From an uncultured Bacillota bacterium (GTDB lineage: Bacteria > Bacillota_I > Bacilli_A > RF39 > UBA660): a DNA stretch of 38,722 nt. The notes below the pieces were generated by a model. That model ran no database searches, had not been told where the DNA came from, and saw nothing but the letters and a program-made list of their open reading frames with translations. Shown here one piece after another: positions 1-38,722 of this stretch; the stretch's first letter is position 1; each line of letters opens with the position of its first letter. Location: positions 1 through 38,722 of the forward strand of contig ONIZ01000021.1 in assembly GCA_900317975.1 (NCBI GenBank), in the 5' to 3' direction. The position numbers were made by a program, and so were the translations under genes.

Positions 1-33
1 TATTATTTTATAACACAGATAGATTAAAATCAA

Positions 34-69
34 AACAGATTAGAAAGTAATTCTAACCTGTTCTTTTTT
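34..69 (+). terminator. Intrinsic terminator of a gene left of the window
   Basis: An imperfect hairpin pairs 34-45 with 51-62 (one internal mismatch) and is followed by a run of eight T at 62-70. It presumably ends a plus-strand gene outside the window. A second small stem, GTGAAC at 74-79 with GTTCAC at 88-93, lies just after it. Confidence 0.6.
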
Positions 70-150
70 TTGTGTGAACTATTTGGGGTTCACTTCATTT
101 TCAATTCTTTTTTTTATTAAATTACATTAAAGTAAAACCTATTACTATGA

Positions 151-169
151 TATAATAATAATAGGAGAA
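151..169 (+). promoter_or_regulatory. TATAAT box and Shine-Dalgarno left over from the Nudix gene
   Basis: TATAAT at 151-156 is followed eight bases later by AGGAGAA at 163-169. This is the same -10/short leader/Shine-Dalgarno layout as the intact genes here (for example 20879-20895). No start codon follows: the sequence runs directly into the middle of a Nudix box. The promoter may still serve the lipoprotein gene at 493. I see no convincing -35. Confidence 0.45.
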
Positions 170-468
170 GATTTAAGAGTTACAGCAACTAGAGAGGCAT
201 TTGAAGAAACAGGAATAAACATAAATCCAAATGAAATAAAACTAATTGATACTTTATCAGGAGAATCAAGAAAAAATAGTTATCCAAATGGAGATATTGT
301 ATATAATAATACATCTTTATACCTAGCAGATGTATCAATTAATGATGAGTCAAATTTAAAAGGCGATTCTGAAACAAAAAGATTAAGATTCTTTAATCCG
401 GAAGAAGTTCCAGAAAACTTAATGGATGTAGACTTAATAAATGCATATTTAAAATATATAGAAAAATA
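152..468 (+). pseudogene. Nudix hydrolase remnant, 5' end missing
   Basis: An open frame with no start codon runs to TAA at 466-468. It reads GEDLRVTATREAFEETGI near its beginning, which is the second half of a Nudix box (REUxEExGU, with the catalytic glutamates in REAFEETG). The first half of the box, including its leading glycine and the upstream strands, is absent. The rest ends ...RFFNPEEVPENLMD, like the C-terminal part of Nudix hydrolases. The substrate-side N-terminal half is lost, so activity is not expected. The Shine-Dalgarno abuts the break directly, suggesting an internal deletion. The identification rests on the motif only. Confidence 0.7.
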
Positions 469-492
469 AGACAATGAAAGGAATCATATAAA

Positions 493-942
493 ATGAAAAA
501 AAGAATTTTATGTAGTATTTTAATAATGATTCCATTATTGATGCTTGTAGGATGTAATTTTAAAAAAAATCAAACTAACGACAAACCAAATAATACGAAT
601 GAGGTGACAAAATTTATGAAAGCAATAATAAATGAAGAAGAATACATAATTGAACTAGAAGATAATGAAACAGTAAAAAGATTTATCGATATATTACCTC
701 AAGAATATGAAATGAAAGAATTGAATGGAAATGAAAAATATGTTTATCTAGATACATCATTTCCAACAAATTCAACAAATCCAAAGACAATTAATGCAGG
801 AGATATAATGTTATTTGGAGATAATTGTTTAGTATTATTTTATAAATCATTTGATACACCATATAGTTATACTAAAATAGGACATATCAATAACATAGCT
901 GATTTAGGAAATGATGATATAAAGGTAAGATTTGAAAAATAA
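493..942 (+). CDS. Lipoprotein with cyclophilin-like domain
   Basis: This 149-residue protein has a lipoprotein signal peptide: a basic N-terminus, a hydrophobic stretch, then lipobox LVGC with Cys21 as the likely lipidation site. A short Asn/Lys-rich linker follows. Residues about 42-149 resemble the cyclophilin-like (Cyclophil_like, DUF369-type) fold, with a Leu-x-Gly segment, a central INAGDIMLFGDNCLVLFY stretch and a C-terminal KIGHI motif. These domains are small beta-barrels of unknown catalytic role. The protein should sit on the outer face of the membrane, anchored after Lgt (also encoded here) modifies it. The start has a Shine-Dalgarno (GAAAGGA) at 476-482. It follows the Nudix remnant with a 24-bp gap and precedes another lipoprotein gene. 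Confidence 0.7.
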   Translation: MKKRILCSILIMIPLLMLVGCNFKKNQTNDKPNNTNEVTKFMKAIINEEEYIIELEDNETVKRFIDILPQEYEMKELNGNEKYVYLDTSFPTNSTNPKTINAGDIMLFGDNCLVLFYKSFDTPYSYTKIGHINNIADLGNDDIKVRFEK

Positions 943-972
943 ATTTATATATAAGTTTAGAAAGGGAAATAT

Positions 973-1599
973 ATGAAAAAAACAAAGTTTATATTAATTA
1001 TTATTTTTATACTTTTTCTTACAGGATGTAGCTCAAATTATGATTTAAACCTTGATACAGACTCAATTGATGAAAAACTTACTATTAATATGTCTAAAGA
1101 AGAGTATATGGAAAACTATGATACACTTATTTCAAATAAGAGTGTTTTTGATGATAATAGTGTCTTTTATGATATAGATATTATAGATAATGTAGATAAT
1201 TATTTAGTCACATATAGTCATAGTTATAATCATGAAGACTATTTTAATTCTTTAAATTTAAATAGTTGTTTTAATGAGATATATCATGATATTGATAGTA
1301 ACCAAGAAACTATTAATCTTGTTGGTTTTAATTGTTTGCAAGGAGACAGTTTAAGAGTAATAGTTGATAGTAAATATAAGATTTATAATAGTAACGCTCA
1401 TATAGTTAATGGTAATAAGAATATATGGGATATAGATTCAAATAATAAAGATAATATTAATATAAGCTTTGTAGTTGATTATAATAAGACATATTTTAAT
1501 AAAGATTTAGTTCTATCTGTTATATTAATAATAGTTTTAATATGTTTAGTTGCCATCTTATTTAAAAAGAAGAAAAAAGTTAGGAGGAAAAAAGTATGA
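973..1599 (+). CDS. Putative lipoprotein with C-terminal transmembrane anchor
   Basis: This 208-residue protein begins with a lipoprotein-type signal (LTGC, Cys19). The middle (about 22-175) is acidic, Asp/Asn/Tyr-rich and predicted extracellular. Near the C-terminus is a hydrophobic segment (about 178-197) followed by a very basic tail (KKKKKVRRKKV). The protein would therefore be attached at both ends: lipid at the N-terminus, membrane helix at the C-terminus with the tail in the cytoplasm. I do not recognise the extracellular domain. Its last codons overlap the start of the next gene by four bases (ATGA), so the two are almost certainly translationally coupled. Shine-Dalgarno AAAGGGAAA lies at 961-969. 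Confidence 0.65.
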   Translation: MKKTKFILIIIFILFLTGCSSNYDLNLDTDSIDEKLTINMSKEEYMENYDTLISNKSVFDDNSVFYDIDIIDNVDNYLVTYSHSYNHEDYFNSLNLNSCFNEIYHDIDSNQETINLVGFNCLQGDSLRVIVDSKYKIYNSNAHIVNGNKNIWDIDSNNKDNINISFVVDYNKTYFNKDLVLSVILIIVLICLVAILFKKKKKVRRKKV

Positions 1600-2522
1600 T
1601 TTTATATTCGTGTAATGATTATGCTATTCTCCCATTAATAAAAATATTGAAAAATATATTATTAGTAATACAAATATTAGCTCCAATCTTATTAATAATT
1701 AGTGCTAGTATGATTATTCTTAAATCTATTGGTTCTGATATGAATGATGAAAAAAAGAGTAAAAAAAAGATTTTTAATGCTTTCATTGCTTGTATAATAA
1801 TATTTTTGATTCCAACTATAGTTAATATTACATTAGACGCAGTTGGGAATGGTATTGGAGGTCTAAACTTTTCTGTAGCTAATTGTTGGGCAGCAGCAGA
1901 AAATTATAATATTAAAGCTACTCCTAGATATATCAAAAAAACAAATAAAGACAATGGTAAAGAACCAACTAAAGTATATATAGACCCTGAAGATTATCCT
2001 AAAGGTAGTACTGGTGTAAATCCAAATAAACAAGGATTAAATGGTAATTATCAACAACAACTAGTTCAAGTAGCAAGAAGCCAAATAGGAGTTGGTTATC
2101 ACACTATGCATTATGGACCAAAAGGATCAGGCGACGAAGGGTTTGGTTGTGCTATGTTTGTTTCATACTGCTATAACCAGGTATTTTTTGGAGGAAAAAG
2201 CGGACAAGACAGAAATGAAGGTGCTTTCTATGGAAGTACTTATGAGTATTGGGGTAATGTTACCAGAGATGGATATAATCCATGGAACAAAACTTTTGTA
2301 GAAGTAAGCTATTCTGAAGCTCAAGCAGGAGATGTAATGGCTTTTGTTAACTGCAGTGATCCATATAGTAGTTATTCTTGTTGTTATCATGTAGGATTAT
2401 ATATAGGAGATGGACATTATATAGATTCTTCAGGTAGTGGAACTTCTGGAGTAGGAGTTTCTGAGCATGATAGCGTTCCATCTAGTGGAGTACACTATTT
2501 GAGATATACAGGAGTGTCATAA
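1596..2522 (+). CDS. Membrane-anchored NlpC/P60 hydrolase with VirB2/TrbC-like N-terminus
   Basis: The 308-residue product has two parts. Residues about 10-85 contain two hydrophobic helices separated by a short Lys/Asp/Ser-rich loop (DMNDEKKSKKK). This layout resembles the small pilin-like VirB2/TrbC membrane proteins. After a Pro/Lys/Gly-rich linker (about 105-148), residues about 150-305 form an NlpC/P60 cysteine peptidase domain. The nucleophile is Cys185 in FGCAMFVSYC, and the likely catalytic His is His265 in CYHVGLYIGDG; a downstream polar residue would complete the triad. Such enzymes cut peptide stems of peptidoglycan outside the cell. The gene overlaps the preceding lipoprotein gene by four bases and ends at a strong terminator. 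The NlpC/P60 assignment is firm. The VirB2-like label rests on topology. Confidence 0.8.
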   Translation: MILYSCNDYAILPLIKILKNILLVIQILAPILLIISASMIILKSIGSDMNDEKKSKKKIFNAFIACIIIFLIPTIVNITLDAVGNGIGGLNFSVANCWAAAENYNIKATPRYIKKTNKDNGKEPTKVYIDPEDYPKGSTGVNPNKQGLNGNYQQQLVQVARSQIGVGYHTMHYGPKGSGDEGFGCAMFVSYCYNQVFFGGKSGQDRNEGAFYGSTYEYWGNVTRDGYNPWNKTFVEVSYSEAQAGDVMAFVNCSDPYSSYSCCYHVGLYIGDGHYIDSSGSGTSGVGVSEHDSVPSSGVHYLRYTGVS

Positions 2523-2531
2523 AAAAATAAT

Positions 2532-2556
2532 AAAAAAGACCAATTTGGTCTTTTTT
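2532..2556 (+). terminator. Intrinsic terminator after the NlpC/P60 gene
   Basis: A perfect 11-bp hairpin, 2532-2542 with 2546-2556, has a 3-base loop and ends in six T. The A-rich 5' arm also lets it work in reverse. The next gene's TATAAT (2559-2564) follows two bases later. Confidence 0.85.
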
Positions 2557-2558
2557 GA

Positions 2559-2579
2559 TATAATTTTTACTAAGGAGAT
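2559..2579 (+). promoter_or_regulatory. -10 box and Shine-Dalgarno of the flavodoxin-like gene
   Basis: TATAAT at 2559-2564 sits about 20 bases before the ATG at 2585, with AAGGAGA at 2572-2578. The leader must be only about ten bases long. The -35 position falls inside the preceding terminator hairpin. Confidence 0.55.
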
Positions 2580-2584
2580 AAAAA

Positions 2585-3025
2585 ATGAAAAAAATATTTA
2601 TATACTATTCATTAACTAATAATGGTGATGTTGTAGCAGATGTATTTAAAGAAAAAGGATATGAAATTAGAAAAGTAGTAACAAAGAAAAAATATCCAAA
2701 AAATAAATTTCTAATGATAATGAATGGAGGATATAAGGCAACTTTTAATAAGAAAGATAAATTATTAGAATTTGATAGTGATATATCAAATTACAACAAA
2801 GTAGTAATTGGCTCACCTATATGGAATGATAGATTGAGTGCACCTATTAATAGTGTAATTAGCTTATTAGATTTAAAAAATAAAGACTTATCATTTGTAT
2901 TTTATAGTGCAAGTGGTAAAGGTGATCATGCTAAAGAGAAAGTTAAAGACTTATTTGGAGCGGATTCAATTATCTTAAAAGAACCAAAGAATAATAAAGA
3001 GGAATTAAATAAACTAAAGATATAA
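2585..3025 (+). CDS. Flavodoxin-like protein
   Basis: This 146-residue cytoplasmic protein is about the size of a short-chain flavodoxin. It starts with a beta strand followed by an FMN phosphate-binding-type loop (YYSLTNNGDVVADVF, about residues 6-20). It has the characteristic second loop VVIGSPIWNDRLSAPINS (about 75-92) and a third strand with FVFYSASGKGDHA. Flavodoxins bind FMN and carry single electrons, and some relatives act as quinone or nitro reductases. No partner gene lies nearby. It is a single-gene unit between a terminator and a decayed GNAT gene. The family call is good, but a specific role cannot be given. Confidence 0.75.
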   Translation: MKKIFIYYSLTNNGDVVADVFKEKGYEIRKVVTKKKYPKNKFLMIMNGGYKATFNKKDKLLEFDSDISNYNKVVIGSPIWNDRLSAPINSVISLLDLKNKDLSFVFYSASGKGDHAKEKVKDLFGADSIILKEPKNNKEELNKLKI

Positions 3026-3066
3026 AATAGAGAAGACAATAATATTGAAATAATTTTTCTTAGAAA

Positions 3067-3219
3067 AATCATCATTTAGTTATGTTATAAGCACAAAAAT
3101 TAGGATTAGAGAGAGTACTTTTAGATTGTGATGTTAATAATGTTGCATCAGATAAAACGTTAAAAGTACTAGGTGGAGAATTAGAAAGAACAGAAGTAGA
3201 TTCTTATGATGGATTATAA
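3067..3219 (+). pseudogene. GNAT acetyltransferase C-terminal remnant
   Basis: The 323-base gap between the flavodoxin-like gene and the adhesin is not empty. From 3091 to a TAA at 3217-3219 one frame reads AQKLGLERVLLDCDVNN and then VASDKTLKVLGGELER. This matches the end of a GNAT N-acetyltransferase: the helix after the acetyl-CoA site, the beta strand, the N-x-x-S motif, then GG. The same frame continues upstream as HLVML but is interrupted by TAA at 3088-3090, and no start or N-terminal half is present. It is a 5'-truncated, stop-interrupted relic. The remainder of the gap holds a 9-bp inverted repeat (3241-3249 with 3255-3263) and the adhesin promoter. Confidence 0.65.
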
Positions 3220-3312
3220 CAAATATTAATTGGAATATTGTTAATGATATATTTTATCATTAAAAAAAATATCTAAAAATCAAAAAAAACTTTAAAAATA
3301 CATAAAAATTGA

Positions 3313-3342
3313 TATAATAAAAGCAAGATAATAACAGGAGAT
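3313..3342 (+). promoter_or_regulatory. -10 box and Shine-Dalgarno of the adhesin gene
   Basis: TATAAT lies at 3313-3318 and CAGGAGA at 3335-3341, eight bases before the ATG at 3349. A weak TTTAAA at 3291-3296 could be the -35, with a 16-base spacer. Confidence 0.5.
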
Positions 3343-3348
3343 AGAATT

Positions 3349-6300
3349 ATGTTGAAAAAAAATCAAATAATTGCTTTTGTAGCTTTTATATTATTTATTC
3401 CTATGTTGTTTTTAACAAAAACAAATATTTTTTCTTTGAAAAACATTAATAAAAAAACTGGATTATATGATATAAAAGACTATTTAGTAAATGTTAATAT
3501 TGATGCACCTAAAAATTTAGAGGGTGAATATATTATTGTAAGCGGAACTCAATATACAGTTAGCTTAAGATTTGAAGAGAAAAAAGGCAAGCAATTTCCA
3601 AATGATGGAGAAATGTATTATGAATTACCTAGTGGCTTAAATGTTATAGAATCACAACAATCAAGATTCTTTGATATAATGGTTCGAAGTGGTGATGAAA
3701 ATATTGTTATACATAATAACAGTATTAGAATAGAAAATGGAAAAATATATATAAGATGGGCAATGGAAGATCCTAATATAGAAGCATTATTCAATAAGAA
3801 AAATGTATATTTCTATATAGATTTTAAATGTATGTTTGATGAAACAACACAGATAATAAAATTCAATGATAATATAGATGTTACACTAACTTTTGATAAT
3901 GAAAATAATATTTCTATAGATAAAGAAAGCATAGTATCAAATTATGAAGAAGGTAGAATAAAATATTATGTTACCATTGAATCTCACGGAAATAATAGAG
4001 ACGTTATCATAACTGATAATTTAGTTGGCAATAATTTTGAACTATTACCATATAGTTTTACTGCAACTTCCAATTTAAATTCAGGTGACCAATGGAGCCA
4101 TTCAATTGTTGGGAATAGCTATAAATATATTATTCCATCTATGAGCAATGGAGAGGTTATTACAATTTCATATGAAGTTATTGTAAAACCTTCAGTAAGA
4201 GAGATTTCTTTAGAACAACCATATCTAATTGAAAAAATACATAATGATGTTAGTGTTAGAAGTTCTACAAATGATAATGTTAATACTGATAGTATAGAAA
4301 ATGAAATAACATTTAGACCTAAAATATCTAAAACACAAGGAAGATTGTTATCTAAAGAAGAAGATAAAGAAATTGTAGAGTGGAATATAATAATTAATGA
4401 TGACAATTTATTTGATATTACAGGACTAACAGTAAAAGATATTATTAATGTGCCTGAACGTGAATATATGAAAATGTCAGGTGAAGGAATAAGAGTATAC
4501 GTATATGATACTAATTCTCACTTAATAGATACTTATGAAGTACCATGGGATAATGATAGTCTAACAAAAAATGATTATAGTTGGGAATATATGATACCTG
4601 ATACGTATAATGATGAACTATATTCATATACAATCAGTTATATAACTGAAGTAGACAAATCAGAAATTGAAGAAACAATAAGATTATACAATACTGCATA
4701 TTTTGAAGAAGAAACTAGTTCAAATTATTATGAAACTATTAAATCTTCAACAAACATATTAGAAATAGATAAGAATGCAAAAGAAATAGATCTAAAAAAT
4801 AATGAAGTAACATGGGAGATTAGTATTGATGTTCCTGAAAATGGTATATCACCAGCAACTATGGTTGATACGCTGCCTGGAAAATATAATACTTATACAT
4901 CATCATTTATGTATGATGATTATATAGATGGTAGTTTGACCGTTGACAACTTGATTGGTGAAGAAAATTATGATTTATCTCTAGAGGGAAATAGACTAAC
5001 AATTGATTTTTATAAGGACAGAGAAAAAACAGAAAAAGGCTTATTTGGATTCCCTAATGGTAGAAGAATTATAATAAGATTAAAAACTAAAATAAATCAA
5101 GAATGGGTAAATATGGTTAATACAGCTAGTGACTACTCAGGACACACTAACTATGTTGATTTTGAAGGTAAAAATGACAATGCTAGTGTTATAATCTCAC
5201 CTAAAAAACTTGAAAAGAAAGTTGAAAAAGTCAGTGAAATTATAGAAGGTGTCGAATATGAGGCATATAGATATGATATAATTTTCAGCAACATTACTGA
5301 GGATACATTTGAAATAGAGGATATATTTGATACTGAGTTGCTAGGCTTGTTAAAAGAAGGATACATTGGAAAAATATCTGTATGTGGTGGAAATATATAT
5401 TATCAAGGCGATTGTATTGATAACCAAATTAACTATATTAATACTAGTTCAGGTATAAAATTTATTTTTCAGCCTAGTGATTTAAAAAAAGATATTAATG
5501 GTAATTATTACCCATCTTATAGGCTATCTTATTCTTTGATTCCTAAAAATTCAGCTGCAATAAACAAATTAAATGAATATGCTGCAAAAGAGGTAGATGG
5601 AATTTATAATATACAAAACACTGCAGAGTGGGGTGGATTAACAGCAACTGCAAATGCAGAATACATATATAATGGCTTTTCAAAGCAATTAGAAGATGAT
5701 AATAATGGTGAAGATGATTATTATACATTCACACTAAATATAAATCCTAGTGGAAAATATATGAATAATAAAAATGAACTTGAAATTCATGATATATATG
5801 AAAATATGAGTGTTGATTTTAGTAGTATTAATATAAATCCATCAGAAGGAGTCAGTTATTATAGTAGTGGTTATGAGTTAATATTTACTATACCTGATGG
5901 ACAACCGACTACAATTACATATAGAGCCAAAGCACTCTTTGATGAGGGGGCAAGTGAAGGCGATAGCGTTAGAATATCTAACACAGCATATATTAAAGAC
6001 TTAGGATATGAACAGTCTACATCAAAAGTAGTAGAAAAGTCTATTTCTGGTGGAGGAGGAGCATCTGACTATTATCTAGACATAATCAAAGTAGAAGGAG
6101 AAAACTTTTTAAATAGACTAGAAGGTGCATCATTTGATTTTTATGATTCTGATCATAATTACATTACAACACTTACTACTGACAATGACGGAAAAATAAG
6201 AATATTATTTGAAAACACAGACTTTTACGATTTTGAGGTTGATAAAAATTATTATTTTAAAGAAAAAACACCTCCAAGAGGTTACAAGAAGATTAATACT

Positions 6301-8142
6301 GAATATAGATTTAAAGTTTCAAGTGATGGCTATATTAATTATTCTGATTATACATACACTTCAGGAGATTGGGTAACTGTAAAAAATTATAAAGAAGAAA
6401 TGACAGAATTAACAATAATAAAAGAATGGGACGATGACAATAATCAAAAAGGAAAAAGACCAAACAGCATTGACATGACATTAAGTAATGGTGATATAGT
6501 TACATTAAGCGAAGCAAATGGATGGACAAGTACAATTGAAGTACCTAAATATGATTCTAACAATAATTTAATTGAATATACGTGGAGTGAACCTATTATT
6601 AGTGGTTATGAAAAGGTAGATGAGAAAGTAGTTGGAGGAATAACTACTATAACAAATAGTCTCTTAGATGAAAAAACATCATTCTCCATAGAAAAGATAG
6701 ACTCATCTGACTCAGAAAAATTTTTAGCAGGAGCAGAGTTTGGATTGTATATTGTCAATCTAGATGATGATGCTAATATTGTAAGTGATTCTCTATTAGC
6801 AAATGGAACTACACAACCGGATGGGACTATTACATTTAACGACTTAGATATGTTTACTGAAAATAACAATGGGCAATTATATTATTTTGTAGAAACTAAT
6901 GCTCCAGAAGGATATGAACTAGATGAATTAAAATATTATTTTATATTGTATGATGGGGGAAGTACTACCGCACAACAAAGGGCGTGGGTATTTGATGATA
7001 CAGTATCTATAATAAACGATATTGTTGTTAGAACTTTCACTAATGATTATACTTATACTTTCCCTAATAATATAAAACAAAATACAGTTGCAATAGATGT
7101 TAATAAGATATGGGCTGATAATAATAACCAAGACGGAATCAGACCAGAATCAATAACATTCACATTGTTAAAGAATGGAACTACTATAGCTGATAAAACT
7201 TGTACAGCAAATGCATCAAAGAGTTGGTCATGCACAATAGATAATTTAGATGAATATGAAAATGGTGAAAAAATTAATTATTCCATCGGTGAATTAGATT
7301 TAATTAATGGATATGAAACAGGTAGTGCTGTATCTATAGGAAACAACTCATTTAGTATTACTAATGTACATGAGCCAGAAACAACAGAAGCTACAGTAAC
7401 TAAAGTATGGGATGACGCTAATAACCAAGATGGTATTAGACCAACATCAATCACAATGCAATTATTAGCTGATGGAGAAGAAGTAGAAGGAAAAACAGTA
7501 ACCCTAACAAATGATAAATTAACAGATACAATAAGTGGACTTCCAAAATACAATAATGGAGCAGAAATAGTGTATACATGGGGTGAAAGTACATTACCTG
7601 AAGGTTATGAAATGACTTCAAATGTAACAAACGAAGAAATAACTACAATAACAAATACACACATTCCAGAAACAACAGAGGTAACAGTAACTAAAGTATG
7701 GGCTGATAATAATAACCAAGATGGAATCAGACCAGAGTCAATAACATTCACATTGTTAAAGAATGGAACTACTATAGCTGATAAAACTTGTACAGCAAAT
7801 GCATCAACGAGTTGGTCATGCACAATAGATAATTTAGATGAATATGAAAATGGTGAAAAAATTAATTATTCCATCGGTGAATTAGATTTAATTGATGGAT
7901 ATGAAACAGGTAATGCTATTTCTATAGGAAACAATTCATTTAGTATTACTAATGTACATGAGCCAGAAACAACAGAGGCAACAATAACAAAAGTATGGGA
8001 AGATGAAGACGACCAAGATGGAATCAGACCAGAATCAATTACAATGCAATTACTAGCTGGTGGAGAAGAAGTAGAAGGAAAAACAGTAACCCTAACAAAT
8101 GATAAATTAACAGATACAATAACAAGTAACCCTAACAAATGA
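3349..8142 (+). CDS. Giant SpaA/Cna_B-repeat surface adhesin, 5' part of a frameshifted gene
   Basis: This 1,597-residue open frame encodes an exported protein. Residues 5-22 form a signal-peptide core. Residues about 40-890 are a series of beta-rich adhesin-type domains (repeating VEWNIII, VTWEISI and YRYDIIF starts, as in collagen-adhesin and SdrG-like stalks). Residues about 907-997 and 1111-1205 look like SpaA domains with E-box-like motifs (FKEKTPPRGY, FVETNAPEGY). Cna_B domains follow at about 1018-1105 and from 1245 onwards. Cna_B domains usually self-crosslink through a Lys-Asn isopeptide bond; the VTKVW lysine, the YTWSE/YSIGE glutamate and the ITN asparagine fit that scheme. Reading stops at 8142 because of a 40-bp tandem duplication. 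The product as it stands lacks a wall anchor and would be released or unstable. Confidence 0.85.
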   Translation: MLKKNQIIAFVAFILFIPMLFLTKTNIFSLKNINKKTGLYDIKDYLVNVNIDAPKNLEGEYIIVSGTQYTVSLRFEEKKGKQFPNDGEMYYELPSGLNVIESQQSRFFDIMVRSGDENIVIHNNSIRIENGKIYIRWAMEDPNIEALFNKKNVYFYIDFKCMFDETTQIIKFNDNIDVTLTFDNENNISIDKESIVSNYEEGRIKYYVTIESHGNNRDVIITDNLVGNNFELLPYSFTATSNLNSGDQWSHSIVGNSYKYIIPSMSNGEVITISYEVIVKPSVREISLEQPYLIEKIHNDVSVRSSTNDNVNTDSIENEITFRPKISKTQGRLLSKEEDKEIVEWNIIINDDNLFDITGLTVKDIINVPEREYMKMSGEGIRVYVYDTNSHLIDTYEVPWDNDSLTKNDYSWEYMIPDTYNDELYSYTISYITEVDKSEIEETIRLYNTAYFEEETSSNYYETIKSSTNILEIDKNAKEIDLKNNEVTWEISIDVPENGISPATMVDTLPGKYNTYTSSFMYDDYIDGSLTVDNLIGEENYDLSLEGNRLTIDFYKDREKTEKGLFGFPNGRRIIIRLKTKINQEWVNMVNTASDYSGHTNYVDFEGKNDNASVIISPKKLEKKVEKVSEIIEGVEYEAYRYDIIFSNITEDTFEIEDIFDTELLGLLKEGYIGKISVCGGNIYYQGDCIDNQINYINTSSGIKFIFQPSDLKKDINGNYYPSYRLSYSLIPKNSAAINKLNEYAAKEVDGIYNIQNTAEWGGLTATANAEYIYNGFSKQLEDDNNGEDDYYTFTLNINPSGKYMNNKNELEIHDIYENMSVDFSSININPSEGVSYYSSGYELIFTIPDGQPTTITYRAKALFDEGASEGDSVRISNTAYIKDLGYEQSTSKVVEKSISGGGGASDYYLDIIKVEGENFLNRLEGASFDFYDSDHNYITTLTTDNDGKIRILFENTDFYDFEVDKNYYFKEKTPPRGYKKINTEYRFKVSSDGYINYSDYTYTSGDWVTVKNYKEEMTELTIIKEWDDDNNQKGKRPNSIDMTLSNGDIVTLSEANGWTSTIEVPKYDSNNNLIEYTWSEPIISGYEKVDEKVVGGITTITNSLLDEKTSFSIEKIDSSDSEKFLAGAEFGLYIVNLDDDANIVSDSLLANGTTQPDGTITFNDLDMFTENNNGQLYYFVETNAPEGYELDELKYYFILYDGGSTTAQQRAWVFDDTVSIINDIVVRTFTNDYTYTFPNNIKQNTVAIDVNKIWADNNNQDGIRPESITFTLLKNGTTIADKTCTANASKSWSCTIDNLDEYENGEKINYSIGELDLINGYETGSAVSIGNNSFSITNVHEPETTEATVTKVWDDANNQDGIRPTSITMQLLADGEEVEGKTVTLTNDKLTDTISGLPKYNNGAEIVYTWGESTLPEGYEMTSNVTNEEITTITNTHIPETTEVTVTKVWADNNNQDGIRPESITFTLLKNGTTIADKTCTANASTSWSCTIDNLDEYENGEKINYSIGELDLIDGYETGNAISIGNNSFSITNVHEPETTEATITKVWEDEDDQDGIRPESITMQLLAGGEEVEGKTVTLTNDKLTDTITSNPNK

Positions 8143-8164
8143 TAAATTAACAGATACAATAACA
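8085..8164 (+). repeat. Exact 40-bp tandem duplication that shifts the adhesin frame
   Basis: Bases 8085-8124 and 8125-8164 are identical. Forty is not a multiple of three, so the second copy moves translation out of frame and it ends at TGA 8140-8142. The other type B repeats carry a single copy, and removing 40 bases restores the 294-base domain spacing (334 minus 40). Confidence 0.9.
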
Positions 8165-8503
8165 GGATTACCAAAATACAATAAGAGTACAACACCAATT
8201 GAATATACATGGAGTGAATCTACATTACCTGAAGGTTATGAAATGACTTCAAATGTAACAAATGGAGAAATAACTACAATAACAAATACACACATTCCAG
8301 AAACAACAGAGGCAACAATAACAAAAGTATGGGATGACGCTAATAACCAAGATGGTATTAGACCAACATCAATTACAATGCAATTACTAGCTGATGGAGA
8401 AGAAGTAGAAGGAAAAACAGTAACCCTAACAAATGATAAATTAACAGATACAATAACAGGATTACCAAAATACAATAAGAGTACAACTCCAATATGGATT
8501 TAA
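8125..8503 (+). pseudogene. Adhesin middle fragment (one and a half Cna_B domains, out of frame)
   Basis: In the frame 40 bases on, the coding sequence resumes at once: the end of one type B domain (GLPKYNKSTTPIEYTWSE, then ITNTHIPE) and most of another. It runs into a stop at 8501-8503 after TTPIWI. The ATG at 8243 is internal and has no Shine-Dalgarno, so this is not an independent gene. At 8490-8496 the sequence jumps from a type B domain to the last third of a type A domain (DLIEGYE), changing frame again. Comparison with the sister repeats suggests about 19 bases (encoding EYTWSE) are missing at the joint. The 278-base spacing would become 297 if they were restored. Confidence 0.75.
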
Positions 8504-9528
8504 TTGAAGGTTATGAAGCAAGTTCTGCTGTTTCTATAGGTGATAATTCATTTAGCATTACTAATGTACACACTCCTGCAAAAACCACATTCAATGTTAA
8601 TAAAATCTGGGCTGATAAAAACAATCAAGATGGAAAACGTCCTAATTCCATAACAGTACATCTATTAGCTGATGGAACTGTTATAAAAGACTATACACTA
8701 GATGAAAGTAATAATTGGATGCATACATTTGAAAATTTGGACAAATATAATAATGGTAAACAAATTGTATATTCCGTAATAGAAGAAAATATTGATTATT
8801 ATTCTACTTCTATTTCAGGAGGAACTATAACAAATACTTATGCTCCTGAAAAAACATCTTATACAGTCATAAAAAGATGGGAAGATGCAAATGATCAAGA
8901 TGGAATAAGACCAGATTCTATAAATATTGCATTGTTAGCTAATGGAGAAGAGGTAGAAGAAATAGAACTTACTTCAGAAAAAGGATGGACACATACTTTT
9001 TCAAATCTAGACAAATATAGTAGTGGAGAGTTAATAGAATATTCAGTTAAAGAAAAAACATCGATAAATGGATATACTTCAGAAATATCAGGAAATACAA
9101 TTATTAATCAGCACACTCCAAAATTAATAAATATATCAGGAAAGAAAACGTGGGATGATCAAGATGATTATAGAAAACTAAGACCTAAAAAAATAACTAT
9201 ATGTTTATATGCTGATGGTATTAAACAAACATGTAAAGATATATCGATTGACGATAATTGGGAATATACATTTAATGATTTACCAAAGTTTAATAGAGGC
9301 ATAGAAATAAATTATTCACTAGTAGAAGAACCTGTCGAATACTATAAAGCCGAAATAGATGGATATAATATTACAAATAAATACACTCCAAAGGAAAATT
9401 CAAATGATAATAGGCCTTCTATAAACAACCCTGTTACAAAAGATAAATCTATTATAGTAATAATAATTACTTCTATTTCATATATTGGCTATATTTTATT
9501 TAGATTTAAAAAGAAATTGGTTAAATAG
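8494..9528 (+). pseudogene. Adhesin C-terminal fragment with cell-wall sorting region
   Basis: This segment is the end of the same adhesin, back in the original frame: the tail of a type A Cna_B domain, three complete divergent Cna_B domains (from about 8590, 8860 and 9127), and an Asn/Ser/Lys linker. The C-terminus is of sorting-signal shape: NPVTKD, then a hydrophobic helix (IIVIIITSISYIGYILF), then the basic tail RFKKKLVK. A canonical LPxTG is absent. NPVTKD resembles the NPxTxD variants seen in some gut Firmicutes surface proteins. The fragment has no Shine-Dalgarno or promoter of its own, and the ATG at 8494 is a by-product of the break. Without repair of both upstream lesions this anchor is not joined to the adhesin. 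Confidence 0.75.
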
Positions 9529-9542
9529 TTATTATACTAAAC

Positions 9543-9575
9543 AAAAGAGATTCATTTATGTGAATCTCTTTTTGA
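9543..9575. terminator. Bidirectional terminator between the convergent adhesin and flippase-like genes
   Basis: A perfect 12-bp stem pairs 9543-9554 with 9561-9572 around a 6-base loop, with T tracts on both strands. The minus-strand stop codon (9552-9554) lies within the stem. Confidence 0.85.
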
Positions 9576-10574
9576 TATTTTAATACTAGTTATTAAAACA
9601 ACTATTAAGTTAATCATTACAAATACATAGAATGATACCCCTCTATGTAATAATAATGCATTATGTAATAATACTTCAGGATATATATATGAATAAATTA
9701 ATAAGAATACTGTTTCACTAATCCCAACAGATCCAGGTAAAGGAATACAAGACACAGTACAGAATAGTATTGCTTGTAATGAAATAACATATAAAATATT
9801 AAAATCATTTAATCCAAAAGATCTATATATAAAGTATGCAACACTATAATTAACTAGAACTTGTGATATAGCAATCAAAATAGCTTTAACAAATTCTTTT
9901 TTATGTGTTTTTATATACTTAGAACTCTTATGAAATAGTTCTAATTCATCATTTATTTTCTTATCTATTTCTTTATAATTTTTAAGTTTAAATAATTTTA
10001 GTATTTTTTTAACTAAATTAACTAATTTATTAGTGATTCTCTTAGAAAATATAAGAACAAAATATAAAAGTAAAACAATCAAATCAAATGATAAACCAAT
10101 AACAAATAATAATACTATTTTAGTTTGAAATATAATTGGATTAAGTATTGCACATATTATTCCTATAGAAACAATACTAAATTGATGACCTAATAAATGT
10201 ATTAATAATGCTAATGTAGAATGAGATACTTTAACTCCATCTTTCTTAGATAAATAATACACCTGCATTGGTTGACCACCACTCGAAGCAGGAGTAATAG
10301 CACTAAAGAAAGCGCCAATTAATGTTGAATTAAATGTTTGCTTTAGAGTAATCTTTTCACCAAAAGAATTCAAAATATTTTTAACATTTATAGCTTCTAA
10401 TAAATAGAAACAAATCATCAATAGAAAACCAATAAAAACATATATCAAATTTACATATTTTAAATTATCTATCAATGAATAAATATCTTGATCTTTAAAA
10501 ATAATATAATATGTTCCAATAAATAAAACCGAGAAAAAAATAAAGTTTATTATTAATTTTTTTTTGTCTTTCAT
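9552..10574 (-). CDS. Flippase-like integral membrane protein (LPG_synthase_TM/UPF0104 family)
   Basis: The 340-residue protein has about eight hydrophobic helices. It carries two hallmarks of the lysylphosphatidylglycerol-synthase transmembrane (flippase-like, YbhN/AglD-type) family: TPASSGGQPMQVYYLSKKDG (about 96-115) and CIPLPGSVGISETVFLL (about 277-293). In MprF this domain moves aminoacylated lipids across the membrane. Here the soluble aminoacyl-transferase domain of MprF is missing, so the substrate is open; stand-alone members are thought to move lipid-linked molecules or act with a glycosyltransferase. It is transcribed alone, converging on the adhesin and diverging from the PRPP synthetase gene. 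ATG at 10574 is chosen because it follows the promoter and a weak GGTG. Confidence 0.8.
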   Translation of the reverse strand: MKDKKKLIINFIFFSVLFIGTYYIIFKDQDIYSLIDNLKYVNLIYVFIGFLLMICFYLLEAINVKNILNSFGEKITLKQTFNSTLIGAFFSAITPASSGGQPMQVYYLSKKDGVKVSHSTLALLIHLLGHQFSIVSIGIICAILNPIIFQTKIVLLFVIGLSFDLIVLLLYFVLIFSKRITNKLVNLVKKILKLFKLKNYKEIDKKINDELELFHKSSKYIKTHKKEFVKAILIAISQVLVNYSVAYFIYRSFGLNDFNILYVISLQAILFCTVSCIPLPGSVGISETVFLLIYSYIYPEVLLHNALLLHRGVSFYVFVMINLIVVLITSIKISKRDSHK

Positions 10575-10590
10575 TTGTTACACCGAAATA

Positions 10591-10620
10591 ATTATAATAT
10601 ATATTAATATTTGTTTTCAA
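10591..10620 (-). promoter_or_regulatory. Promoter of the flippase-like gene
   Basis: On the minus strand TTGAAA (10615-10620) and TATAAT (10591-10596) are separated by 18 bases, close to the sigma-70/SigA consensus and just upstream of the start at 10574. Confidence 0.75.
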
Positions 10621-10703
10621 GTTCTATGTATTAAAATTAAGTAAACCATTTAATAATTAACACTATCCTTTTTTTGTAAATAAAAGTAAACAAAATAAAA
10701 TGA

Positions 10704-10770
10704 TAGACAAACAATATGTAAAAATTGTTATAATAAATATGTAGTATTTTTATAAAAAATGCTAGAGGAG
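10704..10770 (+). promoter_or_regulatory. Promoter and Shine-Dalgarno of the PRPP synthetase gene
   Basis: TATAAT at 10729-10734, with a possible TAGACA (10704-10709) at a long 19-base spacing. The Shine-Dalgarno GAGGAGGG at 10763-10770 is among the strongest in the window and fixes the start at 10776. Confidence 0.55.
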
Positions 10771-10775
10771 GGTTT

Positions 10776-11870
10776 ATGTTAGTATTATCAAATGACGAAT
10801 TAAGAATTATTATTATGAGTAATTGCAAGGAGTTAGGTAAGAAAATTGATGAACACATACAAGGTCTTAGAGGAAATACAAAATCTTATATAGTTCCTAT
10901 TACTGAAGATAGATTTAGTAATGGGGAAGGTAAAATAGTAATAAATGATACTATTAGAAACAAAGATGTTTATATTATTTCAGACATAGGAAATCATAGT
11001 ATTAAATACAAAATGTATGGTTATGAAAACCATATGGGACCAGATGAACATTTTCAAGATATTAAAAGAGTTGTCTCAGCTATAAAAGGACAAGCATCAA
11101 GAATAACTGTAATAATGCCTTTACTATATGAATCAAGACAACATAGAAGAAAAGGAAGAGAGTCACTTGATTGTGCATTAGCTATTCAAGAATTACAAAA
11201 TCTTGGAGTTAAAGTAATAATTACTTTTGATGTTCATGATCCAAATATACAAAACGCAACTCCATTATTCTCATTTGAAAACTTTTATCCAACACATATA
11301 ATTTTAAAAGACTTTGTTACTAAGGAAAATTTAGATTATGACAATTTATTAGTTATAAGTCCTGATACAGGAGCAATGGAAAGAGCTATTTATTATGCCA
11401 ATATGTTAAATACTGATGTAGGTATGTTTTATAAAAGAAGAGATCTAACTAAAGTAGTAAATGGAAAAAATCCTGTAGTTCAGCACGAATATTTAGGAAA
11501 AGACGTTAAAGATAAAAATATCATCATAGTAGATGATATGATAGCATCAGGTGGATCAATGCTAGAAGTAGCAGAAGAATTAAAAAATAGAGGTGCTAAA
11601 AAGGTATATTTAATTGCAACATTTGCTATGTTTACAAGTGGATTAGAATCTTTTGATGAAGCATATAGAAATAAATTATTTGATAAATTATATACAACAA
11701 ATCTTACTTATACTAACCCTCAAGCATTTAAAAAGAAATGGTTTAATAGTGTAGATTGTTCAATGTTTGTTGCTAAAATAATAAATGTATTAAACAATCA
11801 TCAATCTATTTCTCCATTAATAGATGGAAAAGAAGAAATATTAAAATTAATTAATAGCAAGAAAAAATAG
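10776..11870 (+). CDS. prs: Ribose-phosphate pyrophosphokinase (PRPP synthetase)
   Basis: The enzyme makes 5-phosphoribosyl-1-diphosphate from ribose 5-phosphate and ATP, feeding purine, pyrimidine, NAD, His and Trp synthesis. The product is 364 residues, longer than the usual 310-320, with extra sequence at both ends. Recognisable are the flexible ATP loop (YESRQHRRKGRES, about 119-131), a DVHDPNIQN segment (about 152-160) and the PRPP-binding loop VDDMIASGGSM (Asp253-Asp254 acidic pair). The sequence is divergent from the Bacillus enzyme and belongs to a branch common in gut Mollicutes/Firmicutes; that statement comes from general knowledge. It is a single-gene unit with its own promoter and terminator. 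Confidence 0.85.
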   Translation: MLVLSNDELRIIIMSNCKELGKKIDEHIQGLRGNTKSYIVPITEDRFSNGEGKIVINDTIRNKDVYIISDIGNHSIKYKMYGYENHMGPDEHFQDIKRVVSAIKGQASRITVIMPLLYESRQHRRKGRESLDCALAIQELQNLGVKVIITFDVHDPNIQNATPLFSFENFYPTHIILKDFVTKENLDYDNLLVISPDTGAMERAIYYANMLNTDVGMFYKRRDLTKVVNGKNPVVQHEYLGKDVKDKNIIIVDDMIASGGSMLEVAEELKNRGAKKVYLIATFAMFTSGLESFDEAYRNKLFDKLYTTNLTYTNPQAFKKKWFNSVDCSMFVAKIINVLNNHQSISPLIDGKEEILKLINSKKK

Positions 11871-11894
11871 TTTCCACAATATTTGTGGATAAAA

Positions 11895-11926
11895 AAGAAC
11901 TAACAAACAAACAGTTAGTTCTTATT
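11895..11926. terminator. Bidirectional terminator after prs
   Basis: A 10-bp stem pairs 11895-11904 with 11914-11923. A six-T run follows on the minus strand and a weaker one on the plus strand. It also ends the convergent operon at 11922-12546. A separate small palindrome at 11872-11889 (TCCACAA with TTGTGGA) lies just upstream. Confidence 0.8.
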
Positions 11927-12293
11927 TTGTAATTGTATTTGATTTAGATGTTTTAAATGCGTCATGAACACCTTTTATTTTTTTAGCTAATTCATTAACT
12001 TGATCTTGATCATAACTATAATCATCATTTTCTTTTAAACTAGCTATTTGCTTATCAACAATTCCTTTACCTGTTCCAATAAGAGCAGTTATAGCAGTAA
12101 GAGCAGCTTCATCAAGTCCAAACACTGGATCTGGAACTATTAAATCAATCGCTGTAATAACACCAGCTACCATTGTCGCAGTACCTAATACTTTAGATAC
12201 TACCTCTAATCTTTCAACTTTACTACTTTTAATACGATTAATTGTATCTTTAGCTTCTTTTATAACCAAAGGCTTTCTCTCTTCGTTATTCAT
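11922..12293 (-). CDS. Hypothetical protein with hydrophobic centre
   Basis: This 123-residue protein has a charged N-terminus (1-30) and a hydrophobic/Gly-Ala-rich centre (about 33-80) that could form two membrane helices around a DPVFGLDEAA turn. Its C-terminus is charged (ENDDYSYDQDQVNELAKK). I do not recognise a family. The start is well supported by AGGAGG at 12298-12303 on the minus strand. The reading frame overlaps the end of the upstream DUF1292-like gene by eight bases, so the two form a coupled operon. It ends at a shared terminator opposite prs. Confidence 0.6.
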   Translation of the reverse strand: MNNEERKPLVIKEAKDTINRIKSSKVERLEVVSKVLGTATMVAGVITAIDLIVPDPVFGLDEAALTAITALIGTGKGIVDKQIASLKENDDYSYDQDQVNELAKKIKGVHDAFKTSKSNTITK

Positions 12294-12546
12294 TTGAACC
12301 TCCTAATTGATTCTTAATTTCATTGTAATAAGCAATTACAATATTTTCCTCATTTGGAAGGATACCTAAGATTTGAATAGAATCATCATTTCTTATTATT
12401 TCTCCAAATAATAGTTCTCCCTCTGGATTGGAATCATCATTATCCATAATAGAATAAATAATATATTCTTTTCCTAATTCATCGATTTTAAATATTTTAA
12501 TTGCTTCAATATTCATAACATTACCATTTTGATCAGTATAATTCAT
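12286..12546 (-). CDS. Small DUF1292-like protein
   Basis: This 86-residue acidic protein resembles the DUF1292 (YrzB-like) family of small Firmicutes proteins of unknown function. It has a short N-terminal strand, then KEYIIYSIMDNDD and a run of Asp/Glu, then ELLFGEI and a C-terminal helix. The start is placed at ATG 12544-12546 because the only Shine-Dalgarno (AGGATG on the minus strand, about 12555-12560) is spaced eight bases from it. A GTG three codons earlier would overlap that site. It is the first gene of a two-gene operon, and the downstream gene starts inside its last codons. The family call is tentative. Confidence 0.6.
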   Translation of the reverse strand: MNYTDQNGNVMNIEAIKIFKIDELGKEYIIYSIMDNDDSNPEGELLFGEIIRNDDSIQILGILPNEENIVIAYYNEIKNQLGGSNE

Positions 12547-12665
12547 ATATATCACATCCTATATAAAGAATAACATATTATTATTAATTAAATCAAACAA
12601 CAATAATTAATATATACAAAAACATTACAATTTAGTAAAATATATATGAAAGTAAAGGTGAAAAC

Positions 12666-15254
12666 ATGCTACAAATAAAAAAATTAAGGAAAACATATGG
12701 AATTAATAGTAAAGATATATCTGATCATGTTCAGGCATTAAAAGGTATATCAATAGATTTTAGAGACAGTGAATTTGTATCTGTTTTAGGACCATCAGGA
12801 TGTGGAAAAACAACTTTATTAAACATAATAGGTGGACTAGATAGATATACATCTGGAGATTTGATAATAAATGGAAAATCTACAAAAGAATATACTGATA
12901 GAGACTGGGATACATATAGAAATCACTCAGTTGGTTTTGTATTTCAAAGTTATAATTTGATTTCACATCAAACAATACTTGAAAATGTAGAATTAGCCCT
13001 TACTTTAGCTGGAATGAAACCAAAAGAAAGAAGAAAAAAAGCAAAAGAAGCGTTAAAAATAGTTGGATTAAGTGAAAAGATTAATAAAAAACCATCTGAA
13101 TTATCAGGTGGACAAATGCAAAGAGTAGCAATCGCACGAGCACTAGTAAGTGATCCTGATATTTTATTAGCAGACGAGCCTACTGGAGCACTAGACTCAG
13201 AAACATCAGCTCAAATAATGGATTTATTAAAGAAAGTTTCTAAAGATAGATTAGTCATCATGGTAACCCATAATCCAGATATAGCTAAAAAGTATTCTAC
13301 AAGAATAATAAAACTATTAGATGGAGAAATAACTGATGACTCAAATCCATATAACGCTACAAAAGAAGACTTAGAAAAATCTAATTATAATGTTTCAAAC
13401 AAGAAAACTTTTATGAAATTTTCAACAGCTTTATCTTTAAGTTTTCGTAATTTAATGACAAAAAAAGGAAGAACAGCACTTACAGCTTTTGCTGGATCTA
13501 TAGGAATTATAGGTATAGCCTTAATCATGTCACTATCAAATGGAATTCAAAATTATATAGATACAATTGAAAGAGATACTTTATCATCTTACCCATTATC
13601 AATTGAAAAAGAAACAGTCGATATCAATAGTATGTTAGAGACTATGATGGGTGAAAGAAATAAAGATTATAAAGATAGAGATTCTAATAAAATTTATTCT
13701 TCTAATGTAATGGATGATATGATGACAACGTTATCAGAAAAAGCCACAAGTAATAATTTAAAAGAATTAAAAAGTTTTTTAGAAGAAGATAATAATAAAA
13801 TAGCTAACTACAGTAATGATATTCAATATTCATATAATCTAAATCTTAATATATATGAATCAGATACAACAGATGGAGTAAAAAGAGTTAACCCAAGTAC
13901 TGTTATAGATAATATAAATACTACTGTAGATGCATCTGGTTTTTCAGCCATGATGACAGGAACTAATGTATGGCAAGAATTATTTACTAATGAAGAATTA
14001 CTTCATAAACAATATGATTTAGTCGCAGGTAAATGGCCAAAAGAATATAATGAAGTAGTTTTAATAGCTGATAAAGATGGAAATATCAGTGATTATGCCC
14101 TTTATTCAATAGGAGTAAAAGATCAAAAAACAATAAAAGAAAGATGGAATAAGATACTTAATGGAGAAAAATTATCAAAAGAAGAAATATCTTCATACAA
14201 TTATGATGATTTATTAAAAATAGAATTCAAACTAGTTTTAAATAGGGATTATTATAAAAAACAAAATAATATATGGCTAGATAAATCAGAAGACAAAGAG
14301 TATATGAAAAATTTAGTAGATAATGCAGAAACTATAAAAATAGTTGGAATAATTAAACAAAATAAGGAGTCAATTGGAACAACTACTGGAGGCATAGGAT
14401 ATACTAATAATCTAACAAAATATGTGATTAACAAATCTAATGAATCAGAAATTGTTAAAGAACAAAAAGCAAATGAAAATGTTAACGTTTTAACAGGAAT
14501 GGAATTCCCAAAAGATATAAATGAAGAGTTTAATATGACATCTTTATCTATAGAAGAACAAAGGAATCTTGCTATGTTATCAACAGAAGAAATGACTAAA
14601 TTAATAGAAGCATATAAAGAAAATAGTGAATCTAGTTATGAAAATAATTTAATAAAACTAGGAGCTGTTGATTTAGAAGATCCATATTTAATAAATATTT
14701 ATCCAAAAGATTTTAATTCAAAAGAATTAATAATTGATGAAATAGAAAATTATAACAAAAGACAAAAAGCAAATGATAAAGAAGAAAATGTTATAAATTA
14801 TACAGATGTTGTAGGAATAATGATTTCTTCAATTTCAAGAATAGTTAATATTATTAGTTATGTACTTATAGCATTTGTATCTATATCTTTAATAGTTTCT
14901 TCTATAATGATTGCTATAATTACATATATTAGTGTACTTGAAAGAACTAAAGAAATTGGTATATTACGTTCTATAGGAGCATCTAAAAAAGATGTATCAA
15001 GAGTATTCAATGCAGAAACTGTAATTGAAGGATTTGTAGCAGGAATATTTGGAATAGTAATAACTTTACTTATATCAATACCAGTAAATATATTTGGAGA
15101 AAACAAATTAGATGTATCTAATTTATGTCTACTACCAATTGCCGGAGGCATAGGATTAATTATATTAAGTATAATTCTAACTCTAATTGCAGGATTAATT
15201 CCATCTAGAGTAGCATCTCGTCAAGATCCAGCAGTTGCACTAAGAAGTGAATAA
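12666..15254 (+). CDS. MacB-like ABC transporter, ATPase fused to FtsX-type permease
   Basis: The 862-residue protein combines both halves of an ABC exporter. Residues 1-230 are a MacB/LolD-type ATPase with Walker A GPSGCGKTT (42-50), Q-loop VFQSYNL, signature LSGGQ (146-150), Walker B with Asp170-Glu171 in LLADEPTGALD, and H-loop VTHN. Residues about 265-300 form the first membrane helix. A large extracellular region (about 300-715) rich in Lys/Asn/Glu follows, then three helices in the C-terminal FtsX domain, with the family motif LERTKEIGILRSIGASKKDV. MacB-type proteins work as mechanotransmitters for peptide or lipoprotein export, antibiotic resistance or sensing, not as classical pumps; the substrate here is unknown. 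Shine-Dalgarno AAAGGTG lies at 12653-12659, and a terminator follows directly. Confidence 0.88.
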   Translation: MLQIKKLRKTYGINSKDISDHVQALKGISIDFRDSEFVSVLGPSGCGKTTLLNIIGGLDRYTSGDLIINGKSTKEYTDRDWDTYRNHSVGFVFQSYNLISHQTILENVELALTLAGMKPKERRKKAKEALKIVGLSEKINKKPSELSGGQMQRVAIARALVSDPDILLADEPTGALDSETSAQIMDLLKKVSKDRLVIMVTHNPDIAKKYSTRIIKLLDGEITDDSNPYNATKEDLEKSNYNVSNKKTFMKFSTALSLSFRNLMTKKGRTALTAFAGSIGIIGIALIMSLSNGIQNYIDTIERDTLSSYPLSIEKETVDINSMLETMMGERNKDYKDRDSNKIYSSNVMDDMMTTLSEKATSNNLKELKSFLEEDNNKIANYSNDIQYSYNLNLNIYESDTTDGVKRVNPSTVIDNINTTVDASGFSAMMTGTNVWQELFTNEELLHKQYDLVAGKWPKEYNEVVLIADKDGNISDYALYSIGVKDQKTIKERWNKILNGEKLSKEEISSYNYDDLLKIEFKLVLNRDYYKKQNNIWLDKSEDKEYMKNLVDNAETIKIVGIIKQNKESIGTTTGGIGYTNNLTKYVINKSNESEIVKEQKANENVNVLTGMEFPKDINEEFNMTSLSIEEQRNLAMLSTEEMTKLIEAYKENSESSYENNLIKLGAVDLEDPYLINIYPKDFNSKELIIDEIENYNKRQKANDKEENVINYTDVVGIMISSISRIVNIISYVLIAFVSISLIVSSIMIAIITYISVLERTKEIGILRSIGASKKDVSRVFNAETVIEGFVAGIFGIVITLLISIPVNIFGENKLDVSNLCLLPIAGGIGLIILSIILTLIAGLIPSRVASRQDPAVALRSE

Positions 15255-15273
15255 AAGACCCGAGGGTCTTTTT
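15253..15273 (+). terminator. Intrinsic terminator after the ABC transporter gene
   Basis: Hairpin AAAGACC (15254-15260) with GGTCTTT (15265-15271), extendable by one G-C pair, followed by a T tract. It begins inside the stop codon. Confidence 0.8.
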
Positions 15274-15279
15274 CTTATG

Positions 15280-15298
15280 ATATAATGAAATAGAGGTG
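15280..15298 (+). promoter_or_regulatory. -10 box and Shine-Dalgarno of the polyprenyl synthase gene
   Basis: TATAAT at 15280-15285 follows the terminator T tract by about seven bases. Shine-Dalgarno AGAGGTG at 15292-15298 precedes ATG 15304. The leader is very short, and the -35 would lie in the terminator. Confidence 0.55.
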
Positions 15299-15303
15299 TA
15301 ATT

Positions 15304-16320
15304 ATGAATTTTAAAGAGTTAATTAATGATACAAAAATAAAAATAGAAAAAAGATTTAAAGAATACTATAAGAACGAAGAAACATCTCCGTTTTTAAAAG
15401 AAGCATTAGATGAATTACTTAGAATGAATAGTGGAGGAAAATGCATCAGAGGAACCTTAATTAGAATGGGATATATGGCTTCAGGCAATAATGATGATAA
15501 ATATCTAGATCTAGCAATGGCATATGAATTATTTGAAACATCTATTCTAATTCACGATGACATAATAGATGAATCATCTCTTAGAAGAGATAAAACTACT
15601 ATTCATGAAAAATACAAAGAAAAATATAAAAAAGATGATAAAACTGATAATTTTAATCATAAATTAAATAATATATCTAATTCAATGGCATTATGCATTG
15701 GGGATTATGGACTATTTGAAAGTATAAAAATAATAAATAACTATAATAATAAAGAATTGTTAGATGAATTTATACATATAGCACAAAATACTTCTAAAGG
15801 TGAAATGCTAGATATAATAATTCCTTTTCAAGAAGAATTTTTTGATGTAAAAGAATTAGAAAAAGAAATATTAAACATATATGAATTAAAAACAGCTTGT
15901 TACTCTATATTAGGACCATATAGGTTAGGTTTATTATTAGGTAATATGACTATAGATGAAATGAATAAACCCCTAATTAAAATAGGTATCGCATTTCAAA
16001 TAAAAGATGATATACTAGGTATATATGGTAATAACATAGGTAAAACTACAACTGATATAGAAGAATATAAACAAACACTATTATATTCTTATGCAAAAGA
16101 ACAAGATAAGGATAATTTAAAGAAAAACTACGGCAAAAAGAACAAAGAGGAAGAAATTAAGAAATTATTTGAAAATACTAAATCATTAGAAAAAGCTGAA
16201 TTAAGAATGAAAAAACTATTCAAAGAAGCAAAAGAAGAGTTAGAAGATATAGATTTAAATAATGATTCAAAAGAACTATTATTAGAATTATTAGATTATT
16301 TAGAAAATAGAAAAAAATAA
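15304..16320 (+). CDS. Polyprenyl diphosphate synthase
   Basis: This 338-residue trans-prenyltransferase condenses isopentenyl diphosphate onto an allylic primer. The active-site motifs are present: GGKCIRG (GGKxxR), the first Asp-rich motif DDIID (Asp85, Asp86, Asp89) followed by RR, and the second motif FQIKDDILG (Asp235-Asp236) followed by GK and DIEEYKQTLL. The final Asp of the second motif is Gly, as in some geranylgeranyl or farnesyl synthases. Chain length cannot be told from the sequence alone. It likely supplies C15-C20 or longer precursors for undecaprenyl carrier lipid or quinones. No other isoprenoid gene is adjacent. An 18-base gap separates it from the next gene's Shine-Dalgarno region, so co-transcription is likely. 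Confidence 0.85.
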   Translation: MNFKELINDTKIKIEKRFKEYYKNEETSPFLKEALDELLRMNSGGKCIRGTLIRMGYMASGNNDDKYLDLAMAYELFETSILIHDDIIDESSLRRDKTTIHEKYKEKYKKDDKTDNFNHKLNNISNSMALCIGDYGLFESIKIINNYNNKELLDEFIHIAQNTSKGEMLDIIIPFQEEFFDVKELEKEILNIYELKTACYSILGPYRLGLLLGNMTIDEMNKPLIKIGIAFQIKDDILGIYGNNIGKTTTDIEEYKQTLLYSYAKEQDKDNLKKNYGKKNKEEEIKKLFENTKSLEKAELRMKKLFKEAKEELEDIDLNNDSKELLLELLDYLENRKK

Positions 16321-16327
16321 TTAAAAA

Positions 16328-16342
16328 GGGTGTGATACTATT
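16328..16342 (+). promoter_or_regulatory. Shine-Dalgarno that points to an ATT start codon
   Basis: GGGTG at 16328-16332 is followed after seven bases by ATT at 16340-16342. There is no ATG, GTG or TTG in the correct frame until 16502, far past the membrane segment. This is the only ribosome-binding signal for the downstream frame. Confidence 0.55.
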
Positions 16343-16783
16343 AAAAAAGGAATAAATAAAAACAAAAAGTTAATAAGAATAATAGTATCATTAATAGTAA
16401 TACTATCAATAATTGTAATTATTGGAGTATTATACTCAGATGGAAAAACAGGAAACTTCATATGTGAAGGAAAAGAAGGAAACTTCGATACAAAATATAA
16501 TTTGAAAATAAAAAATAGTAATGTTACAGATATTATTATTGAATTTGCCTATAACAAAAGAGAAAATTACACAATTAATGGAGAAAAATTATGTAAAACT
16601 TATTTAGATGCAAATATGTCTTGCAAATTAACTTTAGAAACGGATACTAAATTAGTTTATCAAATAGAAGGAACAATTGATGAATATAGAAAATCTCAAA
16701 ATATATCCTCTACAAATCTAAAGTATAATGATTTTAAATTAGCATTAGAAGCAAGAGACTATACTTGTAAATTTAAAAAGTAA
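16340..16783 (+). CDS. Small single-pass exported protein, probable AUU start
   Basis: The open frame runs from 16325 to 16783. With initiation at ATT 16340 it encodes 147 residues: a basic N-terminus (KKGINKNKKLIR), a transmembrane or signal-anchor helix (about 14-34, IVSLIVILSIIVIIGVLY), then a 110-residue extracellular domain with four cysteines (FICEG, KLCKT, MSCKL, YTCKF) that could form two disulfides. An alternative TTG at 16502 would delete the membrane helix and has no Shine-Dalgarno, so I reject it. The sequence could also be a gene that has just lost its ATG. It lies immediately downstream of the polyprenyl synthase gene and ends at a terminator. I do not recognise the extracellular domain. 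Confidence 0.6.
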   Translation: MKKGINKNKKLIRIIVSLIVILSIIVIIGVLYSDGKTGNFICEGKEGNFDTKYNLKIKNSNVTDIIIEFAYNKRENYTINGEKLCKTYLDANMSCKLTLETDTKLVYQIEGTIDEYRKSQNISSTNLKYNDFKLALEARDYTCKFKK

Positions 16784-16797
16784 TTATATAAAAATAT

Positions 16798-16820
16798 AGA
16801 GAACATAAAGTTCTCTTTTA
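16798..16820 (+). terminator. Intrinsic terminator before prfB
   Basis: A 7-bp stem AGAGAAC (16798-16804) pairs with GTTCTCT (16810-16816) and ends in TTTT. The prfB -10 region follows within 20 bases. Confidence 0.75.
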
Positions 16821-16833
16821 ATCTCTAAAAGAT

Positions 16834-16876
16834 TATAATATAATAGTATAAGTGAAAAAACATATGTACATAAGGA
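16834..16876 (+). promoter_or_regulatory. prfB -10 region and Shine-Dalgarno
   Basis: Two overlapping TATAAT boxes lie at 16834-16839 and 16839-16844. TAAGGAG lies at 16870-16876, six bases before ATG 16883. Confidence 0.55.
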
Positions 16877-16882
16877 GAACAA

Positions 16883-17987
16883 ATGGAAAGAAGAGATATA
16901 AAGGAAAACTTAGAGAAAAATTCTAATGAAGTAGAAAATCTATGGAGGAGACTTTGACGTCCCAAAGATAAAAGAAGAAATAGAAAGATTACAAAAAGAA
17001 ACTGAAAAAGTTGATTTTTGGAATGACAGAGAAAGTGCAGAAAAAGTAATTAAAGAATTAAATGATAAAAAGGATTTAATTAAATCTATAGAAGACATTC
17101 AAAAGGAAATAGCTGATAATAAAGATTTATTAGATATTTTAGAGATTGAAGAAGATCCAAATACAGAAGATAAGTTAGAAAAAAATATTCTAAAAATAAA
17201 TAAAGATGTAGAAAATCTAAGTATATTATTACTATTAAATGGTCCATATGATACAAATGACTGTATATTTGATATTCACTCAGGAGCAGGTGGAACAGAA
17301 GCTTGTGACTGGGCAGATATGATTTATAGAATGTATCTTAGATATTGTGAGAAAAAAGGATTTAAAATAGAAGTAATTGATTATCAAGCTGGAGACGAAG
17401 CAGGAATAAAAAATGTATCATTTAAAGTAAAAGGTAATTATGCATACGGATATTTAAAAAATGAAAAAGGAGTACATAGATTAGTAAGATTATCTCCATT
17501 TGATTCAAATAATAGAAGGCACACTTCTTTTGCAGCAGTAGAAGTAACTCCTGAAATTGAAAGAGATAATAATATTGAAATTGATGAAAAAGACTTAAAA
17601 ATAGATGTTTATAGATCAACTGGAGCAGGAGGACAAGGAGTAAATACAACAGATTCAGCAGTAAGAGTTACCCATTTACCAACAAAAATAGTAGTAACTT
17701 GTCAAAATGAAAGAAGCCAAATTCAAAATAAAGAAGAAGCTATCAAAGTATTAAAGAGTAAATTACTATTATTAAAATTAGAGCAAGAAGAAAAAGAATT
17801 AAATGCTATTAAAGGAACACAATCTAATATAGAGTTTGGTTCACAAATAAGAAGTTATGTAATGCACCCATATTCTATGGTAAAAGACCATAGAACAGGA
17901 ACAGAAACATCAAATGTTTCAAGAGTATTAGATGGAGATTTAGATGAATTTATAGAAAGTAATCTAAAAAATAATATTAATAAATAA
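16883..17987 (+). CDS. prfB: Peptide chain release factor 2 with programmed +1 frameshift
   Basis: RF2 ends translation at UAA and UGA. Frame 0 runs 24 codons from ATG 16883 to CTT TGA (16952-16957). The ribosome must slip +1 so that CTT is followed by GAC (16956), after which the frame is open to 17987. The product is 367 residues, the usual RF2 size. The stimulatory internal Shine-Dalgarno GGAGGA (16944-16949) sits three bases before the slippery CTT, as in other prfB genes. The anticodon-like tripeptide SPF (204-206) is present, as is the peptidyl-hydrolysis motif GGQ (249-251). Scarce RF2 causes stalling at UGA and hence frameshifting, so the gene regulates itself. The site also shows that UGA is a stop in this organism. 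ftsE follows, a common Firmicutes order. Confidence 0.97.
16944..16957 (+). promoter_or_regulatory. prfB recoding site
   Basis: Internal Shine-Dalgarno GGAGGA, a 2-base spacer, slippery CTT and stop TGA followed by C, which is a poor termination context. All elements of the classic RF2 autoregulatory frameshift are present. Confidence 0.95.
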
Positions 17988-18072
17988 TTGTAAACAATGT
18001 AACAATTATGTTGATTTATTTAAATAATAACAAAAATATGATAAAATGATAAATACAAAGGTAGGTGATTAT

Positions 18073-18771
18073 ATGGACCTAATTCGACTTAAGAATGTCG
18101 AAAAGAAGTATAGCAACGGTGTAACAGCTATATATGATTTATCTTTAGCAATTGAAAAAGGATCATTTACATTTGTAATTGGAGGATCTGGTTCGGGAAA
18201 ATCGACTCTAATTAAAATGTTATATAGAGAAGAAAAACCAACTAGAGGACAAATAATTGTTGGTGGATTAAATGTTGCTAAATTAAGAGATAGAAAAGTA
18301 TACAAACTAAGAAGAAAATTAGGTATCGTATTTCAAGATTATAGATTATTACAAAAGCAAACTGTTTATGAAAATGTCGCTTTTGCATTAGAGGTTATAG
18401 GAGCACCTCATGATGAAATTAGAAAAAAAGTATTAATTGCTTTAGAAGATGTTGGATTAAAAAATAAGATCCATAACTATCCAGACCAATTATCAGGAGG
18501 AGAACAACAAAGAGTAGCAATCGCAAGAGCAATAGTAAATGATCCAAAATTATTATTATGCGATGAGCCTACAGGAAATCTAGATCCTGAGAAAAGTATG
18601 GAGATCATGAAAGTATTAGAAGATATTAATAAGCGTCGTGGAACAACAATTATTATGGCTACACACGACAAGGCAATTGTTGATAAAATGAAAAAACAAG
18701 TAATTACATTAAAAGATGGACGTTTAGTAAACTTCAAAATGAAAGGAACATATAACGATGAAGCCATTTAG
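18073..18771 (+). CDS. ftsE: Cell division ATP-binding protein FtsE
   Basis: The 232-residue ABC ATPase pairs with FtsX and, in Gram-positives, switches on a peptidoglycan hydrolase at the division or elongation site. Motifs are Walker A GGSGSGKST (37-45), Q-loop VFQDYRLL, signature LSGGE (140-144), Walker B LLCDEPTGNLD (Asp164-Glu165) and H-loop ATHD. The start is set at ATG 18073 because AAAGGTAGGTG (18057-18067) lies at good distance; an in-frame ATG at 18046 precedes that site. It overlaps ftsX by 14 bases. A weak inverted repeat (17985-17991 with 18002-18008) lies between prfB and ftsE, so partial termination or a separate promoter is possible. Confidence 0.95.
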   Translation: MDLIRLKNVEKKYSNGVTAIYDLSLAIEKGSFTFVIGGSGSGKSTLIKMLYREEKPTRGQIIVGGLNVAKLRDRKVYKLRRKLGIVFQDYRLLQKQTVYENVAFALEVIGAPHDEIRKKVLIALEDVGLKNKIHNYPDQLSGGEQQRVAIARAIVNDPKLLLCDEPTGNLDPEKSMEIMKVLEDINKRRGTTIIMATHDKAIVDKMKKQVITLKDGRLVNFKMKGTYNDEAI

Positions 18772-19657
18772 AATGTTAGGAAGAAGTATTAGAGATGCTT
18801 TTAAAAGTGTTATAAGAAACTTTTCTTTATCTCTAGCTTCAATATCATGTATAACAATAACACTAATAATAGTAGCCATAGCACTAATTGCATCATTTAA
18901 TGTTGAAAGTTTTACTAAAGAAATAGAAAGAGATTTAACAATTGTAGTTTTCTTAGAAAATGATACTACTGAAGAAGAAATAGCTGAATTAAAAAATACA
19001 TTTGAAGATATGCCAAATGTAGATAGCATTGAATTTGAATCAAAACAACAAGTAAAAGAACAAATGCAACAAGAATCAGATGTATTCAATACAGTATTAT
19101 CAGAATGGGATGATGAAGAATCTCCTCTAAGAGATACATATAAATTAAAAGTAAAAGATGCAACTAAAATTAGTAAAGATGCTAAAGAAATAAAAGAATT
19201 TGATAATGTTTCATCAGTAAGTTATGGAGAAGGAATGGTAGATAGAATGATTTCTGCCTTCGAATCAATAGAAAAAATAACTTATATCGTAGTAATAGCT
19301 TTAGTATTAGTAACTGTGTTCTTAATTATTAATACAATCAAATTAACTATTTCAGCAAGAAGTAGAGAAATATCAATAATGAGATTGGTAGGAGCAAGTA
19401 ATATTACTATCAAATTACCATTTATTATTGAAGGAATGATATTAGGAATTATAGGTTCAATAATACCAATACTATTCGCAACATATGGTTATATAGCTTT
19501 CTATAATCACTTCGATGGACATTTATATTCAGAAGTAATTAAATTAGTTTCACCTTATCCATTTATATATCAATCAGCACTTATTGTTTTAATAATAGGT
19601 ATTATAGTTGGTATGATAGGATCAGCTGGAGCTGTAAGGAGATATTTAAAAGTATGA
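18758..19657 (+). CDS. ftsX: Cell division protein FtsX
   Basis: This 299-residue permease-like partner of FtsE has the expected layout: a cytoplasmic N-terminus (MKPFRMLGRSIRDAFKSVIR), a first helix (about 22-45), and an extracellular domain (about 46-160) rich in Glu/Lys that contacts the hydrolase activator. Three more helices follow (about 170-195, 220-243, 268-292), with the family motif SAREISIMRLVGAS-like (SARSREISIMRLVGASN). ATP use by FtsE is thought to move the extracellular domain. The start codon lies inside the end of ftsE and the stop codon overlaps the start of the M23 gene, so all three are coupled. Confidence 0.93.
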   Translation: MKPFRMLGRSIRDAFKSVIRNFSLSLASISCITITLIIVAIALIASFNVESFTKEIERDLTIVVFLENDTTEEEIAELKNTFEDMPNVDSIEFESKQQVKEQMQQESDVFNTVLSEWDDEESPLRDTYKLKVKDATKISKDAKEIKEFDNVSSVSYGEGMVDRMISAFESIEKITYIVVIALVLVTVFLIINTIKLTISARSREISIMRLVGASNITIKLPFIIEGMILGIIGSIIPILFATYGYIAFYNHFDGHLYSEVIKLVSPYPFIYQSALIVLIIGIIVGMIGSAGAVRRYLKV

Positions 19658-20847
19658 TAAAGAAATTATCGATATTCTTATTTATATTCATAATAGGAAT
19701 AGCATTTATAATTCCAAAAAGTACTAATGCTCAAACAATCCAACAATTTGAAGATGAGGTAGCAAAATATACTGCACAACTACAAGCTAAGAAGAATGCA
19801 ATAGCTAAAAATGATCAAGAAGTAGCCGAAATAGAAGAAAAGATTAAATCAATTCAATCAGAAATAAAAACACTTCAACAAGAAATAACTAATTTACAAG
19901 CAGAAATTGATAAAGCAAATATAGAAATAGAGAAAAAAACAGCTCAATCAAAAAAATTAATAGAGTATTATCAAGTATCTAATGGAGAAAACTCATATTT
20001 AGAGTATGTGTTTGGCGCAACTTCTATTACAGATATGATATATCGTATGTCAGTAGTAGAACAATTAACAGAATACAATGATAATCTAATGAAAGAATTA
20101 CAAAATCTAATTGAACAAAATAAAATAAGACAGACTGAATTAGATCAAAAACAAAAAGATTTAAATGCTAAACAAAAAGAACTTGAAGAAGAACAAGCTA
20201 AGATAGAAAAAGATACAGCTGCAATCAAAGAATCAATGCCTTCTGTGGAGCAACAAATAAAATCAGCACAAGCAAATGTAAAATATTATAAGGCACTAGG
20301 TTGTGGACAAAACGAAGATATCTTACAATGTCAATATAGAATTGAACAAGCAAGATCATCTTCATCAGGAGGATCATCTGGAGGTGGCTCAATACCAAGT
20401 ACTAATGGATTTTATAGACCAATGGAATATGGTTATGTAACACAAGGATATGGAGGATATGGTGGACATTTAGGAGTAGACCTATCAAGTTCAAATAAAT
20501 CAATTCCAATTTATCCTATTGCTAATGGTCAAGTATTCTTCAAAGGATATGATTGTTATGGAGCTCTAGTAGTTAAAATTAAACATAATTATAATGGTAG
20601 ATATATTTATTCAACATATGCTCATATGAGAAGTTTTGGAAATATATCAAAAGGACAATACATCTCATATGCTACAAGTATAGGAAATATGGGATCTACT
20701 GGATGGTCAACAGGACCACATTTACACTTAGAAATAACAACATGTGACTGGAATGCAGGTGGAGGATGTAGTTATGCTACATATAAGAAAAGTACAATTA
20801 ATCCATTTAGTTTAATTAGTATTCCATCAAGGTGGACAAACAGGTAA
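19654..20847 (+). CDS. Murein hydrolase (activator), EnvC/PcsB-type with M23 domain
   Basis: The 397-residue secreted protein has a signal peptide ending near residue 26 (NA-QT), a long coiled coil (about 27-210, Glu/Lys/Gln-rich), a Ser/Gly linker (about 228-240), and an M23 LytM peptidase domain (about 250-390). All metal and catalytic residues are present: His272 and Asp276 (HLGVD), His324 (YAHM), and His356 and His358 (HLH). Unlike E. coli EnvC, it could therefore be an active endopeptidase. The coiled coil is the region known to dock on FtsX in PcsB and EnvC. It overlaps ftsX by four bases (ATGA), which strongly supports an FtsEX-controlled hydrolase. Its stop codon lies in the 5' arm of the terminator. 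Confidence 0.92.
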   Translation: MIKKLSIFLFIFIIGIAFIIPKSTNAQTIQQFEDEVAKYTAQLQAKKNAIAKNDQEVAEIEEKIKSIQSEIKTLQQEITNLQAEIDKANIEIEKKTAQSKKLIEYYQVSNGENSYLEYVFGATSITDMIYRMSVVEQLTEYNDNLMKELQNLIEQNKIRQTELDQKQKDLNAKQKELEEEQAKIEKDTAAIKESMPSVEQQIKSAQANVKYYKALGCGQNEDILQCQYRIEQARSSSSGGSSGGGSIPSTNGFYRPMEYGYVTQGYGGYGGHLGVDLSSSNKSIPIYPIANGQVFFKGYDCYGALVVKIKHNYNGRYIYSTYAHMRSFGNISKGQYISYATSIGNMGSTGWSTGPHLHLEITTCDWNAGGGCSYATYKKSTINPFSLISIPSRWTNR

Positions 20848-20864
20848 TTATTACCTGTTTTTTT
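20838..20864 (+). terminator. Terminator of the ftsEX-M23 operon
   Basis: A perfect 10-bp stem AAACAGGTAA (20838-20847) pairs with TTACCTGTTT (20851-20860) around a 3-base loop, followed by TTTT. The stop codon is the last part of the 5' arm. Confidence 0.88.
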
Positions 20865-20878
20865 ATGAAATAATAAGT

Positions 20879-20895
20879 TATAATTATAATAGGAG
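20879..20895 (+). promoter_or_regulatory. Double -10 box and Shine-Dalgarno
   Basis: Two adjacent TATAAT boxes (20879-20884 and 20885-20890) are followed directly by AGGAG (20891-20895), six bases before ATG 20902. The second box would give a nearly leaderless message. Confidence 0.5.
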
Positions 20896-20901
20896 ATTGC
20901 T

Positions 20902-21822
20902 ATGGATAATAATATGTTTAAAACTATAATGAATGAATCAATAGACTTCGTTGATAATGAATTAACTATCTATAATTATTCAACTGATATAAAGCATTTG
21001 CTATATATAATAATACCTGCGTTTATTATCAGATATGAATATAAAAATAAAAACAATATATTTCAAGTATTTAGAGAAGTACCATTAATTGAAACAACTG
21101 AAAATAATAAAAGATTCCAAGCATATTACACAAGTTATCCATATAAAAGCAATAATAAATTTTTAACAAGAAAATATATATTAGTAAGACATTATAAAGA
21201 TAAACCATTAATAGAATTATTAGATAATATAATTCATGAGTACAATCATGCTATAAATTCATTTATAAATGAAATAAAACTAACAAAAACAAAGATTTAT
21301 ATAAGAACTGGCTTATCTTATGCATTGTTTGATAGAAAGACATTAAAACCATTAGGAATAGATGATAGGAATATATTAGAAGAGATATTAAATACTAAAC
21401 AAACAGAAGAAGTAGTAGATATTATTAATGATTTTAATAAGTATGAATTAAATAATTTTGATATTTCAAATACACTATATTCAATAAATAATACTATAAA
21501 CAACCAATATAAATCTAATGCATACTCATTACAAAAAACATTTACCAAAAATCTTACTAATAATAAGACTATAATTAATATTCTATCTAATATGAGATTT
21601 AATGGTAATATTGATGAAATACCTACTTTTTTTGATGACATAGTAGGAAAAGAAAATTCATATAATGATTTAATTTATATATTAAATGAATCATCTAGAT
21701 TAGAAAGAGAGTATGCTAATTCAAAACTGTTTAAAAAGATTAAATTAAATAAAATTAGATCATTATATAAGAAAGCAAATAGAATAATAGATAATTTTAA
21801 TAATAACTATCATTTTAAATAA
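20902..21822 (+). CDS. Hypothetical protein with HEYNH metallopeptidase-like motif
   Basis: This 306-residue protein has no clear signal peptide and is Asn/Ile/Lys-rich. It contains DNIIHEYNHAINSF with H112-E113-x-x-H116, which is the HExxH zinc-binding motif in a helical context flanked by hydrophobic residues, as in gluzincin or minigluzincin peptidases. A third ligand is not obvious; Glu residues in ILEEILNTKQTEEVVD (about 157-172) are candidates. A moderately hydrophobic stretch at residues 30-45 might be a buried strand. The C-terminal third is basic and helical. I do not recognise the family, and the motif alone does not prove protease activity. It precedes the repeat membrane protein by 14 bases, so the two are probably co-transcribed. 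Confidence 0.6.
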   Translation: MDNNMFKTIMNESIDFVDNELTIYNYSTDIKHLLYIIIPAFIIRYEYKNKNNIFQVFREVPLIETTENNKRFQAYYTSYPYKSNNKFLTRKYILVRHYKDKPLIELLDNIIHEYNHAINSFINEIKLTKTKIYIRTGLSYALFDRKTLKPLGIDDRNILEEILNTKQTEEVVDIINDFNKYELNNFDISNTLYSINNTINNQYKSNAYSLQKTFTKNLTNNKTIINILSNMRFNGNIDEIPTFFDDIVGKENSYNDLIYILNESSRLEREYANSKLFKKIKLNKIRSLYKKANRIIDNFNNNYHFK

Positions 21823-21836
21823 TATGTGGAGGACAT

Positions 21837-22826
21837 ATGGAAGAAGAAAACAAAGTAGTAGAAGAAGATAACTTAGTTGAAAATAATGTAGCTGAAGAAA
21901 ATAATGTAGCTGAAGAAAATAATGTAGCTGAAGAAAATAATGTAGCTGAAGAAAATAATGTAGCTGAAGAAAATAATGTAGTCGAAGAAAATAATGTGGT
22001 CGAAGAAAATAATGGTGTTGAGGAAGAAAATATCGAAGTACAAGAAAATAGTTCAACTGAAGAAATAAATAATGTTGAAGAAACAAATATAGAAGAAAGT
22101 AATGTAGTTGAAAATGATAAAACTAAAGAAAACGAAAAAGAATCAGAATCAAAAGGATCTAAAGTTATATATATAATAGTAATAACAGTAATAGTTTTAC
22201 TTATTTTAGGTCTAATAGGAGTATTAGTTTACTTTAATACATCGAATGAGATAAAAGATGATACTGTAACAGAAAAAAAGCCTAAAGAAGTTGTAGATAC
22301 AAATAAGTATGAAGTATCTAATAATTGGAAAGAATATGTAGTTTCTGTATTTAATAAAACTATTAAATTACCAACAACATATGAAAGAGTAGAAGCTTTA
22401 TCTGGATTCAAATTAGACTCAACTAATTCAAAAAACTACATGAGAGCAAATTCTAATGATATAGTAAATTTATATGTAGATGATAAATTAGCTTTATATG
22501 TATATGTTAAAAATGATAAAGATGAAGAAATTGAGTATACAAATTCAAAAGTCATAGGTATCTGGCAATCTAAATATGAAGTAGAAACTAATCATGTTGA
22601 GAAAATTGTATTTCCAGGAAACATAGTAGTTGGACAAGACATGAATAGAGATACATTAGTATCATTATTTGGAGAACCAAGTGATGTTAGAAATACTAAT
22701 CTAGAAAACTATGTTACAGAAGATTATTACTATTATGAAGATGAAAAATCTATAACAGAAAAATATTATAGAATTACAGTAGTTAATGGGAAAATATCAG
22801 ATATTTATTTAGTAACTGAAAAATAA
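21837..22826 (+). CDS. Single-pass membrane protein with acidic hexapeptide repeats
   Basis: The 329-residue protein starts without a signal peptide. Residues 1-100 are extremely acidic and Asn-rich, including eight hexapeptides of the NNVAEE type. A helix at about 107-131 (VIYIIVITVIVLLILGLIGVLVYF), preceded by KGSK, should place the repeats in the cytoplasm and the C-terminal 200 residues outside. The extracellular part ends with a segment (GQDMNRDTLVSLFGEPSD, then YYYYEDEK, then YRITVVNGKISDIYLV) that recalls small BamE/SmpA-like or BLIP-like folds (G-x-x-x-x-x-V-x-x-x-x-G-x-P). That resemblance is only suggestive. Shine-Dalgarno GGAGG lies at 21827-21831. It is likely in an operon with the HEYNH gene. 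The function is unknown. Confidence 0.65.
   Translation: MEEENKVVEEDNLVENNVAEENNVAEENNVAEENNVAEENNVAEENNVVEENNVVEENNGVEEENIEVQENSSTEEINNVEETNIEESNVVENDKTKENEKESESKGSKVIYIIVITVIVLLILGLIGVLVYFNTSNEIKDDTVTEKKPKEVVDTNKYEVSNNWKEYVVSVFNKTIKLPTTYERVEALSGFKLDSTNSKNYMRANSNDIVNLYVDDKLALYVYVKNDKDEEIEYTNSKVIGIWQSKYEVETNHVEKIVFPGNIVVGQDMNRDTLVSLFGEPSDVRNTNLENYVTEDYYYYEDEKSITEKYYRITVVNGKISDIYLVTEK
21882..22025 (+). repeat. Eight 18-bp tandem repeats (NNVAEE-type)
   Basis: Five consecutive units from 21882 to 21971 encode NNVAEE with the same bases. Two NNVVEE units (21972-22007) and one NNGVEE (22008-22025) follow with a few substitutions. The unit is a multiple of three, so changes in copy number keep the frame. 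Confidence 0.9.
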
Positions 22827-22854
22827 AAAGTATTACAAATGTAATACTTTTTTT
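22825..22854. terminator. Bidirectional terminator between convergent genes
   Basis: A perfect 12-bp stem (22825-22836 with 22841-22852) surrounds a 4-base loop, with T runs on both strands. It separates the repeat protein gene from the minus-strand B3/B4 gene. Confidence 0.88.
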
Positions 22855-23548
22855 AAAATTCAAATTGATTATTATCTTTATCTACAAAACCTAATGTACA
22901 CTTAACCCCGTATTTTTCCAAAATAGATTTAAATTCTTCTTGTAATTTCAAAATATTATCTTTATTTTGTACAAATCCATCTAAAGGAATAAAAGCATTA
23001 GTAATTGTTTCATCTACTTTACCATTTTCCCCTTGTCTCCAGATCCAACGTCTAGTTCTAACATCATGACCACTTACATAGATTAGTTCACCTTCATCAG
23101 GCACTTCAGCTTCTACCTCTCCAAAAGGAATAAATTTATCATCTTTATTAGCAAATCTAATTTTAATATCACCAGTAACTTTATCAATATCATGAATTCC
23201 TAAAGGTATTAAATATTTTAGTGATAAAGCATTTCCTAAATCAACTAAAGGGTTAATATGAGGAACCATTTTACTTTTTAGTGTTCTACTAACTAAAGCT
23301 TCTATAGAAGGCATATATTTATTAGGATTGATTTCTAAAGTTCTAAAAGCATCTCTATATAAACAAATATCTTCTATTTCTTTAGCTTTTTTATCTGAAT
23401 ACTTCTTAGTAATATTATGAATTTCTTTATCTAATAATTTACTAATATCAGGATATTCTTTAGAGTTATCTATATCTCTAGCAATAATAACTCCAAAACA
23501 TACATCAGGAATAAGATCAAATAATTTCTTATCTACAATAAATTTCAT
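22853..23548 (-). CDS. B3/B4 tRNA-binding domain protein
   Basis: This 231-residue cytoplasmic protein consists essentially of the B3/B4 domain, which in phenylalanyl-tRNA synthetase beta chain removes tyrosine from mischarged tRNA-Phe. Family features are RDAFRTLEINPNKYMPSIEA (about 69-88), ALVSRTLK, then LVDLGNALSLKYLIPLGIHD and a C-terminal GHDVRTRRWIWRQGE segment. Stand-alone B3/B4 proteins are common in Firmicutes and are proposed to be free-standing editing or tRNA-binding factors; activity here is not shown. The start is supported by AGGAGGT at 23555-23561 on the minus strand. It diverges from uvrB across a 126-base spacer. Confidence 0.82.
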   Translation of the reverse strand: MKFIVDKKLFDLIPDVCFGVIIARDIDNSKEYPDISKLLDKEIHNITKKYSDKKAKEIEDICLYRDAFRTLEINPNKYMPSIEALVSRTLKSKMVPHINPLVDLGNALSLKYLIPLGIHDIDKVTGDIKIRFANKDDKFIPFGEVEAEVPDEGELIYVSGHDVRTRRWIWRQGENGKVDETITNAFIPLDGFVQNKDNILKLQEEFKSILEKYGVKCTLGFVDKDNNQFEF

Positions 23549-23624
23549 ACTATACCTCCTAGATTACAAATATAATAACAAAAGATATATATTTAAACAA
23601 TAATAAATTTTATATGATAATTTA

Positions 23625-23633
23625 TGCTATAAT
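23625..23633 (+). promoter_or_regulatory. Extended -10 promoter of uvrB
   Basis: TG-n-TATAAT (TG at 23625-23626, TATAAT at 23628-23633) is an extended -10. No good -35 is seen. I see no clear SOS (LexA/DinR) operator of the GAAC-N4-GTTC type nearby. Confidence 0.55.
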
Positions 23634-23674
23634 ATGAGAGTAATTTATAAGTAATTCTTGAAAGAGGTGATTAG

Positions 23675-25636
23675 ATGGAAGGTAAGTTTGAATTAGTAAG
23701 TGAATATAAACCTAGTGGAGATCAACCAGAAGCAATAAATAAACTCGTTGAAGGCTTATATGAAGGAAAAAAAGAACAAGTATTGTTAGGTGCAACAGGA
23801 ACCGGAAAAACATTCACTATAGCAAACGTAATAGCTAAAACTAATAAAACTACTTTAGTATTAGCTCATAATAAGACTCTTGCTGGTCAATTATACAGTG
23901 AATTAAAAGAACTATTTCCAAATAATCATGTAGAATATTTTGTATCATATTATGATTATTACCAGCCAGAAGCTTATGTTCCATCTACAGATACATATAT
24001 AGAAAAAGATTCATCTATCAACGATGAAATAGATGAATTACGCCATGCCGCAACATCTGCTTTAATCACATATAAGGATACAATAGTTGTATCTAGTGTA
24101 TCTTGTATATATGGTATAGGAGAAGTTGAAGAATATAAATCTAAAATGCTAACTCTATCACAAGGTCAAGTAATAGATAGAGATGTAGTAATGAAAAAAC
24201 TAGTAGAAATGTTATATGAAAGAAATGATTATGACTTCAAAAGAGGAACATTTAGAGTTAGAGGAGACGTACTAGAATTAATTCCAGCAAATCAAAATGA
24301 AACAGGATATAGAGTGGAATTCTTTGATGATGAAATAGATAGAATAAGTGAAATAGACGTATTAACAGGAGTAGTAAAACAAAATAAGAAAAATATTTCT
24401 ATCTTTCCAGCAAGTCACTATGTAGTTAGTGATGAAAACTTAATAAAAGGAATCAATAGAATAAAAGATGAATTACAACATAGATTAAAAGAGTTAAGAG
24501 ATGACAACAAGTTACTAGCAGCAGAAAGACTAGAACAAAGAACTAATTATGATATAGAAATGTTACAAGAAACAGGATTCTGTAGTGGAATAGAAAATTA
24601 TTCTGCTCCTATGGCAGGTAGAAAACCAGGAGAAACACCAACTACATTAATGGATTTCTTTCCAAAAGATTATCTATTAGTAGTAGATGAATCTCATGTA
24701 ACACTTCCACAAGTAAGAGGAATGTATAACGGAGATAGATCTAGAAAAGAAAGTTTAGTTGAATATGGATTTAGATTACCTAGTGCTCTAGATAATAGAC
24801 CATTAAAATATGATGAATTTGAAAAAAAGATTAATCAAGCAATTTATATTTCAGCAACACCTGGAGATATTGAATTAGCCCATACAAATAATCAATATGT
24901 TGAACAAATAATTAGACCTACAGGCTTATTAGATCCAACAATAGAAATAAGAAAAACTATGGGTCAAATAGATGACTTAGTATCAGAAATAAAAGATAGA
25001 TCATCAAAAGATGAAAGAGTATTAGTAACAACTCTAACTATTCGTATGGCTGAAGAATTATCCAATTATTTAAAAGAATTAAATATCAAAGTAGCTTATC
25101 TTCATAGTGAAGTAAAAACACTAGAAAGAATGCAAATAATTCATGATTTAAGAACAGGAAAATATGATGTAGTAGTAGGAATAAATCTATTAAGAGAAGG
25201 AATAGATGTACCAGAAGTAAGTTTAATCGCAATAATGGACGCAGATAAAGAAGGATTCCTACGTAGTACTAGGTCTCTAATCCAAACAATAGGTCGTTGT
25301 GCAAGAAATGCAAATGGACATGTCATTATGTATGCAGATAAAATGACCGATTCAATGAAAGAAGCAATAAATGAAACAAATAGACGTAGAGAAATCCAAG
25401 AAAAGTATAATAAAGAACATAATATTGTTCCGCAAACAATCAAAAAAGAAATAAGAGATGTAATAACAAATATTGCGGGAGGAAATACTAAGAAGAGTAA
25501 GAAAAACAATATTGCTGAGATTAAACCTAATATAGAAGAACTAGAACAAGAAATGAGACAAGCTGCTAAAGAATTAAATTTTGAAAGAGCTATGGAATTA
25601 CGAGATATAATCTTTGAAATAAAGACTACATATTAA
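23675..25636 (+). CDS. uvrB: Excinuclease ABC subunit B
   Basis: UvrB (653 residues, normal length) is the damage-verifying helicase of nucleotide excision repair. It carries Walker A GATGTGKT (39-46), the beta-hairpin start [16 protein letters not shown] box ([11 protein letters not shown]), helicase motifs TPGDIE and [15 protein letters not shown], motif [11 protein letters not shown], and a C-terminal UVR domain ([20 protein letters not shown]) for UvrC binding. Nothing is missing. Shine-Dalgarno AGAGGTG lies at 23663-23669. It is separated from uvrA by a terminator and a fresh TATAAT, so the two are separately controlled although adjacent. Confidence 0.97.
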
Positions 25637-25669
25637 AAAAGTAGAAGTTCCAACACTTCTACTTTTTTT
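25635..25669 (+). terminator. Terminator between uvrB and uvrA
   Basis: Stem 25635-25647 pairs with 25656-25668 (about 12 bp, 8-base loop), followed by seven T. The A-rich 5' arm makes it able to work in both directions. Confidence 0.85.
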
Positions 25670-25673
25670 GTGT

Positions 25674-25692
25674 TATAATACAAAAGCGAGGT
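25674..25692 (+). promoter_or_regulatory. uvrA -10 box and Shine-Dalgarno
   Basis: TATAAT at 25674-25679 begins four bases after the terminator T run. GCGAGGTG at 25685-25692 fixes the start at ATG 25700. The in-frame GTG at 25691 overlaps that site and is not preferred. Confidence 0.55.
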
Positions 25693-25699
25693 GTTCAAT

Positions 25700-28521
25700 A
25701 TGGATAAAATAATTATTAAAGGAGCAAGAGAGAATAATCTTAAAAATGTAGATATAGAACTTCCTAAAAATAAAATGATTGTTATGACAGGTTTATCAGG
25801 TTCAGGTAAATCTTCTTTAGCGTTCGATACAATTTATGCTGAAGGCGAAAGAAGATATGTAGAATCTTTATCAGCATATGCAAGACAATTCTTAGGAAAT
25901 TCTAACAAACCAGACGTAGATTCTATTGAAGGATTATCTCCATCAATATCAATAGATCAAAAGACAACTTCTAATAATCCTAGATCAACTGTAGGAACAG
26001 TTACAGAAATATACGATTATTTAAGATTATTATTTGCAAGAGTTGGAACTCCATATTGTCCAAATCATAACATTCCAATTACTTCTCAAAGTGTAGAAGA
26101 AATGACTAATAAAATTTTAGAATATCCTGAAGGTACTAAACTAATAGTAATGGCTCCTGTTGTTCATGGTGAAAAAGGAACACAAAAAGATTTATTAGAA
26201 ACACTTCAAAAAGAAGGATATGTAAGAGTAAATATAGATGGAGAAACTCATGATTTATCAGAGGAATTAAATCTAGATAAAAATAAAAAACACAATATAT
26301 CAGTAATAATAGATCGTTTAGTAATAAAAGAAGGCGTGCGTTCAAGATTATTTGAAGCATTAGAGACATCAACTAAATTAGCATCTGGAAAAGTAGTAAT
26401 TAAAACTATGGGAGACGATTCTAAAGAAATAGTTATGTCAGAATCATTTGCCTGTCCATATTGTGAATTTTCTCTTCCAGAGTTAGAACCACGTCTATTT
26501 AGTTTTAATGCACCATACGGAGCTTGTCCTGATTGTAAAGGATTAGGAGTAAAACTACAAATGGACCCAGAACTAGTTGTTCCAGATCAATCATTAAGTA
26601 TAATTGATGGTTGCATTAAACCTTATGGAGATGAAGTAGAAAATATCTATTACATGAAATTATTATGTTTATGTAAGCATTATAAAATAGATACAACAAA
26701 ACCATTTTCTAAATTAACAAAAAAAGAAAAAGAACTAATCTTTTATGGAAGTGAAGAACCAATTCATATTAAATATACAACTAGAGGAGGAAATACTACT
26801 GATACATATGATTATTATGAAGGAGTACTAACTAATCTAGAAAGAAGATATATGGAAACATCATCTACATGGGTAAGAGAATGGTTAGAAAGATACATGA
26901 TTGAAACAGAATGTGATACATGTCATGGAGCAAGATTAAATGATGATGTACTACAAGTTAAAGTAGGAAAGAAAAATATTTTTGAAGTAACAAAAATGTC
27001 TATAAAAGATTTAATTCCTTTCTTTAATAATTTAAAATTAACTAAAGAAAAACAAGAAATCGCAACTTTACTTTTAAAAGAAATAATAGATAGATTAGAT
27101 TTCTTATCAAATGTAGGATTAGGTTATCTAACACTAAGTAGAAGTGCAGGTACTCTATCAGGAGGAGAAGCTGAGAAGCTCAAAGAATTAGACTTGCTAC
27201 ACAAATAGGATCTCACTTAACAGGAGTACTTTATGTATTAGATGAACCATCAATTGGTCTTCATCAAAAAGATAATCAAAAATTAATTGATTCAATGTTA
27301 AAGATGAGAGATTTAGGAAATACATTAATCGTAGTAGAACACGATGAAGATACAATGAGGGCATGTGACTATTTAGTAGATATAGGACCAGGCGCAGGAG
27401 ATGCAGGAGGAGAAATAATCGCAGCAGGTACACCTGAAGAAGTAATGAAAAATGAAAAAAGTATTACAGGACAATACTTAAGTGGAAAAAAGAAAATAGA
27501 AGTACCTAAGACTAGAAGAAAAGGTATAAAGAAGTATTTAAAAATTAAAGGTGCAGAAGAACATAATCTAAAAAATATTGATGTGGATATTCCTCTAGGA
27601 ACATTTACTTGTGTAACAGGAGTATCAGGCTCAGGAAAATCATCTCTAATAACAGAAATACTTTGTAAAGCAATCTCAAAGGAATTATATAAATCAAAAG
27701 AAAAACCTGGAAAATACAAAAAAATTCTAGGAATAGAAAATATAGATAAAATAGTAGTAATTTCACAAAATCCAATAGGAAGAACTCCAAGATCAAATCC
27801 AGCAACTTATACAGGAGTATTTGATGATATTAGAGAATTATTTACTACTACAAAAGAAGCTAAAATGCAAGGTTTTGAAAAGAATAGATTTTCATTTAAC
27901 GTAAAAGGAGGAAGATGTGAAGCATGTCGTGGAGATGGAGTAAAGAAAATAGAAATGCATTTTCTTCCAGATGTTTATGTACCTTGTGAAGTATGTCATG
28001 GTACAAGATATAATAGAGAAACACTAAATATAAAATATAAAGGAAAAAATATAGCAGAAGTACTTGATATGAGAGTTAGTGAAGCCCTTGAATTTTTTGA
28101 AAATGTTCCTAAAATAAAACATAAACTTCAGGTATTAAACGATGTTGGATTAGGCTACATTAAACTAGGACAAAGTGCTCCAACTCTATCGGGAGGAGAA
28201 GCAGAAAGAGTAAAACTTGCTAAAGAATTACAAAAGAAGCCTACTGGTAAGTCACTATTTGTACTAGATGAACCTACTACAGGTCTTCATACTGATGATA
28301 TATCTCGTCTTATTGCAATTTTACAGAAAATAGTAGATAATAAAGATACAATCATAGTTATAGAACATAATTTAGATGTTATAAAAGTAGCTGACTATAT
28401 CATCGATTTAGGACCAGATGGAGGAGATGAAGGAGGAGAGATTGTCGCAACAGGAACTCCAGAAGAAGTCTCTAAAGTAAAAGGTTCTTATACCGGTGAA
28501 TACTTAAAGAAGGTATTGTAA
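25700..28521 (+). pseudogene. uvrA: Excinuclease ABC subunit A, frameshifted by an 8-bp duplication
   Basis: UvrA is the damage-sensing ATPase of nucleotide excision repair. Frame 1 (25700-27208) holds Walker A of the first nucleotide-binding domain ([12 protein letters not shown]), the UvrB-binding region, the first zinc module (CPYC...CPDC) and the signature LSGGEA. It then goes wrong ([11 protein letters not shown], stop). The correct continuation [15 protein letters not shown] is present from 27181 in another frame and runs to 28521 with the second Walker A (GVSGSGKSS), a zinc finger (CEAC...CEVC), a second [12 protein letters not shown] and DEPTTGLH. An 8-bp tandem duplication at 27165-27180 is the whole cause: without it the gene encodes 937 residues, the normal size. 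As read, full-length UvrA is not made. Real mutation, phase variation or sequencing/assembly error are all possible. Confidence 0.93.
27165..27180 (+). repeat. 8-bp tandem duplication in uvrA
   Basis: GAGAAGCT occurs twice back to back (27165-27172, 27173-27180), inside the codons for the first ABC signature LSGGEAQR. Deleting either copy restores the reading frame and the canonical motif. Confidence 0.95.
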
Positions 28522-28524
28522 TAA

Positions 28525-28917
28525 ATGAGAAAAAGAAAAAAGATAAACAATTTTAGTGAATGGATATACTATATGTTAGCTTATGCTTTAGTAATAATAA
28601 TTATGACTAAAGCTTTTGATAGTGTTTATATATATCCAAAATACTCTTTTCTAGTTTGTCTTTTAATTGTTGTTTTATTATATGTATTAAAGAAAACAGT
28701 AAAACCATTACTTGTAGTACTAACAATTCCAATAACAGCTCTTACATTAGGATTGTTCTACTTATTTATAAATTTATTTATGTTAAAACTAGTTGATTGG
28801 ATGCTTTTAGGTTTATTTGACTTAAATAGTTTCTGGGCTGCATTCTTTTTCTCAGTACTAATTTCAGTCGCAAATTATTTAGTAGATGATACTATAGAAG
28901 GAATTAGAAAGAGATGA
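28525..28917 (+). CDS. Four-helix membrane protein, phage holin superfamily IV / YvlD-like
   Basis: This 130-residue protein has four hydrophobic segments (about 13-32, 38-54, 62-90, 100-118). Its central motif KPLLVVLTIPITALTLGLFY is typical of the Mycobacterial 4-TMS holin (DUF360, YvlD) family. Despite the family name these are chromosomal membrane proteins of unknown function, often near envelope-stress genes. It starts three bases after the uvrA stop, with AGAAGG at 28507-28512 inside uvrA, and its TGA stop overlaps the lgt start (ATGA). It is part of the uvrA-lgt-yvcK-whiA transcription unit. The position next to uvrA and lgt recurs in Firmicutes. Confidence 0.8.
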   Translation: MRKRKKINNFSEWIYYMLAYALVIIIMTKAFDSVYIYPKYSFLVCLLIVVLLYVLKKTVKPLLVVLTIPITALTLGLFYLFINLFMLKLVDWMLLGLFDLNSFWAAFFFSVLISVANYLVDDTIEGIRKR

Positions 28918-29717
28918 ATAGCGTAGCTTTAGAAGTTGGTCCAATAAAAATATATTGGTACTCATTAACTATGTTTGCTGCTATACTAGTCGCAACAATA
29001 TTAATAGTAAGAGAATCAAAAAAGCAAAAAATTAATGATAATATTTTAATAGATTTAATATTCTATGGGATAATATCTGGAATATTAGGAGCTAGAATTT
29101 ATTATGTATTATTCAACTTAGATTATTACTTACAAGATCCATTAGAAATAATAAAAATCTGGCACGGAGGAATAGCAATTCATGGTGCAATTATAGGTGG
29201 CCTAATATTTTTAATATTATATTCTAAGAAGAAAAAACTTAATGTTTTAAAAATGATGGATATTATAGCAGTAGGCTTAATAATAGCCCAAGCTATTGGA
29301 AGATGGGGGAACTTCTTTAACCAAGAAGCTCATGGTGTTGAAACATCTTTATCATTTTTAAAATCTCTTCACTTACCAAATTTCATAATAGAAGGAATGC
29401 ACATAAATGGAGTATATTATCATCCAACATTCTTATATGAATCAATCTGGTGTTTATTAGGTTTTATAATATTATTATTAGTTAGAAAGAATAAAAAGAT
29501 AAATATAGGACAACTATCCGGAATATATTTAGTTTGGTATGGTATAGAAAGATTCTTTGTAGAAGGATTAAGAACAGATTCACTTATGCTAGGATCTATT
29601 AGAGTAGCTCAAGTGGTATCAATTATTTATATAATATCCGGAATAGTATTATTCCTATTCTATATAGTAAAAAAAGACAATAAACATAAATATCATGAAT
29701 TAAAAAAAGGAGATTAG
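28914..29717 (+). CDS. lgt: Prolipoprotein diacylglyceryl transferase
   Basis: Lgt moves diacylglycerol from phosphatidylglycerol to the lipobox cysteine of prolipoproteins, the first step of lipoprotein maturation. The 267-residue protein has about seven membrane helices and the family signatures WHGGIAIHGAIIGG (about 82-95) and GRWGNFFNQEAHG (about 129-141), which contains the conserved Arg and Asn-Glu residues. It provides the modifying enzyme for the lipoproteins at 493 and 973. It is translationally coupled to the preceding 4-TM gene, and yvcK begins two bases after its stop. Confidence 0.96.
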   Translation: MNSVALEVGPIKIYWYSLTMFAAILVATILIVRESKKQKINDNILIDLIFYGIISGILGARIYYVLFNLDYYLQDPLEIIKIWHGGIAIHGAIIGGLIFLILYSKKKKLNVLKMMDIIAVGLIIAQAIGRWGNFFNQEAHGVETSLSFLKSLHLPNFIIEGMHINGVYYHPTFLYESIWCLLGFIILLLVRKNKKINIGQLSGIYLVWYGIERFFVEGLRTDSLMLGSIRVAQVVSIIYIISGIVLFLFYIVKKDNKHKYHELKKGD

Positions 29718-29718
29718 T

Positions 29719-30693
29719 ATGGATAATAAAAAAGTAGTAGTATTTGGTGGAGGAACAGGATTATCATATCTATTAAAAGGATTACAAAAATTTCCTATAG
29801 ATATAACAGCTGTAATAACAGTATCTGATAATGGAAGGTCAACTGGAAAACTAAGAGAAGAATTTCACATTCCAGCAGTTGGAGATATAAGACATGTAAT
29901 AACAGCTTTATCAGATATAGATGAACCAATAAAAAAGATGATGGAGTATCGTTTTAGAACAGATTCTGATCTAAATGGTCATGCCCTAGGAAACTTAGTA
30001 CTAACAGCAATGTTAGATATTAATGGTTCATTAAAAAAATCAATTGATCAATTATCAAAATTATTAGATGTTAAAGCAACTGTTTTACCTATTTCAGAAA
30101 GTAGAGATATTACATTAGTAGGAGAAGCAGAAGATGGAACTTTAATTGAAGGAGAAGAACAAATTACAGAATCACCTAAAAAGATATCAAGATTACTATA
30201 TAAGGAAGATCCTGAAGTATTACCTGAAGTAATAAAAGCTGTGAATAGAGCAGATTTAATTATTTTAAGTATGGGTTCACTATTCACATCTATTATTCCA
30301 AATTTAATTCCAAAAGAAGTAACTCTTGCTTTAGAAGATTCAAAAGCACCAATTATGTATGTATGTAATGCAGTAACTCAACCAGGAGAAACTGATAATT
30401 TCAAAGTATCAGATCACTTAAAAATGTTAAATAAATATTTAGGAAAAAGAAAAGTAGATGCAGTTATTGCAAGTAATAGTAAAATAGATAAAAAAATAGC
30501 TGAAAAATACTATACTGCAGAAAGAAAAGATCCAGTTCCAATAGATTATAAAGAATTAAAAAAAATGGGAGTAGAACTATTAGAAGATGATTTAATTATA
30601 ATAGAAGACAAAATGATTAGACATAACTCTTTAAAATTAAATTTTCTTATATATGGTTATTTAATGAATAAATGTCATACACAACAGAAATAA
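29719..30693 (+). CDS. yvcK: YvcK/GlmR-type UDP-sugar-binding regulator (gluconeogenesis factor)
   Basis: This 324-residue cytoplasmic protein of the CofD-like YvcK family has an N-terminal Rossmann loop VVFGGGTGLSYLLKGL, the family motif VSDNGRSTGKLREEF, and PAVGDIRHVITAL. In Bacillus it binds UDP-GlcNAc and links carbon source to cell-wall precursor synthesis. It is a little longer than average at its Lys/Asp-rich C-terminus. Shine-Dalgarno GGAG lies at 29710-29713, within the end of lgt. It overlaps whiA by 22 bases. The usual upstream partner rapZ (yvcJ) is absent, with lgt in its place. Confidence 0.93.
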   Translation: MDNKKVVVFGGGTGLSYLLKGLQKFPIDITAVITVSDNGRSTGKLREEFHIPAVGDIRHVITALSDIDEPIKKMMEYRFRTDSDLNGHALGNLVLTAMLDINGSLKKSIDQLSKLLDVKATVLPISESRDITLVGEAEDGTLIEGEEQITESPKKISRLLYKEDPEVLPEVIKAVNRADLIILSMGSLFTSIIPNLIPKEVTLALEDSKAPIMYVCNAVTQPGETDNFKVSDHLKMLNKYLGKRKVDAVIASNSKIDKKIAEKYYTAERKDPVPIDYKELKKMGVELLEDDLIIIEDKMIRHNSLKLNFLIYGYLMNKCHTQQK

Positions 30694-31628
30694 AAAATGA
30701 AATAGCAATTAATAATAAAGATTATAGAAAACCAGAAGTATTAGCAGAACTATCTGGTTTTATAAGAAATAACGGAACTGTTGATAAAGATAAGATTATT
30801 CTTACATCAGAAAATATAAATATAATAAATAGAATAAATGATTGTATAAAGAAAAATTACAACATAGAAGGAACTATAAAGACAATAGATAATCTAAACT
30901 TTTCTAAAAAAGATTTATATGAATTAACAATTATTGATAACGATCATAATATTTTAAAAGATATTGGATATTTAGATGATAATGATAAATATTTAGATAA
31001 TCCACCTAGTTATATATTAGATGATTTAGAAACAGTAAAAGCATATTTAAAAGGAGCATTCTTTTGTACTGGAAGTATTAATGATCCTAAGACATCTCGT
31101 TATCATTTAGAATTATTAATAAATAAACCTGAAGAAGCAGTCTTTATACAAAGATTATTAAATACATATGATTTAAATGCAAAAATACTAAATAGAGAAA
31201 AAGGCTACATGATATATATTAAAGAAGCTGATAAGATAAGTGATTTTATAAAGATTTTAGATGCTACTAAAGCAGTATTATATTATGAAAATATAAGAGT
31301 CTATAGAGATGAAAAGAATATGACAAATCGTCTAAATAATTGTGAACAAGCAAATATAGATAAAATTATTAGTACTGCTACACGTCAATTAGATGATATC
31401 AAAGTATTAGAAGATACAGCATCTATCTCTCTATTAGATGATAAATGTCAAGAACTTGTAAGATATCGTAAAGAATATCCAGAAGCTTCTCTACAGGAAC
31501 TAGCCAACATAATATCAGATGATACTAAAAAGAAAATAACTAAGTCAGGACTAAATCATAGATTCCGTAAAATAACTGACTTAGCAGAAAAAATAAAGAA
31601 AAACCTAAAAGAAAATAGTAAAGTTTGA
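30672..31628 (+). CDS. whiA: DNA-binding protein WhiA
   Basis: The 318-residue protein has the WhiA layout: an N-terminal degenerate LAGLIDADG homing-endonuclease-like region (about 1-190, SYTTEIKNEIA at the start, YLKGAFFCTGSIND about 120-133) and a C-terminal helix-turn-helix (about 230-310, with PEASLQELANII and SGLNHRFRKI). WhiA affects cell division and chromosome segregation in Bacillus and sporulation in Streptomyces. The start has no Shine-Dalgarno and lies inside yvcK, so translation depends on coupling. It ends with TGA and is followed by the kinase gene after 28 bases. Confidence 0.93.
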   Translation: MSYTTEIKNEIAINNKDYRKPEVLAELSGFIRNNGTVDKDKIILTSENINIINRINDCIKKNYNIEGTIKTIDNLNFSKKDLYELTIIDNDHNILKDIGYLDDNDKYLDNPPSYILDDLETVKAYLKGAFFCTGSINDPKTSRYHLELLINKPEEAVFIQRLLNTYDLNAKILNREKGYMIYIKEADKISDFIKILDATKAVLYYENIRVYRDEKNMTNRLNNCEQANIDKIISTATRQLDDIKVLEDTASISLLDDKCQELVRYRKEYPEASLQELANIISDDTKKKITKSGLNHRFRKITDLAEKIKKNLKENSKV

Positions 31629-31656
31629 TATACTAAAAATAATAAGGGGTAATAAT

Positions 31657-33315
31657 ATGATAGAAAAAATAGAAATCACAGTAGGAAAAAGTAAGATTAA
31701 AGTAACTAAAGGAACAACTCTAGAAGAATTGGCTCCAAATTATCAAGAAAATTTTAAATATAGAATCATTTTAGGTAAAGTAAATGGACAATTAAGAGAG
31801 TTGTCATACCATATAATAGATAATGCTGAAGTAGAATTCTTTGATTTAACTTCATCTCAAGGAAATAGAATCTATATAAATGGTTTAGTATTTATTCTTA
31901 TTTATGCTATAAAATCTTTATATGGAAAGAAAGCAGATGTTTCTATTGAACATTCCTTAGATAAGGGATTATACTGTGAAACAAACTTTAAACTAACTCC
32001 TTCAAGATTAAAAGAAATATTTAATAAAATGAAAGAAACAATTGAATTAAATCTTCCAATAAAAAAAGAGTTAGTTGATAGATTAGAAACAATTGATTAT
32101 TACAATGAAATAGGAGATTTTGAAAAATCAAAAGTATTAAGATATAACACTAATACTTATGTAACTCTATATAGACTTGGAAATTTATATGATTATTTCT
32201 ATAGTCAAATGCCTACAGAATCTTCTATGATCGAAAAATTTGAATTAACATATGTAGAAGACAATGGATTTGTACTTCGTTTTCCAACAATATATAGTCC
32301 AGATAAAATAACTCCATACGTTCATCATCCTCACATGTTTGATGTATTTAATGAATGTAGAGAATGGGCTAAAATAATGAAAATAACAACATCAAATGAT
32401 TTAAATGAATTAGTATCAAAATACCGTGTAGGTGACTTAATTAAAATTGATGAAACACTTCAAAGTAATAGACTTTTAGGTGTCGCTGAAAAGATTAATG
32501 ATAAAAAGAAAAAAGTAAAAATGGTTTTAATTGCAGGCCCATCATCATCAGGAAAAACAACAACATCAAAAAAACTATGTATGTATTTAGAAAGTTTTGG
32601 TCTACATCCAAAAGTATTATCAATGGATGATTTCTTTGTTGAAAGAGAAAACACGCCTAAAGATAAAGATGGAAAATATGATTATGAATGTTTAGAAGCA
32701 GTTGATCTAAAACTCTTTGATAAAACAATTGCTAATTTATTAGATGGAAAAGAAACTAAAATTCCTACATATGATTTTATTTTAGGAACAAAATCTTTTG
32801 TAAACACATTAAAAATGGAGGACAAAGATATTCTAGTAATTGAAGGAATTCACGCACTAGATAAGAAGGTATTAACTAATATTCCAAAAGATAAGAAGTT
32901 TAAAATATATATTTCTCCATTAACTGAATTAAATATAGATACTCATAATAGAATATCTACAACTGACTGTAGATTATTAAGAAGAATAGTACGAGATGCT
33001 AGAACAAGAGGTAGAAGTGTAGAAGATTCTATTAAAACATGGCCATCCGTAAGAAAAGGAGAGGAATTATATATATTCCCTTGTCAAGATGAAGCAGATG
33101 TAACAATTAATACAGCTCTTATCTATGAATTAGGAGTATTACGTACGTATGTAGAACCATTACTATATGATGTACCAATTGACTCACCTGTATATGAAGA
33201 AGCCAAGAGATTATTAAAATTTATTAGATTATTCTTACCTATACCAAGTGATGCTGTTCCTCAAGATTCAATATTAAGAGAATTCATAGGAGGAAGTTAT
33301 TTTTATAATAAATAG
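31657..33315 (+). CDS. Uridine kinase-like protein with N-terminal TGS/threonyl-tRNA-synthetase-like region
   Basis: This 552-residue two-part protein has residues 1-60 resembling a TGS domain and about 60-235 resembling the second additional domain of threonyl-tRNA synthetase (HSLDKGLYCE; HHPHMFDVF). The C-terminal part (about 285-530) is a P-loop uridine/phosphoribulokinase-type kinase with Walker A GPSSSGKTT (294-302), SMDDFFVER, a YDFILG substrate loop and IVRDARTRGRS. The C-terminal family phosphorylates uridine or related nucleosides. Such long TGS-kinases are widespread in Firmicutes and their exact substrate is unsettled. Shine-Dalgarno AAGGGGT lies at 31643-31649. A possible TATACT at 31629-31634 could give it a separate promoter after whiA. 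Confidence 0.85.
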   Translation: MIEKIEITVGKSKIKVTKGTTLEELAPNYQENFKYRIILGKVNGQLRELSYHIIDNAEVEFFDLTSSQGNRIYINGLVFILIYAIKSLYGKKADVSIEHSLDKGLYCETNFKLTPSRLKEIFNKMKETIELNLPIKKELVDRLETIDYYNEIGDFEKSKVLRYNTNTYVTLYRLGNLYDYFYSQMPTESSMIEKFELTYVEDNGFVLRFPTIYSPDKITPYVHHPHMFDVFNECREWAKIMKITTSNDLNELVSKYRVGDLIKIDETLQSNRLLGVAEKINDKKKKVKMVLIAGPSSSGKTTTSKKLCMYLESFGLHPKVLSMDDFFVERENTPKDKDGKYDYECLEAVDLKLFDKTIANLLDGKETKIPTYDFILGTKSFVNTLKMEDKDILVIEGIHALDKKVLTNIPKDKKFKIYISPLTELNIDTHNRISTTDCRLLRRIVRDARTRGRSVEDSIKTWPSVRKGEELYIFPCQDEADVTINTALIYELGVLRTYVEPLLYDVPIDSPVYEEAKRLLKFIRLFLPIPSDAVPQDSILREFIGGSYFYNK

Positions 33316-33317
33316 TA

Positions 33318-33346
33318 AATATCCACAATAACTGTGGATATTTTTT
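33318..33346 (+). terminator. Terminator after the uridine kinase-like gene
   Basis: A 10-bp perfect stem AATATCCACA (33318-33327) pairs with TGTGGATATT (33333-33342) around a 5-base loop, followed by a T run. The DnaA-box-like sequence in the arms is a by-product of the hairpin. Confidence 0.88.
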
Positions 33347-33376
33347 ACATTCAAAGAAAAAACTAAGTACATTTTA

Positions 33377-33405
33377 TTGAATAAAATAAAAAAACTAATT
33401 ATAAT
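33377..33405 (+). promoter_or_regulatory. gap promoter
   Basis: TTGAAT (33377-33382) and TATAAT (33400-33405) are 17 bases apart, the best sigma-70-type promoter in the window, upstream of the strong Shine-Dalgarno GAGGAGG (33416-33422). This fits a highly expressed glycolytic gene. Confidence 0.8.
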
Positions 33406-33431
33406 AAAAATATACTGAGGAGGAATATTAA

Positions 33432-34436
33432 ATGGTAAGAGTAGCAATTAATGGATTTGGAAGAATCGGAAGATTATGTTTTAGATTAATGGAAGAAGAT
33501 CCAGATTATGAAGTAGTTGCAATAAATGATTTAACTGATGCTGAACAATTAGCTTATTTATTAAAATATGATACTAATCATCGTAATTATAGGATAGATG
33601 AGATTTCATTTGAAGGAAATGATCTAGTAGTAGGAGAAAGAAAAATTCCTATTTATGCAGAAAAAGATCCTGCAAATCTTCCATGGAAAGACTTAGATGT
33701 TGATGTAGTAATGGAATGTACTGGTCATTTCACTGATAAGGATAAAGCTATGGCTCATATTAATGCAGGAGCTAAGAAAGTAATTATTTCTGCACCAGCA
33801 AAAGGTGATTTAAAAACAATCGTTTATAATGTAAATCATGAAACATTAACAGGAGATGAACAAGTTATTTCAGCAGCATCTTGTACAACTAACTGTTTAG
33901 CACCTGTTGTAGATGTATTAGACAAAGTAATAGGTATTGAAAAAGGATATATGACTACAGTTCATGCTTATACTAATGATCAAGCAACTTTAGATATTGC
34001 TCATAACAAAGGAATCTTTGCTCGTCGTGGTAGAGCTTGTGCAGCAAATATTGTACCAACTTCTACAGGAGCAGCATCTGCTATAGGAAAAGTATGTCCT
34101 AATTTAGAAGGAAAAATGCAAGGTCTAGCAATGAGAGTACCAGTTCCAACTGGATCAGTTGTAGACTTAGTATTAGAATTATCAAGACCTACTTCTAAAG
34201 AAGAAATAAATGCAATTCTAAAGAATGCACAAAACGAAACTTTACAATTTACAATGGACCCAATTGTATCAAGTGATGTAATTTCACGTAGATGTGGATC
34301 ATTAGTAGATGGAGACTTAACAGATGTATTAGACGTAGATGGAAAACAATTAGTAAAAGTAATTGCTTGGTATGATAATGAAATGTCTTATACAGCACAA
34401 ATGGTTAGAACAGCAAAATATTTAATGGAAATTTAA
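33432..34436 (+). CDS. gap: Glyceraldehyde-3-phosphate dehydrogenase
   Basis: GAPDH (334 residues) oxidises glyceraldehyde 3-phosphate to 1,3-bisphosphoglycerate with NAD. It shows the Rossmann start VAINGFGRIGRL, the catalytic Cys151 in ASCTTNCLAP, the partner His in TTVHAYTNDQ, and the C-terminal WYDNEMSYTAQMVRT. It is a standard full-length type I enzyme. Its codons look like those of a highly expressed gene (more CGT arginine and strong Shine-Dalgarno than the neighbours). It is followed by a terminator and then pgk. Confidence 0.98.
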   Translation: MVRVAINGFGRIGRLCFRLMEEDPDYEVVAINDLTDAEQLAYLLKYDTNHRNYRIDEISFEGNDLVVGERKIPIYAEKDPANLPWKDLDVDVVMECTGHFTDKDKAMAHINAGAKKVIISAPAKGDLKTIVYNVNHETLTGDEQVISAASCTTNCLAPVVDVLDKVIGIEKGYMTTVHAYTNDQATLDIAHNKGIFARRGRACAANIVPTSTGAASAIGKVCPNLEGKMQGLAMRVPVPTGSVVDLVLELSRPTSKEEINAILKNAQNETLQFTMDPIVSSDVISRRCGSLVDGDLTDVLDVDGKQLVKVIAWYDNEMSYTAQMVRTAKYLMEI

Positions 34437-34460
34437 GAAGCATCTGCTTCTTTTTTTTAT
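34435..34460 (+). terminator. Terminator between gap and pgk
   Basis: A stem of 7-8 bp, AAGAAGCA (34435-34442) with TGCTTCTT (34445-34452), is followed by T8. It begins within the gap stop codon. A TATACT at 34474-34479 then gives a likely pgk -10. Confidence 0.82.
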
Positions 34461-34504
34461 TTTAAAATAATGTTATACTTAAAATGAATAAGAATGGAGG
34501 TACC

Positions 34505-35683
34505 ATGAAAACAATAAAAGATTTAGATATTAAAAATAAAAAAGTATTAATAAGATGTGATTTTAATGTCCCATTAAAAGATGGAAAGATAGAAGATGAT
34601 AATAGAATAGTTGAAGCATTACCTACTATTAAATATGCCATAGAAGAAAATGCTAAAGTAATTTTATTATCACATTTAGGAAGAGTAAAAGAAGAAAGTG
34701 ATTTAGAAAAGAATAATCTTAAAGTAGTAGCAGATAGATTAAGTGAATTATTAGGAAAAGATGTAATCTTTGTTAATGAAACTAGAGGAGAAGAACTAGA
34801 AGAAAAGATTAATTCTATGAATCCAAAAGATGTATTATTAATTCAAAATACTCGTTATGAAGATTTAGATGGTAAAAAAGAATCATCTAATGATGAAGAA
34901 TTAGGTGCATATTGGGCATCTCTAGGAGATGTATTTATAAATGATGCATTTGGTACAGTACATAGAGCACATGCTTCTAATGTTGGAATTGCTTCTCATA
35001 AAGAAGGTAATTCTGCAGTAGGATTCCTAGTAGAAAAAGAATTAAAAGCATTAAGTGAACTAGATAATCCAGAAAGACCATTCATGGTTATCCTAGGTGG
35101 AGCAAAAGTATCTGATAAAATCGGAGTAATTGAAAACCTAGTTACTAAAGCGGATAAAATATTAATAGGTGGAGGAATGGCCTTTACATTCCTAAAAGCA
35201 AAAGGATTTAACATAGGAAAATCTCTTCTAGATGAAGAAAATATAGATTTTTGCAAAAAAGTACTAGCAGAACATGAAGACAAAATAATATTACCAGTAG
35301 ATGTTAAATCATCTACTGAGTACTCAAATGATACTCCAATGAAAGTTGTAACTATAAATGAAATAGAAGAAAATGATATGGGACTAGATCTAGGTCCTCA
35401 AACAATAGATTTATACGAAAAATATTTAAGTCTTGCTAAAACAGTTATTTGGAATGGACCATTAGGAGTATATGAATTTGATAACTATAAAGCAGGAACA
35501 GAAGACTTATTAAAATATTTAGTAGATAATAATATAAAAACAATTTTAGGTGGTGGAGACATAGTTGCAGCAGCATCTAATTGTAATTTAAAAGATAAGG
35601 TATTTCATGCCTCAACTGGTGGCGGATCAACATTAGAGTATTTAGAAGGTAAAAAATTACCAGGAATAGAATCAATAAAATAG
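34505..35683 (+). CDS. pgk: Phosphoglycerate kinase
   Basis: PGK (392 residues) makes ATP and 3-phosphoglycerate from 1,3-bisphosphoglycerate. It has the substrate motif VLIRCDFNVPLKDG near the N-terminus, LLSHLGRVKEE, the GTVHRAHAS segment, GGAKVSDKI (hinge) and the C-terminal nucleotide loop GGGDIVAAA and STGGGSTLEYLEG. The start is set at ATG 34505 because GGAGGT (34497-34502) is properly spaced. The in-frame ATG at 34484 lies before that site and would add seven unusual residues. It is the first gene of a pgk-hypothetical-tpiA unit. Confidence 0.97.
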   Translation: MKTIKDLDIKNKKVLIRCDFNVPLKDGKIEDDNRIVEALPTIKYAIEENAKVILLSHLGRVKEESDLEKNNLKVVADRLSELLGKDVIFVNETRGEELEEKINSMNPKDVLLIQNTRYEDLDGKKESSNDEELGAYWASLGDVFINDAFGTVHRAHASNVGIASHKEGNSAVGFLVEKELKALSELDNPERPFMVILGGAKVSDKIGVIENLVTKADKILIGGGMAFTFLKAKGFNIGKSLLDEENIDFCKKVLAEHEDKIILPVDVKSSTEYSNDTPMKVVTINEIEENDMGLDLGPQTIDLYEKYLSLAKTVIWNGPLGVYEFDNYKAGTEDLLKYLVDNNIKTILGGGDIVAAASNCNLKDKVFHASTGGGSTLEYLEGKKLPGIESIK

Positions 35684-35691
35684 GTGATAAA

Positions 35692-36174
35692 ATGTCCAGG
35701 GGGAAAAGAATTAATATTTCAGATCCAAACGATATAAATCAACAAGAATTGTTTAAAAGACTAGAAAAAAGAATAGGCCCTAATGCCCCTCACTTTCTAG
35801 AAGAAATACAACAATCAAATGATAATGAAGATAAAGTAATATTGTTCACGATTAAAGATAATGAAATAGATAGAATGTGCTTTATACATGGATATAAAGA
35901 CTTAAAAAACTGTGATATATATTATAGTAATTATGATTTATCAAAAGATACAAGAATAATAGAAGAGTCAACTGCATATGCAGAACACTTTCTTTCTATG
36001 GTAAATATAAGAATACATATACCTGAAAATGATCACATGGTAGATAAATTAAAAGATGAAGGATACGAATTAATAGGCGATGTTGAAGGAGAGACAAGTA
36101 TAATCTTATTAAGAGATACTCTAGCCTCACCTGAAAAAGAGAAAACAACATCTAAAAGAAAGAAAGGTTTATAA
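35692..36174 (+). CDS. Hypothetical protein between pgk and tpiA
   Basis: This 160-residue soluble protein begins eight bases after the pgk stop with Shine-Dalgarno AGGTGA at 35682-35687, so it is co-transcribed with pgk and tpiA. The N-terminus is basic (MSRGKRINISDPND). The middle has alternating strands (KVILFTIKDNEIDRMCFIHG), then a helix (EESTAYAEHFLSMV), a strand (NIRIHIPEND) and a helix-strand (HMVDKLKDEGYELIGD). The last portion resembles the C-terminal half of a GNAT acetyltransferase (N-x-x-x-x-x-L-x-x-x-G-Y-E), but the acetyl-CoA loop is not seen. The C-terminal tail is Lys-rich (SKRKKGL). I do not recognise a family. Its place inside a glycolytic operon is the main clue. Confidence 0.6.
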   Translation: MSRGKRINISDPNDINQQELFKRLEKRIGPNAPHFLEEIQQSNDNEDKVILFTIKDNEIDRMCFIHGYKDLKNCDIYYSNYDLSKDTRIIEESTAYAEHFLSMVNIRIHIPENDHMVDKLKDEGYELIGDVEGETSIILLRDTLASPEKEKTTSKRKKGL

Positions 36175-36187
36175 AGAGGAGATAAGC

Positions 36188-36883
36188 ATGATAGTAATGT
36201 TAAATAATAAATGTAATTTAAATAAAGAAGAATTTTTAAATTACTTAGAAGATTTAAAAACTATTAGAACTGAAGAAGATTTAATAGTATGTCCATCAAC
36301 AATTAATCTTAGTATGTATGATAATAATGTTTTTCCACTAGGAGCCCAAAATGTATCTAAATATATTACAGGACCTCATACAGGAGAAATATCATCAAAG
36401 CAATTAAAAAGCTATGGAGTTAAATATTGTATAGTAGGACATAGTGAAAGAAGACAAGAACAAAACGAATCAAATAAAGACACTAATGAAAAGATTAAAA
36501 TGCTTCTAAATGAAGGCATTATTCCAGTACTATGTGTAGGAGAAACAAAAGAAGAAAGAGATAATAATACATATAAAGAAGTAATAACTAAAGAAATAAA
36601 TGATGCTATAAAAGATTTAAATGAAGAAGAGCAAGAATCTATCATAGTAGCATATGAACCCATTTATTCAATAGGTACAGGAATAATACCTAAAAATAAT
36701 GAAATAGAAGAAATATTTAAATTAATTAAAGAAATACTTCCTACAAATAAAATATTATATGGAGGAAGTGCTAATGAAAATAATATAGATGAATTAAAAC
36801 AAACAAAAGAAATAGATGGCTACTTATTAGGTGGATTAAGCCTAAATATTACAAAATTAAAAGATTTTTTATCTAAATTATAA
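36188..36883 (+). CDS. tpiA: Triosephosphate isomerase, short and divergent
   Basis: TIM interconverts dihydroxyacetone phosphate and glyceraldehyde 3-phosphate. At 231 residues it is about 20 shorter than usual, yet the catalytic residues are intact: Lys8 in LNNKCN (in place of GNWKMN), electrophile His85 in IVGHSERRQ, and base Glu157 in VAYEPIYSIGTG (usual form AYEPVWAIGTG). The phosphate-binding GGS (ILYGGSAN) and GGL (LLGGLSL) are also present. Shine-Dalgarno AGAGGAGA lies at 36174-36181. It is the third gene of the pgk unit. No terminator is seen after it, so transcription may run into the Spo0A-C-like gene. Confidence 0.93.
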   Translation: MIVMLNNKCNLNKEEFLNYLEDLKTIRTEEDLIVCPSTINLSMYDNNVFPLGAQNVSKYITGPHTGEISSKQLKSYGVKYCIVGHSERRQEQNESNKDTNEKIKMLLNEGIIPVLCVGETKEERDNNTYKEVITKEINDAIKDLNEEEQESIIVAYEPIYSIGTGIIPKNNEIEEIFKLIKEILPTNKILYGGSANENNIDELKQTKEIDGYLLGGLSLNITKLKDFLSKL

Positions 36884-36894
36884 TAAAAATAATA

Positions 36895-36934
36895 TACCAT
36901 AATAATTAGAGAGAATAGAGAGGTTATTATGGTA
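36895..36934. promoter_or_regulatory. 11-bp inverted repeat covering the start codon of the Spo0A-C-like gene
   Basis: TACCATAATAA (36895-36905) is the exact reverse complement of TTATTATGGTA (36924-36934). The right arm contains the ATG (36929-36931), and the 18-base interval contains the Shine-Dalgarno (GAGAGG, 36918-36923). In RNA read through from tpiA this hairpin would hide the start codon. In DNA it could be an operator, since a CATAAT -10-like box (36898-36903) lies in the left arm. Confidence 0.6.
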
Positions 36935-37396
36935 AGTGATTTAGATGATGAAGAGTTAATAAAGTTAATAAGAGAAGGAAATGTAAAAGTTTCCTTCTTT
37001 TTAGGAGATAAAACAATAGATAGAAACATTCAAATAAACAATTTTTTAAAAAGGTTAGGATTACCAGAACATTTAGAAGGACACAAACTGTTAGAAGAGA
37101 TATTTAAATTATGTTTAGAAGATGATTCATATCTATATAATATGAAAAACAAATTATTTAAAGAACTATCAAAAAAATATAATAAGAATTATAAATGTAT
37201 AGAAAAATGTCTAAGATATTCAATAACTATATGTTGGGATAATATGGACTATGAAGATAGAGATAACTTATTTGGATATAGTATTAACTACAATAAGGAT
37301 AAACCAACAACGAAACAGTTTATATATACAGTTACTAATTACTTAAAAAACACTCTCGTTAATATTGACTTAAGAGATATTAATCGATATACTTAA
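36929..37396 (+). CDS. Spo0A C-terminal-domain protein without receiver domain
   Basis: Residues about 35-140 of this 155-residue protein match the DNA-binding C-terminal domain of Spo0A: FLKRLGLPEHLEGHKLLEE (as IHEIGVPAHIKGYxYLREA), then LSKKYNKNYKCIEKCLRYSI (as IAKKFNTTxSRVERAIRHAI), LFGYSIN, and KPTTKQFI (as KPTNSEFI). The recognition helix keeps the Glu and Arg (IEK..LR), but the Ser-Arg before them is changed to Lys-Cys. There is no phosphoacceptor receiver domain; residues 1-34 are a short acidic helix. It could act as a constitutive transcription regulator. No 0A box (TGTCGAA) is seen next to it. It lies between tpiA and an ATPase gene. Confidence 0.8.
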   Translation: MVSDLDDEELIKLIREGNVKVSFFLGDKTIDRNIQINNFLKRLGLPEHLEGHKLLEEIFKLCLEDDSYLYNMKNKLFKELSKKYNKNYKCIEKCLRYSITICWDNMDYEDRDNLFGYSINYNKDKPTTKQFIYTVTNYLKNTLVNIDLRDINRYT

Positions 37397-37426
37397 TTTA
37401 TAAAATATGTGTTAGGGAGGCAATTT

Positions 37427-38698
37427 ATGGAACGAAACATAGAAAAATATTTGTTAAGTTGGAAGAAAGATCTTATTAGAAAACCATTAGTAATATATGG
37501 ACCTAAACAAGTAGGTAAAACATTTACTGCCATAAATTTTGGAAAAAAAGAATATAAAAACATTGCATATTTTAATACATATAATAATGAAGCACTAGTA
37601 AACTTATTTGCTAAAGAAAAAGCAATAGATAAAATAATTCTCAATTTATCATTACTAGCAGATGAAACAATTCTAGAAGATGATACATTAATCATTTTAG
37701 ATAATCTAACTGATATTAATATTATTAATGGATTAAAGTTATTTGGAAGTTCTCAATCTAAATACAATATTATTGCTATAACATCAAAAAGCTTATTAAA
37801 TAAATTTAAAGCAGAAGAATTACAATTTAGAGGGATGTTCCCTATGAGTTTTGAAGAATATCTAATAGCTCATAATGAAAGAACAATGGCAGAACTAATT
37901 AGAGAATCGTACAATAAAAGGAAAACATGCCCATTCCATAAAGTAGCCTTAGACATGTTCCAAAGGTATTTAATAACAGGAGGAATGCCAGAAGTAATAG
38001 ATGCAGAACTAAGAGGATTCAGTGATAATGAATTAGATGCTATTAAACAGAAGATAATAGATGTCTATGAAAAAGAAGTAATTAATAATGAAAAATTAAT
38101 AGATATACCTAGATCAATAGAAATAATTGATTCAATTCCTAATCAATTATCAAAGAAAAATAAAAAGTTCCAATACGGAACTATTAAAACAGGAACTAGA
38201 AAGAATGACTATAAATCATCAATTGATTATTTAATAGAAAATCAATTACTATATCATTCATATAAAATAACAACAGTAAAGTCTCCACTAAGTTCATGTA
38301 GACATAAAGATAGTTTCAAATTATATGTACCAGATGATGGACTACTATTTACAATGTTACATCTTAATTATAAAAAGATGATTACAGATGAAAATAGTAA
38401 AGAAATATTATATGAAAATCATATAGCAAAGACTCTTACAGAATTAGGTTATTCAATATATTATTATCAATCAGAAGGAAAAGCAGAAGTAAATTTTGTT
38501 ATTCAAGATAGAATGGGTACAATAATACCTATAGAAATCACAACAAGAAAAGATTCTAAAGCAAAGTCATTATCTGTATTTATGTCAAAATATATTGTTA
38601 AACAAGGAATACGTATAACAGAAAATAACTTTTCAACAAAGAAAGATATTAGATATATCCCAATATATGCAGTATTCTGTTTAAATGAAACAAATTAA
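37427..38698 (+). CDS. AAA-family ATPase with DUF4143-like C-terminus, degenerate motifs
   Basis: The 423-residue product has the architecture of the AAA_14/DUF4143 family: an N-terminal P-loop (GPKQVGKT, 25-32), a strand TLIILDNLTD in the Walker B position, FRGMFPMSFEEYLIA and YLITGGMPEV (both typical), and a C-terminal restriction-endonuclease-like region (about 330-410). Two usual catalytic features are altered. Walker B has Asp-Asn instead of Asp-Glu. The C-terminal E-V-D-F...I-E-x-K pattern reads EVNFV...IPIEIT. The start is set at ATG 37427 because GGGAGG (37415-37420) is correctly spaced; the in-frame GTG at 37409 lies before it. Members are widespread and their roles mostly unknown. 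It follows the Spo0A-C-like gene by 30 bases and ends at a terminator. Confidence 0.8.
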   Translation: MERNIEKYLLSWKKDLIRKPLVIYGPKQVGKTFTAINFGKKEYKNIAYFNTYNNEALVNLFAKEKAIDKIILNLSLLADETILEDDTLIILDNLTDINIINGLKLFGSSQSKYNIIAITSKSLLNKFKAEELQFRGMFPMSFEEYLIAHNERTMAELIRESYNKRKTCPFHKVALDMFQRYLITGGMPEVIDAELRGFSDNELDAIKQKIIDVYEKEVINNEKLIDIPRSIEIIDSIPNQLSKKNKKFQYGTIKTGTRKNDYKSSIDYLIENQLLYHSYKITTVKSPLSSCRHKDSFKLYVPDDGLLFTMLHLNYKKMITDENSKEILYENHIAKTLTELGYSIYYYQSEGKAEVNFVIQDRMGTIIPIEITTRKDSKAKSLSVFMSKYIVKQGIRITENNFSTKKDIRYIPIYAVFCLNETN

Positions 38699-38722
38699 TA
38701 CTAGAATTTCTAGTATTTTTTT
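38697..38722 (+). terminator. Terminator after the AAA/DUF4143 gene
   Basis: A perfect 9-bp stem AATACTAGA (38697-38705) pairs with TCTAGTATT (38709-38717) around a 3-base loop, followed by T to the end of the window. It starts inside the stop codon. Confidence 0.85.

What the first reader, a model, noticed from the sequence alone, without database searches (positions are those of the whole stretch)
8085..8164. Adhesin truncated by an exact 40-bp tandem duplication within a Cna_B domain
Seen: two identical 40-bp copies. The domain spacing is 334 instead of 294 bases, and the second copy brings a stop at 8140-8142. The product would lose its last domains and its wall anchor. Exact short duplications in a repetitive surface gene are a classic route to phase or antigenic variation, but repeated DNA is also where short-read assembly fails.
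Basis: partly seen in the sequence, partly recalled or inferred. Interest (0 to 1): 0.6.

Follow-up and report, generated by a model that had tools for sequence, protein, structure and literature searches.

The report
Probable assembly misjoin in adhesin gene
The exact 40-base duplication that cuts this surface-protein gene short is in the sequence record, but the same genome assembly also shows gyrA, pcrA and uvrA broken by similar joins, so it is most likely an assembly error and not an on/off switch.

Summary
Observation confirmed: 8085-8124 and 8125-8164 are identical 40-mers, unit spacing is 334 instead of about 294, and TGA 8140-8142 ends a 1597-aa ORF before its last Cna_B units and anchor. 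Outside the two breaks, 369 bp apart, the gene is open in one common frame.

The window belongs to a fragmented MAG (103 contigs, 7% contamination) whose contig ends share exactly 99 bp, as in a k=99 short-read assembly. The same assembly has frame-breaking duplications or deletions in uvrA (same contig), the only gyrA, the only pcrA and a lectin gene: 4 breaks in 273 orthologue alignments against 0 in 359 for genus-mates. Its other short exact duplications also have almost no junction homology, unlike those of genus-mates.

Best reading: two local misjoins in a repeat array; the organism's gene is probably intact. A real mutation is not excluded, because no reads or other strains were available. 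Phase variation has no positive support.

The parts
3349..8142 (+). Upstream ORF (1597 aa): signal-peptide-like start, large unique region, SpaA and Cna_B domains; ends at the stop brought by the duplication
7099..7980 (+). Regular part of the Cna_B array: alternating A- and B-type units A1 (7099), B1 (7393), A2 (7687), about 294 bp each; A1 and A2 are 95% identical over 300 bp
7981..8314 (+). B2 unit, 334 bp long because of the 40-bp duplication
8085..8124 (+). 40-mer, copy 1
8125..8164 (+). 40-mer, copy 2, exact and adjacent; shifts the frame by +1
8140..8142 (+). TGA stop in the frame of the 3349 ORF
8419..8458 (+). Third identical 40-mer, in the following B3 unit; B3 shares 64 bp with the left side and 69 bp with the right side of the junction
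8315..8493 (+). B3 unit, broken off after about 179 bp
8493..8494 (+). Second abnormal join: B-type unit fused to the C-terminal half of an A-type unit; spacing 278 instead of 294; brings back the frame of the 3349 ORF
8494..9528 (+). Downstream ORF in the same frame as the 3349 ORF: rest of an A-type unit and three Cna_B stretches, then the anchor; no ribosome-binding site seen upstream, so probably the 3' part of the same gene
9427..9528 (+). NPVTKD motif + hydrophobic stretch + KKK: probable sortase-type wall anchor (inferred)
   Evidence: six sortase matches over the Pfam cut-off elsewhere in the genome
27165..27180 (+). Comparison lesion on the same contig: exact 8-bp tandem duplication (GAGAAGCT) breaking uvrA (25691-27208 / 27295-28521)

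Best explanation
The gene is an ordinary sortase-anchored repeat adhesin (SpaA/Cna_B stalk) of an uncultured small-genome bacterium. The 40-bp duplication, and the second break at 8493/8494, are most likely local misjoins of a low-quality short-read metagenome assembly, placed where near-identical Cna_B units make the assembly ambiguous. Proposed step (inferred, not shown): two assembled pieces whose ends overlapped by 40 bp were put end to end without merging, which leaves an exact tandem duplication with no junction homology; where the pieces did not overlap, sequence is missing, as at 8493/8494. The gene in the organism is then probably uninterrupted, with an array that may differ in unit number from the one shown.
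For: (1) Same assembly, same kind of damage in genes that should not be broken: uvrA in this window (8-bp exact duplication; 940-944 aa open frames in three genus-mates); the only gyrA-type gene, 97% identical in its first 395 residues to the neighbour's gyrA, lacks sequence and changes frame; the only pcrA lacks bases and changes frame; a lectin-domain gene lacks over 100 bp. That is 4 loci in 273 orthologue alignments (269 kb) against 0 in 359 (354 kb) for genus-mates. (2) Exact duplications in 725 kb of this assembly (40, 27, 22, 22, 71 bp, plus 8 in uvrA) have 0-2 bp beyond two copies; the uvrA, addA and L137 ones are single-copy in the neighbour genome. In 1.15 Mb of genus-mates the few comparable ones have 5 or more bp beyond two copies. 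(3) Contig ends share exactly 99 bp in many pairs, and other pairs share only 38 or 68 bp, i.e. ends of the type needed for such joins exist. (4) Two breaks 369 bp apart, inside the repeat array, with the segment between them open in its own frame and no other damage in 6.2 kb. (5) Published work ties inflated frameshift counts to low assembly quality (PMC11017572).
Against: A de Bruijn assembler cannot by itself create an adjacency that is in no read, and no k-mer over 13 bp crossing either junction occurs elsewhere in the sequence sampled; so a post-assembly join, chimeric reads or a real variant must be assumed. No Ns mark scaffold joins in the stretches read. Real tandem duplications in repeat adhesins do occur. 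The statistics are small (4 against 0), and the homology threshold was chosen after seeing the data. The exact software step is unknown.
Confidence: 0.7

Rival explanations
1. A real, recent loss-of-function allele: replication slippage or template switching duplicated 40 bp, truncating the adhesin so that it is secreted or degraded instead of anchored; the second break is a further lesion of a dying accessory gene.
For: De Bruijn logic requires the junction to be in reads. The junction can be written as a slip through the shared AACAG pentamer plus one extra base. The gene is accessory: the syntenic neighbour has only about 0.57 kb where the window has 6.4 kb, and its N-terminal part has no orthologue among the 192 other family genomes searched, only weak SpaA-region matches.
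Against: Two breaks within 370 bp but no other decay in 6.2 kb. Same-type breaks in gyrA and pcrA, which cannot all be real losses.
Confidence: 0.22
2. A reversible phase-variation state, like the reversible duplications in pneumococcal capsule genes: the 40-bp duplication turns the anchored adhesin off and its precise loss turns it on again.
For: Same anatomy (exact short duplication, frame shift, surface product) as the capsule cases cited in PMC4243769 and PMC2995930. The frames around it are still open.
Against: No second allele seen. Losing the 40 bp would not by itself give an uninterrupted gene, because the break at 8493/8494 also changes frame. Misjoins in housekeeping genes explain the data without it.
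Confidence: 0.05
3. The MAG is a mixture of close strains and the contig is a chimera of two alleles of the array, each real in its own strain, with the junctions lying where the alleles were spliced.
For: 7% contamination; 1.9 Mb against 1.3-1.6 Mb in the more complete genus-mates; the two junctions lie where repeat units match.
Against: No second allele of the gene in the assembly. Splicing at shared k-mers would not leave homology-free junctions.
Confidence: 0.03

Closest known systems
Spurious pseudogenes and false duplications from assembly (PMC11017572; duplicated overlapping contigs, PMC2864568)
   Same: Frame breaks in excess in one assembly, in conserved genes; duplication where two contig ends overlap and are not merged
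   Different: Those studies treat isolate and vertebrate assemblies; here it is a MAG, the duplications are only 8-71 bp, and the software step is not identified
Phase variation by spontaneous sequence duplication in pneumococcal capsule genes cap3A, cap8E, tts (Waite et al. 2001, 2003, cited in PMC4243769 and PMC2995930)
   Same: Short sequence duplication within an ORF of a surface trait, breaking it
   Different: Reversion is reported there; here no second allele was seen, and there is a second frame-changing break
SpaA/Cna_B repeat adhesins anchored by sortase
   Same: Tandem Cna_B units, SpaA domains, C-terminal anchor-like end, sortase genes in the genome
   Different: Anchor motif NPVTKD rather than canonical LPxTG; gene interrupted in this record

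Membership tests
SpaA/Cna_B surface adhesin | Cna_B and SpaA domains over the curated cut-off | tested here: met
   PF05738 3.9e-79 (five stretches) and PF17802 9.1e-22 upstream; PF05738 3e-74 (three stretches) downstream
SpaA/Cna_B surface adhesin | C-terminal sortase anchor and a sortase in the genome | tested here: inconclusive
   NPVTKD + hydrophobic stretch + KKK in the downstream ORF, six sortase matches over the cut-off in the genome; motif not canonical and cleavage untested
Phase variation by reversible tandem duplication | Exact tandem duplication that breaks an ORF | tested here: met
Phase variation by reversible tandem duplication | Single-copy allele coexisting in the population or found in related strains | tested here: inconclusive
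   only one allele in the assembly; junction absent from genome contigs; no strain-level data held
Phase variation by reversible tandem duplication | Loss of the duplication alone gives the full ORF | tested here: not met
   a second frame-changing break at 8493/8494
Assembly artefact | Excess of similar breaks in conserved genes of the same assembly | tested here: met
   4 loci in 273 orthologues against 0 in 359 in genus-mates; gyrA, pcrA, uvrA identified
Assembly artefact | Short-read de Bruijn assembly with repeats near k | tested here: met
   exact 99-bp contig-end overlaps; exact repeats of 64-85 bp in the array, and B3 matches the two sides of the junction over an unbroken 93 bp
Assembly artefact | Junction not supported by original reads | not testable with these tools
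   no reads available

The most novel reading that the evidence does not exclude
The duplication is real and part of an on/off switch: recombination and slippage in the alternating Cna_B array of an uncultured bacterium generate truncated, unanchored adhesin variants at high frequency.
Probability: 0.05. Interest if true: 0.4.

Novelty: not a real feature. Interest (0 to 1): 0.1.

Why it matters
Mainly as a warning: in this MAG, truncated ORFs and small tandem duplications should not be read as biology, since gyrA and pcrA look broken too. If the duplication were real it would be one more case of a known mechanism, adhesin variation by short duplications, in an uncultured lineage.

Tried and rejected
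Junction 32-mer in genome contigs (no hit) and 37 bp of the 40-mer in viral contigs (no hit): no independent allele. The N-terminal 1017 aa has no orthologue among 192 other family genomes, only weak SpaA-region matches, so no allele-level comparison was possible. General excess of 8-12 bp duplications in this genome: not found, rates similar to genus-mates, so no hypermutator signature at that size. De Bruijn collapse through a shared k-mer as the direct cause: rejected, because crossing matches are at most 12-13 bp, like ordinary positions. Independent expression of ORF 8494-9528: rejected, no ribosome-binding site at 8494, which lies at the abnormal join. Loss of repair genes (uvrA, pcrA, addA end) making the duplications real: considered and rejected, because the break in gyrA cannot be a viable loss and the hits are simply long conserved genes.

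Full report
WHAT IS THERE. Positions 8085-8124 and 8125-8164 are identical and adjacent, with the 40-base period ending exactly at two copies. The 40-mer and its relatives occur four times in the window, all in B-type Cna_B units (7497 with 2 mismatches; 8085, 8125, 8419 exact), where shuffles give none. Homologous positions of the repeat units are spaced 291, 297, 334, 278. The ORF from 3349 ends at TGA 8140-8142 in the second copy after 1597 aa; SpaA and Cna_B domains precede it, and three more Cna_B stretches and an anchor-like end (NPVTKD, hydrophobic stretch, KKK) lie in ORF 8494-9528.

WHAT WAS MISSED. A second break lies at 8493/8494. The third B-type unit stops after CTCCAAT and runs straight into the C-terminal half of an A-type unit; the spacing is 278. 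The regular order is A, B, A, B; here it becomes A, B, A, B (duplication), B (broken), A (tail). The segment between the two breaks, 8125-8493, is open in its own frame but out of frame with both flanks, and the flanks share one frame (3349 and 8494). So an otherwise clean gene has been hit twice within 369 bp, and the rest of 6.2 kb shows no decay.

THE ASSEMBLY. The window is one contig of a MAG of 1,906,511 bases in 103 contigs with 99.7% completeness and 7.1% contamination. Ends of several contigs share exactly 99 bp, and a few pairs share 38, 68 or 95-98. That is the mark of a de Bruijn assembly at k=99, hence short reads (inference). The array holds exact repeats of up to 85 bp, and the third B-type unit matches the left side of the junction over 64 bp and the right side over 69 bp, an unbroken 93 bp in that unit, close to k.

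THE TEST THAT DECIDES MOST. If the break were special to the adhesin, housekeeping genes should be whole. They are not. Proteins of three genus-mates were aligned to 725 kb of this assembly: 273 good orthologues, 269 kb, with 4 loci where the match jumps frame. Reverse and control directions gave 0 in 359 orthologues, 354 kb (if breaks fell at random by length, the chance of 4-0 is about 0.035, and queries are partly redundant). The four loci are uvrA in this very window (an exact 8-bp tandem duplication at 27165-27180; 940-944 aa frames in genus-mates), a gyrA equivalog that is the only close copy (the other full-length match is 38% identical and probably parC), the only pcrA and a lectin-domain gene. 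GyrA is essential and PcrA is essential in related Bacillota (general knowledge), so at least these breaks are almost certainly errors of the record.

THE KIND OF JUNCTION. Exact duplications of 20 bp or more and about two copies in this assembly are 40, 27, 22, 22 and 71 bp with 0, 0, 2, 2 and 1 bp beyond two copies, and a 60-bp in-frame one with 3; the 8-bp one in uvrA has 0. The uvrA, addA (22 bp) and L137 (27 bp) duplications are single-copy in the neighbour genome. In 1.15 Mb of genus-mates the comparable cases have 5, 7 and 24 bp beyond two copies, as expected of duplications formed through short repeats. The threshold was set after seeing the data. Duplications without junction homology next to deletions with little or none are what joining overlapping or non-overlapping contig ends without merging would give; I infer this and have not shown it. 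A de Bruijn step alone cannot make such a junction: no shared k-mer above 13 bp crosses it. This is the main weakness of the artefact reading, and why a real allele keeps about a quarter of the probability.

BIOLOGY OF THE GENE. The adhesin is accessory. The syntenic neighbour, at 81-93% DNA identity, has about 0.57 kb between the flanking genes where the window has 6.4 kb (window 3077-9543 against L159 11570-11005), and its N-terminal part has no orthologue in 192 other family genomes. A paralogue on contig C40 is an open frame of 2429 aa ending in a PPNTG-type anchor, and six sortase matches pass the Pfam cut-off. So uninterrupted relatives of this kind of protein exist in the same genome.

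COMPARISON WITH KNOWN SWITCHES. Spontaneous duplications in capsule genes cap3A, cap8E and tts of pneumococcus switch the capsule off reversibly (cited in PMC4243769 and PMC2995930). The anatomy is similar, but loss of the 40 bp here would not give an uninterrupted gene because of the second break, and no other allele was found. Inflated counts of frameshifted genes are a published sign of poor assemblies (PMC11017572).

VERDICT. Observation confirmed; feature most likely not real in the organism (0.7). Interest low.

Noticed in passing
window 25691-28521: uvrA split into two ORFs by an exact 8-bp tandem duplication (27165-27180); genus-mates have 940-944 aa open frames.
   Followed up: yes
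L089 (G000:C26) about 10180-10275: gyrA equivalog lacks roughly 15-40 codons and changes frame; no other close copy in the assembly.
   Followed up: yes
L139 (G000:C58) about 3053-3068: pcrA helicase gene loses bases and changes frame; no other copy in the assembly.
   Followed up: yes
L131 (G000:C50) about 6477: Lectin-domain protein gene lacks over 100 bp relative to the genus-mate and changes frame.
   Followed up: partly
L086 6628-6673; L059 666-711; L137 9450-9503; L057 4009-4151: Further exact tandem duplications (22, 22, 27, 71 bp), at the 3' end of addA, at a ribosome-binding site and start codon, in a coding stretch, and between genes; the addA and L137 ones are single-copy in the neighbour genome.
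   Followed up: partly
window 3077-9543: The adhesin gene is absent from the syntenic place in genus-mate G002, which has about 0.57 kb there.
   Followed up: partly
window 21843-22032: In-frame 18-bp repeat array (about 9.7 copies) at the start of ORF 21837-22826; a candidate for length variation, or for collapse in assembly.
   Followed up: no
L049 (G000:C6, 11365 bp): Whole contig with an 85-bp terminal direct repeat: probably a circular element.
   Followed up: no
window 1596-2522: Protein with NlpC/P60 domain and a weak, below cut-off T4SS-pilin-like N-terminus.
   Followed up: no
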